IMG/VR virus record: IMGVR_UViG_3300024348_000092 | Location: 1 to 43,511 of that record | From: a virus | DNA length: 43,511 nucleotides | Direction: 5' to 3' (one strand) | In this document: positions 1 through 43,511 of the stretch, in pieces | How positions within the stretch are numbered: position 1 is the first letter of the stretch | Layout of the letters: the number at the start of each line of letters is the position of its first letter | The notes under the pieces: generated by a model | Databases searched by the model: none | What the model was told of the DNA's origin: nothing | What the model saw: only the letters and a program-made list of their open reading frames with translations | Made by a program: the position numbers and the translations under genes

Positions 1-1
1 T

Positions 2-127
2 GTGACTTTATGTCATACGCATCATTTAAAGCTGCATTCAATTTATGGTAAAGATCCCTCGCTAGGAACTGCTAAAAAGCAAATGCGTTGGGTAGAGATT
101 CAAAGAGAAAAACATGGCTTGGTATAA
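2..127 (+). CDS. HNH endonuclease, C-terminal end (partial)
   Basis: An open frame enters from the left edge and ends at 125-127, giving 41 residues. It contains LCHTHHLKLHSIYG, the Cys-x-x-His-His...His pattern that closes the HNH (beta-beta-alpha-Me) nuclease fold of small phage endonucleases. HNH proteins commonly sit beside terminase and portal genes in HK97-like phages and assist the packaging nuclease; that role is inferred from position. The frame overlaps the portal start by 14 bases. Only the end is visible, so the family call rests on this one motif. Confidence 0.55.
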   Translation: MTLCHTHHLKLHSIYGKDPSLGTAKKQMRWVEIQREKHGLV

Positions 128-1304
128 CAATATTTTTAAAGGAGCGAATGCAGAGAAACTAAACCCTGCTCAGTTCCATGACATAGGAACCGTGGAAAGC
201 TCTAGAGAAGATACTCTAAGCTATGAACGTGCCTATGAGCAATTAGAGATTGTAAATCGTGGCGTAAACATGATCGTAGATGATGTAGCCGAGATTCCTA
301 CTCTCGTTAAGCCCAATACTAGCACTAAAGGTGTTATTAAAGGCATAAAAAGAGTTAAGGTAGAGTCCCTACTCAATAGAGAGCCAAATCCCTATCAAGA
401 TGTCAACTCTTTTCGTAGAAACTTAATTACAGATTTTTTAATTGATGGTAATATCTTTGTCTACTTTGATGGTGCTTATATGTATCATCTTCCTGCAGAT
501 AAGGTTACTGTTCATGCAGATGAAGATACTTATGTGTCTCACTATTCACTACATGATGTAGATTTTACTGTTGATGAAATTATACACGTTAAAGAGAACT
601 CTTTCCACTCTATATATCGTGGAGTTCCTCGTTTAAGTCCTGCAGCGCGTACAATGAATCTTGTATCTTCTATGCGTAAATTTCAGGATAACTTCTTTAA
701 GAATGGTGCTGTTCCCGGACTTGTACTTAAGTCACCGAACACCCTTTCTGATAAAATTAAAGATCGTATGATCTTAGCTTGGCAACAGCGTTATAGACCT
801 GATGCGGGTGGCAGACGACCTTTAATTTTAGACGGTGGCATCGAAGTAGATGCGATTTCAAATGTAAGTTTTAAAGAATTGGATTTTCAAAATGCTATTT
901 TAGAAAATGAAAAAATCATTTTAAAGGCACTCGGAATCCCTCCAATTCTTTTAGATTCTGGCAACAACGCTAATATTCGCCCGAATTTACGACTCTACTA
1001 TTTGGAGACTATACTTCCTATCGTTCGAAAAATTAATTTTGCAATGACTCGATTCTATGGTTTTGAGTGTGTTGAAGATATTACCGAGATCCCCGCTCTA
1101 CAGCCAGAGTTGAGGGATGCATCAGCATATTATACGTCATTAGTAAATGGTGGTATTATAACTGCAGCTGAAGCTCGGGAAAGGTTAGGATTCCCTGCAA
1201 TAGATGGAACAGAAGAAATTAGAGTACCTGCAAATATAGCAGGTTCAGCCGCCAACCCCGACGAGGGTGGTAGACCAGTTGAGGAGACTGCAGATGAAGG
1301 GTAA
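114..1304 (+). CDS. Portal protein (HK97 gp3-like)
   Basis: This 396-residue protein has the layout of the HK97-type portal, the dodecameric ring at one capsid vertex through which DNA enters and leaves. Recognisable parts are the N-terminal stretch of short strands (residues about 35-150), the central GVPRLSPAARTM-like helix preceding a KFQDNFFKNGAVPG segment (about 175-205), and the stem region with LGIPPILLDSGNNAN (about 275-290). The length is normal for the family. The C-terminus is acidic and low in complexity (PDEGGRPVEETADEG). The gene lies just upstream of the protease-capsid gene, the standard HK97 order, and its end overlaps the next start by 11 bases. Confidence 0.93.
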   Translation: MAWYNNIFKGANAEKLNPAQFHDIGTVESSREDTLSYERAYEQLEIVNRGVNMIVDDVAEIPTLVKPNTSTKGVIKGIKRVKVESLLNREPNPYQDVNSFRRNLITDFLIDGNIFVYFDGAYMYHLPADKVTVHADEDTYVSHYSLHDVDFTVDEIIHVKENSFHSIYRGVPRLSPAARTMNLVSSMRKFQDNFFKNGAVPGLVLKSPNTLSDKIKDRMILAWQQRYRPDAGGRRPLILDGGIEVDAISNVSFKELDFQNAILENEKIILKALGIPPILLDSGNNANIRPNLRLYYLETILPIVRKINFAMTRFYGFECVEDITEIPALQPELRDASAYYTSLVNGGIITAAEARERLGFPAIDGTEEIRVPANIAGSAANPDEGGRPVEETADEG

Positions 1305-1656
1305 TAGAATAAAAATACATAAGGCAATCAAGCTTTTAGCAGCATTTTTTCTAAGAGAAAAGAAGTTGTATACTGAGCACGATTATATTGCCTTAGGCAA
1401 TCGTCAACCTGTAGCTGGTACCACTATTCGGTATATCTTTGGTGGATACCCAGGAATGATAACTTGTATGAAACAAAGCGCATATTGGGAAGAGCTTAAG
1501 CAAATGCATAATAGTAAGCCCTCTCCTAAACCCGTAGAACCTGTAGCTGCACCTCAGGTTGAAGTACCAAAGCCAGTACAACCTAAGCCTGCACCTAAGG
1601 CCGCGGTTAAGCCTGCTGTTAAACCAGCAGTTACAGAGGGCAAAGATAATGAATAA
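1294..1656 (+). CDS. Small unknown protein with Pro/Lys-rich tail, between portal and protease
   Basis: A protein of 120 residues from the ATG at 1294, chosen because GAGGAG lies 7 bases upstream; a longer GTG start at 1267 lacks that support. Residues 1-75 look globular (basic helix then a short mixed region). Residues 78-120 are a Pro/Ala/Lys-rich tail with repeated KP and PKP motifs, probably disordered. It overlaps the portal end by 11 bases and the protease start by 8, so translation of the three is coupled. I recognise no family. A head-assembly or packaging accessory role is suggested only by position. Confidence 0.7.
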   Translation: MKGNRIKIHKAIKLLAAFFLREKKLYTEHDYIALGNRQPVAGTTIRYIFGGYPGMITCMKQSAYWEELKQMHNSKPSPKPVEPVAAPQVEVPKPVQPKPAPKAAVKPAVKPAVTEGKDNE

Positions 1657-3634
1657 AATCTTTAATCTTACCTCTACCTTTAAAGCTCTTGAAAGTGATG
1701 ATGGATCTATCATGATTCGGGGCATGGCAAGCACAGCTGACTTTGATCGCGCGGGTGACTCCATCTCAGCAGAAGCTTGGCAGAAAGGTGGACTAAAGAA
1801 CTTTGAAAAAAATCCAATTATTCTATTTAATCATGACTATGATAGACCTATTGGTAGAGCAACCGGCATGAAGGCAGGAGATCTAGGCCTAGAGTTGGAA
1901 GCAAAAATCAGCAAGTCGGCACCTGCCAACGTAGCTGAGCTAGTAAAAGACGGTGTTCTTGGGGCCTTTTCCGTAGGTTTCCGAGTCAAGGATGCTGATT
2001 ATATTAAGGAAACCGACGGATTAATGATTAAGGACGCTGAGTTATTTGAGGTATCAGTTGTATCTGTACCGTGCAATCAAGCAGCTACTTTTTCGCTCGC
2101 GAAGTCTTTTGACTCTACTGAAGAGTACGAAGAATTCAAAAAAACTTTCACTAATCGTGTAGATCTAGCAGGTCAGTCTCTGGCTAAGGATGAAGTTATT
2201 ACTTCGGGAATAGCTAGTGACAACACACCTAAAAGCGCGGACAACTCCGCAGATCAGGAGATCAAGATGGATAATCAAAACATCGACTTGGAAGCTTTTG
2301 CAAAGAAGGTAGCAGAAGATACTGCTGCAAAAATCGCAATGAAGCAAGCCGAGCAAAAAGCAGCTGAGAAACTCGAAGCTGAGAAACAAGCTGAAATTGT
2401 TGAAGCACAGGACATCAAAGTTAAGACTGGTATTCAGTCTGGCGTTGAAGCTCTTATGGCTGATATGGAGTCAAAAATGGCTGAGAAAGATGCAGACATC
2501 GCATCTATCGTAGCACAACACAAAAGCGATTTGGAAGAGAAGTCTTCTGAAATCGAAGCTATGCAAAATAGCAAGAAAAGCTTCCAGAACCGTGGCGGCG
2601 ATTTAACTAAGTTTGGTAAGGAATTCCTCCATGCCTCTGTACTTGGTAAAATCACTGGTAAGGGCTGGAACACTAAGTTCGCACAAGATCTTAAAGAAAA
2701 AGTAGGTGTTCAGTTCGACACTAACGCTGGTACTTTAGATACTATCGTTTCAACTACTTTTGAAGAAGAAGTTAGACTTTCTCAGAAAGTTGCTGGACTC
2801 TTCAGAGAGCTAGCTGTTAATTCTGGTGCAACTGTACTTCCTTTGATGGATGACACTAACGCTGCAACTTTCTCTTCAGGCGGAATTGGTGATGGTATCC
2901 TTGAGAACCGTACCCAAGTAGCTGCTAACGAGTTTGAATTGCGTGAAGTAACTGCACTTGCTAAGCGTCTTATCTCTGGTACCTATATTGGTGCTGATAC
3001 TGACGAGCAAGTCGTTGTAACTATCCTTCCAATGATCTTGTCAGCTCTAGCTCGTGCTCACGCTCGTGCAATTGATGGCGCATTTACTATTGGTAACTCT
3101 AGTATTGTAGGTCTTGTTGGTGGAGCTGGTACTGATGGATCTGGTTCTTTCTTAGCCGGTGATTCAACTACTGTAACTGACTTAGCTGTTAACGGTTCTG
3201 TGAACCTTACTGCTGCTAACTTAATGTCAGCTCGTGGCGAAATGGGCAAGTATGGTATTAACCCTGCTGATGTTGCTTACATCGTCAACATGGAAGAGTA
3301 CTACAACTTAGTAAATGATCCTGCTTTCTCTGATGTTAGCGAAGTTGGTTCTGATCTAGCTGCTAAGGTAACTGGTACTATGGGTTCTGTTTATGGATCT
3401 CCAGTTGTCGTATCTGATCACTTCTCTCGTGCTGCGAACAAGACAGCTGCTTGTGCTGTTAACGTTCACAACTATGTTGTTCCACGTCTACGTGGTGTTA
3501 ACATCGAAAGTGATTACGAGACTGCAAACCAGCGTACTGCTGTTGTTGCATCTCAGTCACTCGGATTCACCGAGCTTTATGCGGGCGCTGTTGGCGACCT
3601 TCCTTCTGTTCGTATTGAATACGCTGCATCTTAA
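1649..3634 (+). CDS. Prohead protease-major capsid protein fusion
   Basis: A single 661-residue frame from ATG 1649. Residues 1-170 are an HK97-type prohead protease: His62 in ILFNHD, Ser108 in GAFSVGF and the following ELFEVSVVSVP strand are the expected catalytic-core motifs. Residues about 207-320 are a charged, Ala/Glu/Lys-rich coiled coil matching the delta (scaffold) domain. Residues about 330-661 are an HK97-fold capsid protein. Normally these are two genes. AGGAG at 2256-2260 followed 6 bases later by an in-frame ATG at 2267 should also give the capsid precursor on its own. A UUCG terminator follows immediately. Start 1649 overlaps the previous gene by 8 bases; its Shine-Dalgarno is modest, so the internal start may be the stronger one. 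Confidence 0.92.
   Translation: MNKIFNLTSTFKALESDDGSIMIRGMASTADFDRAGDSISAEAWQKGGLKNFEKNPIILFNHDYDRPIGRATGMKAGDLGLELEAKISKSAPANVAELVKDGVLGAFSVGFRVKDADYIKETDGLMIKDAELFEVSVVSVPCNQAATFSLAKSFDSTEEYEEFKKTFTNRVDLAGQSLAKDEVITSGIASDNTPKSADNSADQEIKMDNQNIDLEAFAKKVAEDTAAKIAMKQAEQKAAEKLEAEKQAEIVEAQDIKVKTGIQSGVEALMADMESKMAEKDADIASIVAQHKSDLEEKSSEIEAMQNSKKSFQNRGGDLTKFGKEFLHASVLGKITGKGWNTKFAQDLKEKVGVQFDTNAGTLDTIVSTTFEEEVRLSQKVAGLFRELAVNSGATVLPLMDDTNAATFSSGGIGDGILENRTQVAANEFELREVTALAKRLISGTYIGADTDEQVVVTILPMILSALARAHARAIDGAFTIGNSSIVGLVGGAGTDGSGSFLAGDSTTVTDLAVNGSVNLTAANLMSARGEMGKYGINPADVAYIVNMEEYYNLVNDPAFSDVSEVGSDLAAKVTGTMGSVYGSPVVVSDHFSRAANKTAACAVNVHNYVVPRLRGVNIESDYETANQRTAVVASQSLGFTELYAGAVGDLPSVRIEYAAS
2256..2269 (+). 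promoter_or_regulatory. Internal ribosome binding site for the capsid precursor
   Basis: AGGAG at 2256-2260, a six-base spacer, then ATG at 2267-2269, in frame with the fusion gene (206 codons after ATG 1649). It is closer to consensus than the site of the full-length protein. Confidence 0.65.
2267..3634 (+). CDS. Major capsid protein precursor from internal in-frame start
   Basis: Predicted second product of the protease-capsid gene, 455 residues beginning MDNQNIDLEAF. The evidence is AGGAG six bases before ATG 2267, exactly in frame and exactly at the boundary between the protease part and the delta coiled coil. The product has the normal size and layout of an HK97-like capsid precursor: about 110 residues of coiled-coil scaffold that the protease should remove, then the capsid fold. 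Making capsid separately would solve the stoichiometry problem of a 1:1 fusion. Whether it is the main capsid source is an inference. Confidence 0.65.
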   Translation: MDNQNIDLEAFAKKVAEDTAAKIAMKQAEQKAAEKLEAEKQAEIVEAQDIKVKTGIQSGVEALMADMESKMAEKDADIASIVAQHKSDLEEKSSEIEAMQNSKKSFQNRGGDLTKFGKEFLHASVLGKITGKGWNTKFAQDLKEKVGVQFDTNAGTLDTIVSTTFEEEVRLSQKVAGLFRELAVNSGATVLPLMDDTNAATFSSGGIGDGILENRTQVAANEFELREVTALAKRLISGTYIGADTDEQVVVTILPMILSALARAHARAIDGAFTIGNSSIVGLVGGAGTDGSGSFLAGDSTTVTDLAVNGSVNLTAANLMSARGEMGKYGINPADVAYIVNMEEYYNLVNDPAFSDVSEVGSDLAAKVTGTMGSVYGSPVVVSDHFSRAANKTAACAVNVHNYVVPRLRGVNIESDYETANQRTAVVASQSLGFTELYAGAVGDLPSVRIEYAAS

Positions 3635-3652
3635 TTGTAGAAGAGTAATAAA

Positions 3653-3678
3653 ACTTGGGGGTTCGCCCCCGAGTTTTT
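3653..3678 (+). terminator. Rho-independent terminator after the capsid gene
   Basis: Stem ACTTGGGGG / CCCCCGAGT (9 pairs, one G-T) closed by a TTCG tetraloop and followed by a T tract. It lies 18 bases after the capsid stop. No promoter follows before the adaptor gene at 3699, so downstream head-tail genes probably depend on read-through, making this an attenuator after a very abundant protein. Confidence 0.9.
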
Positions 3679-3698
3679 ACTAATGGACTTATGACCTT

Positions 3699-4286
3699 AT
3701 GGCAAATTTAATAACACTAGACGAATACAAGATTTCTGAGAAGATTGAAAGCTCAAAGGAAGATGCTCGCCTAGACACTATTATAACCTCTGTGAGTCAA
3801 TTAGTAAAAACTTACTGTAATAATACTTTTGTAGACTATTATGCTTCAAATAAAGTAGAATACTTTAATAACCACTTTAATGTTACTTCTATTCAGTTAG
3901 AAGAAAGCCCTGTAACTACTGTTGTTTCTGTAAAAGAGCGGAGTGGTATAGCCTCGGATTACACAACGTTAGTGGTTGATGTAGACTATTATGTAGATAC
4001 TTCAACAGATAGTATCTTTAGATCTAATGGGTCAAATGGCTTTACGTATTGGCCTCTTGGACCAGGAGCTGTAGAAGTTACATATAAAGCAGGATATTCA
4101 GAATGTCCCGCTGATCTACAGTTAGCTGTGATTGATTTAATAACTTATTATGCTAAAGATGAGCATAAGGGGCGCCAAACCATGGCAGGAGCTAGTATAC
4201 AAAATCAATCTTCCTCTAGTCAACGTAATAACGTAGCGTTCCCAGACCATATTAAAAGAGTCTTGGATCTATATAAGAACTTCTAA
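3699..4286 (+). CDS. Head-tail adaptor (HK97 gp6-like connector)
   Basis: A protein of 195 residues of the phage head-tail connector type. This family forms a ring beneath the portal and prepares the head for tail attachment. Supporting features are the N-terminal helical segment with KEDARLDTIITSVSQLVKTYCNN (a shorter core is used here as the marker), a beta-rich middle with PVTTVVSVKER, and the late ADLQLAVIDLITYYAKDE helix typical of gp6-like proteins. The length is normal or slightly long. It starts shortly after the capsid terminator with a weak Shine-Dalgarno and ends in a TAATG overlap with the next gene. Confidence 0.75.
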   Translation: MANLITLDEYKISEKIESSKEDARLDTIITSVSQLVKTYCNNTFVDYYASNKVEYFNNHFNVTSIQLEESPVTTVVSVKERSGIASDYTTLVVDVDYYVDTSTDSIFRSNGSNGFTYWPLGPGAVEVTYKAGYSECPADLQLAVIDLITYYAKDEHKGRQTMAGASIQNQSSSSQRNNVAFPDHIKRVLDLYKNF

Positions 4287-5578
4287 TGGCGAAAATTAAC
4301 CTATCAAAAGCCAGGTTACGATTAGAGCAATTAATACAAGATCAAGTTGATGGTATAAGCGTAAGATCTAAATACATAAGAAGAATTATTGATAAAAACC
4401 CAGATGTCAAACAAATTATGCTACTAGACGAAGCCTATGAGAAAAGGTATGAATCATTTATAGATTCGTATAATAAAGCATCTGAGGGAATGAGTGAGGA
4501 AGAGCTTAAAAGTAATTCTAATAAGATGTTTGAGCACGGAGGTAGAAAGTTCTCCTTTAAAACAGGGCAGCAGACAAAAGAGCAGACTCAAAATTTTAGG
4601 CAGATAAATCGCCTACGAAATAAATTAATACCGGAATTGCAAGAAAACTATCAGCTAGGGCATAAAGATATCAGTATTTTAAGAGGTAATATATCTTTAG
4701 TACTTCAAAAAATGTCTACTAAAGACCCGAGAAGAAAAGAACTATTAGCTCTATATTTAATTGTAAGCGAAATAGATAAAATGGATAAAATACAGGGAAC
4801 AGGTCAAGAAAATAAGCTGCAACTGATTGAAAAGTTAAAATCCATAGCCGAAACAGCGCCCGATGTATCTATAGAGTGGAAAAAAGATGCAGACATTATG
4901 AAAGGCCTTAGTGGCACTATACGCCTAGAGGCAGAGCATGAAGAATTAAATCAGTTTAAAGGTCGTTTGTCTTCTTGGGTAGGGGGTGTTTTTTCAGAGG
5001 TTATAAAGGGCAATACTGAAGCATTTAAAAAGAATTTTGAGGACGTAGACATACTGAACCTACAAGGCTCGCCCACTATATTACAAGATATAGAAAAGCA
5101 GTTTGTAGAGACATTAGACCCTTCAAAAAAGAGAAAGAAACCAAAAAAGACAAGCACAAAAAAGACTATTAAGTCCAAAAGTGCAAAAGTTTCAAAGGTT
5201 TCTCGAAAGAAGTTAAAAAAACCTAGAACTAGAGCAAATGCACGTAGAGGGGCAGCAAGCCAGCCCTTACACTTAATAGGTTTAATTAACAAAGAATTAC
5301 CGAACACAGTAAGAAAGAATATGGGGGCTCCAGGACTCGAAAACCAAACTGGAAGATTTGCAGCAAGTGTAGAAGTAACAGACGTAGTTCAAACTCCAAA
5401 AGGATTCCCAAGTTTTGGGTATACTTATCAAAAGAATCCTTATCAAGTGTTTGAAGACGGTATAGGTACTCCGCCTTGGGCAGATGGAAATAGAGACCCT
5501 CGCGAATTAATTGATAGGTCTATTCGAGAAATTGCAGCAAAGTTCGCAATCGGAAGATTCTACACTAGGAGAGTATAA
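4286..5578 (+). CDS. Neck/tail-completion-like protein with long N-terminal and Lys-rich extensions
   Basis: A protein of 430 residues. Only residues about 325-430 resemble the HK97 gp10/tail-completion type (small joining proteins of 110-150 residues): an N-terminal helix with LINKELPNTVRKNMG, then strands and the FEDGIGTPPWADG segment and a last helix. Residues 1-275 are mostly charged helix with no family I recognise. Residues 279-322 are an extreme Lys/Arg/Ser/Thr linker beginning KKRKKPKKTSTKK, which could bind DNA or the negatively charged portal channel. TAATG overlaps join it to both neighbours. The joining-protein role is supported by its place between adaptor and tail terminator; the extension has no assigned function. 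Confidence 0.6.
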   Translation: MAKINLSKARLRLEQLIQDQVDGISVRSKYIRRIIDKNPDVKQIMLLDEAYEKRYESFIDSYNKASEGMSEEELKSNSNKMFEHGGRKFSFKTGQQTKEQTQNFRQINRLRNKLIPELQENYQLGHKDISILRGNISLVLQKMSTKDPRRKELLALYLIVSEIDKMDKIQGTGQENKLQLIEKLKSIAETAPDVSIEWKKDADIMKGLSGTIRLEAEHEELNQFKGRLSSWVGGVFSEVIKGNTEAFKKNFEDVDILNLQGSPTILQDIEKQFVETLDPSKKRKKPKKTSTKKTIKSKSAKVSKVSRKKLKKPRTRANARRGAASQPLHLIGLINKELPNTVRKNMGAPGLENQTGRFAASVEVTDVVQTPKGFPSFGYTYQKNPYQVFEDGIGTPPWADGNRDPRELIDRSIREIAAKFAIGRFYTRRV

Positions 5579-6030
5579 TGGCATCAAGAGATTTTACAAC
5601 GCGACGATTAGGCATTGTAGATGGCCTTGTTAGCAAATTAAAAGATATAGACGGGTCAGGAGCATATTTAACAAATTTAAATCAAAATGTTTCTCCTCGT
5701 TTAAAGTTTTGGGATGAGGTGGAGGAGTTTCCTGCAGTTCACCTAAATGCAGGCTCTGAAACACGACAGTATCAGGGCGGCGGACAAAAAGATAGGTTTT
5801 TAACCGTCACTATAAGATGTTATGTTCAAGCAGAAGATGCTGTACAAGCTCTAGACGAACTACTAGAAGATGTCGAAACAGTGGTAGAAGAAAACTCTCG
5901 TTTACTGTATAAAGATCGCAATAACGCAGATCAATATACTCACCAAATCACAGTCATTAGTATTGATACTGATGAAGGTGTATTAGAGCCAATGGGTGTC
6001 GGAGAGATGCTTTTAGAGGTTCATTATTAG
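5578..6030 (+). CDS. Tail terminator protein (gpU-like)
   Basis: A protein of 150 residues with the features of siphophage tail terminators, which form the hexameric ring that stops tail-tube growth and joins the tail to the head: an N-terminal helix (RRLGIVDGLVSKLKDID), FPAVHLNAGSE, a strand carrying RFLTVTIRCYV, an acidic helix with ALDELLEDVETVVEEN, and final strands ending EMLLEVHY. The size is right for the family and the position, directly before the tail tube, is diagnostic. Its start is in a TAATG overlap with the previous gene. Confidence 0.75.
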   Translation: MASRDFTTRRLGIVDGLVSKLKDIDGSGAYLTNLNQNVSPRLKFWDEVEEFPAVHLNAGSETRQYQGGGQKDRFLTVTIRCYVQAEDAVQALDELLEDVETVVEENSRLLYKDRNNADQYTHQITVISIDTDEGVLEPMGVGEMLLEVHY

Positions 6031-6093
6031 AAAATACTGGCACGAATAAAAATTCACGTCCATGTCTTTTCAAGATAACATAGGAGATTAACT

Positions 6094-7248
6094 ATGGCCG
6101 ATAATTTATTTTTTAGCAGAGATACCAGAGTAATTGTATCAGACAGACACGCGTCTGCTCCTACATACTGGGAGATACCCGTACTTGACGGATTCTCTTT
6201 CTCTCAAGCAACAAACACTTCAGAGATTACTCTGAATGAAATGGAAGCAGCAGCAGGCGGAAGCCGTAGAGGTCGTCGTATGTTTAACGACTCTTACGCA
6301 CCGGCTGAGTGGTCTTTCTCAACTTATGCACGACCTTTTACATCAGCACCTGGGAGCGGTACTGTATGGGAAAATACAGGTTGTGATGCACATATACACT
6401 GTGTCGAAGAGGCGCTATGGGCTGCTTTAGTAGCAAATGACGTATTCACAAAATCTGCAAGTACAACTGAAGCAGAGTGGGCAGGGACTAATGTTCAAAG
6501 TACTACTTCTGGTTTGACTATTGGTTTCGGTGGTTCAAATGTTTCAAATCTTAAAGTTTTAGACATTTACTTTGTAATGGGACAAGGAACTTTTGTTTCA
6601 GGTACTCATACTATTTATAAACTAGACGGAGCAGTAGTTAACTCAGCAGGTATTGATTTTGATCTTGACGGCATCAGTACTATTAACTGGGCTGGTTTTG
6701 CTTCGATGATCACTGAAGTAACCGCGTTACCTACTGTAACTATTAATGAAGGATACGATGCTACAAATAACTTTATTCGTAACCGTCTAACCACATTAAC
6801 AGCAACTGCAACAACAGCTGAAGATATTGTAGGCACTTATACCTTGACGCTAACTGGTGGTAGCCTTAACTTTGAAAACAATATTACTTTCCTTACTCCT
6901 GAAACTTTAGGTGTTATTAACCAGCCTATTGGTCATGTAACTGGAACTCGTAATATTGGTGGAAGCTTTACTTGCTACTTAAGTAATAGTACTGCTGGAA
7001 GTGCAGATCTTTGGGAAGATTTAATCGAATCTGATGAAACAATTACAAATGACTTTAACTTAGTATTTGATATTGGAGGAACTGCATCTCCAACTATGAA
7101 AGTTACTTTACCAACTTGTCACTTGGAAATTCCTACACACTCTATCGAAGATGTTATCTCTCTTGAGACTACCTTCCACGCTCTTCCGTCCACTATCGGT
7201 GGCGCAGATGAAGCAACGATTGTGTATGTTGGACCAGTACCTGCATAA
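6094..7248 (+). CDS. Major tail tube protein
   Basis: A 384-residue beta-rich protein starting MADNLFFSRDTRV, with an early SEITLNEMEAAAGGSRRGRR loop zone typical of siphophage tail tube proteins. It polymerises into the tail tube around the tape measure. It is longer than the usual 200-250 residues; residues about 130-260 (Thr/Ser/Gly-rich, with an SGLTIGFGGSN stretch) look like an added domain, perhaps exposed on the tail. Strong Shine-Dalgarno (ATAGGAG) is 9 bases upstream. It is bracketed by the tail terminator gene and the second UUCG terminator, as expected for the most abundant tail protein. Confidence 0.85.
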   Translation: MADNLFFSRDTRVIVSDRHASAPTYWEIPVLDGFSFSQATNTSEITLNEMEAAAGGSRRGRRMFNDSYAPAEWSFSTYARPFTSAPGSGTVWENTGCDAHIHCVEEALWAALVANDVFTKSASTTEAEWAGTNVQSTTSGLTIGFGGSNVSNLKVLDIYFVMGQGTFVSGTHTIYKLDGAVVNSAGIDFDLDGISTINWAGFASMITEVTALPTVTINEGYDATNNFIRNRLTTLTATATTAEDIVGTYTLTLTGGSLNFENNITFLTPETLGVINQPIGHVTGTRNIGGSFTCYLSNSTAGSADLWEDLIESDETITNDFNLVFDIGGTASPTMKVTLPTCHLEIPTHSIEDVISLETTFHALPSTIGGADEATIVYVGPVPA

Positions 7249-7270
7249 TAAGTTAGTCTGTAAGTACGCT

Positions 7271-7297
7271 AAAAAGGGGGCTTCGGCCCTCTTTTTT
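7271..7297 (+). terminator. Rho-independent terminator after the tail tube gene
   Basis: Stem AAAAAGGGGGC / GCCCTCTTTTT (11 pairs, one G-T) with a TTCG tetraloop and a T run, 22 bases after the tail tube stop. It ends the head/tube transcription unit just before the promoter at 7322. Confidence 0.93.
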
Positions 7298-7321
7298 CGT
7301 ACCCCTACTCAAAAATAGTTC

Positions 7322-7350
7322 TTGACTTTTATGTCTGTTTCCCCTATACT
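7322..7350 (+). promoter_or_regulatory. Sigma-70 promoter for the tail chaperone-to-J unit
   Basis: TTGACT at 7322-7327 and TATACT at 7345-7350 with the ideal 17-base spacer, in a gap directly after a terminator. Transcription would start near 7357, giving a leader of about 70 bases before the chaperone gene. The host vegetative polymerase should read it. Confidence 0.85.
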
Positions 7351-7362
7351 ATGTAATAAGAA

Positions 7363-7422
7363 ATGAAAGAACACATATTAGTTACTTTCTCTTTAGTCAC
7401 ACTATTTAATAACAAGGATTAA
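7363..7422 (+). CDS. Possible 19-residue leader peptide
   Basis: An ATG at 7363 opens a short frame (MKEHILVTFSLVTLFNNKD) whose stop at 7420-7422 overlaps the AAGGAT Shine-Dalgarno of the chaperone gene. It begins only a few bases after the expected transcription start and has no ribosome binding site. It may be chance. Confidence 0.15.
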   Translation: MKEHILVTFSLVTLFNNKD

Positions 7423-7425
7423 AAC

Positions 7426-7848
7426 ATGACAGATACACCTATTTCACTAGCGAGTCTTATGACCTCTAGTAAAACCGTAACAATAGACTTCCCTGGACAT
7501 AAGGGCATGACAGTAGATCTCTGTTATTTAGCCAGAGAAGAGTTAGTAAAACTTCGTAAAAGATGTATTTCTAGCAAATGGAATAAAAAAACTCATCAAC
7601 CAGAAGAAAGTTTAGATGAAGAAAAGTTCTTAGTAGAATATTGTAAAGCAGTAATCAAAGGATGGTCAGGCTTAAAATATAAGTACCTAGAAGAGCTTCT
7701 ATTGGTAGATGTTTCTGCTCTTGACCCCGAAGACGTACTTCCGTTTACACAGGATAACTCAGAATTACTTATGAGAAATGCAAGTGATTTTGACACTTGG
7801 GTTACTGAGACTGTGAGTGATCTCGAAAATTTTACTGGAAACAAGTAG
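7426..7848 (+). CDS. Tail assembly chaperone G-like protein
   Basis: A protein of 140 residues immediately upstream of the tape measure, where siphophages encode the chaperone (lambda gpG equivalent) that holds the tape measure soluble during tail assembly. It has an N-terminal strand-rich part (KTVTIDFPGHKGMTVDL), helices, and an acidic C-terminus ending DLENFTGNK. AAGGAT lies 6 bases upstream of the ATG. Near its end is an A AAT TTT slippery heptamer at 7827-7833 that extends it into the overlapping minus-one frame. The family is recognised by position, size and frameshift rather than by a strong sequence motif. Confidence 0.8.
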   Translation: MTDTPISLASLMTSSKTVTIDFPGHKGMTVDLCYLAREELVKLRKRCISSKWNKKTHQPEESLDEEKFLVEYCKAVIKGWSGLKYKYLEELLLVDVSALDPEDVLPFTQDNSELLMRNASDFDTWVTETVSDLENFTGNK

Positions 7849-8258
7849 ACGAAATACGAGGTCTGCTTGAAAAATACGTAAAACAATCAGATCAAATTGA
7901 CATGGATAGATATTTGAATATCTGTGAACAGTTAGGAGAAGAGCCAGACCCCGATAAGATGCCGCTAGTGGTTTCAGATTTACCTTCTGAAGTCCAAGTG
8001 GCATTTTTTATATTTGGGTTTCTCGAAGATAACTGGGATGGTATGTCGGGTTCCTACTTGGGTAAAAGTTGGACAAATATAGAATACTTGTTTAATCTCT
8101 ATGAAGTAGAAGATCCTAAAACCATGCTATACCTAATGAAGATGTGGGAAGGTATAGTAGTAGCGCATAGGATGGATAAATCAGAAAAGCAGAAAAAAGC
8201 AGCAGAGCGTAAATCTGCAGGCGGTGGAAAGAAGTACACCCATAACGTGAAGGGCTAA
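7426..8258 (+). CDS. Tail assembly chaperone GT fusion made by -1 frameshift
   Basis: Predicted product of 277 residues: codons 1-136 of the G-like gene (to 7833), then minus-one reading from 7833 to the stop at 8256-8258. The downstream frame has been open since 7821, and the junction reads ...DLENF then YWKQVDEIRGLL. This matches lambda gpGT, whose T part recruits the tape measure. The T part (141 residues) is helical with a basic end (RKSAGGGKKYTHNVKG). An ATG at 7902 could start a separate 118-residue protein, but the open frame before it and the position argue for frameshift expression. It ends in a TAATG overlap with the tape measure. Confidence 0.8.
7827..7833 (+). promoter_or_regulatory. 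Programmed -1 frameshift site
   Basis: AAATTTT read in frame as A AAT TTT fits the X XXY YYZ slippery rule. It lies inside the only window (7821-7848) where both frames are open. No obvious stimulatory hairpin was identified by eye. Confidence 0.75.
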
Positions 8259-11200
8259 TGGCAAAAAATAAAATTATTCTTGATGTAGAAGTTAATGATA
8301 AGGGCGGCACTAAAAAGCTCGGAGTAGAATCTAAAAAAACAGCCAAGAACCTTGACAACCTGGGTGATTCCTCTCGTACAGCTGATCGTAATATTAAAGG
8401 TGCCGCACAGGCATCTTCTGGGGCAAGTAAAAACTTTTCTAAAATGGCACAAGGAGCAGGAGGTCTAGTAGGGGTTTATGCAACTCTAGCTGCCACTGCT
8501 TTTGCCGTTTCAGCCGCTTTTAACTTTTTAAAATCCGCAATGGATTTCACTAATCTACTAGAAGGTCAAAAAGCAATGGGTGCAGTAACTGGTGTAGCCT
8601 ATAAAACAATATCCGACTCTTTAGTAAATGCTACTAATGGACAGTTAAAGTATGCAGAAGCAGCAAAAGCTGCAGCTATTGGTACAGCTTCTGGTATAAG
8701 TCCTGACCAGTTAGCTAGATTAGGTGCAGCAGCAAAAAATGCGTCTATAGCCTTGGGAAGAGATTTAGGAGACTCTTTCGATAGACTGATAAGAGGTGTT
8801 ACCAAAGCAGAGCCTGAACTACTTGATGAATTAGGTATTATACTTCGTTTGGAAAATGCTACTCGCAAATACGGGTTAGTAATAGGAAAGTCGGCAGGAG
8901 ATTTAAATGAATTCGAACGAAGCCAAGCAGTGGCTAATGAAGTACTAGAGCAGGCGGAACGTAAGTTTGGGGCCATGGAAAAAATGATGGATCCAACTGC
9001 TTTCGCTTTAAACCAGTTTGCAAAATCGTTTGATGATATAATTAATACAATAAAATCAGGAATATCTGGACCTCTTGCCGCAACAGCAAGTTTTTTAGCG
9101 AATAACATGCTCGCATTGTCAGGAGCAGTAGCTTTATTTGCAGGTGGATTACTTAAGCAAGTTCTTCCAAGTATGACGGCCTGGAAAGAGTCTAGCCAAG
9201 CTACTGCTGCACAGGTAAAAAGAGATCAAAAAGCTGTGCAACTAAGGCTTGAAAGAACAAAAAGGAGCTATGAAAAATTAAAAACCGCGCAAATGGATTC
9301 TCACAAAGCAGCCAAACAAAACGCATCAAATATACTAAAAGGTACCTCAGGAGGCACTAAATCTGGAGCAGGAGCCTTAGACTATTTAAGAGGAGATTCT
9401 TCTTCTAAAAAATCAAGAGCAGCTGCGAAAAAAGCCCTTGCTCATGCCGACGAGCAAATAAGAACTTCAGCAAAGAAAAGAACCGGTATTTTAAGAAATA
9501 TGAATGCCCAACAAGTTGCGGATCTAAAAAGGAGTTACGAAATAAGAGGCGCGATACATAAAAAGGGCATGACAGAATTTAATTTCCATATGAAGAAAGG
9601 CCAATTTGCTGTAAAAAGTTTTTCAATGCAATTAACCTCTATGGCTGCTGGTGCAACAGTAGCTTTTGCAAAACTGGGTTCTGCAGCAGCTTCAGCAGGT
9701 AAGGTCCTAGGAAAAGCATTCTTTTGGCTCTCTATGTTATCCATAGCTTATGATGGCTTTAAAATGATTAAAGAGGCAATATTCCCTACTAGTGAAGCCG
9801 CCAAGAAACTAGCTAAAGATACCGAAAACTTAACCGAAAAATACGAAACGCTAAGGCTGGAGTTGGAGCGTACTGTTGAGGTTATGAAAGACTATAGTAT
9901 GCTTAATTCCGCAGAGATGATACAAACTAGGGGCAAGGCTACTGCAAGTTTAGACGTTGGTGCGCTAATAACAGATATGAACATGTTGGCTAAACGTACT
10001 GATAAAGGGTCTCGCGAGTATAAGAAGTTGTTTAACAGGTTAGATATGACAGCTCACGCAGCTGCACACCTAGATCGCGGGTTTTTCGGCCTACACCGTA
10101 GTTTACAGAAAGGAGAGATAATAACTGCTGATGCAGCAAAAGAATATATTAACATTTCGAATGATATACAAAACTTAGCTATGACACTTGAAAAGCTTCC
10201 TTCTAAAATTAATTCTATGGATACGGAATTTACAAAACTTACTGGTACTATGAAAAAACCTTTTGCGTCTGCTTTAATAACTAATGTAGAAGAAGTAATT
10301 AAAGCACAGAAAATCGCCTTTAAAGGTCTTAAAAGAGAAAACAGCCGTCAAGCTAGCGAGTTAAACACGTATAAGTTTGATAATAAACAAGCTTTAGCAG
10401 GTGCTGATCACCTAATCGAGTCGTTCGGTGCTGATGTTATTGATACAGAAATGTTCGACGTTTATAGGGAGACATACAAGGAGAGAGAAAGGTTAAGCAA
10501 GCAGCTTGAAGGCGACATTGCTAGTACAGAAAAAATGGGAGAAAAAACAAAAAACCTAGAAGCGTTTAATAAGAATCTTGCGACAAGGAAAGCAGAGATT
10601 ACTAGGCTAGAGTCAGAGCAAAGCACAGCCGCAAAAGACTCTATAAAGTTTCAAACCGTAGGTGTAACTATACAAGATAAGATGCAGAACATAATGGCAA
10701 AAAACTTGGTTCTACGAGCTTCTGTTAATGATGAATTACTGGCACAGGAAGTACTTATGGCTAAGAAGGGTATCTATCTTGATGAAGAAGGAAAGCAGAA
10801 AGTTAATCTTACTGAGGCACAGAAGGAAGAGCTAAGAGTTATAAATGAAAATATCGATGCCAACGAAATAAAAGTAACACAGGCAGAATACTTGCGAGAC
10901 TTAGGAATAGCCAAAAATAATATAGCAATCAACGAATTAGCAATACAAGGTCAGCTATTGGAACAACAAAGAGAGATGCTTACTTTCACTAAAGCTCAAA
11001 CTATGTCAGCTCTTAGATTGGCAAAGATTAGAGCAGGCGGTACAGGTACATATGGACAAGCAAGAGTTAATGAAGAGCATATAGCCATAAAAGATGACCA
11101 ACAAAAACGACTAGCAACAGCAAAAAGGGCTCTCGAAGATGCAAATACTAATCTTTCGACCAGAACAGGCGATGCAACCTCTTCTCAAGCCCAGATAAAT

Positions 11201-12118
11201 GCAGCTAGCGCAGCTCAAGAAGGTGCACGTGCTGGATTAGCTCTTATAAAGCAAGAAATAGCCCTTTATAATGATAGATATGCAATAGCAATGTTAAATG
11301 TTAAAGCAGATACAGAATCAGCACGATTAAAAGCAGAGTCTATATCCATGAATCCTGCTATGACAGCTTTTAATATTAAAATGAATGAATTAAAATCACA
11401 AAACATACACTATAACGAACAGGAACAAGCCTTTTTATATGCAGAAATACAAGCACAAACACTGCTTAATAAAATGGCCGAGCAAAAACAAGCACTTTTT
11501 GACGGCATAGCGGGTGCAATGAATAACGCCTTCCAGTCTATTGTGACAGGTACTGCTAGTGCTAAGCAAGCTTTTGCAAGCATGGCAATAAGTATATTGT
11601 CTCAAATTTCTCAAATGATTATCCAAATGATGGTTATGAGAATGCTTATGTCCTTTTTTACCGGACCGATGCCAATGGCGGCCCCACAAGCCAGCAGTCT
11701 TGGTAGCAGCTCTTCCATGGTCCCAAGTTCGATGGGGGGTTTTATGCACCAACCCAATTCTTTATTGAGTAACGGACCTCGTAATGGAGGAGTTTTTTCC
11801 CAAGGTAAGAGAATGCAAGGTTACGCTGCTGGTGGAGTTGCAAGAGGTTCTACTTCAGGATATCCTGCAATGCTTCACGGAACTGAAGCAGTTGTTCCTC
11901 TACCAAACGGAAGATCAATCCCAGTAGAAATGAAGGACAGTGGCGCAACAAATAATAATATTGTAGTAAACGTATCAACAGACGGACAAACCAGCAGAGA
12001 AGGAAGTACTGGCCCAGATATGGATAAACTTGGCAATTCTATCGCCAAGGCTGTACAAGTAGAACTGCAAAATCAAAAAAGATCAGGCGGAATACTTAAT
12101 CCGTATGGAGTAGCATAA
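8258..12118 (+). CDS. Tape measure protein
   Basis: At 1,286 residues this is the second largest gene of the tail module; its length sets tail length (roughly 0.15 nm per residue gives about 190 nm, an estimate). Features: Ala-rich hydrophobic segments at about residues 69-90, 275-300 and 455-495 that could insert in the host membrane; long helical charged stretches from 500 to 1090 rich in Lys/Glu/Gln; a hydrophobic Ile/Met-rich segment near 1110-1135; and a C-terminal GGVARG...MLHGTEAVVPLPNG motif (about 1195-1225) widespread in tape measures. DSFDRLIRGVTKAEPELL near residue 175 is also typical. It overlaps both neighbours by TAATG. Confidence 0.95.
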   Translation: MAKNKIILDVEVNDKGGTKKLGVESKKTAKNLDNLGDSSRTADRNIKGAAQASSGASKNFSKMAQGAGGLVGVYATLAATAFAVSAAFNFLKSAMDFTNLLEGQKAMGAVTGVAYKTISDSLVNATNGQLKYAEAAKAAAIGTASGISPDQLARLGAAAKNASIALGRDLGDSFDRLIRGVTKAEPELLDELGIILRLENATRKYGLVIGKSAGDLNEFERSQAVANEVLEQAERKFGAMEKMMDPTAFALNQFAKSFDDIINTIKSGISGPLAATASFLANNMLALSGAVALFAGGLLKQVLPSMTAWKESSQATAAQVKRDQKAVQLRLERTKRSYEKLKTAQMDSHKAAKQNASNILKGTSGGTKSGAGALDYLRGDSSSKKSRAAAKKALAHADEQIRTSAKKRTGILRNMNAQQVADLKRSYEIRGAIHKKGMTEFNFHMKKGQFAVKSFSMQLTSMAAGATVAFAKLGSAAASAGKVLGKAFFWLSMLSIAYDGFKMIKEAIFPTSEAAKKLAKDTENLTEKYETLRLELERTVEVMKDYSMLNSAEMIQTRGKATASLDVGALITDMNMLAKRTDKGSREYKKLFNRLDMTAHAAAHLDRGFFGLHRSLQKGEIITADAAKEYINISNDIQNLAMTLEKLPSKINSMDTEFTKLTGTMKKPFASALITNVEEVIKAQKIAFKGLKRENSRQASELNTYKFDNKQALAGADHLIESFGADVIDTEMFDVYRETYKERERLSKQLEGDIASTEKMGEKTKNLEAFNKNLATRKAEITRLESEQSTAAKDSIKFQTVGVTIQDKMQNIMAKNLVLRASVNDELLAQEVLMAKKGIYLDEEGKQKVNLTEAQKEELRVINENIDANEIKVTQAEYLRDLGIAKNNIAINELAIQGQLLEQQREMLTFTKAQTMSALRLAKIRAGGTGTYGQARVNEEHIAIKDDQQKRLATAKRALEDANTNLSTRTGDATSSQAQINAASAAQEGARAGLALIKQEIALYNDRYAIAMLNVKADTESARLKAESISMNPAMTAFNIKMNELKSQNIHYNEQEQAFLYAEIQAQTLLNKMAEQKQALFDGIAGAMNNAFQSIVTGTASAKQAFASMAISILSQISQMIIQMMVMRMLMSFFTGPMPMAAPQASSLGSSSSMVPSSMGGFMHQPNSLLSNGPRNGGVFSQGKRMQGYAAGGVARGSTSGYPAMLHGTEAVVPLPNGRSIPVEMKDSGATNNNIVVNVSTDGQTSREGSTGPDMDKLGNSIAKAVQVELQNQKRSGGILNPYGVA

Positions 12119-12498
12119 TGGCAATAGGTTTTATATACACAGGCACTACATATGCAACGCCTGATAAAGCAATGACAAAGAGTAGCACTCCGAGAATGCG
12201 TACTGCAAAATTTGGAGATGGTTACGAACAGCGTATTGTGGACGGCATTAATAATTTAGAAGAGTCTTACACTTTAAATTTTGCAACAAGACCGAAAGCA
12301 GATATTGATGATATAGTCTCTTTCTTAGACACAAAAGCAGGGGTAACAAAGTTTACACTTACTTTGCCAGACACAAATAATACTACTCGTACCGGCGAAA
12401 GAGACGTAAAGGTAGTATCTACAGATTATTCTGTAGTTTATGACTATGACAATTTTTATAGTCTTTCCCTAACATTAAAGAGAGTTTTTGAGGCATGA
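12118..12498 (+). CDS. Tail tip protein (lambda gpM-like)
   Basis: A protein of 126 residues of the lambda minor tail protein M family (distal tail region). The marker RMRTAKFGDGYEQRIVDGIN near residues 28-47 is characteristic, and the length is close to the lambda protein. It is followed directly by L-, K-, I- and J-like genes, the lambda tail-tip order. It starts by TAATG overlap with the tape measure and ends by ATGA overlap with L. Confidence 0.88.
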   Translation: MAIGFIYTGTTYATPDKAMTKSSTPRMRTAKFGDGYEQRIVDGINNLEESYTLNFATRPKADIDDIVSFLDTKAGVTKFTLTLPDTNNTTRTGERDVKVVSTDYSVVYDYDNFYSLSLTLKRVFEA

Positions 12499-13607
12499 CA
12501 AATTTAATTGCAACTGATGCACAGACGCAAGAAATTGATTCTGGTCTAATAGATCTATTTGAAATAACTTTGCCAAATGGTACAGTTTTGCGGTTTCATC
12601 CCGGTGTGGACGACGATCTAACGAATATTTACTTCAGAGAAAGTACTAGTCCTTATACTGAAAGAGAATATATTCCATTCCCAATAATTATAGACGGCCT
12701 AGACCTACAAGCCGATGGAGCTTCCTCAAGACCTTCTTTAACTATTGCAAACCTGGGCGGGTTATTCGCAGAACAGCTCGGAGACTTTAATAACGATGAC
12801 TTGGTTGATTGTAAAATAATACGAAGACAAACATTAAAGAAATATTTATATGGAGAGTCTGGTGATGCAACTCCTCCTATAGAATTTCGCAAGCAAGAAT
12901 ATATAATTGATAGAATAGCTTCAGAGTCTAATATAGCACTTGTATTAGAAGTAGCAATGCCTTTCGATTTAGAGAACATAAAACTACCTCGTAGAGTAGT
13001 AGTTGGAAAATATTGTAGCTGGAAGTATCAACAAGATGGTTGTAGTTGGGCGGCTGATAGTGCTGTTCAGTACGGAGATTATACACACAATCCCTACTTT
13101 AATATAGATGATTCGCCTTTACTTGACGCTTTACCTAGCGGCTCTATTGCACATAGTAGTTCAACTGCGTATACAACTTCTAGTTATGTTACACACAACA
13201 GTAAAAACTGGCAATGTTTAATTGCTCATACGAATCAGACACCTTCAAGTACTTCTAGTTACTGGAAAGAAGTTTTCTTGTGGGATGACTGGGTTACTAG
13301 TACTTCCTACGCTAAGGGTGATAGAGTAAGACATGGAGCTACTGGTGAAAAAACTATTTGGAAATGTATACAGGCACATACTTCTTCAGCAGCTATAGTC
13401 CCTCCAGCCCCTGCAACAGATACGCTACGTTATAAAAGTAGTTATTGGGAAAGAGAGGATCTTTGTGGAAAAACTATGCAATCATGTAAATGTAGGTTTG
13501 GTTTTATTCCCGTTGCTGACTCAGCAAACAATGAAGCGCCTAAATCAGATAAAAACACAGCCGCAACTTTACCGTTCGGATCATTCCCTGGCACATTGAA
13601 GTTTTAA
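12495..13607 (+). CDS. Tail tip protein (lambda gpL-like) with two inserted carbohydrate-binding-like modules
   Basis: A protein of 370 residues. Residues 1-183 match the gpL tail-tip family (FEITLPNGTVLRF, SRPSLTIANLGG, a long strand-rich core). Lambda gpL is known to bind an iron-sulfur cluster through four cysteines in two pairs; here Cys174/Cys183 and Cys324/Cys331 have the same intra-pair spacings (9 and 7), but the pairs are 140 residues apart instead of about 20. The insert (residues about 218-322) holds two modules with the aromatic pattern of chitin/cellulose-binding CBM5/12 domains: one with SKNWQCLIAHTNQTPS...SYW, one with STSYAKGDRVRHG...IWKCIQAHTSS...SYW. This suggests sugar binding at the tail tip. 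Overlaps M by four bases. Confidence 0.87.
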   Translation: MTNLIATDAQTQEIDSGLIDLFEITLPNGTVLRFHPGVDDDLTNIYFRESTSPYTEREYIPFPIIIDGLDLQADGASSRPSLTIANLGGLFAEQLGDFNNDDLVDCKIIRRQTLKKYLYGESGDATPPIEFRKQEYIIDRIASESNIALVLEVAMPFDLENIKLPRRVVVGKYCSWKYQQDGCSWAADSAVQYGDYTHNPYFNIDDSPLLDALPSGSIAHSSSTAYTTSSYVTHNSKNWQCLIAHTNQTPSSTSSYWKEVFLWDDWVTSTSYAKGDRVRHGATGEKTIWKCIQAHTSSAAIVPPAPATDTLRYKSSYWEREDLCGKTMQSCKCRFGFIPVADSANNEAPKSDKNTAATLPFGSFPGTLKF

Positions 13608-13609
13608 TT

Positions 13610-14311
13610 ATGATGCAATTTTTAGATGAAATGCAAGAGCATTTTGAAAAAGAGTACCCTCGAGAAGGTTGTGGAGTACTAGCAGTAATAAAGGGAAGTC
13701 TAAAATGGTTTCCTTGTGATAATGTAGCCACAGAAGAGGACGACTTTGTAATATCTTCGAAGCAGTATATAGATATATCGCATAGAGGAGATATAACAGC
13801 AATAGTACATAGTCATCCAGATGCAAGCAATGAGCCTTCTGAAACAGATATTAAATATTGCAATGCTACTGGAATACCATATTACATATTTAATTATCCT
13901 GATATGGAGTTAAATATTGTACAGCCTGAAGGCTTGCCTGCTCCTACATTGTATGGTAGAGATTACGAGTTTGGAGTAAATGATTGTTTTTCAGCGGCAA
14001 GAGATTACTATATTACAAAAGGTTTAGATATACCTTCCCGCCCTCTCTTTGAAGATGACTGGTGGGAGAAAGGTCTAGATTATTTTACCGATGAGTACAT
14101 AGCTACTTGGGGTTTTGAAAAAGTTGAAGGAAATATGCAAAAAGGTGATCTACTTATTTTTACAATAAGAGCAAGTGTAGGCAACCATTGCGGAGTATAT
14201 CTCGGAGAAGACTTACTCTACCATCATGCAGAAAATAGGCTATCATGCCGAGAAAATTTATACCCTTTTTGGAAAAAGTATATAACTGGAGTTTATAGAT
14301 ATGCAACATAG
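13610..14311 (+). CDS. Tail tip peptidase (lambda gpK-like): JAMM plus NlpC/P60 domains
   Basis: A protein of 233 residues with two enzyme domains. Residues 1-110 are a JAMM/MPN metallopeptidase: Glu19, His67-Ser-His69-Pro, Ser77 and Asp80 supply the zinc-binding set. Residues 115-233 are an NlpC/P60 cysteine peptidase: Cys126 in GVNDCFSAARDYY and His193 in GNHCGVYLG, with His205/206 nearby. In lambda-like phages this protein processes or joins the tail tip and may cut peptidoglycan peptides. All key residues are present, so both domains could be active. The start could be either of two adjacent ATG codons (13610 or 13613). It overlaps the I gene by 11 bases. Confidence 0.92.
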   Translation: MMQFLDEMQEHFEKEYPREGCGVLAVIKGSLKWFPCDNVATEEDDFVISSKQYIDISHRGDITAIVHSHPDASNEPSETDIKYCNATGIPYYIFNYPDMELNIVQPEGLPAPTLYGRDYEFGVNDCFSAARDYYITKGLDIPSRPLFEDDWWEKGLDYFTDEYIATWGFEKVEGNMQKGDLLIFTIRASVGNHCGVYLGEDLLYHHAENRLSCRENLYPFWKKYITGVYRYAT

Positions 14312-15005
14312 TGTTTACCTGCAAGGAGATTTAGGCGAGCGTTTCGGGAATAAGTTCACCGTACATACAGACAATTACAGAGATGTTTTTAGGTGTATAA
14401 ACGCAAATCGTCCTGATTTTCTACCCTACCTGCGAAAATGTCATGAAGAAGACATTGGGTTTATTGTAGAGACTGCAGGAGAACAGATTGATCAAGAAGA
14501 TCTACTACTACCTTTGAAAGAAGGTGATATTACTCTTGCTATTGCTCCTGCAGGCTCAAAGTCTGGCGTAGCAAAAATTATAGCGGCAGTCATATTGATA
14601 GTTTGGTTAGGTCCCCTAGTGTTCGGCAAAACAGGTGCTCTGGCAGCAATGGGAGAGGGCGCGGCTTTGACTATTGGACAACAAGCCGCCATAGCAGGGT
14701 TCATGATGGGAACAAACTTAGCTATAATGGGTATACAACAGCTCATGGCTCCTGACCCTGCAGTTGATCAAGATAACCCTACTAATTACATATTTTCAGG
14801 AGGAGCAAGTAATCAAGTAGAGGGTGATCCTGTACCCTTACTATATGGAGAACTCCGAGTGCCTGGAAGACCTATAGCTGTAGATGTACGTAATGGAGGA
14901 AGAACAGGCAGTAATAATGTTATACCGTCTGGAAGCGGAGGCACAACAAGCGCAGGCCAAATCTTCGATGTACCGGAAGAAGCCGCATCATACAAAGAGC
15001 CATAA
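14301..15005 (+). CDS. Tail assembly protein (lambda gpI-like)
   Basis: A protein of 234 residues of the lambda tail assembly protein I family. The N-terminal 85 residues are a small ubiquitin-like fold (MQHSVYLQGDLGERFG start; KEGDITLAIAPAG end); residues about 90-150 are hydrophobic and Ala/Gly-rich with likely membrane segments (IIAAVILIVWLGPLVFG); the rest contains the conserved DPVPLLYGELRVPGRPI motif and a Gly/Ser-rich tail. Its position between K and J is diagnostic. It acts during tail-tip assembly and may not stay in the virion. Confidence 0.9.
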   Translation: MQHSVYLQGDLGERFGNKFTVHTDNYRDVFRCINANRPDFLPYLRKCHEEDIGFIVETAGEQIDQEDLLLPLKEGDITLAIAPAGSKSGVAKIIAAVILIVWLGPLVFGKTGALAAMGEGAALTIGQQAAIAGFMMGTNLAIMGIQQLMAPDPAVDQDNPTNYIFSGGASNQVEGDPVPLLYGELRVPGRPIAVDVRNGGRTGSNNVIPSGSGGTTSAGQIFDVPEEAASYKEP

Positions 15006-15022
15006 TTTAGGAGATTATAAGA

Positions 15023-18000
15023 ATGCCAGCTGGACCAAAAGGATATCAAGAGTACCTAGAATCGTACAATTCACACGTAGGTGGACAACAACGTCAAACC
15101 ATTTCTGTCACGGATTTAATATCTGAAGGACCGATTCAAGGTTTAGTAGACGGACAAGCCTCCATATATTTAAATGATGATAGAGCGGCCCCTCTTTCAC
15201 AAGCAGCAACTTCCGCTAGACTTAGTAAAGCAACTATATCTTTAACCAATAATTCAACTACTGCCACAATATCAGATGGATCTATTGTATTAGCCGATAA
15301 CGGTAAAAAGTACCTTGTAGTTAAAAAGGGCTATGGTAGCATTAATGTTACAGCTACAAATCCAAGAGTGTCTAGTATTGATGCAGCGATCCATTGTACT
15401 TTAACAGCAGGTAGCTCTTTCTTTACTACTGCAATGGTATCTTCTATTTCGAGTATCTTATCTTACGTACCTTGTACATTAGTAACTACAAGCGATAGTG
15501 ATGGAGAGGACAACGAAGGGCACGGACAAGGGTTTATATCTAGGCGTACCGATACTACAGTAGCTACTTTTACGGTAGGCTCCGGCGGAGGTGGAGGTAC
15601 TTGGAAGCCTTCTGGAACGTATAGTTTAGAAGTAGATAGAGTTATAGAGATTTCTAGTATTTCTGGCTCAACAGTTACTTTGGCAAGTGCATGGGCAGGT
15701 ACCACAGGTTCCTACAAATATGACGTAACAGGAACTATAGTTGAGGATGTAGATACTGTTACGCAGACCCAAGTTGCAAACTACGAAGCACTAACAACTC
15801 AATTCAGAGTAGGTACTAAAAGCCAAGAACCTTTTATAGATATTGGAGGTCATGGATCTACTTCAATAAGTAATAGTCCGAGTGCAGGAGGAACAATAGA
15901 ACAAACTTCTGGATACGGAGACGGCACTCAAGCAGCAAAAGTGCTTGTAGGAAGCTCCAGTGCTGGTTTTAACTTAAGTGCGGCTCAAATACAAGAAGTC
16001 GATGAAGCACGGTTTACTTGGGCATATGGAAGCGGGCATTACGCGGTTAGTGGAAAAGGCAATAATCAACCTACTTATACACAATATTCTATAACCTTTG
16101 AGGTGAAGAGACCTGGACAAAGTTCTTTTGAAAATACAGATATTTTAAATAGAGAAGTATTACATTCAGGAGAGTATGTAAATGCAGTTACATTTGTACA
16201 GAAAATAGATCTACAACAGTATCGTCCTTTTATAGACTTTAAATTAACTATAAAAAGAATGAGTAATCATACAGGGCCGGGATACAAATCTAAAGGCGAG
16301 ACTTACCATGACTGGCAGGGTATATCCGCAGCGAGTATAACTAATACTACTTGTGTAATAAAAGACAAACTTAGCCACCCCTACTGTGCCATGGCAAAAG
16401 TAGGTTTTACGTCGCAACAGTTTCAAGGAATGCCAAAAAGAGGCTATCATGCCAGAGGGTTAAAAGTAAAAGTACCTTCTAACTACGTAACACGAGAAGA
16501 AAATGCAGGTGTATCAACATATACTCGAAATGTGTCTACAGGAGTAGTAACTTCGACATATCAAGACTGGGACGGAGCATTTCGACGTTTTGCTGTTTAT
16601 ACAAATAATCCTGCTTGGGTCTTTTACGATATACTTACTAATAATCGGTATGGTTTAGGAGACTTTTTACAAGAAGAACATATTGATAAATACATGCTGT
16701 ATCGTATTGCGAGATATTGTGACGAACTAGTAGACGACGGTAAGGGTGGTACAGAGCCTCGTTTTACTTGTAATTTATATTTCCAAAAACAAGCAGATGC
16801 TTATAAAGTAGTAAAAGATATAGCAACAGTATTTAGAAGCATGGTTTATTACTTTGATGGACAAGTATCTCCTATAATAGATGCTCCTAGCGGGCCTGTG
16901 TATACTTTTACTAAAGCCAACGTGATAGATGGAGCCTTTAGCTACGAAGGTACAGGTAGTAAAACTCGAATAAATCAATGTGTAGTTTCTTGGATTGACC
17001 CTGATGCAAACTACAAGGCTTCTCCTTTGTTGGTAGAAGATAGAAAAAATATAGCAGAGACAGGAAAAATTATAAGTCAAGATTCTGTAGCTATGGGGGC
17101 TATTACCGAAGGCCAAGCTCTGCGTTATGGACGATGGAAGCTGTGGACTGCGGCCAATCAAAGAGAGATTGTATCGTTTAAAAGTTCTCTTAATTCTTCC
17201 TTTATATTGCCGGGGGATATTATAAATGTTCAGGATGCTGATCGTTACGCCACAAGATATGGAGGAAGAATATCAAATTCTGGAACAACTAGATCTGTTA
17301 GTTCTATACCTTTAGATAGTTCTGTTACTTTAGCTGCGGGCAGTACTTATACACTAAGTGTTATATTCGACCAACCTGGTGCATTTGCCACAGAGACTGT
17401 AACTATTAATGGTACAGTTTATGCTAAAGGCGATTTAATAAAACAAGCTTATATAGACAGTAATGGAAACGGGACTTATACTCTTCAAGATATTAATACT
17501 GAAGAAAAAGCTGTAAACGCAAAAGCAACTTCAGGTGGAACAGACGCTTTAATTCTTAACTGGGCAGATACTCATAGAATAGAAACTGAAACTGTAACTA
17601 CATCTTCAGGGACTACAAATACTATAACTGTACAGTCTGCATTTAGTGAAGTACCGAATGCAGAGGCTATGTGGGTTCTTACGGAAACTACTGCTGGAGG
17701 CTCAGAAGTTAAAGGATCTGCAAAACAATACAAAGTCCTTGCTGTTTCTCAAGGTGCAAATAGTGAATACTCTTTTACTGCAGTAGAGCATTATGATGAA
17801 AAATTTGCAGCAGTCGATGAAGATTTTACTACGTTTGTAGCAGATACAGTTTATCCTGCTGTTAGGTCTCTCGATACCGTGCCTCCCGTAAAAGACGTTA
17901 GGTCGCGAAATACACCAGAGTTTGCTGGAAGAGGAGGGGCTCTGCGAATTTCTTGGACTCCTCCTACGAATGTCGGAGAAGTACTGGGTACGTATGAACA

Positions 18001-20986
18001 TTTATCAGGATATGAAATTGTTCATAATTTTGATAAAGTAAAAAATCCTATAAGAGTTATGGATCCTAATACAACCAGCATTCTTCTTCGAAATCTAACA
18101 GTTGGAACTTATAGTGTTGCAGTAAGAGTAATTAATACTCTGAATAATGTTTCTGAGCCAGTAATTATAAAAGTACACGTTAGTAATAATCATAAAGACA
18201 GAGATATTCCTAGACTAGTAGATGACGTACCGGTTGCTGGTACTACAACAGTAGGCTATACTGTTGACGGAAACACTTTTAAAGCAAAAAGATCTGGGTA
18301 TGGAATTAAGCACCCAGGAAGCGATTCTTCTTGGGTAAATAATACAAATACAACCGCTACAGCATGGCAGCAAGATTGCAGTGATTTGCCAAATATAACA
18401 TGGTCAGAAAGTGACAGAAACAGTGAAGGAGAATTCATTGTAGAACATGCTTATATACTAATGGATTTTAGTGATGCTACTGATAGATTTAAACTTTTAA
18501 AATACTACAAACCTACAGGGTCAGGTACTGCTCATTGGTATGATACAGGTACGGGTAATACTACTAATAGGTTTGGAAGTGCTTTAACTGGTACATTTAC
18601 TAAAGCAGCAGAATCTTCAAAAGTTACGGGATCAGGTACAGCATTTACTACCCAAATTGAACAAGGAGATGTTTTAAAACTCGGTAGTGAAGAAATAAGA
18701 GTTGCTGCAGTAGAGAGCAACACTGTACTATATTTAGAAGTAGCTACCGATACTGCACATAGTAGTGTTTCAGGTTTTATTCCAAATATTCGTATTGACT
18801 ACACCAATGATGTAATAATTGCTAGAGTTTATAAAACTTCTAGTGGTTTAGTGTTGGCAGAAACTTATTCACAAATTGATGCAATGCTTAAACCTGCAGG
18901 AGACTATATCGAAGCAGGTGGTGTCACTAATGACGAGATGGGCCCTGATTCTGTTGGTAATGATGAAATTGCCGATAATGCTGTGGGCGAAGATCAGATA
19001 AACGTATCTAGTGTATCTGCTATCTCAGCAAATCTTGGAAGTATTACAGCAGGTACTATGCGAAGTAATGTAACTGATTATATTCCAGATGCAAATGCTG
19101 CGCCCTCTGGGGATGAGAATGGTGCTTTTATTGATCTAACTGCAGGAAAATTTGTTTTTGGAGATGCAAATGAGTATATTCTATGGGACGGTTCAAATGT
19201 AACTATTTCTGGAGCTACTATTTCTGGAGCTTCTATTTCAGGGGGTTCTGCTGATGTAAATGCTACTATTACTGTTAAAGAAGATGGAACTACTCGACTA
19301 AGTTCTGCCGGTATACTGAACTGTACCACTGCTTTAGATGTATCAGCCTCAGGTGCTCAGGCTACTATATCTCATTCTAATATATCAAGAAGTGATGCAA
19401 CTAGTAGTGCTTCTCCTTCTGCAGGTTCAACTTTTACGGCTGTAGACAGTGTTACTACTAATTCACAAGGCCATGTAACAGGTATAAATGTTAAAACAAT
19501 TACTATGCCTGCTGGTGCAGCTGCAAATGATGCTACAATAACTTTCTCTGCCGGTACGTATTTGGGCGGTGGAGGAGCCATTACCGTAAACCAGTCGAGT
19601 AATGAAACCATAACATTTAATCATGATAACACAAGTCGCACTGATACTACTAGTTCCGCAAGTCCTGCTCATGGGAGCACGTTTACAGCAGTAGATAGTG
19701 TTACTACTAATACACAAGGACATATTACTGCTGCAAATCTTAAAACAATTACTTTGCCCGCAGAAGCTACAGTTAATAATGCTACTCTAACAATATCGGC
19801 AGGGACCGCTTTGGGAGGTGGAGGAAACTTTACAGCTAATCAATCCAGTAATGAGACTTTAACTATTAATCATGATAATATTTCTCGAAGTAATACAACG
19901 TCTACTGCAGCTCCTGGATATGGAAGTACTTTTACAGCTATAGGAGGAGTTAGTTCCAACTCTCAAGGGCATATAACAGGTGTAGAAACCAAGACAATTA
20001 CTATTCCTGCTAGTGATAACACTAATACATTTAGAACAATAAAGGTTGATACTAGTGGTAATGGCTCTGCTAATAATACTCTGACCTCCACAGAAGATTT
20101 AATGCTTAAAAAGGGCACTAATGTAACATTAGCAGAGTCTAATGGTGTTGTTACTATTTCTTCCACTAACACCACTTATACTAGTAGTGATTTTACTCAT
20201 GATGACTTAACTGGTTTTATATCAAACGAACATATAGACTGGACTGCAGATCAAGGTTCTACGAATATCCATACAGGTAACTATACTAATACTACTTATA
20301 CAGGCGGTACTAATATTAGTCTATCCGGAACAACGTTTAATCATGACGATGTATCAGGCGGTTTCGCAAGTCCTGCAGGCACACTAAGCCCTATAGGAAC
20401 GGATGGAAACGGAGATCAGACAGTAACACTATTATCTGCTGTCAGCCACGATGACGGACATATAACGGGAGCAAATACAGCAACTCTTACCTTTACCGGA
20501 CCCGTAACTGTTGATTCCCAAGGTCAATTAGATATTACAGCAAACAGTATTACTGCTAATGAGATAGCTGCAAATACTATTACAGCAAACGAAATAAATG
20601 CAAATGCTATTACAGCAAACGAAATAAATGCAAATGCTATTACAGCGAATGAGATAGCTGCTAATGCTATTACTGCCAATGAGATAGCTGCTAATGCTAT
20701 TACTGCCAATGAGATAGCTGCTAATGCTGTTACTGCCAATGAGATAGCCGCTAATGCTGTTACTGCCAATGAGATAGCTGCTAATGCTGTTACAGCAAGT
20801 GAGATAGCTGCTAATGCTGTAACAGCAAGTGAAATAAATGCTGATGCTGTTAGAGCAGAACAAATGCAAATTTCTAATAATAGTACTGGTAGTGCAGGTA
20901 TTTTTATGGACTATAATAGCGGAAATTCTAGAATAGACATACGAGATGCTTCAGCATTACGAGTACGCATTGGATACCTAGGATAA
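15023..20986 (+). CDS. Tail tip central fibre / host-specificity protein (lambda gpJ-like)
   Basis: The largest gene, 1,987 residues. The N-terminus (QTISVTDLISEGPIQGLVDG, residues about 25-45) and the first 900 residues match the gpJ tail-tip hub. A fibronectin-III-like domain follows (about 953-1045, with RISWTPPTNVG). From residue 1300 the protein is fibre-like: DEMGPDSVGNDEIADNAVG segments, three copies of an 83-residue beta repeat (about 1450-1663, marker GSTFTAV), ten copies of a decapeptide ITANEIAANA (1843-1942), and a C-terminal tip (RIDIRDASALRVRIGYLG). It should contact the receptor. Strong AGGAG lies before ATG 15023. Terminal repeats make tip exchange by recombination likely. Confidence 0.94.
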   Translation: MPAGPKGYQEYLESYNSHVGGQQRQTISVTDLISEGPIQGLVDGQASIYLNDDRAAPLSQAATSARLSKATISLTNNSTTATISDGSIVLADNGKKYLVVKKGYGSINVTATNPRVSSIDAAIHCTLTAGSSFFTTAMVSSISSILSYVPCTLVTTSDSDGEDNEGHGQGFISRRTDTTVATFTVGSGGGGGTWKPSGTYSLEVDRVIEISSISGSTVTLASAWAGTTGSYKYDVTGTIVEDVDTVTQTQVANYEALTTQFRVGTKSQEPFIDIGGHGSTSISNSPSAGGTIEQTSGYGDGTQAAKVLVGSSSAGFNLSAAQIQEVDEARFTWAYGSGHYAVSGKGNNQPTYTQYSITFEVKRPGQSSFENTDILNREVLHSGEYVNAVTFVQKIDLQQYRPFIDFKLTIKRMSNHTGPGYKSKGETYHDWQGISAASITNTTCVIKDKLSHPYCAMAKVGFTSQQFQGMPKRGYHARGLKVKVPSNYVTREENAGVSTYTRNVSTGVVTSTYQDWDGAFRRFAVYTNNPAWVFYDILTNNRYGLGDFLQEEHIDKYMLYRIARYCDELVDDGKGGTEPRFTCNLYFQKQADAYKVVKDIATVFRSMVYYFDGQVSPIIDAPSGPVYTFTKANVIDGAFSYEGTGSKTRINQCVVSWIDPDANYKASPLLVEDRKNIAETGKIISQDSVAMGAITEGQALRYGRWKLWTAANQREIVSFKSSLNSSFILPGDIINVQDADRYATRYGGRISNSGTTRSVSSIPLDSSVTLAAGSTYTLSVIFDQPGAFATETVTINGTVYAKGDLIKQAYIDSNGNGTYTLQDINTEEKAVNAKATSGGTDALILNWADTHRIETETVTTSSGTTNTITVQSAFSEVPNAEAMWVLTETTAGGSEVKGSAKQYKVLAVSQGANSEYSFTAVEHYDEKFAAVDEDFTTFVADTVYPAVRSLDTVPPVKDVRSRNTPEFAGRGGALRISWTPPTNVGEVLGTYEHLSGYEIVHNFDKVKNPIRVMDPNTTSILLRNLTVGTYSVAVRVINTLNNVSEPVIIKVHVSNNHKDRDIPRLVDDVPVAGTTTVGYTVDGNTFKAKRSGYGIKHPGSDSSWVNNTNTTATAWQQDCSDLPNITWSESDRNSEGEFIVEHAYILMDFSDATDRFKLLKYYKPTGSGTAHWYDTGTGNTTNRFGSALTGTFTKAAESSKVTGSGTAFTTQIEQGDVLKLGSEEIRVAAVESNTVLYLEVATDTAHSSVSGFIPNIRIDYTNDVIIARVYKTSSGLVLAETYSQIDAMLKPAGDYIEAGGVTNDEMGPDSVGNDEIADNAVGEDQINVSSVSAISANLGSITAGTMRSNVTDYIPDANAAPSGDENGAFIDLTAGKFVFGDANEYILWDGSNVTISGATISGASISGGSADVNATITVKEDGTTRLSSAGILNCTTALDVSASGAQATISHSNISRSDATSSASPSAGSTFTAVDSVTTNSQGHVTGINVKTITMPAGAAANDATITFSAGTYLGGGGAITVNQSSNETITFNHDNTSRTDTTSSASPAHGSTFTAVDSVTTNTQGHITAANLKTITLPAEATVNNATLTISAGTALGGGGNFTANQSSNETLTINHDNISRSNTTSTAAPGYGSTFTAIGGVSSNSQGHITGVETKTITIPASDNTNTFRTIKVDTSGNGSANNTLTSTEDLMLKKGTNVTLAESNGVVTISSTNTTYTSSDFTHDDLTGFISNEHIDWTADQGSTNIHTGNYTNTTYTGGTNISLSGTTFNHDDVSGGFASPAGTLSPIGTDGNGDQTVTLLSAVSHDDGHITGANTATLTFTGPVTVDSQGQLDITANSITANEIAANTITANEINANAITANEINANAITANEIAANAITANEIAANAITANEIAANAVTANEIAANAVTANEIAANAVTASEIAANAVTASEINADAVRAEQMQISNNSTGSAGIFMDYNSGNSRIDIRDASALRVRIGYLG
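19370..20010 (+). repeat. Three 249-bp repeats in the J fibre
   Basis: Three tandem, diverged copies of an 83-residue unit. Shared landmarks are GSTFTAV, SQGH(V/I)TG and KTIT(M/L/I)PA in each copy. Period measured between TFTAVDSV markers. Confidence 0.8.
20549..20848 (+). repeat. Ten tandem 30-bp repeats coding ITANEIAANA
   Basis: Ten back-to-back decapeptide copies, [I/V]TA[N/S]EI[A/N]A[N/D][A/T]. Several neighbouring units are nearly identical in DNA, so recent expansion or slippage is likely. They probably form a triple-stranded shaft before the fibre tip. Confidence 0.92.
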
Positions 20987-20991
20987 ATACC

Positions 20992-21060
20992 ATGAAAAAA
21001 ATAAAACTTGACATAACAACCCAAAATAGCTATAATTCTGTAATGGAGAAAATGAAATGA
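20992..21060 (+). CDS. Possible 22-residue coupling peptide containing a promoter
   Basis: ATG 20992 opens MKKIKLDITTQNSYNSVMEK..., ending in TGA that overlaps the next gene's ATG (ATGA). AGGA from the end of J lies 8 bases upstream. It may only pass ribosomes from J to the next gene. The promoter at 21008-21036 lies inside it. Confidence 0.3.
   Translation: MKKIKLDITTQNSYNSVMEKMK
21008..21036 (+). promoter_or_regulatory. Consensus sigma-70 promoter for accessory fibre genes
   Basis: TTGACA (21008-21013), 17-base spacer, TATAAT (21031-21036): a perfect match to the consensus. Transcription should start near 21043, just ahead of the GGAG (21045-21048) that serves ATG 21057, giving a leader of only about 14 bases. 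Confidence 0.85.
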
Positions 21061-21398
21061 GTGCAGCCCGATACAACCTAGTTATTGACCAAGGTTCCGA
21101 CTTTGCGGTTTCAATGGTTATCAAAGAAGACGGAACAGTAAAAGACTTATCGGGCTTTAGTGCTCGGGCTCAGATGCGTTCGTCAAAAAATACTACGTCA
21201 GTAGCCGCAACTTTTACATGTACTGTTGAATCCCCTCCTACGGCAGGAACAATAGTTATGTCACTAAATGCAGCTACTTCTTCTGCTTTAACTGCGGGAA
21301 CCTTTTATTATGATATGGAAGTATATACAGCCTCAGATGCAACAGTTACTAGACTAATTCAAGGTACTGTGGAAGTGACTAGGGAGATAACTAGATAA
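21057..21398 (+). CDS. Small Ig-like structural protein (BppU N-terminal-like)
   Basis: A protein of 113 residues predicted to be all-beta. The layout LVIDQGSDFAVSMVIKEDG, then DLSGFSARAQMRSS, then TAGTFYYDMEVYT resembles the N-terminal Ig-like domain of baseplate/upper-fibre adaptor proteins found next to fibre genes in many phages. It probably attaches fibres or decorates the tail tip. GGAG is 8 bases upstream; the start is also in ATGA overlap with a 22-codon frame. It ends one base into the next gene. The family call is from pattern memory, not from a catalytic motif. Confidence 0.6.
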   Translation: MSAARYNLVIDQGSDFAVSMVIKEDGTVKDLSGFSARAQMRSSKNTTSVAATFTCTVESPPTAGTIVMSLNAATSSALTAGTFYYDMEVYTASDATVTRLIQGTVEVTREITR

Positions 21399-21757
21399 TG
21401 ACGATAAGTATAGCACTAACTCCCGTTGTTAACGGTGTCGATATTACAGAGAGTACTACTACTATAGAAAGTAGTACTCTTGCTTTAGGGGCAGCTACTT
21501 CTGCCGGGTCCTTGCCTTTTACACCCCACGGGACTATTACAGCAACAAATGTTCAGACAGCTTTAGAACAACTTGCAGATCAAGACTTTCGTACTTCGGA
21601 TACGCCAACCGGAACAAATGTTCAAGAAGGCGACACATGGTACGATACCACTGAAAATGAAATGAAAATATATCGCGAAATAAGCTCAGGAGTATTTGCA
21701 TGGACTAATTTAGTAGTCACAAATACCGACGACCTTCTTGACGCAGGAGCCTTTTAA
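21398..21757 (+). CDS. Small tail-associated protein, unknown
   Basis: A protein of 119 residues with a Thr/Ser-rich N-terminus (ALTPVVNGVDITESTTTIES), a TNVQTALEQLADQ helix and a C-terminal EGDTWYDTTENEMKIYRE segment. The last is a short motif often seen in fibre-associated proteins of marine phages, where it marks the start of a small beta domain. It overlaps the preceding gene by TAATG and sits 18 bases before a fibre gene with an Mtd-like N-terminus. A structural role is inferred from context. Confidence 0.55.
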   Translation: MTISIALTPVVNGVDITESTTTIESSTLALGAATSAGSLPFTPHGTITATNVQTALEQLADQDFRTSDTPTGTNVQEGDTWYDTTENEMKIYREISSGVFAWTNLVVTNTDDLLDAGAF

Positions 21758-21775
21758 GGCTAACGGAGACCCTCA

Positions 21776-23080
21776 ATGGCTCAAACAATTTTAATCAAAA
21801 GAAGTTCTAGTACTTCAACCCCTACTTCGCTCGCGAATGGAGAGTTAGCGTATTCATCAAATAGTAATAAATTATTTGTTGGTAGACCAGGAGGTGCTTC
21901 TGGTGATATAGATGCAATCGGTGGTAAGTATTATACTGACATTATTGCAGGCGCAACCGCAGCAAATACTGCAAGTAAGATAGTCCTTCGAGATGGTTCC
22001 GGTAATTTTACAGCCGGTACTATTACAGCAAATTTAACAGGTAATGTAACAGGTAACGTAACAGGAAGTGCAGGAACTGCTACTGGTAATGCTGGTTCAG
22101 CAACAGTACTTGCAACTGCACGCACTATCGGTGGAGTATCTTTCGATGGTTCTGCTAATATTAACCTTCCTGGTGTTAATGCGGCAGGTACCCAAGATAC
22201 TTCTGGTAATGCTGATACTGCTACTGCTCTTGAGACTGCACGTACTATTGGTGGAGTATCATTTGACGGTTCTGCTAATATTAACCTTCCTGGTGTTAAT
22301 GCATCAGGTACTCAGAATACTTCTGGTAACGCTACAACAGCAACAGCTTTTGCCTCAGGAAGAACTATTGCAATCACAGGCGACTTAGCATATACTTCAC
22401 CTTCTTTTGACGGTTCTGGTAATGTAACTGCAGCAGGTACTCTTGCTACTGTTAACAGTAATGTAGGGCAGTTTGGTTCTACCACTGCTGTACCAGTAGT
22501 TACTGTTAACGCAAAAGGTCTTGTTACTGCAATATCTACTTCAGCCATAGCAACTTCTTGGACTGCTGCGGCAGACTCAGGAACTGCAGATGCTATAGCC
22601 GGTGGAGAAACCTTTACTATTTCTGGTGGAACTGGTGTAGCTAGTGCTGTTAGCGCAAATGAAGTTACTCTTTCTATCGGACAGGCTGTTGCAACTACTT
22701 CTAACGTAACATTCAACAACGTAGCTGTAGACGGTACACTTACTTCTGACGATATCACTGCAGCTAATATGACTGCTTCTGGTAACGTTATTGTTACTGG
22801 TAATCTTACCGTAAACGGCACAACTACTACTGTTAATTCTAATACTGTCAATATTGGCGATGCTATTATGACATTAAACAGTGATGAAACAGGAACTCCT
22901 TCAGCAGATGCTGGTTTAGAAATAGAAAGGGGTACTTCTACAAATACAAAACTTTACTGGGATGAGTCTGCTAAATACTGGGTAGTAGGAGATGGAGATA
23001 CGCCTGCTTACTCTCGCGTTCTTACAGCTTCTAGCTGGGGCTCTGCATATACAGGCAACGTAGACGGCGGAACATTCTAA
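21776..23080 (+). CDS. Tail fibre-like protein with Mtd-type N-terminal domain
   Basis: A protein of 434 residues. Residues 1-55 (QTILIKRSSSTSTPTSLANG, ELAYSSNSNKLFVG) match the short beta-prism-like domain at the start of the phage major tropism determinant and many fibre proteins. The rest is low-complexity Gly/Thr/Ala/Ser beta-helix-like sequence with two near-identical 40-residue repeats (marker RTIGGVSFDGSANINLPGVN). The C-terminus (TNTKLYWDESAKYWVVGDGD) is a motif often found at fibre ends. It probably forms a trimeric side fibre. Shine-Dalgarno is GGAG before ATG 21776. Confidence 0.75.
   Translation: MAQTILIKRSSSTSTPTSLANGELAYSSNSNKLFVGRPGGASGDIDAIGGKYYTDIIAGATAANTASKIVLRDGSGNFTAGTITANLTGNVTGNVTGSAGTATGNAGSATVLATARTIGGVSFDGSANINLPGVNAAGTQDTSGNADTATALETARTIGGVSFDGSANINLPGVNASGTQNTSGNATTATAFASGRTIAITGDLAYTSPSFDGSGNVTAAGTLATVNSNVGQFGSTTAVPVVTVNAKGLVTAISTSAIATSWTAAADSGTADAIAGGETFTISGGTGVASAVSANEVTLSIGQAVATTSNVTFNNVAVDGTLTSDDITAANMTASGNVIVTGNLTVNGTTTTVNSNTVNIGDAIMTLNSDETGTPSADAGLEIERGTSTNTKLYWDESAKYWVVGDGDTPAYSRVLTASSWGSAYTGNVDGGTF
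22118..22350 (+). repeat. Tandem 120-bp repeat in a fibre gene
   Basis: Two copies, starting at 22118 and 22238, nearly identical in DNA and protein (marker GGVSFDGSANINLPG). The second copy ends in sequence that diverges near 22350. Confidence 0.85.
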
Positions 23081-23099
23081 AAAAATTAAAAAATCTCTA

Positions 23100-23111
23100 G
23101 CGTATATACGC
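23100..23111. promoter_or_regulatory. Perfect 12-bp palindrome between fibre genes
   Basis: GCGTATATACGC in an A/T-rich gap, ahead of GGGAGG and ATG 23130. It could be an operator, a weak hairpin protecting the mRNA, or chance. Confidence 0.35.
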
Positions 23112-23129
23112 AAGTTTTAGGGAGGCCAT

Positions 23130-23912
23130 ATGGCACAAACGATCAAATTAAAGCGCTCCTCTACGGAGGGCGCAATTCCTGCTACGTCCGCTTTAGCTTT
23201 AGGTGAGGTAGCCATCAATACGTATGACGGAAAGATGTACATCAAGAAAAACGATGGCTCTGACTCTGTTGTAGAAATTGGTGGAAGCTCTTCTAGTGAT
23301 ACTCTAACATCTACTCACACAACCTATGAGTATGTTGCAACGAGTAATCAAACTACTTTTTCGGGATCGGATGTGTACAGTGCCACTTTAGCATACGACA
23401 CCGGCACCCCTGCTAAAATTCAAGTCTTTTTAAATGGTATTCTACTCGACGAAGGGTCAGGTGCAGATTATACTGCAACTAATGGCACTTCGGTTGTTTT
23501 AACTACGGGTGCTACAACGGGCGATTTAGTTCAAATCTCCGCATATAAATCCTCTGCTGGCACTACAGCACTTACTATAGATACTCAGGCAAATATAAGT
23601 GGAAGTACAGCAACCACTACATCTACCTCAGTCACTACAGTAAATTCTTTTGCAGCATCGACTTTTAGATCAGCAAGATATACGGTTCAAATTACAAATT
23701 CGACAGATAGTACCTACCAGATAACAGAAATACTATTAATTCATAATGGAACAACTCCTGAAATAACTGAATATGGTTCTATACATACAGGTGCAGCAGT
23801 GGAAGCTACTTTTGATGCTGATATATCATCAGGAAGCGTAAGACTTCGTGCAACTCCTGCCTCTGGGGATACCATGGCTTTCAAAGTTGTCCGACACAGT
23901 ATCATAGTCTAA
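23130..23912 (+). CDS. Fibre/decoration protein with Mtd-type N-terminus and duplicated C-terminal domain
   Basis: A protein of 260 residues in three parts. Residues 1-52 are an Mtd-type N-terminal domain (TIKLKRSSTEGAIP, LALGEVAINTYDGKMYIK). Residues about 65-145 are a beta domain common in marine phage virion proteins (SNQTTFSGSD, IQVFLNGILLDEGSGADYTA). Residues about 165-260 (RSARYTVQITNSTDSTYQIT...GDTMAFKVV) are closely similar to the C-terminal part of the next gene. The domain order suggests a base, a spacer and an exposed head. Strong GGGAGG precedes the start. Confidence 0.7.
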   Translation: MAQTIKLKRSSTEGAIPATSALALGEVAINTYDGKMYIKKNDGSDSVVEIGGSSSSDTLTSTHTTYEYVATSNQTTFSGSDVYSATLAYDTGTPAKIQVFLNGILLDEGSGADYTATNGTSVVLTTGATTGDLVQISAYKSSAGTTALTIDTQANISGSTATTTSTSVTTVNSFAASTFRSARYTVQITNSTDSTYQITEILLIHNGTTPEITEYGSIHTGAAVEATFDADISSGSVRLRATPASGDTMAFKVVRHSIIV

Positions 23913-23924
23913 GGAGGCATAGAG

Positions 23925-24332
23925 ATGGCTAAATCAAAAGGCAGACTCCTAGCAGAACTACTTAGCTCTGATGGGACTGTAAAAAGAAGTAAAAACAAGG
24001 ATGCTGTAGCAGCTAAAGAAACCGGCACAGCTACTAGTACGAGTACCGCTCAAAAATCTATAATTACATTTGCAAAAGCAACTTATAGATCAGCAAAGTA
24101 CGTTATTCAAGTAACAAACTCTACAGACAGTACTTATCATGTTACAGAGTTATTACTTACTCATGACGGCTCAACTGCCAATATTACAGAGTATGGGACA
24201 ATATACACAGGTGCCGCAGCTGAGGCCACATTTACCGCAGATATCTCAGGAGCAAATGTGAGACTACTTGTAACGCCTGCATCTGGTGATACGATGGCCT
24301 ATAAGGTCATTCTACAGACAATAGCAGTATAA
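23925..24332 (+). CDS. Small virion protein paralogous to the preceding gene's C-terminus
   Basis: A protein of 135 residues. Residues 45-135 repeat the C-terminal domain of the previous protein: RSAKYVIQVTNSTDSTYHVT, TEYGTIYTGAA, ATPASGDTMA-like ends. The N-terminal 40 residues (KSKGRLLAELLSSDGTVKRS) replace the Mtd and spacer domains. It looks like a duplication that left the head domain as a free protein, perhaps to cap or decorate. Near-perfect AAGGAGG is 8 bases upstream, predicting strong translation. Confidence 0.7.
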   Translation: MAKSKGRLLAELLSSDGTVKRSKNKDAVAAKETGTATSTSTAQKSIITFAKATYRSAKYVIQVTNSTDSTYHVTELLLTHDGSTANITEYGTIYTGAAAEATFTADISGANVRLLVTPASGDTMAYKVILQTIAV

Positions 24333-24338
24333 ATTATA

Positions 24339-24372
24339 GAGGTATTAAAAATAATGCTTGACAAAATACCTC
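24339..24372. promoter_or_regulatory. Inverted repeat embracing the -35 box
   Basis: GAGGTATT (24339-24346) and AATACCTC (24365-24372) are perfect 8-base arms around an 18-base centre that contains the TTGACA box. Placement suggests an operator for a dimeric repressor or activator. A terminator is less likely because no T tract follows. Confidence 0.5.
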
Positions 24373-24386
24373 AAATCTCTTATACT
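24358..24386 (+). promoter_or_regulatory. Sigma-70 promoter of the Thr/Ser-fibre and tailoring unit
   Basis: TTGACA (24358-24363), 17-base spacer, TATACT (24381-24386). Expected start near 24393, about 48 bases before GTG 24441. It is the last promoter found before the terminator at 31909. Confidence 0.87.
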
Positions 24387-24440
24387 GTATCAAACAATTA
24401 AAGTTAGCTTAATAAAGCAGGCCTAGGGGAGATGTGAACC

Positions 24441-25928
24441 GTGGCAACAAATCATAATTTTAGAGTCAAAAATGGACTAGAAGTAGGTGGAGTAGAGGTT
24501 GTAAACTCTAGTGGAGTATTACAATTAGCTTCTACATTAACTTCAACCACTCAGAACAGTGGTACAAATAATACTACACTAGCTACTACGGCTTTTGTAA
24601 CTGCGGCAGTGGCAGCGATTGGTGATGGCCATATCGACTGGACAGGTGCTAGTGCAGGAACAATTCATGCCAGTAACTATACTAACACTACTTATTCAGT
24701 CGGTGACGGAGGTCTTACGACTAACGACTTCACTAATGCAGACCATAGTAAACTCAACGCTATCGAAGCTAGTGCTACAGCAGACCAAACGGATGCTGAA
24801 ATAAGAGCAGCCGTTGAAGCCGCTACAAATTCAAATGTATTTACAGATGCCGACCACTCCAAGCTTAATGCTATAGAGGCAAGTGCAACGGCTGATCAAA
24901 CGGATGCAGAAATAAGGGCAGCTGTCGAAGCAGCCAGTGACTCGAACGTATTTACTGATGCAGACCACAGCAAACTCAACGCTATTGAAGCTTCAGCCGA
25001 TGTAACCGATACTGCAAATGTTGTTGCAGCATTATCGGCAGGAACAGGTGTAGCTATATCTGGAGGTGGTGCGATTAGTGTTACAGCAGTCGCTTTAACA
25101 ACAGTACAAACCGCAGCCAATCAATCAGCTCATCTAGCTCTTACAGCTCAGGAAGGCGACATCGTAGTTCGCTCAGATGAGAATAAAACTTATTGTCATA
25201 ACGGTGGTTCAGCTGGAACCATGAACGACTACACCTTACTCGCCACCCCAACAGATGCCGTATTAAGTGTAGCTGGTAATACTGGTGCAGTAAGTGCCGC
25301 TCAAATAGCTGCAGCAGTTGAAGCTGCATCTAACTCAAATACATTCACGGATGCCGATCATTCCAAACTAGGTGCTATCGAGGCGAGTGCAACTGCAGAT
25401 CAGACAGATGCAGAGATAAGAACAGCCGTTGAAGCCGCAAGTGATTCCAATGTATTTACTGATGCAGACCATAGTAAACTCAATGCTGTCGAAGCGAATG
25501 CAGATGTTACTGACACTACTAACGTAGTAGCTGCTCTAACCGCTGGCACTAATGTAGCAATAGCGGCTAATGGTACCATTTCTTCTACAGATACTACTTA
25601 TAGTGTAGGTGATGGAGGTCTTACGACTAATGACTTCACTAATGCAGACCACAGTAAACTCAATGCTATTGAAGCCAGTGCAGATGTTACTGATACTGCC
25701 AACGTAACTTCAGCGGGTGCTTTGATGGATTCGGAATTAACAAGTATAGCTTCAGTAAAGGCTTTAAACCAAGGAGTAGCTACTGGTAACAGTCCTACTT
25801 TTGCAGCTCTTACAATTACAGGTGCAATCACATCGGCGGCTAAAGCTGTAGGAACACAAACGGTTACCGCAACAGCGCCCTCAAGTGCGACAGGTTTTCC
25901 TAATGGACACGTTTGGTATGTGGTGTAG
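24441..25928 (+). CDS. Repetitive tail fibre protein
   Basis: A protein of 495 residues from GTG 24441, supported by GGGGAG about 9 bases upstream and the absence of an ATG nearby. The start (ATNHNFRVKNGLEVGGVEV) and the HIDWTGASAGTIHASNYTNT segment are typical of marine phage fibres. Six copies of an FT(N/D)ADHSKLNAIEAS motif occur in two groups of three, within units of 37 residues (DQTDAEIRAAVEAA spacer). A short GDIVVRSDENKTYCHNGGSAG segment near residue 235 resembles a common fibre insertion. The C-terminus ends GFPNGHVWYVV. It probably forms a trimeric, partly coiled shaft. Confidence 0.78.
   Translation: MATNHNFRVKNGLEVGGVEVVNSSGVLQLASTLTSTTQNSGTNNTTLATTAFVTAAVAAIGDGHIDWTGASAGTIHASNYTNTTYSVGDGGLTTNDFTNADHSKLNAIEASATADQTDAEIRAAVEAATNSNVFTDADHSKLNAIEASATADQTDAEIRAAVEAASDSNVFTDADHSKLNAIEASADVTDTANVVAALSAGTGVAISGGGAISVTAVALTTVQTAANQSAHLALTAQEGDIVVRSDENKTYCHNGGSAGTMNDYTLLATPTDAVLSVAGNTGAVSAAQIAAAVEAASNSNTFTDADHSKLGAIEASATADQTDAEIRTAVEAASDSNVFTDADHSKLNAVEANADVTDTTNVVAALTAGTNVAIAANGTISSTDTTYSVGDGGLTTNDFTNADHSKLNAIEASADVTDTANVTSAGALMDSELTSIASVKALNQGVATGNSPTFAALTITGAITSAAKAVGTQTVTATAPSSATGFPNGHVWYVV
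24728..25690 (+). repeat. 111-bp fibre repeats in two clusters
   Basis: Six copies of the ADHSKL(N/G)A(I/V)EA coding unit, three between about 24,728 and 25,020 and three between about 25,345 and 25,690. Two copies also share the flanking DGGLTTNDFTN sequence, suggesting duplication of a whole block. Confidence 0.8.
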
Positions 25929-25931
25929 ATC

Positions 25932-28900
25932 ATGGCAACTATTAAGGTTAATGATAACGGAACGCTAAAAACGCCTTCCCAGATCTTCGTAAAAGGAGAT
26001 GCTGGTACTCTTTATTCTGCGAATTATGTAGTCGTTAACAATAACGGCACACTTGCTACTACGTGGACGGCTATTTACGAAACTTCAAGAAGTACTACTA
26101 CTTCATTCGATACCACTACTACCTTTGATACTACGACTAGTTTTGATACCACTACTACCTATAATACTAGTTATAATACGGACTCGACTACCTCGCATTC
26201 TACTACTACCTCGTTCAACACTACTAGGGCTACAAGTACTACTAAGGATACGACGACTACTTATACTACTTCATATGCTACACAAACTAGCCATAGTACT
26301 AGTCATGCTACTACAACTACTTATAATACTACTCACTCTACGACTACTACGTTCGGAACTAGCCATAGTACAACCACTACGTATGCTACAAGTAAGAGCA
26401 CTACAACTACGTACTCTACGAATCGTAATACAACCCATACTACTCTAACTTCTTATGGTACTAGTCATGTAACTTCGTATAACACTACGTTTAATACTAG
26501 TCACTCTACAACTACTACGTTTGGAACGAGTCATGCTACGACTACTACTTACGATACAACGTATAATACAACTAAGAGTACTACGACTACTTATAATACT
26601 AGTCACTCTACAACTACTACGTTCGGTACTAGTCACGCTACGACAACTAGCTATAATACTACATATAATACAACTAAGGGTACCACTACTACCTATAATA
26701 CTAGTCATACTACAAGTACTACGTTCGGAACGAGTCACTCTACGACAACTAGCTACAATACAACGTATAATACAAGTAAGAGTACTACAACTACGTTTGC
26801 TACAAGTCATGTAACTTCGTATAATACTACGTTTAATACTAGTCACTCTACAACTACTACGTTTGGAACGAGTCATAATACTACAACTTCGTATAATACT
26901 ACAACCAGTAAAAGTACTACGACCACGTTTAATACAAGTAGGACTACTTCATATAATACTACGTTTAATACTAGTCATTCTACAAGTACTACGTTTAATA
27001 CTACTCGAAGTACTACGACTACGTTTAATACAAGTCGTGGAACTAGCCATGTAACTTCGTATGACACAAGTAGGTCTACTTCTTGGACTACTACGTTTAA
27101 TACTACTCGAAGTACAAGTACTACGTTTAATACTACTCGAAGTACTACGACTACGTTTAATACAAGTCGTGGAACTAGCCATACTACTTCGTATAACACA
27201 AGTCGTGGAACTAGTCGTAATACTTCATATAATACTACTCGAAGTACTACTACATCCTATGCGACTGGAACGAGTAAGACTACTACAACTACGTTTAATA
27301 CGAGTCGTACTACAAGTCGTACTACAAGTCGTGGTACAAGTAAGAGTACAACTACTTCTTACTCTACGTTGACAAGTCGTACTACTAGTAGGACTACGAC
27401 TCCAGGCTTTAACTCATCTAACCAGTACTGGAGAACAAATAGTTCGAATCTAAATCTTGACGCACAATGGGCGGGTTCTTCTGTTTCGGTCTCCGGTTCC
27501 GGTACAACATCTGGAATTTATAGCCGACCAGCTAATGCCTCGTATACTACTATAATATTTAATGGGCCGAAAGGGGCTCCTAGGCTATACTATACTATTA
27601 GTAGATCTACTTCGTATAGTACTTCGTTCAATACTACAACGAGTAAAAGTACTACAACTTCGTATAATACTTCTTGGACTACTTCTTGGACTACTACGTT
27701 TGCTACTAGTAAAAATACTACAACTTCGTATAATACTACAACTAGTAAGAGTACTACAACTACGTTTGCTACAAGTAGGTCTACTTCTTGGACTACTACG
27801 TTTGGAACGAGCCATGTAACTTCGTATAACACTACGTTTGCTACTAGTAAAAGTACAACTACTACATATCCGACAAGTAGAAATACTACAACCACATATC
27901 CGACAAGTCGTGGAACTAGTCGTACTACTACGTTTGGAACTAGCCATACTACTTCGTATACTACTACGTTTGCTACTAGTAAAAGTACAACTACTACATA
28001 TCCGACAAGTAGAAATACTACAACCACATATGCTACAAGTCGTGGAACTAGCCGTACTACTACATATCCTACAAGTAAAAGTACAACTACGTCTTATGCT
28101 ACGGGGACAACTAAAACAACTTTGACTTCGTATAACACTACTAGAAGTACTACAACCACATATGCTACAAGTCGTGGAACTAGCCATACTACTACATATA
28201 ATACTACTCGAAGTACTACAACCACATATGCTACAAGTCATGGTACCAGCCACTCTACTACGACTTCGTATAATACTACTAGAAATACGACGACTACATA
28301 TGCTACAAGTAAGAGTACTACTACTACGTTTGCAACTAGCCATAGTACTAGTCACTCTACTACGACTTCGTATAATACTACTAGGAGCACAACTACTACG
28401 TATTCTACAAGTAAGAGTACGACCACTACGTATGCAACTAGCCATAGTACTAGCCATTCTACTACGACTTCGTATAACACTACTCGTGCTACTACGACCA
28501 CATATGCTACAAGTAGAGGTACGAGTATAACTACTACGTATGGAACTACCCATAACACTACAACTACGTATAGCACTGCGTTTAATACAAGTCACTCTAC
28601 TACGACTACGTATAACACTAGCCACTCTACTACGACTTCGTATAATACTACTAAAAGTACAACTACTACATATGCTACTACACATAGTACTACGACTTCG
28701 TATACTACTACGTATAATACTACTACTAGTCATACTACTAGTCATACTACTACTACTACTTTCGATACAACTACCACATTTGGTACGAGTAAAGCTACTA
28801 CTACATCCTATGCGACTAGTTATGTTACAACACGCAGCACCAGCAAGCTCACAGGTACTAGCAGAGCTACAAGCACTAGCCGTGCTACTGGAACGAGCAG

Positions 28901-29018
28901 GGCAACAAACACCGTTGTTTATGAACGTCTTACTGCCACAGGGGCGCAGACTGAAGTAACTAGCGGATCCGCACACAATACACGATACTGGGATGGGTCT
29001 CAGTGGGTCGAGGACTAA
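25932..29018 (+). CDS. Giant Thr/Ser-rich repeat protein (mucin-like fibre)
   Basis: A protein of 1,028 residues; I recognise no family for its repeats. Residues 1-50 are a small fibre-type domain with two NDNGTL/NNNGTL turns. Residues 51-490 and about 556-993 are built from [F/Y]-x-T-[S/T]-[H/R/K]-x-T-T-T-[T/S] decamers, often with extra YNTT-like tetrads; by eye about two thirds of the residues are Thr or Ser, acidic residues are few and Cys is absent. A non-repetitive island (491-555, with NSSNQYWRTNSSNLNLDAQW) splits the two blocks. The C-terminal 35 residues (ERLTATGAQTEV...RYWDGSQWVED) are again ordinary. It follows a fibre gene by 3 bases and precedes enzymes that could decorate its hydroxyls. 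Secretion signals are absent, so a virion fibre is most likely. Confidence 0.85.
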   Translation: MATIKVNDNGTLKTPSQIFVKGDAGTLYSANYVVVNNNGTLATTWTAIYETSRSTTTSFDTTTTFDTTTSFDTTTTYNTSYNTDSTTSHSTTTSFNTTRATSTTKDTTTTYTTSYATQTSHSTSHATTTTYNTTHSTTTTFGTSHSTTTTYATSKSTTTTYSTNRNTTHTTLTSYGTSHVTSYNTTFNTSHSTTTTFGTSHATTTTYDTTYNTTKSTTTTYNTSHSTTTTFGTSHATTTSYNTTYNTTKGTTTTYNTSHTTSTTFGTSHSTTTSYNTTYNTSKSTTTTFATSHVTSYNTTFNTSHSTTTTFGTSHNTTTSYNTTTSKSTTTTFNTSRTTSYNTTFNTSHSTSTTFNTTRSTTTTFNTSRGTSHVTSYDTSRSTSWTTTFNTTRSTSTTFNTTRSTTTTFNTSRGTSHTTSYNTSRGTSRNTSYNTTRSTTTSYATGTSKTTTTTFNTSRTTSRTTSRGTSKSTTTSYSTLTSRTTSRTTTPGFNSSNQYWRTNSSNLNLDAQWAGSSVSVSGSGTTSGIYSRPANASYTTIIFNGPKGAPRLYYTISRSTSYSTSFNTTTSKSTTTSYNTSWTTSWTTTFATSKNTTTSYNTTTSKSTTTTFATSRSTSWTTTFGTSHVTSYNTTFATSKSTTTTYPTSRNTTTTYPTSRGTSRTTTFGTSHTTSYTTTFATSKSTTTTYPTSRNTTTTYATSRGTSRTTTYPTSKSTTTSYATGTTKTTLTSYNTTRSTTTTYATSRGTSHTTTYNTTRSTTTTYATSHGTSHSTTTSYNTTRNTTTTYATSKSTTTTFATSHSTSHSTTTSYNTTRSTTTTYSTSKSTTTTYATSHSTSHSTTTSYNTTRATTTTYATSRGTSITTTYGTTHNTTTTYSTAFNTSHSTTTTYNTSHSTTTSYNTTKSTTTTYATTHSTTTSYTTTYNTTTSHTTSHTTTTTFDTTTTFGTSKATTTSYATSYVTTRSTSKLTGTSRATSTSRATGTSRATNTVVYERLTATGAQTEVTSGSAHNTRYWDGSQWVED
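26082..27401 (+). repeat. Thr/Ser repeat block 1
   Basis: Short in-frame repeats coding aromatic-x-T-S-basic-x-T-T-T-T decamers and tetrad variants. Synonymous third positions differ between copies (ACT, ACA, ACG) while the protein pattern stays. Confidence 0.9.
27597..28910 (+). repeat. Thr/Ser repeat block 2
   Basis: Second repeat block after the unique island. Early part is rich in ATSKSTTTTYPTSRN units, later part in SHSTTTSYNTTRS units, indicating separate local expansions. Confidence 0.9.
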
Positions 29019-29161
29019 TGAATTTTGAAGAATTGAATAACAAGTTAGAAACTGCTTTAGATATTATTATGGAACATTTTAGTGAGACAGAGGATAGAAT
29101 AGCAGAATTAGAGGACGAACTGGAGAGCCTTAAAAATGGCATTAAAGAAACTAGCAGATAA
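29018..29161 (+). CDS. 47-residue acidic coiled-coil protein
   Basis: A short frame starting in TAATG overlap with the Thr/Ser-rich gene and ending 26 bases inside the next gene. The product begins MNFEELNNKLETALDIIMEH and continues with heptad-like Leu/Ile positions and many Glu/Asp (RIAELEDELESLK). It is a likely small coiled coil, perhaps an assembly chaperone or trimeriser for the basic repeat fibre. Tight coupling and full coverage of the gap support it as a real gene; function is unknown. Confidence 0.65.
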   Translation: MNFEELNNKLETALDIIMEHFSETEDRIAELEDELESLKNGIKETSR

Positions 29162-30008
29162 AGATGAGCTGGGTAATCCAGTAGCACATTTTTTTAAATC
29201 AGGAAATGTACTAAGAGGCAAGGAATTTGATTCTTTGATTAAATTAAAAGAATTAATACCTACATCAAGCCCACAAGGATGCAATGTTGAATACGACATA
29301 TGGTATGATTTTTCCGAAGGCAACAAAATACATGGGTATTGTTATACTGATACGCTAACACAGTTCATATACCTTAGAGTCGCTAGTTGTAAGTACGCTA
29401 AAAAAGCTATGAAAGAAGCTGCATCCGGTCCTATTACGGAAGAAGGAGAAAGGCTTTTTAAGGAAATTGCAGATAATAGCGTAGATAAATACAGACTTAG
29501 AAAGAAAGGCATAAAGCATGACTTTGTAATTTTTCTCCCCGGCACCAACATATTAAATACTGTAGTAGATTTTGATAAAGTAGATAGAGCAGTAAAACAG
29601 GGAGCAATGTTAAAATGCCATCCTCTTACTTCTCCTCCTGCTTTTGAACATTTAAAGCATAGATGGGGAAATGCGGTAATTGACAAAAAAGTAAGTGGGC
29701 ATGAGTTACTAGAAAATGCTGCTATTGTAGGATACTGTAATAACTCTGAGATGGGCATGGTGGCGTTAGCAAAAGGTAAAACGACTTATCACTTTGGTTA
29801 TAACAATGTATGGATGACGTATACAGCTATATATAAAGCATTAGAAGTAGATGACGTACTCAGAGAGCCTAGATTTAAGGCAATTTTATCTAGTAAATAC
29901 GCGGGGTTAATACCTGCAACGATTGAGAGCCCTCAGGAACGTATAGACTCATTTTTTAAACAATATTCGGAGGTGCCTCATGTCTTGCCGAAAAATACTA
30001 ATAATTAA
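29136..30008 (+). CDS. Unknown protein, possible GT-B glycosyltransferase-like fold
   Basis: A protein of 290 residues. The C-terminal half has an order of motifs reminiscent of GT-B enzymes of the capsule synthesis (KpsC/KpsS) type: MLKCHPLTSPPAFEHL with a Lys-x-His-Pro core near residue 160, then SGHELLENAAIVGYCNNSEM and GMVALAKGKTTYHFGY near 195-230, matching the usual pattern of a His-Pro donor site followed by an n-S-x-x-g-x-x-AL-x-x-G-K loop. The N-terminal half is not recognised. GGAG precedes ATG 29136. Being between a Thr/Ser-rich fibre and a second possible glycosyltransferase supports a role in decorating the fibre, but similarity is weak and an unrelated role is possible. Confidence 0.45.
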   Translation: MALKKLADKDELGNPVAHFFKSGNVLRGKEFDSLIKLKELIPTSSPQGCNVEYDIWYDFSEGNKIHGYCYTDTLTQFIYLRVASCKYAKKAMKEAASGPITEEGERLFKEIADNSVDKYRLRKKGIKHDFVIFLPGTNILNTVVDFDKVDRAVKQGAMLKCHPLTSPPAFEHLKHRWGNAVIDKKVSGHELLENAAIVGYCNNSEMGMVALAKGKTTYHFGYNNVWMTYTAIYKALEVDDVLREPRFKAILSSKYAGLIPATIESPQERIDSFFKQYSEVPHVLPKNTNN

Positions 30009-30702
30009 ATGTAATAACTTAGAGGCATTAACTATAAATAGTATAAACAAAAATATGCCAGGATGGCAATATAAAGTAGTTCCTTTTAAGGATGGGTATA
30101 TACCAACAGCTTTAAATAATACTAATGAATTAACCTTGTGTGTACGAAGCGGAGTAATACTTAACATACAAGAAGGAGATATGCCAGGACCAGAGTTATT
30201 AGATGATTATCATATTGCTATTAGTCGTGAAGGAGTATTTACTGACAACAAGAGACAAAAACATATCTATGGATTAATAGGTAAAGATAAAATTACTAAA
30301 AAAGCTATAGATTTATCAGTATTTTTAATTAATCCAAGTAGGTGGGATGTGGTCCCTCTTTCAGATCAAGGAGTTTTAGGGCAAGTAAGAAGGCTTCGTA
30401 TGCCTAGATTTATGAACCATAAGTCCGATCCTATAGTTGCTAAATCTATAAGTGGATATGTTGCTTTAGATTATGGATTATTAAGCTGTCAAGCCTCAAT
30501 TCATAACTATATTCCTGTATTTTTAAAAGGAGAGGCGAATGGTAATGAGATGCTATCTTATGCACTTGAACTAGCACTCCCTTTACTAGACGGATTACCG
30601 GAAAAAGAACGATTAAAAGTTGAAGCAGTTGCTTCAAAAACACACAAAAGAATGGCAAAACTAAGAAACGGTCTAGCAGAATGCTTACCTTTAAGGCCAT
30701 AG
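29980..30702 (+). CDS. Unknown protein, possible GT-A-like fold without DxD
   Basis: A protein of 240 residues. The N-terminus (RKILIIKCNNLEALTINSI) and a following strand (LTLCVRSGVIL, about residues 51-61) resemble the opening of a GT-A sugar-nucleotide fold, where the latter strand normally reads like LFLDSDVIL; here Arg-Ser-Gly replaces the Asp-x-Asp metal site. A later AIDLSVFLINPSRWD (about 110-124) resembles the acceptor-side GVFLIN-x-x-RW motif of such enzymes. If the match is right, this is a metal-independent or inactive member. GGAGG lies 7 bases upstream of ATG 29980, inside the preceding gene. Confidence 0.4.
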   Translation: MSCRKILIIKCNNLEALTINSINKNMPGWQYKVVPFKDGYIPTALNNTNELTLCVRSGVILNIQEGDMPGPELLDDYHIAISREGVFTDNKRQKHIYGLIGKDKITKKAIDLSVFLINPSRWDVVPLSDQGVLGQVRRLRMPRFMNHKSDPIVAKSISGYVALDYGLLSCQASIHNYIPVFLKGEANGNEMLSYALELALPLLDGLPEKERLKVEAVASKTHKRMAKLRNGLAECLPLRP

Positions 30703-30714
30703 GAGAGCGAAAAA

Positions 30715-31902
30715 ATGAACGTACTCATTATTGGGTATCATCAGCAATTTTTTTATCAAGCCAAGCTACTGGCAGATGCTGGTCATAATGTCTATATAGC
30801 TACGGGGACAGGAACAGGCTCTTTAGATGAGTACTCTGTTTCTATAGGGGCAGTAGGAGTAGTAAAAGAACCTTTACCTGCTGTGGATTGGACTGTAGAT
30901 AACTGTACTTGGATTACGGATGCAATTACTGCGCATTCAATAACTCATGTAATTAATGGTCTTCCATGGGTTGCTTTTATAGAAAGTATAATACCTGAAG
31001 ATGTTGTATATTTAGGGCCTAATGTAGCTGCTGCCGAGCTAGAGACTAATAAGTTTGCTACAAGGGCTGCTATTAGTGCCTTAGGATTACGTACGTCTCC
31101 TGTTTTATTAGAAGGTTCCAGTGCTAATATTGCTGCAGATTTAACGTCTTGTACAGAACGACCTATAGTGGTAAAGCCTAAAACTGTTTTCCAAAACGCT
31201 ATTATTCTTCAGGCGGGTGAAGAGGCCACACTGACGTCTCGACTAGGTGAAGAAGATGCGTACGACTATTACTTTGAACGTTTTATTCCTAATATGGTTA
31301 CAGAAGCCTGTGTCTATTTTGTTATCGCTAATGGGCAGTGGGCTATTAGCTCTACATGGGCTCTAGGTGGAGAAGCTACGACCAAGGGAGTTGTATTGCC
31401 TGTAACTTCTTGGATGGGGCATACTACTTCTGATACTTTAAGTAGTGATGATGACACGGCAGTCAGGGCCTTTGCAGCTACATTCCTAGATATGGCTAAA
31501 ACGAAGGGAGGAAACTATGAGGGAGAACTTTATGTAGGGATTGATAATGCTGGACTTGTCCATTGGATTGAGTACTCTAGTAGACCTTCTTCTCCCAATG
31601 TAGCACCTGTTTTCTGTTCTGCTGCGGAGTATATACAATCTCTAACTTCTGACCCAAGTATTATTGCATCAGCTTGGCCGTCTGATTTTAAATTCACCGA
31701 TCTTGTTGCATCTGAGGCACTGGGTTCTGTATACCCCTACGATCTACATGCAACTCATAGTGTTCCAATACCTGTAGGACTAACTAAAAGAGGTTCAACT
31801 TATTTATTAGAACATGGAGGTTTACGATTATTTTCTGAAGGTGATTTACCCAGTGAGTTTGTTACTGCTATTAATGCATCTGGAACTTGTACAATCTCAT
31901 AA
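30715..31902 (+). CDS. ATP-grasp ligase, PurD-like
   Basis: A protein of 395 residues. The N-terminal Rossmann-like start (MNVLIIGYHQQFFYQAKLL) and YLGPNVAAAELETNKFATRA (about 102-121) match the opening and B-domain entry of PurD-type ATP-grasp enzymes; PIVVKPKT carries the ATP-binding Lys; EGELYVGIDNAGLVHWIEYSSR (quoted in part: WIEYSSRP) supplies the metal-binding Glu and Asn/Ser region. Such enzymes join a carboxylate to an amine using ATP. Phages carrying PurD itself for purine synthesis are known, but here it lies alone in a fibre operon and differs at the end. It may build or attach an amide-linked group. GGAG precedes the start, and a terminator follows the stop. Confidence 0.65.
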   Translation: MNVLIIGYHQQFFYQAKLLADAGHNVYIATGTGTGSLDEYSVSIGAVGVVKEPLPAVDWTVDNCTWITDAITAHSITHVINGLPWVAFIESIIPEDVVYLGPNVAAAELETNKFATRAAISALGLRTSPVLLEGSSANIAADLTSCTERPIVVKPKTVFQNAIILQAGEEATLTSRLGEEDAYDYYFERFIPNMVTEACVYFVIANGQWAISSTWALGGEATTKGVVLPVTSWMGHTTSDTLSSDDDTAVRAFAATFLDMAKTKGGNYEGELYVGIDNAGLVHWIEYSSRPSSPNVAPVFCSAAEYIQSLTSDPSIIASAWPSDFKFTDLVASEALGSVYPYDLHATHSVPIPVGLTKRGSTYLLEHGGLRLFSEGDLPSEFVTAINASGTCTIS

Positions 31903-31908
31903 TAATAA

Positions 31909-31932
31909 AAAAGGGACTTTACAGTCCCTTTT
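31909..31932. terminator. Bidirectional terminator between structural and replication modules
   Basis: Stem AAAAGGGACT / AGTCCCTTTT with a TTAC loop. T runs follow on both strands (TTTTC on plus, TTTTTT on minus). It ends the rightward fibre/tailoring unit and the leftward replication unit, whose last stop is at 31940. Confidence 0.93.
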
Positions 31933-31939
31933 CATTTTA

Positions 31940-32167
31940 CTACTCATCGTCTTCCGTAGGATCTTCTAGTTCCTCTTTCAACAACCTTGTAAACGCCTGT
32001 AGACCTACATCTATTTGATCTTGCCTCATACGTGCAATATTTAATTGATCCTCTAGATCTCGGCATTGATTTAAAAGGTATCTACCTTTATTTGTGAACT
32101 CATCCAAAGGATAATCTATTCCATCCATTGTAATAATTTCTGGTTTTCTTTTTGTTGCTAGTTCCAT
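31940..32167 (-). CDS. Small coiled-coil protein, unknown
   Basis: A protein of 75 residues: MELATKRKPEIITMDGIDYP, then a helix with heptad-like spacing (LLNQCRDLEDQLNIARMRQ) and an acidic tail (EELEDPTEDDE). It resembles a class of short phage proteins with an I-x-M-DG-x-x-Y-x-L start and a coiled coil (DUF6447-like), whose function is unknown. AGAGGA lies 7 bases before its ATG. It is the last gene of the leftward unit, after the ribonucleotide reductase. Confidence 0.65.
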   Translation of the reverse strand: MELATKRKPEIITMDGIDYPLDEFTNKGRYLLNQCRDLEDQLNIARMRQDQIDVGLQAFTRLLKEELEDPTEDDE

Positions 32168-32182
32168 TATAATGTCCTCTAA

Positions 32183-34060
32183 TTATACTATCTCACAAGC
32201 CCCACCTGCGCAAGCAAGTTCTTGTGACCCTGTTGTGTTATCTTCTTCTTCAAATTGAGATAAATTCTCCCAATCCACATTGTGTGGCATAGCCGCCACT
32301 AGCTTTTCATATTGACTTTCATCAATTTCTTCGTATGGAGCTTGTTGGTATATATGATCACTTGTAGGAAGTAAACTAATTCCTGAAACTGTATCAAAAT
32401 TATCCCAAATCCATTGAGCGACCTTTAAAAATTCGCTATCTGTATAGTATACAGTCACACTTGGTTTATGTTCACACCAAAAATCTTGATATGCTTTCCA
32501 TAGTTTTAACTGTTCCATAGCTCCTACTTGTTTTACTGTTACTGATGTCTCGGGAGACTTAACAGGAAAACTAAATACTGCTGTACTATCATTCATTATA
32601 TCTTTTTCTACCGGAAATCCTGCTTTGTCCATATAGATTGCAAGCGGGTCTTTGCGATCTGACCGTACTCTACGGATATAATGCTTAGAAAAACGAGGAT
32701 GGATACCACTAGCACTATCAACGAGCTGAGAAACAGTACCACTAGGTTTAACGCATGTGATAGCCACAGATTGATTAACTCCAAGCTTTTCCGCCCATAT
32801 CTTATTAGTTTCAATTGCCACTCCTTTCATTGCTGTAAGCCACTTTTCGAGATCAGCGGAAGGCTTACTTAATAACCAATGATCCATAATACCTGTTAAA
32901 CTCACGCCTAACAAAGCCTCTTCTTCCGTATTTCTTTTCCAACGTACCCGTAGATATCTAAAATCCGTAAGGGTTGACTGCAATGTACCAATAATAGTAG
33001 CAAGACGTACTTTTCTCATTAGATCATCTAAGTCGTCGTCTTCTCGTACCACTACTTCCGAAAGATTACAGAATTCGTTACTTCTTAGAATAATCTCAGA
33101 ACATGGGTTTGTTCCAAAATCTTGCTCTGCGTCTCTTCGTCCGTTCCTTCCTGCTATTTTCTTAGCGGCAACACGACTAAAGATACCTCTCTCACCTGCT
33201 TTACTATCATATAGAGTATGCATCTCAGATAAAAACGCTTCAAAGTCTGGCTTTTCGGTATAAGCTACTGAGTTGTTTGCTAAACGTCTCTGACCTTCGC
33301 CTTCCCACCACTGTCCAGACTTAGCTTTTGCCATACGATTATCGGATAGATTCGACAAACTGATTAAAGCAGAACGTCTTACTCCTCCAACAACTACGAT
33401 ATCGGCAATTTTACAGCATACGTCATGGCACTCAATACTTGTTAGTTTACGCCCTGCTGCTTTAGTAAATACCCCTACACAGAAGTTGAATAAATCATTT
33501 AAAGGGTCTGGACCACTTGCTCGCCCGCCAAAGGTTTTAAGCCTGGCTCCTGCTGGACGAACTCTACCCATATCCCAATTTGGTATTTTACCTGCGTAAA
33601 GCATAGCAATCAACTCACGAAAGGCACTTGCCCACCCTAGTTTACTATCACTTACTACAATAACTGAGTTTGTTTTGTGAAAGCTCTCAGCAACCTCTGG
33701 TAGTTTAGCAATAAAGTTACGCTCAACACTAAATCCTACACCTGTTCCGCACATCAATACATACATAAGCTCATCAAAAGCTCGTGGATGATCAATATGT
33801 AAATAACTACAGTTAAAACCTGCCACGTTATCACGCTTCAGTGCTTCCCCTGCCGTCATCATACATCTCATAGAAGGCATAACCTCTAAAGCATGAATAG
33901 CTTCATAGATTTCTTGCCCACTTTCATCGTCAAGTTGTTCTCTTTCTTTAAAGAAATTAATATAACGGTTTACTGTTTCTTCCCAGGTCTCTCTGCGACC
34001 CTCGCTTTCTATCCATCGAGCATACCTGCTCTTGTGTATAAAACTTTGATATTGGTCCAT
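32183..34060 (-). CDS. nrdJ: Ribonucleotide reductase, class II (adenosylcobalamin-dependent)
   Basis: A protein of 625 residues of the monomeric B12-dependent type. Key residues align with Lactobacillus RTPR: Cys84 in GFNCSYLHID (radical-cycle disulfide partner), Asn318-Pro-Cys320-Ser-Glu322 (thiyl radical site), Cys331 in EFCNLSEV at the same +11 spacing, and the C-terminal Cys617/Cys622 pair (CAGGAC) that reloads the active site. ECHDVCCKIADIVVVGGVRR is typical of this subtype. It makes deoxynucleotides for phage DNA and needs host or environmental B12 but no oxygen. It is shorter than the 739-residue bacterial enzyme. TAATG overlap links it to the exonuclease gene upstream. Confidence 0.96.
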   Translation of the reverse strand: MDQYQSFIHKSRYARWIESEGRRETWEETVNRYINFFKEREQLDDESGQEIYEAIHALEVMPSMRCMMTAGEALKRDNVAGFNCSYLHIDHPRAFDELMYVLMCGTGVGFSVERNFIAKLPEVAESFHKTNSVIVVSDSKLGWASAFRELIAMLYAGKIPNWDMGRVRPAGARLKTFGGRASGPDPLNDLFNFCVGVFTKAAGRKLTSIECHDVCCKIADIVVVGGVRRSALISLSNLSDNRMAKAKSGQWWEGEGQRRLANNSVAYTEKPDFEAFLSEMHTLYDSKAGERGIFSRVAAKKIAGRNGRRDAEQDFGTNPCSEIILRSNEFCNLSEVVVREDDDLDDLMRKVRLATIIGTLQSTLTDFRYLRVRWKRNTEEEALLGVSLTGIMDHWLLSKPSADLEKWLTAMKGVAIETNKIWAEKLGVNQSVAITCVKPSGTVSQLVDSASGIHPRFSKHYIRRVRSDRKDPLAIYMDKAGFPVEKDIMNDSTAVFSFPVKSPETSVTVKQVGAMEQLKLWKAYQDFWCEHKPSVTVYYTDSEFLKVAQWIWDNFDTVSGISLLPTSDHIYQQAPYEEIDESQYEKLVAAMPHNVDWENLSQFEEEDNTTGSQELACAGGACEIV

Positions 34061-34890
34061 TAAACCATTCTCCCTTGTATTTCGGATATATTATCCTTAC
34101 CGATTGCATCATCGCAATATGTTACTAAATCCATCAATTCATAATTCTTTAGCAAGACATCTGCATTCGCATTCAGCTCTTGAATATACTTATAATGGCC
34201 CGGAATAGGTACGTTATCATAAATTGTCATAGCATCACCATAGTCTTTAATTAGCTGTTCAGCTCGTTTTGGACCAATACCAGTGATACCAGGAACATTA
34301 TCGCCTTTATCCCCTGTCAAGCACTTAAAAGAGATATACTCTTCTGGAGCTACGTTATAGTGCTCACTCCAATTTTCTATAGTTACTTCTTTGCGAGTTA
34401 CATAAGAGAATCTACTTACGCCTTCTTGAATCAATAAGTCCCAATCTCGGTCACTTGATATTAGCCATATTTCATCGAGTTTATACTTAGTCTTTTGTTT
34501 AACTAGGTGGGCAGCAAGATCATCTGCCTCTACACCTTTAAAACGTAGCACTGTATACTTTTCTGCTAGTAATTCTAATGTTTCTTCGTACTCTTCAAAG
34601 AAGTCTTTAAAGGCTTGCGCCTCTTCTTCTGTTTGCTGGTCGTACTTTTCTTTACGATTTTGTTTGTACTCAGGTAAAATGTCTTTTCTATATGTAGAAG
34701 AACCCCAATCCGCAGTAATAATAACATTACTACACTTATAAGAGGCTGCTAGTGACACTACTGTTGCAACATAATCATTTCTAAAATCTGTGCGACCTGC
34801 GTGTTTCCATCTAAAGGCAAGGTTTAACGCATCAACAACTAATGTACGTCCTGCCATGCCCTCCATCTGCTCTGAAAAACTAAAAGCCAC
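34060..34890 (-). CDS. 5'-3' flap exonuclease (T5 exo/RNase H-like)
   Basis: A protein of 276 residues of the FEN/PIN family, which removes RNA primers and flaps. Markers are TLVVDALNLAFRWKH at the N-terminus, RKDILPEYKQNRKEK, GVEADDLAAHL, SSDRDWDLL, and the helix-three-turn-helix LTGDKGDNVPGITGIGPKR that binds DNA. The acidic metal-binding residues all appear present. The longest frame starts at GTG 34890; ATG 34866 and ATG 34857 (MAGRTLVVDALN) are alternatives, and the last best fits where the family usually starts. It follows the nuclease gene with an 11-base overlap if GTG is used. Confidence 0.93.
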   Translation of the reverse strand: MAFSFSEQMEGMAGRTLVVDALNLAFRWKHAGRTDFRNDYVATVVSLAASYKCSNVIITADWGSSTYRKDILPEYKQNRKEKYDQQTEEEAQAFKDFFEEYEETLELLAEKYTVLRFKGVEADDLAAHLVKQKTKYKLDEIWLISSDRDWDLLIQEGVSRFSYVTRKEVTIENWSEHYNVAPEEYISFKCLTGDKGDNVPGITGIGPKRAEQLIKDYGDAMTIYDNVPIPGHYKYIQELNANADVLLKNYELMDLVTYCDDAIGKDNISEIQGRMV

Positions 34891-35326
34891 CGATCCACTC
34901 CACTTTCTCTAGGTTTAACCAATCTTCTGCAAGTAATATATAACAGTTTAAGAACGCAACATATAGATACTCTTTAGTATTAATGGGTCGTTGTTCTACT
35001 ACTACAAATACTTTTGATCGGTCATATTTAAAAAATAGCATAGGCTTTTGATCGCCTCCTGCCGCTTGTATTACTATCTTTTTCCACCAACGTATAAGAT
35101 TATTCGTCTTAGGTTGTGTAAAAATTTTATCTGTTAAAGGAGAATCCTTATAGTTCTTTACTTCGATACAGAAATGATTTCTTTGATTTGGGACATATAA
35201 GTCTCCTTTCAAATACTCAAGAGCCCCAGAGGCTGGGACTCTCTCGAATTTCAATCCTGTAAACTCTCGAAGCATATCACGTACTAGATATTCGCCCCTC
35301 GCTCCTTTCGCTCTTGAGTCTACCAT
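34880..35326 (-). CDS. PD-(D/E)XK nuclease, probable Holliday junction resolvase-like
   Basis: A protein of 148 residues. Residues 7-60 contain KGARGEYLVRDML (Glu12), VPASGALEYLKGD (Asp42) and CIEVKNYK (Glu55-x-Lys57), the E...D...ExK layout of Hjc-like resolvases and related phage nucleases. The SGAL motif after a hydrophobic helix is typical of Hjc. It probably cuts branched DNA before packaging or during repair. GAGG lies about 7 bases before ATG 35326. The C-terminal 50 residues are less conserved and have a hydrophobic core. Confidence 0.78.
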   Translation of the reverse strand: MVDSRAKGARGEYLVRDMLREFTGLKFERVPASGALEYLKGDLYVPNQRNHFCIEVKNYKDSPLTDKIFTQPKTNNLIRWWKKIVIQAAGGDQKPMLFFKYDRSKVFVVVEQRPINTKEYLYVAFLNCYILLAEDWLNLEKVEWIGGF

Positions 35327-35474
35327 ATTCTTCCTCGTTTAATCCGCATGATTCACATCGGTTATCTTTACATACAGTTATTATTAAATATCCGCATTCA
35401 TGCCTCCAATAGTCCTTTGTTAATTCTGCGCCTCTTATTACATTCCACCACTGTCTACGCCTGCTACTGGTCAT
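35277..35474 (-). CDS. Small Cys-rich protein, possible zinc finger
   Basis: A protein of 65 residues starting in TAATG overlap with the outer-membrane protein gene and overlapping the resolvase start by 50 bases. It is rich in Arg/Trp at the start (SSRRRQWWNV) and has HEC, TVC and CESC motifs between residues 25 and 45 that could bind zinc. No family recognised. It fills an otherwise empty interval in a tightly packed operon, which supports it as real. Confidence 0.5.
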   Translation of the reverse strand: MTSSRRRQWWNVIRGAELTKDYWRHECGYLIITVCKDNRCESCGLNEEEYGRLKSERSEGRISST

Positions 35475-36052
35475 TAAAACGACCTGCTAACTGTGCCAAT
35501 TAGTGAGTCTCCCTCATCATGTTTGATATAAGATACTCCCCAATCAAAGCCTGCCCATTCAAGACCGTATCCAGCCTGTATGTAGTCTCCTTCGAACTCT
35601 TTGCCAAATACTCCATAAGTTGTATAAAGACCGTTCCAATTAGCTGTTACAGAAGTAAAGTCATAGTCCATACCTTCTTCTCCGTCCCATGTACCATAGC
35701 TATGAGCTACAGAGAGGAACTTATAATCCAATCCTAGATTTACTTCTTCATAGGTTTCGTCAAAATCACCTGTGTAGTAGTACCCTGTCATTCCTGCTGA
35801 GGCAGTAAGGTCGCCTAATTCCCATGAGTAAGAGCCGTATAAATCTACTTCAGCTCCATCACCTACATCTGCTGTCCATACTCCTGCTGAAAAGCCTCCT
35901 GCTTCTATATCAACCCCCGCATTTAAAGAGTCTGCGTGTTGAAATATGCCTCTATAATGGTACTCTGATGCATATCCTATATTTCCTGAAAATTCTACTG
36001 CACCTACTATCGCACTTAGTAGGCATAACGATATTAATTTTTTATGTTTCAC
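35474..36052 (-). CDS. Phage-encoded outer-membrane beta-barrel (TIGR02001/Gcw_chp-like)
   Basis: A protein of 192 residues with a clear Sec signal (KHKK then a hydrophobic run LISLCLLSAIVGAV, probable cut after Ala18). The mature part matches the proteobacterial TIGR02001/Gcw_chp family: NIGYASEYHYRGIFQ, an AGGFSAGVWTADVG strand, EVDLYGSYSWELGDL. Alternating polar/aromatic strands and a final Phe (IGTVSRSF) fit a barrel inserted by the BAM complex. The start is GTG 36052, supported by TTGGAG six bases upstream inside the end of the gp46-like gene. No lipobox. It would sit in the host outer membrane during infection, so masking receptors or aiding uptake are possible roles; it is odd among replication genes. 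Confidence 0.85.
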   Translation of the reverse strand: MKHKKLISLCLLSAIVGAVEFSGNIGYASEYHYRGIFQHADSLNAGVDIEAGGFSAGVWTADVGDGAEVDLYGSYSWELGDLTASAGMTGYYYTGDFDETYEEVNLGLDYKFLSVAHSYGTWDGEEGMDYDFTSVTANWNGLYTTYGVFGKEFEGDYIQAGYGLEWAGFDWGVSYIKHDEGDSLIGTVSRSF

Positions 36053-36055
36053 TAT

Positions 36056-37849
36056 TTACTCCAATCCACTGACGTTGCCGTTCTTGACCACCTCAATCTT
36101 TTCCAAGAGAGGGTGCGTCCAACCATGTGATACTATATAAGTATTAAGAGGTTCATTTAATAACACCTCCACCATTTTCTCGCGTCCTGCATCATCTAAT
36201 ACATTTATTACTTCATCCAAGAATAATACATTTATCCTAGACTTAGAAATACTACTCATTAGCTTGCGAATGGCTATAAGAGTGGCGGTGTTTACTCTAG
36301 CTAATTCTCCTGAAGAAAGGGCTAGAATATCTACTATATTTCCGTTGTCTGTGATTTGTACATTGAGTTTATCATTTGAAACTATAAACTCAAGAGTGAA
36401 CCTGCCGTCAGAGAGTTCAGCCAAATACTCATTTGCTAACTCTTCTAATTCTTTAACTAGGTTTTCAATTTTATAAGCAAGTAGCCCGTTAGTACTGAAA
36501 GACTTTTTTAGAATCTCTAAGGAAGTCTCTAATTTACTATGGTTCTTTAACTCAACTTCGCATTGCTTCAACTGTGTTAAGAACTCTTCAGTTTGTTCCT
36601 GTACTACTTGGATACGGGTGTTTTGCTTTGTTCTTCTTTCATTCTCATCTGCGATACTTTGTCTAAGCTCTTTAGTTTGAAGTAGGTCAGCTCGTATGCT
36701 CGCCACCCTTGCTTCAAGCTCGTTTTTATCCACTGGACTCGCTGGAAGGGCTTGGTCAATAGAGCGAAATAAATCTTCCCAATCTTTTTTTGCAGTTGAG
36801 TTTTTAACGTATATGTCGTTACTTCGTTTGATGGTCTCAATTTCATCGTAAATTCCCTCAATTTTTTCCTGTGCTGTCTCCAACACCTCTTGCTCAACTG
36901 CAATCATCTCTTGTTTAAAAGAAGTGTCTACAGGTTGCTCACAAGTAGGGCAATGATCTCCCAAACCTTTTAGCTTCGTTAAAAGCCTCTGTGCACCCGT
37001 AGCGGCTGCTTTTAAACTACCTACTTGGGATTGTAGCCCATCGTAGGACTTTAAATCAGTTACAGGTGAACTGTTAATGGCACCTATATCTATTGATCCC
37101 AACAATGTCTTATATTGATTATTTTGTGAGATTTTTTTATTTTTTTCAGAGATATTTTGAATCTCTATCGTTAAACGACGCAAAGACTCTTCGTCTTTAG
37201 TCGTATCAATATCAAAATCTTCCAGAGGAAGTATATTGGTATCAGTCAATTTATTGTTGGCTAACCATTTCTCAATAGTTGCTAATCTTGAGGTGATCGT
37301 GGCAGTATGGACATAAGCCTCTCTAGCAGCCTCTTTGAACACTTCAAATAACTCTACATACTTCTCTAGGTGTAATAAGTCAATTAAGAACTTCTTTCGA
37401 TTAGCATCAGTAGCAGTTAAAAACTGCAGGCTTGCATTTGTATTCTGGTACACTAATTGAGAGAAGGTTTTAAAGTCAACACCAATAATTTCTTGAATGC
37501 TTTTATAAGTATTAGTAGCCGTATGACTACTAATATCTTCACTATTTTTTTCTAGTTTCACTTTAATACTAGACTTTCGGGTAATAGTTATCTCATACCT
37601 ATCCTCATCTTTAGTAAATGAAAGATAGATATTATAACCATCGTTTATGTATCTGTTGGGAATGTCTGCTTTCTTTATGCCTTTTGAGTTCTTGTTATAC
37701 AAAGCTTCCTCAATAATCAATGGTATAGAGGACTTCCCCATACCATTAGTGCCAATAATTTGTGTTACTGTATTATCATTGAGTGTTAATTCATTACCAG
37801 AACCGTAGCTAAAGCAGTTATCCCATTTCAATGTTCGCAGCGTAATCAT
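36056..37849 (-). CDS. Rad50/SbcC-like recombination endonuclease subunit (T4 gp46-like)
   Basis: A protein of 597 residues, the ATPase partner of the gene upstream. Walker A GTNGMGKSS is at 33-41, the Q-loop region near 130-135, a zinc hook CPTC at 300-303 between two coiled coils, the ABC signature LSSGE at 511-515 and Walker B VLFLDE at 541-546. With the Mre11-like subunit it processes DNA ends for recombination-dependent replication, as gp46/gp47 do in T4. The size matches phage members (500-600 residues). It overlaps the gp47-like gene by 32 bases. Confidence 0.95.
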   Translation of the reverse strand: MITLRTLKWDNCFSYGSGNELTLNDNTVTQIIGTNGMGKSSIPLIIEEALYNKNSKGIKKADIPNRYINDGYNIYLSFTKDEDRYEITITRKSSIKVKLEKNSEDISSHTATNTYKSIQEIIGVDFKTFSQLVYQNTNASLQFLTATDANRKKFLIDLLHLEKYVELFEVFKEAAREAYVHTATITSRLATIEKWLANNKLTDTNILPLEDFDIDTTKDEESLRRLTIEIQNISEKNKKISQNNQYKTLLGSIDIGAINSSPVTDLKSYDGLQSQVGSLKAAATGAQRLLTKLKGLGDHCPTCEQPVDTSFKQEMIAVEQEVLETAQEKIEGIYDEIETIKRSNDIYVKNSTAKKDWEDLFRSIDQALPASPVDKNELEARVASIRADLLQTKELRQSIADENERRTKQNTRIQVVQEQTEEFLTQLKQCEVELKNHSKLETSLEILKKSFSTNGLLAYKIENLVKELEELANEYLAELSDGRFTLEFIVSNDKLNVQITDNGNIVDILALSSGELARVNTATLIAIRKLMSSISKSRINVLFLDEVINVLDDAGREKMVEVLLNEPLNTYIVSHGWTHPLLEKIEVVKNGNVSGLE

Positions 37850-38777
37850 TATAAGTTCCTAAGATATCCGGTATTTTTTCGGGTGAAATTTCTAAAATAT
37901 AAGTTAGATACTCTACTAATTCTTCGTCTATAGACATATCTTTGTTTATTATTAAAGAGGCTTCAGAGTTTCTTTTAACTACTTTCTTATCAAGTAAGTC
38001 GGAGTTTTTAACAGCAGCCAGATCATGAATGTCACCTTCTATCTCATAGATCGTGTGATCATAATCAGTAGGTATCATATCACTAGGATCTGATACTGTT
38101 TGGCGGATTAATTGTGGAAGTTTAAACTCTTCCCACATCCAACTCCAATCACGTTCATTGATAAGTAGATACCCCGTTTTAACTCTGCTCCTGTGAAAAG
38201 AAGTTGTCATAGGACTACCTGGATATACAATGTTACGTTGGGTGTTGCTATGAGCGTGTAAATCTCCTGCAAATACTACAGGGAAGTCAGCTAATAAATC
38301 TAAGTCTATTTCGGGTTTAACGTGGGGAGGTATCTCTCCACGAATGTGTGTAAACAAGGGCATTTTAGTATCGAAATGGTCTATGCTACCTTTCTTGTGG
38401 AGATCAGCGTAGGGCAAAATACCGTAGCCTGTATCTCTATCAATATACGAAATATCCACTATGTTAATAAGAGGGTTTATATCTCTGGATACTTGTTTTA
38501 GCTGTGTAAAGAATGTCTTATTCTTTTTAGTAGCTTCGTGATTTCCGTCATATATAATAGTTGGAATCTGTACTTTCCGAATAAACGAGAAGTACAGCTC
38601 CAGTTCCTCCATGCTCGGAAGGCGATCAAATAGATCACCCCCGATTATATGCATACTACATTGTTTTTCTAGTTCGTAAACTTGTTCAAAGAACATTTCA
38701 TACCGATCTACTGCCCACTTAACTGGGACGTTTTTCTGTCCCAGCTTTATGTGCCAGTCTGCGGTATATAAAATCAT
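37818..38777 (-). CDS. Mre11/SbcD-like nuclease subunit (T4 gp47-like)
   Basis: A protein of 319 residues with calcineurin-type phosphoesterase motifs in order: TADWHIKLGQ (Asp7, His9), GGDLFDR (Asp48), YDGNHEA (Asn79-His80), LFTHIRGEIPP and FAGDLHAHSNT. It binds two metal ions and forms the nuclease of the recombination complex with the downstream gp46-like gene. Start ATG 38777 is in ATGA overlap with the small nuclease gene. Confidence 0.95.
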   Translation of the reverse strand: MILYTADWHIKLGQKNVPVKWAVDRYEMFFEQVYELEKQCSMHIIGGDLFDRLPSMEELELYFSFIRKVQIPTIIYDGNHEATKKNKTFFTQLKQVSRDINPLINIVDISYIDRDTGYGILPYADLHKKGSIDHFDTKMPLFTHIRGEIPPHVKPEIDLDLLADFPVVFAGDLHAHSNTQRNIVYPGSPMTTSFHRSRVKTGYLLINERDWSWMWEEFKLPQLIRQTVSDPSDMIPTDYDHTIYEIEGDIHDLAAVKNSDLLDKKVVKRNSEASLIINKDMSIDEELVEYLTYILEISPEKIPDILGTYNDYAANIEMG

Positions 38778-39100
38778 GCTGCCGCCCTTTTTCTTCTAAG
38801 AGGATATTGTATTTCATAAGTTTCAGTGTCTGCATATACTAATTCTATTTTTAAGCCTGAGTCAGCCTCAAACTTTTTTTGAACAGGTTTTAGTATTCTG
38901 TTAATTTTAGACCCGTCTGCTCTTCTAGCTAAAGACTTAACATCAATGTATCTTGTTTCTCCGGTTTGGAGATGTACAGATACCAGGTCTATAATCCCCT
39001 GACCGGTATCTTCTGTAAAAACTTGATAACCTTTTTTTATTAAGTCAGCATGAACTAAAAGAGCTGCTACTACTCCTTTACCATGTTTATCATAACTCAT
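38774..39100 (-). CDS. Small PD-(D/E)XK-like nuclease
   Basis: A protein of 108 residues. It has a helical start (KGVVAALLVHADLIKKGY), Asp38 in GQGIIDLVSV and Asp53-x-Lys55 in YIDVKS, which fits the minimal PD-(D/E)XK core (D...DxK). The region after the core is basic (RKRAAA at the end). It may be a resolvase or a restriction-type nuclease. ATGA overlaps join it to both neighbours (SSB upstream, gp47-like downstream), placing it in the recombination operon. Confidence 0.6.
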   Translation of the reverse strand: MSYDKHGKGVVAALLVHADLIKKGYQVFTEDTGQGIIDLVSVHLQTGETRYIDVKSLARRADGSKINRILKPVQKKFEADSGLKIELVYADTETYEIQYPLRRKRAAA

Positions 39101-39729
39101 CCTACATTGAACTCCGCGTCTAGCAACTCGTCGTCATTGTCCTGTCCTGCGTTGCGAACTCGATCAAGAAGCTCTTTCTGTGCATCAGCAGTAGGGCGAG
39201 GCATAACATCGTCCATAGACTTAAGGTCTGCAACAAGACCTAACTCTTCGTCTGTCAGAGCACGTGGCTTACACTTCAATGCTTGTAGTTGATACTCAAC
39301 ATTGTAAGGGAGCGGGCCTGTCTTAACTCTTTTAAAACAGATATCCCAGCCAGTTGTTTGGTTAGTAGGATCTCCAAGATCTTCTGCGGCAGTAATTACT
39401 TGCTCCCACAACTTCTTCTTAAGATTTGCTACTTTAACTTTGCCGTCGGCAGGGTCAATAACTTGAACAGCGTAGCTCCAGCCACACTTAAGATCTGGGA
39501 AGTATTCACGAACCCAATCTTTTTCTGCGTTATTAAACTTCTCTGCGTTACGGTCGAATGACAAGCACTCCAAAGGAATGTTCTTGCCGTTTTCACCTTC
39601 AATCCAGTAAACGTAACGAGCAAGGATATCGCCTACGATGCGCATCTTGTTATCGCCGTCTTTGTATGTGAAAGTATTAATTGATGATTTCTGGGCTCCG
39701 CCAGTTTGCTTATTAAATGATAATGCCAT
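39097..39729 (-). CDS. Putative single-stranded DNA-binding protein
   Basis: A protein of 210 residues resembling proteins annotated as SSB in marine phages. It has a short basic start, a beta-rich middle compatible with an OB fold (KMRIVGDILARYVYWIEG, PLECLSFDR, KCGWSYAVQVID), GWDICFKRVKTGPLPYNVEY and an acidic C-terminus (NDDELLDAEFNVG) as in SSBs that recruit partners through their tails. Its place among polymerase and recombination genes fits. No motif is diagnostic by itself. AGGAG precedes ATG 39729, which also overlaps the previous stop as TAATG. Confidence 0.65.
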   Translation of the reverse strand: MALSFNKQTGGAQKSSINTFTYKDGDNKMRIVGDILARYVYWIEGENGKNIPLECLSFDRNAEKFNNAEKDWVREYFPDLKCGWSYAVQVIDPADGKVKVANLKKKLWEQVITAAEDLGDPTNQTTGWDICFKRVKTGPLPYNVEYQLQALKCKPRALTDEELGLVADLKSMDDVMPRPTADAQKELLDRVRNAGQDNDDELLDAEFNVG

Positions 39730-40130
39730 TAGTGTATATTCTCCTGTGTGACTTCTTCATATAGAAAGTGAATATTCTCGCCTTCTAATGTAAGTAGCCT
39801 ATTTTCTGTGATAGTTTCTAGAGGTACTGGTAAATGCAGTAAATCTAGTGTAAGTTTTTTTGACACCATGTACTCTGCTAGGCTTCGGAGTGAAGCTAAT
39901 GCATAGTACACCGAGATGTCGCGGCTTGAGTACTTATAAGAATTGAGCAAAAGAACATCTGGGTGTATTAAAAAATTATTACCCACGAAACTCATTTGCG
40001 AATACGAATAGATGGGGTCATATCTATTATTTGGAATTTTTCTCTTTATGAGCATTTCCATTATCAAATTACAATTTGAAATATTACCCTCTGCCGTATC
40101 GTAAACCTTTTTCCAATCAAATAAGAACAA
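39729..40130 (-). CDS. Conserved-looking unknown protein with TTG start
   Basis: A protein of 133 residues starting at TTG 40130: AAGGAG lies 8 bases upstream, and the first in-frame ATG would lose FDWKKVYDTAEGN. Predicted mixed alpha/beta with HPDVLLLNSYKY and a Leu-rich helix (LASLRSLAEYMV). I recall similar short proteins in marine phage replication modules but no function. A perfect sigma-70 promoter (40133-40161) overlaps its ribosome binding site. Confidence 0.65.
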   Translation of the reverse strand: MFLFDWKKVYDTAEGNISNCNLIMEMLIKRKIPNNRYDPIYSYSQMSFVGNNFLIHPDVLLLNSYKYSSRDISVYYALASLRSLAEYMVSKKLTLDLLHLPVPLETITENRLLTLEGENIHFLYEEVTQENIH

Positions 40131-40132
40131 CT

Positions 40133-40161
40133 ATTATACTCCTTTTTAAGAATTTTGTCAA
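40133..40161 (-). promoter_or_regulatory. Consensus sigma-70 promoter for the recombination/nucleotide unit
   Basis: On the minus strand TTGACA (40161-40156), 17-base spacer, TATAAT (40138-40133). Expected start near 40126, a few bases inside the 133-residue gene; the AAGGAG of that gene lies in the spacer. Transcripts from here should therefore serve SSB and the genes after it. Confidence 0.75.
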
Positions 40162-40865
40162 GAAATATTTTTTTCAAAGTCACAGTAATCGCGACAAAGA
40201 GAATGAATACCTTTGACAATAGCTAAGGGTACAGATATAGATACCCTGGCTGTTACTGGCTCTGCCTTATGGTATGTACCTTTTGGTATATATAACAGAT
40301 CTCCTGGTTCTAGTACTGTATCTATTACGCAATCTTCACGAGATGTTTTTGTAAAAACCTGCCAATGGACTTTTCCGATTGCATGCACTAGAAAATTATC
40401 GTCTGCATCTGCGTGTACCGAGAAAGAGGTAGCATCTTTACACGGTGAACAGTAAAAATGTGCGTCAGCAGCACTATTAGCTATTGTTTCCTCTAAACAA
40501 CCCGCGATTGCAGAAATATTAGGAGTAAGCATAGATGCTTTAGTTAATATAACACTTCCACCTTGTTGCCAGTTTCTATAGACTTTTAAAACTTCGTATC
40601 TATTTTCAAAGTCCCAGTGAGGCTGGAAGTCTGAATGTAAATTGTTTTTTTCCATACACAACTTGTTGCCCTGCGGAGTTATAACCTGCAAACCCGCTGA
40701 AGCTCTGTGATTGTTGATATAGTCTGAGAACTGCTTCCAAGTTATAATATTTGAGAAAAATTCTTTTTTATAATCAGTCGCAGGAAATACATAAGGTTTC
40801 TTTCCTAGTATTTCTTCAAAGAGTTCTTTCTTGGTTACGGGTGCTATTAAATCTTCTAGTGTCAT
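40158..40865 (-). CDS. JmjC/cupin-type Fe(II)/2-oxoglutarate oxygenase-like protein
   Basis: A protein of 235 residues from ATG 40865, chosen because it overlaps the helicase stop as ATGA; a longer TTG start at 40883 lacks a ribosome site. The double-stranded beta-helix carries the metal triad His151-x-Asp153 (SFSVHADADDNFLVH) and His199 (IPKGTYHKAEPV), with GDLLYIPKG and VHWQVF typical of the YcfD/MINA53-like ribosomal oxygenases. It lacks their C-terminal dimer and winged-helix domains. Substrate is unknown: a ribosomal or other host protein, or phage DNA. It lies between a helicase and the SSB operon. Confidence 0.8.
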   Translation of the reverse strand: MTLEDLIAPVTKKELFEEILGKKPYVFPATDYKKEFFSNIITWKQFSDYINNHRASAGLQVITPQGNKLCMEKNNLHSDFQPHWDFENRYEVLKVYRNWQQGGSVILTKASMLTPNISAIAGCLEETIANSAADAHFYCSPCKDATSFSVHADADDNFLVHAIGKVHWQVFTKTSREDCVIDTVLEPGDLLYIPKGTYHKAEPVTARVSISVPLAIVKGIHSLCRDYCDFEKNIS

Positions 40866-42145
40866 AATTGTTTTATTTGCCAACCCTGTTTCATATAAAA
40901 GCCTACTCTATTCGAGGCCTGCCTTCTGGCGGTATTGCCTTTAAGATGGATGTCTATAATAACAGGGTCAATCTTTCCTTCCTTTTTACGAATTACCCTA
41001 CCTACTAGCTGTGTAAGTAGGGGCTCATTATTTACGGGGGTTCCTAATATTAGACAACTAAGCGTGTCTACTGAAATTCCTTCCGAGAAAATAGCTTGAG
41101 TTCCGTATAGAACATTTGCGTCCCCGTAGAGCACTTGATCTATTAACCCCTCTCTGTCCGCGTGAGGTATATCACCTGTTACACAGACTGCTTTTTCTCC
41201 TGTAAGCTCCGCACAACTCTTTAAAAAAGCTACTCGGTCACTTACTACTAATACTTTATGCCCTCTTGCAGCGTAGGCTGCCGCTAGCATGGCTATAGTA
41301 TGTCTATATTCTTCATCGTTGGCTAACTTAGTTACTCTGTTAGCCCAAGGTATCTTTGCTCCGTCCATAAATCTTATTTCAGAATGTACCAGATGCACAC
41401 TAGGAGTCATATAGTTCTCCTTTGGCGGTTTAAATATCTTGCTTCCAAAGTAATCTCTGAATACTACGTGCTTTCCATCCTTTCGTTCTATGGTTCCTGA
41501 TAATCCTATCTTATATCGACAATGATTTGTATCTAGTAACTTGGAAAAGGTCGGACTACTAACGTGATGCATTTCATCTAGTATGATAGTTCCGAATTCC
41601 TTTCTTATCTTCTCAATATTACGGTATAATGTTTGAGTATTGCCAATAACGATAGGATGGTCTATCTCCCAGTTCCCACTACCTAAGATTCCAGCTGTGA
41701 TTCCATAGACTTTTTCTACTTCCTTCGCCCACTGGTTTCTTAGTGCTACAGTGTGAGTTATGATTAGTGTTTTCTGACCAAGCTTTCCAGCAATGGCAAG
41801 ACCTGTAAAAGTCTTTCCCCAACTGACCCAAGCGTTTATTATACTATTGTCTTCGAGCGCATCATAAACATCCTTTTGACTGTCTCGTAACTCATACTTA
41901 AACGTAGGAAATTCTACTGGCTTTGTAATGCGTTTATCTACTATTTCATAGTGTTCTGGTATTAAATCCATTCTTCCCACAGGTAATGATACCAACCCTT
42001 TGCGAATAAGACCCATGTTTTTAATCATCTGGGGTGGGTCTAAAGGGTTGTGTGTAGGAATGGCATACGTAAGTTCTTTGTCGATACTCAGTTGGAGATC
42101 GTCACTAACTTCCATATATATTCTGTTACTTATAACTGCTTTCAT
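40862..42145 (-). CDS. SF2 DNA helicase (UvsW-like)
   Basis: A protein of 427 residues with superfamily 2 motifs: Walker A variant SWGKTF (GKT at 110-112), motif Ia ITHTVALRNQWAKE, DEMHH (190-194), LSGTIERKDG (motif III), and the second domain with VTGDIPHADRE and QLVGRVIRKKEGK (motif VI, arginine finger). It is compact and resembles the UvsW/type III restriction-like helicases of phages that remodel replication forks and R-loops. Residues 1-85 are a small accessory domain. ATGA overlaps connect it to phoH upstream and the oxygenase downstream. Confidence 0.93.
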   Translation of the reverse strand: MKAVISNRIYMEVSDDLQLSIDKELTYAIPTHNPLDPPQMIKNMGLIRKGLVSLPVGRMDLIPEHYEIVDKRITKPVEFPTFKYELRDSQKDVYDALEDNSIINAWVSWGKTFTGLAIAGKLGQKTLIITHTVALRNQWAKEVEKVYGITAGILGSGNWEIDHPIVIGNTQTLYRNIEKIRKEFGTIILDEMHHVSSPTFSKLLDTNHCRYKIGLSGTIERKDGKHVVFRDYFGSKIFKPPKENYMTPSVHLVHSEIRFMDGAKIPWANRVTKLANDEEYRHTIAMLAAAYAARGHKVLVVSDRVAFLKSCAELTGEKAVCVTGDIPHADREGLIDQVLYGDANVLYGTQAIFSEGISVDTLSCLILGTPVNNEPLLTQLVGRVIRKKEGKIDPVIIDIHLKGNTARRQASNRVGFYMKQGWQIKQL

Positions 42146-42801
42146 ATGCTCAATTCATTCTTAGCTATAATGTAGTTCTTAACAAAGTCGGAACGTACTA
42201 TGTCCTCTACCTCATATTCAATGAAATCGAAATCACCCATACGTTTAAGTATTTGCATAAATTTTTGCATACCATTTTTCTCTAGGTCTGCTTGCCTAAA
42301 ATCTCCACAGAATATTACTCTACAGTTCTGTCCTATACGAGTAATAATTGAATCTAGCTCGTGAAAAGACATATTTTGGCACTCATCTACTAATATAACT
42401 GCGTGCTTCAATGTAATACCCCTAATGAAAGAGGTGGTCATAAACTCTACTAGAGACTTCTGTTTTAGTATACCGTAAGCATCTCCTCGTGCAAACAACT
42501 CATTTGATACTGCTTGATAGGGTTCTTCGTATACTGAAGATTTTTCTTTTTCTGTTCCGGGAAGAAACCCAATATCCCGAGTTGGTACTGCACTACGAAT
42601 AATTACTAACTTTTCATATGCTCCTTTTGACATATCATCGAAAGCAAGGTAACAAGATATAAAAGTTTTTCCTGTTCCTGCTAATCCATGCAGAATTAAA
42701 TGTTTATTAGAATCAAATGCCTTTACTTGATTCCGCGTTAAAGGTTCTATTTCCTGAAGGGTTAAACTAGCCCCTGCAAGAGTACGGTTTCTTTTAGCCA
42801 T
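42142..42801 (-). CDS. PhoH-like ATPase
   Basis: A protein of 219 residues with Walker A GLAGTGKT (39-46), VILVDECQNM Walker B (134-143) and a GDFRQADL sensor region, plus TRNQVKAFDSNKH and SAVPTRDIGFLPG typical of PhoH. The host protein is linked to phosphate starvation, and phage copies are common in marine phages, with an unsettled role, possibly RNA metabolism. It starts 3 bases after the previous stop and ends in ATGA overlap with the helicase. Confidence 0.94.
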   Translation of the reverse strand: MAKRNRTLAGASLTLQEIEPLTRNQVKAFDSNKHLILHGLAGTGKTFISCYLAFDDMSKGAYEKLVIIRSAVPTRDIGFLPGTEKEKSSVYEEPYQAVSNELFARGDAYGILKQKSLVEFMTTSFIRGITLKHAVILVDECQNMSFHELDSIITRIGQNCRVIFCGDFRQADLEKNGMQKFMQILKRMGDFDFIEYEVEDIVRSDFVKNYIIAKNELSI

Positions 42802-42804
42802 AAA

Positions 42805-43311
42805 TTATACTTTTCGTCTTGTGTCTTTGAGTTTCTCTTCAGAATACTCGTAAAGCATCCACGGTAGTCCTTGTAGATGCAGTATCCCTGCCCATTGCAT
42901 TCCATGCAAGGGAGGCCGTGGAACGGTAAAAGGTGAGGTACAGCCTTTTACTCGTATTAGTGAAGCGGTATCCTTGCGTATCACTTCAATAATTTTTAAA
43001 TATTTTAAATTAGCAAACTTAGTTTTTTGATAAATAAAAGGCTTTCCGTTATTATCTATAAAGCACTTAGTTGTTTGTTTAAGTATGCCATTATGATTTT
43101 GTATTGCTTTTTTAAGTGGATACAGGTCTGGTTGCGGAGTCTGTAATCTACGAATACCCATAGTACTTCCTGGCATATTTGTATCATCTATTACCTGCCC
43201 CTCCACAAATAGCAACCCGTCTGCATGCTCCCACTCATTTGAGTATAGTAGAAATACTGGGAACTGTATATTATGTAATGTTCTATATGTTATCACCATA
43301 GGTTTTCTCAT
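42805..43311 (-). CDS. Unknown protein downstream of DNA polymerase
   Basis: A protein of 168 residues from ATG 43311. A TTG at 43320 and an ATG at 43299 (MVITYRTLHN, with GAG 7-8 bases upstream) are alternatives. Predicted mixed alpha/beta: VFLLYSNEWEHADGLLFVEG, then a charged middle and a C-terminal PRPPLHGMQWAGILHLQG. No family recognised. It overlaps the polymerase end by 29 bases and precedes phoH by 3 bases, so it belongs to the replication operon. Confidence 0.65.
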   Translation of the reverse strand: MRKPMVITYRTLHNIQFPVFLLYSNEWEHADGLLFVEGQVIDDTNMPGSTMGIRRLQTPQPDLYPLKKAIQNHNGILKQTTKCFIDNNGKPFIYQKTKFANLKYLKIIEVIRKDTASLIRVKGCTSPFTVPRPPLHGMQWAGILHLQGLPWMLYEYSEEKLKDTRRKV

Positions 43312-43511
43312 ATTTACCAAAGGCGTAGTCGTTACCTATATCCCAGTCAGTACCTACGGCACAACCTGGAATACTAAGTCCTCTATCCATTTGTATATAA
43401 TAATCTAACTGTTCTTTGTAGCCGTCTACTTCCTCGTCTGGTACTTCTGCTAAAATTGAGTCATGAACAAGTGCAAATATACGTGCTTTCTTGTTGTTTG
43501 CTTTAAGCCAA
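43283..43511 (-). CDS. polA: DNA polymerase family A, C-terminal end (partial)
   Basis: The minus-strand frame runs in from the right edge and stops at 43283-43285, giving 75 residues. ALVHDSILAEVPDEE contains motif C (His-Asp-Ser) of family A polymerases, where the Asp is a catalytic metal ligand, and the end (IPGCAVGTDWDIGNDYAFGK) is typical of phage members. This is the replicative polymerase of the phage; the main part lies outside the window. The polymerase stop overlaps the next gene. Confidence 0.9.
   Translation of the reverse strand, partial: WLKANNKKARIFALVHDSILAEVPDEEVDGYKEQLDYYIQMDRGLSIPGCAVGTDWDIGNDYAFGKYEKTYGDNI

Follow-up and report, generated by a model that had tools for sequence, protein, structure and literature searches.

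The window analyzed here is a viral DNA stretch of 43,511 nucleotides. On its plus strand a tail fibre gene, a gene for a 1,028-residue Thr/Ser protein and several downstream genes lie at their predicted coordinates, each overlapping its neighbor or 3-12 bp from it, just as the first-pass annotation had described the cluster. The features are as follows:

24358..24386, plus strand: sigma-70-like promoter, TTGACA-17-TATACT, an 11/12 match about 55 bp 5′ of the fibre gene
24441..25928, plus strand: tail fibre protein, 495 aa (phrog_21412 tail fibre, E = 3.6e-60)
25932..29018, plus strand: putative Thr/Ser hairpin fibre protein, whole gene, 1,028 aa, 59% Thr plus Ser
25932..26087, plus strand: conserved N-terminal domain of that protein, about 52 aa, probable attachment end (homologue alignment)
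26088..27401, plus strand: outgoing Thr/Ser arm, 438 aa (tip/arm detection)
27402..27593, plus strand: central non-Thr/Ser tip, 64 aa, probably distal (placed mid-sequence in nearly all homologues)
27594..28922, plus strand: returning Thr/Ser arm, 443 aa, mirror-complementary to the outgoing arm (436 residues mirror-aligned, no indel)
28923..29018, plus strand: conserved C-terminal motif ERLTATG..TEVTSGSAHN.RYWDGSQW (homologue alignment)
29018..29161, plus strand: small coiled-coil protein, 47 aa (similar small ORF at the same place in 67/72 distinct loci)
29136..30008, plus strand: E1, predicted GT-B-like glycosyltransferase related to CMP-Kdo transferases, 290 aa (AlphaFold2, Foldseek, (K/R)XHP)
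29980..30702, plus strand: E2, predicted GT-A-fold protein without DXD, 240 aa (AlphaFold2, Foldseek)
30715..31902, plus strand: putative ATP-grasp ligase, accessory, 395 aa (weak matches to D-Ala-D-Ala ligase and PurD)
31908..31933, no strand assigned: stem-loop, probable bidirectional terminator (10-11 bp stem between convergent genes)

The terminator that had been proposed downstream of the cluster corresponds to this stem-loop. The proposed consensus promoter is the best match in its region; however, where chance alone would give about 1.4 matches of 11/12 on the window's plus strand, two occur, and as a single site it does not rise above chance. Fibre genes resembling the one at 24441-25928 also sit 5′ of the Thr/Ser gene in loci L004, L005, L006 and L038.

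The Thr/Ser protein, which repeats far above chance, is a member of a large, nameless phage family ranging from about 170 to 2,084 residues. The tip varies in sequence and in length (7 to about 250 aa) among homologues while keeping its central position in nearly all. Searches of Pfam, PHROGs and PDB sequences gave no meaningful match, and tblastn against isolated phages gave none, where low-complexity filtering probably masks the arms; the isolated-phage members were located via the genes around E1. An HMM for the termini overlooked many true members, presumably because of composition bias, and ORFs were read directly instead.

We compared the two arms across 31 non-redundant proteins. Their lengths correlate at 0.9975, and the mean |N-C|/(N+C) is 0.017, versus 0.5 for a randomly placed tip. 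Proteins with an arm ratio above 1.5 were excluded from the arm statistics as tip-detection failures, among them L089, L093 and L095, in which the tip was misplaced. When the bulky residues (F/Y/W/H/R/K) are counted outward from the tip, both arms show the same 4- or 6-residue spacings: of 2,629 gaps between successive bulky residues, 2,251 measure 4 or 6, and even values make up 94.7% of the total. The gap string of the window protein has a mirror score of 82, compared with 45 in direct order and at most 53 in shuffles, and 18 of the 31 proteins score above all of their own shuffles. An aromatic residue stands opposite a basic one on the other arm in 89/89 pairs of the window protein and, across the family, in 1,060/1,095 pairs at the best register versus 24-70% at other even registers; a separate alignment of the family gave 999/1,012. 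Scanned blind, a podovirus homologue showed its center at residue 414 of 814 with 40/40 pairs complementary, and in the isolated phage DLP_6 the count is 36/38. The Caulobacter proteins have the Thr pattern with no clear pairing register found, and marine homologue L047 has no mirror signal.

Mirror-complementary arms with a strict 4/6-residue spacing point to an ordered antiparallel β hairpin, that is, a fibre whose Thr/Ser arms form a sequence-encoded antiparallel β zipper. The first-pass annotation had called the protein mucin-like, and a disordered domain of that kind, in which abundant Thr and Ser serve just as O-glycosylation sites, would account for the composition and for the glycosyltransferase-like genes next door. 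Yet a disordered chain would have no cause to keep equal arms, mirror spacing and aromatic-basic complementarity, and on one face Thr rather than Ser occupies 94% of positions that are not bulky; the arms do not look like a random acceptor sequence, and we give the mucin-like reading very little credence. Far better placed, if still unlikely in our judgment, is pairing between chains, for example of one N-arm with the next subunit's C-arm in a trimer to give an interlaced β prism. Tail fibres are commonly trimers, and mirror complementarity needs only that an N-arm and a C-arm pair antiparallel at equal height; tight turns (VTKGSY in the 197-aa KVP40.0254) and short LGGKGGG tips, however, suit an intrachain hairpin, and the two kinds of pairing may hold together.

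Under the hairpin model that we prefer, the chain would run out from the conserved N-terminal domain, turn at the central tip and come back along a second arm of equal length. Because the arms are complementary in one fixed register, we infer that they would pair as an antiparallel β ribbon over their full length, either within a chain or between neighboring chains of an oligomer. Since pairing would extend along the whole arm, the virion would hold both conserved ends, leaving the variable tip distal, where it could contact the host; fully extended, a 438-residue arm would reach about 145 nm. Known phage and adenovirus fibre folds such as the triple β-spiral and the β-helix are likewise long, repetitive and β-rich and run one way from base to tip, whereas the Thr/Ser chain would go out and back under a residue-by-residue complementarity code. 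Our search of the open-access literature for Thr-rich hairpin fibres returned nothing relevant. The flat Thr rows resemble TxT antifreeze faces, and ice-binding was considered and set aside for lack of supporting evidence.

We then turned to the proteins at 29136 and 29980, for which the first-pass annotation had noted hints of glycosyltransferase folds; AlphaFold2 models and Foldseek searches bore this out for both, and no unrelated fold emerged. The E1 model (pLDDT 87.1, pTM 0.86) has as its top three matches WbbB, KrkA and KpsC, all Kdo transferases (E = 1.1e-4, 1.2e-4 and 3.5e-3, respectively), at TM-scores of 0.33-0.44 for these PDB matches; no TM-score to a known enzyme in the PDB exceeded 0.46, a modest level. 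KpsC, Capsule_synth and GT52 were matched in profile and Pfam searches, with one divergent homologue matching Pfam GT52 at E = 5e-4. Against the PDB, the E1 profile reached KpsC at E = 0.06 only, a match that carries weight solely alongside the fold result, and a later, larger profile gave no match to PDB sequences. K160, H162 and P163 are invariant in 39 sequences, and the (K/R)XHP motif that they form recurs in the E1 proteins of KVP40, DLP_6 and Lullwater. S204 and E205 show little or no variation, homologues from isolated phages included, and lie at a plausible place for the downstream Ser/Thr motif of GT52/GT80, with an alignment to those families that is too weak to rely on.

By its model, E1 has a GT-B-type fold of the GT99/107/140 group, and the combined results support a predicted GT-B enzyme of the CMP-Kdo/sialic-acid type. 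It shares the (K/R)XHP CMP-binding motif with WbbB (GT99), KpsC (GT107) and KrkA (GT140), but it is shorter, has an unusual N-terminal half and lacks their QXXXD motif: homologues have no conserved Gln-X3-Asp before the HP motif, where the strand reads FLPGTN. This motif, N-terminal to the HP motif and supplying the Asp nucleophile, defines the retaining β-Kdo transferases (PMC12887879, PMC9587256). The GT-B sialyltransferase-like families GT52, GT80 and GT38 also have (K/R)XHP; they show no overall sequence similarity to E1, and no GT52/GT80 structure was among the top matches listed. The E2 model (pLDDT 94.6) matched mostly GT-A enzymes (UGGT, LH3, LARGE1, GT8 and GT34), with E-values from 4.6e-4 in the PDB and 3.2e-6 for named viral glycosyltransferases, so that E2 is predicted to have the GT-A, or nucleotide-diphospho-sugar transferase, fold. 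DXD was not found in E2 or its homologues, the equivalent strand ending in (K/R)SG or similar. With E1 lacking QXXXD and E2 lacking DXD, either could use other chemistry or be inactive.

E1 was accompanied by E2 in all 72 distinct loci, and the Thr/Ser gene lies within 3 kb of the enzymes in 49 of the 57 distinct loci with enough upstream sequence. Three of the other eight have a Thr/Ser gene elsewhere in the record. The co-occurrence that had been proposed as a check held in marine siphoviruses, podoviruses, KVP40, DLP_6, and Caulobacter phage Lullwater and its relatives, and a Thr/Ser repeat protein was present in every isolated-phage lineage examined that has E1 (KVP40, DLP_6 and the Caulobacter phages). 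DLP_6 is the only one in which the hairpin is part of a fusion with an annotated baseplate wedge protein.

Based on this linkage, glycosylation of the Thr/Ser fibre by the cassette enzymes is likely. Were the hairpin fibre real and E1/E2 mere neighbors of it, they could modify another target, such as a different virion protein or host surface sugars, and in one podovirus lineage coil-E1-E2 does stand beside terminase genes, away from the Thr/Ser gene. Against this, E1 and a Thr/Ser repeat protein occur together in unrelated phages (KVP40, DLP_6, Caulobacter and marine phages) whose neighboring genes differ, and even with the genes apart, the three longest-covered records retain a Thr/Ser gene; we consider a different target improbable. 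The missing DXD and QXXXD motifs also leave some place for catalytically dead glycosyltransferase folds acting as chaperones, and in-register folding of a 400-residue β hairpin plausibly needs help. The donor-site residues of E1 (K-X-H-P, S204 and E205), however, vary little or not at all across the homologues, suggesting that E1 still binds a CMP-sugar, and the chaperone reading seems to us less probable again.

The explanation in which we place reasonable confidence is that the product of the cassette is a hairpin fibre, probably decorated with sugar by the cassette's own enzymes. Much as Maf enzymes act on flagellin, E1 and E2 would link the sugar to the fibre's Thr/Ser hydroxyls before it leaves the host cytoplasm; the sugar would most likely be an acidic ulosonic acid such as Kdo, drawn from the host CMP-sugar pool. 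E2 possibly extends or primes it, and the small coiled coil may act in assembly or in recruiting the enzymes. Mycobacteriophage virion glycosylation, in which a phage structural protein is likewise the proposed target of phage-encoded glycosyltransferases, involves other hosts and, as far as is known, other enzyme and acceptor types than this cassette. For the Maravista capsid, modification by such enzymes was inferred (PMC11256854). Maf enzymes place nonulosonic acids or, if the native donor is missing, Kdo on Ser/Thr of flagellin; they offer a work-alike for the proposed transfer of an ulosonic acid from a CMP-sugar to Ser/Thr in the protein of a surface filament (PMC11339370). Our analysis found no relationship of Maf to E1/E2 in sequence or fold.

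In very different phages, a protein that seems to fold as one giant hairpin occurs alongside two predicted sugar-attaching enzymes, which suggests a new type of viral fibre encoded together with enzymes that would decorate it. We are evenly balanced on the full, previously undescribed architecture: one out-and-back chain with an antiparallel β zipper of 50 to more than 900 residues per arm, an aromatic-to-basic register code, a variable receptor-contacting tip, and threonine rows to which a dedicated CMP-sugar transferase adds a coat of acidic ulosonic-acid sugar. If correct, the second half of the protein would be largely predictable from the first by a simple complementarity rule, closer to nucleic-acid strand pairing than to ordinary protein folding, and among the simplest readable rules for long-range β pairing, which would be useful for fibre design. 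It would also raise the evolutionary question of how arms separated by hundreds of residues come to lengthen together, give a candidate function to families that PHROGs lists as unknown, including genes of the long-studied phage KVP40, and provide phages of Gram-negative bacteria with a route to coat their fibres with a host-type sugar.

The gene at 30715 stands apart. Its ATP-grasp label persists on weak matches to D-Ala-D-Ala ligase and PurD (residues 96-190, E = 0.0045-0.06); Pfam gave no match, and no relatives were found in 84,980 prokaryote genomes. Because its sole relative is an identical contig from a single sample, the gene is a local extra outside the conserved cassette in which it had first been included.

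The 43.5-kb virus record encodes a head and tail of siphovirus type, with genes for a portal, a head protease, a tape measure and a lambda-type tail tip, and the cassette comprises the following features.

24441-25928, fibre gene
25932-29018, gene for the Thr/Ser protein
29018-29161, coiled coil of 47 aa, starting within the Thr/Ser stop codon
29136-30008, E1, predicted glycosyltransferase of GT-B-like fold
29980-30702, E2, predicted protein of GT-A fold
30715-31902, putative ATP-grasp protein
31908-31933, stem-loop

For the promoter, there was one 11/12 match, which is no more than chance gives. Perfect TTGACA-17-TATAAT matches are found immediately 5′ of the gene at 21057 (21008-21036, plus strand) and immediately 5′ of the minus-strand gene 39729-40130 (~40133-40161, minus strand).

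The first-pass annotation described the Thr/Ser protein as mucin-like, which is wrong: its arms are complementary in the manner of a hairpin, and this is the real discovery. Homologues range from 168 to 2,084 aa, and in nearly all of them a tip that is not Thr/Ser repeat lies centrally, leaving arms of 64/67, 85/86, 111/112, 183/185, 326/323, 416/416, 504/509 and 629/630 residues (438/443 in the window). Across 31 non-redundant proteins the two arm lengths correlate at 0.9975, with a mean imbalance of 1.7% compared with the 50% expected of a random tip. Bulky residues (F, Y, W, H, R or K) on the arms are spaced 4 or 6 apart and almost never at odd distances (94.7% even), which fits one face of a beta strand. 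On that face Thr occupies 94% of the non-bulky positions and, within gaps of 4 and 6 residues, stands two residues after the bulky one in 98-100% of cases; the opposite face consists of Thr, Ser, Ala, Asn and Gly.

Read from the tip, the series of 4s and 6s has the identical order on both arms. For the window protein the gap order scored 82 in mirror orientation, against 45 in direct orientation and at most 53 in shuffles, and the mirror alignment runs for 436 residues with no indel, placing bulky opposite bulky at 89 of 91 places. We found aromatic opposite basic residues at 89/89 paired positions of the window protein and at 1,060/1,095 across the family, compared with 24-70% at other even registers. 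When the mirror centre of a distant podovirus protein of 814 residues was sought blindly, it fell at residue 414, and 40/40 pairs were complementary; DLP_6 gave 36/38. The evenly spaced arms of KVP40 gave 9/9 pairs, but with a weakly determined register; the register signal is slight or absent in short homologues, evenly spaced arms, the protein of locus L047 and the Caulobacter phage proteins. Since an amino-acid pattern in reverse order cannot arise by duplicating or inverting DNA, the simplest cause is selection for antiparallel pairing.

Co-occurrence of the enzymes with the Thr/Ser protein, also proposed in the first pass, holds across marine loci and isolated phages. Relatives of E1 were found at 38 IMG/VR loci, an E2 profile search gathered 80 loci, and E1 and E2 occur together in 72/72 distinct loci. 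In most loci E1 is preceded, at a distance of 85-160 bp that includes the coiled coil, by a Thr/Ser-repeat protein, and these proteins share the N-terminus (IKvwdG..eP..i.VK...) and C-terminus (ER.TaTG..TEV.S..AhN.RYWDGsqW) of the window protein. Counting only loci with enough upstream sequence and applying a strict composition rule, the Thr/Ser gene is upstream in 45/57; L062, L065, L093 and L095 also have it, as recognised by profile. The remaining 8/57 are a single podovirus lineage in which coil-E1-E2 adjoins the terminase, and the Thr/Ser gene is at another place in three of these records, the others being partial. The ATP-grasp gene, once counted as part of the system, is incidental. In L015, L028, L032 and L040 each cassette has two Thr/Ser hairpin paralogues flanking E1-E2 on both sides (for example, L028:8917-9840 and L028:11632-12444). 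A conserved pair of ~119-aa and ~192-aa proteins of no known function lies 3′ of E2 in L004, L005, L062 and L063 and recurs in many marine siphovirus-like loci.

Among isolated phages, all of Gram-negative hosts, KVP40 has the order Thr/Ser protein (KVP40.0254), coiled coil (0255), E1 (0256) and a small protein (0257), and in the Caulobacter phages Lullwater, Quill_5.2 and BL199 the Thr/Ser protein immediately precedes E1. The E1 families phrog_26179 and phrog_30602 list their KVP40 and Lullwater members as unknown function. Stenotrophomonas phage DLP_6 groups the coil, E1 and a 250-aa partner, and in this phage a baseplate wedge protein has the Thr/Ser arms as its C-terminal half. In DLP_6 AAY80_265 (L122:3408-7274) a non-repeat domain of ~130 aa interrupts the N-terminal Thr/Ser arm, and the arm lengths are again similar when that arm is counted across both sides of the insert. 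The genes after E1 in KVP40 (KVP40.0257, L050:8644-9276) and DLP_6 (AAY80_003, L048:2696-3448) are without evident sequence similarity to E2 and might encode an analogous second enzyme.

The predicted folds of E1 and E2 bear out the proposal that the enzymes are glycosyltransferase-like. The AlphaFold2 model of E1 (pLDDT 87.1) has as its top PDB matches the Kdo transferases WbbB, KrkA and KpsC. Weak sequence matches, to KpsC (E=0.06) and, in single or few homologues, to Pfam GT52 (5e-4) and Capsule_synth (6e-3), are independent of the structure matches and consistent with them. The (K/R)XHP motif, reported in the KrkA paper (PMC12887879) to be common to sialyltransferases and retaining Kdo transferases, is invariant in E1. 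Retaining Kdo transferases have a QXXXD nucleophile motif that E1 lacks, and for this reason E1 is not assigned to GT99, GT107 or GT140. We conclude from predicted fold and donor motif that E1 is a CMP-ulosonate-transferase-like enzyme. The E2 model (pLDDT 94.6) matched GT-A enzymes in both structure libraries, although DXD is missing; its best viral structure match is a 250-aa protein (TM 0.70), which has the length of the DLP_6 partner and may be that protein.

We suggest that the arms pair as antiparallel beta structure, with the tip at the far end of a fibre that would sit on the virion, a location to which the DLP_6 baseplate fusion is the sole direct pointer. An acidic sugar would be transferred onto Thr/Ser. 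LPS-making hosts supply CMP-Kdo. Placing Kdo on flagellin Ser/Thr is possible for a bacterial Maf enzyme (PMC11339370). Given this precedent and the host donor supply, the proposed transfer is plausible. The window arms hold 91 basic residues versus 8 acidic ones, and it is speculation that acidic sugars would offset this excess. Phage glycosyltransferases that decorate a virion protein are an already known kind; what appears to be new, as judged against Pfam, PHROGs, the PDB and open-access papers, is the fibre architecture.

Elsewhere in the window, the small fibre proteins at 23130-23912 and 23925-24332 have a common domain, each matching the other's homologue at E ~1e-36, an apparent tandem duplication. 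A 30-bp tandem repeat of ~10 copies (20548-20857) lies close to the 3′ end of the gene for a 1,987-aa tail protein. An antisense open frame of 463 aa within the Thr/Ser gene (27585-28976, minus strand) is probably a by-product of that gene's biased codons.
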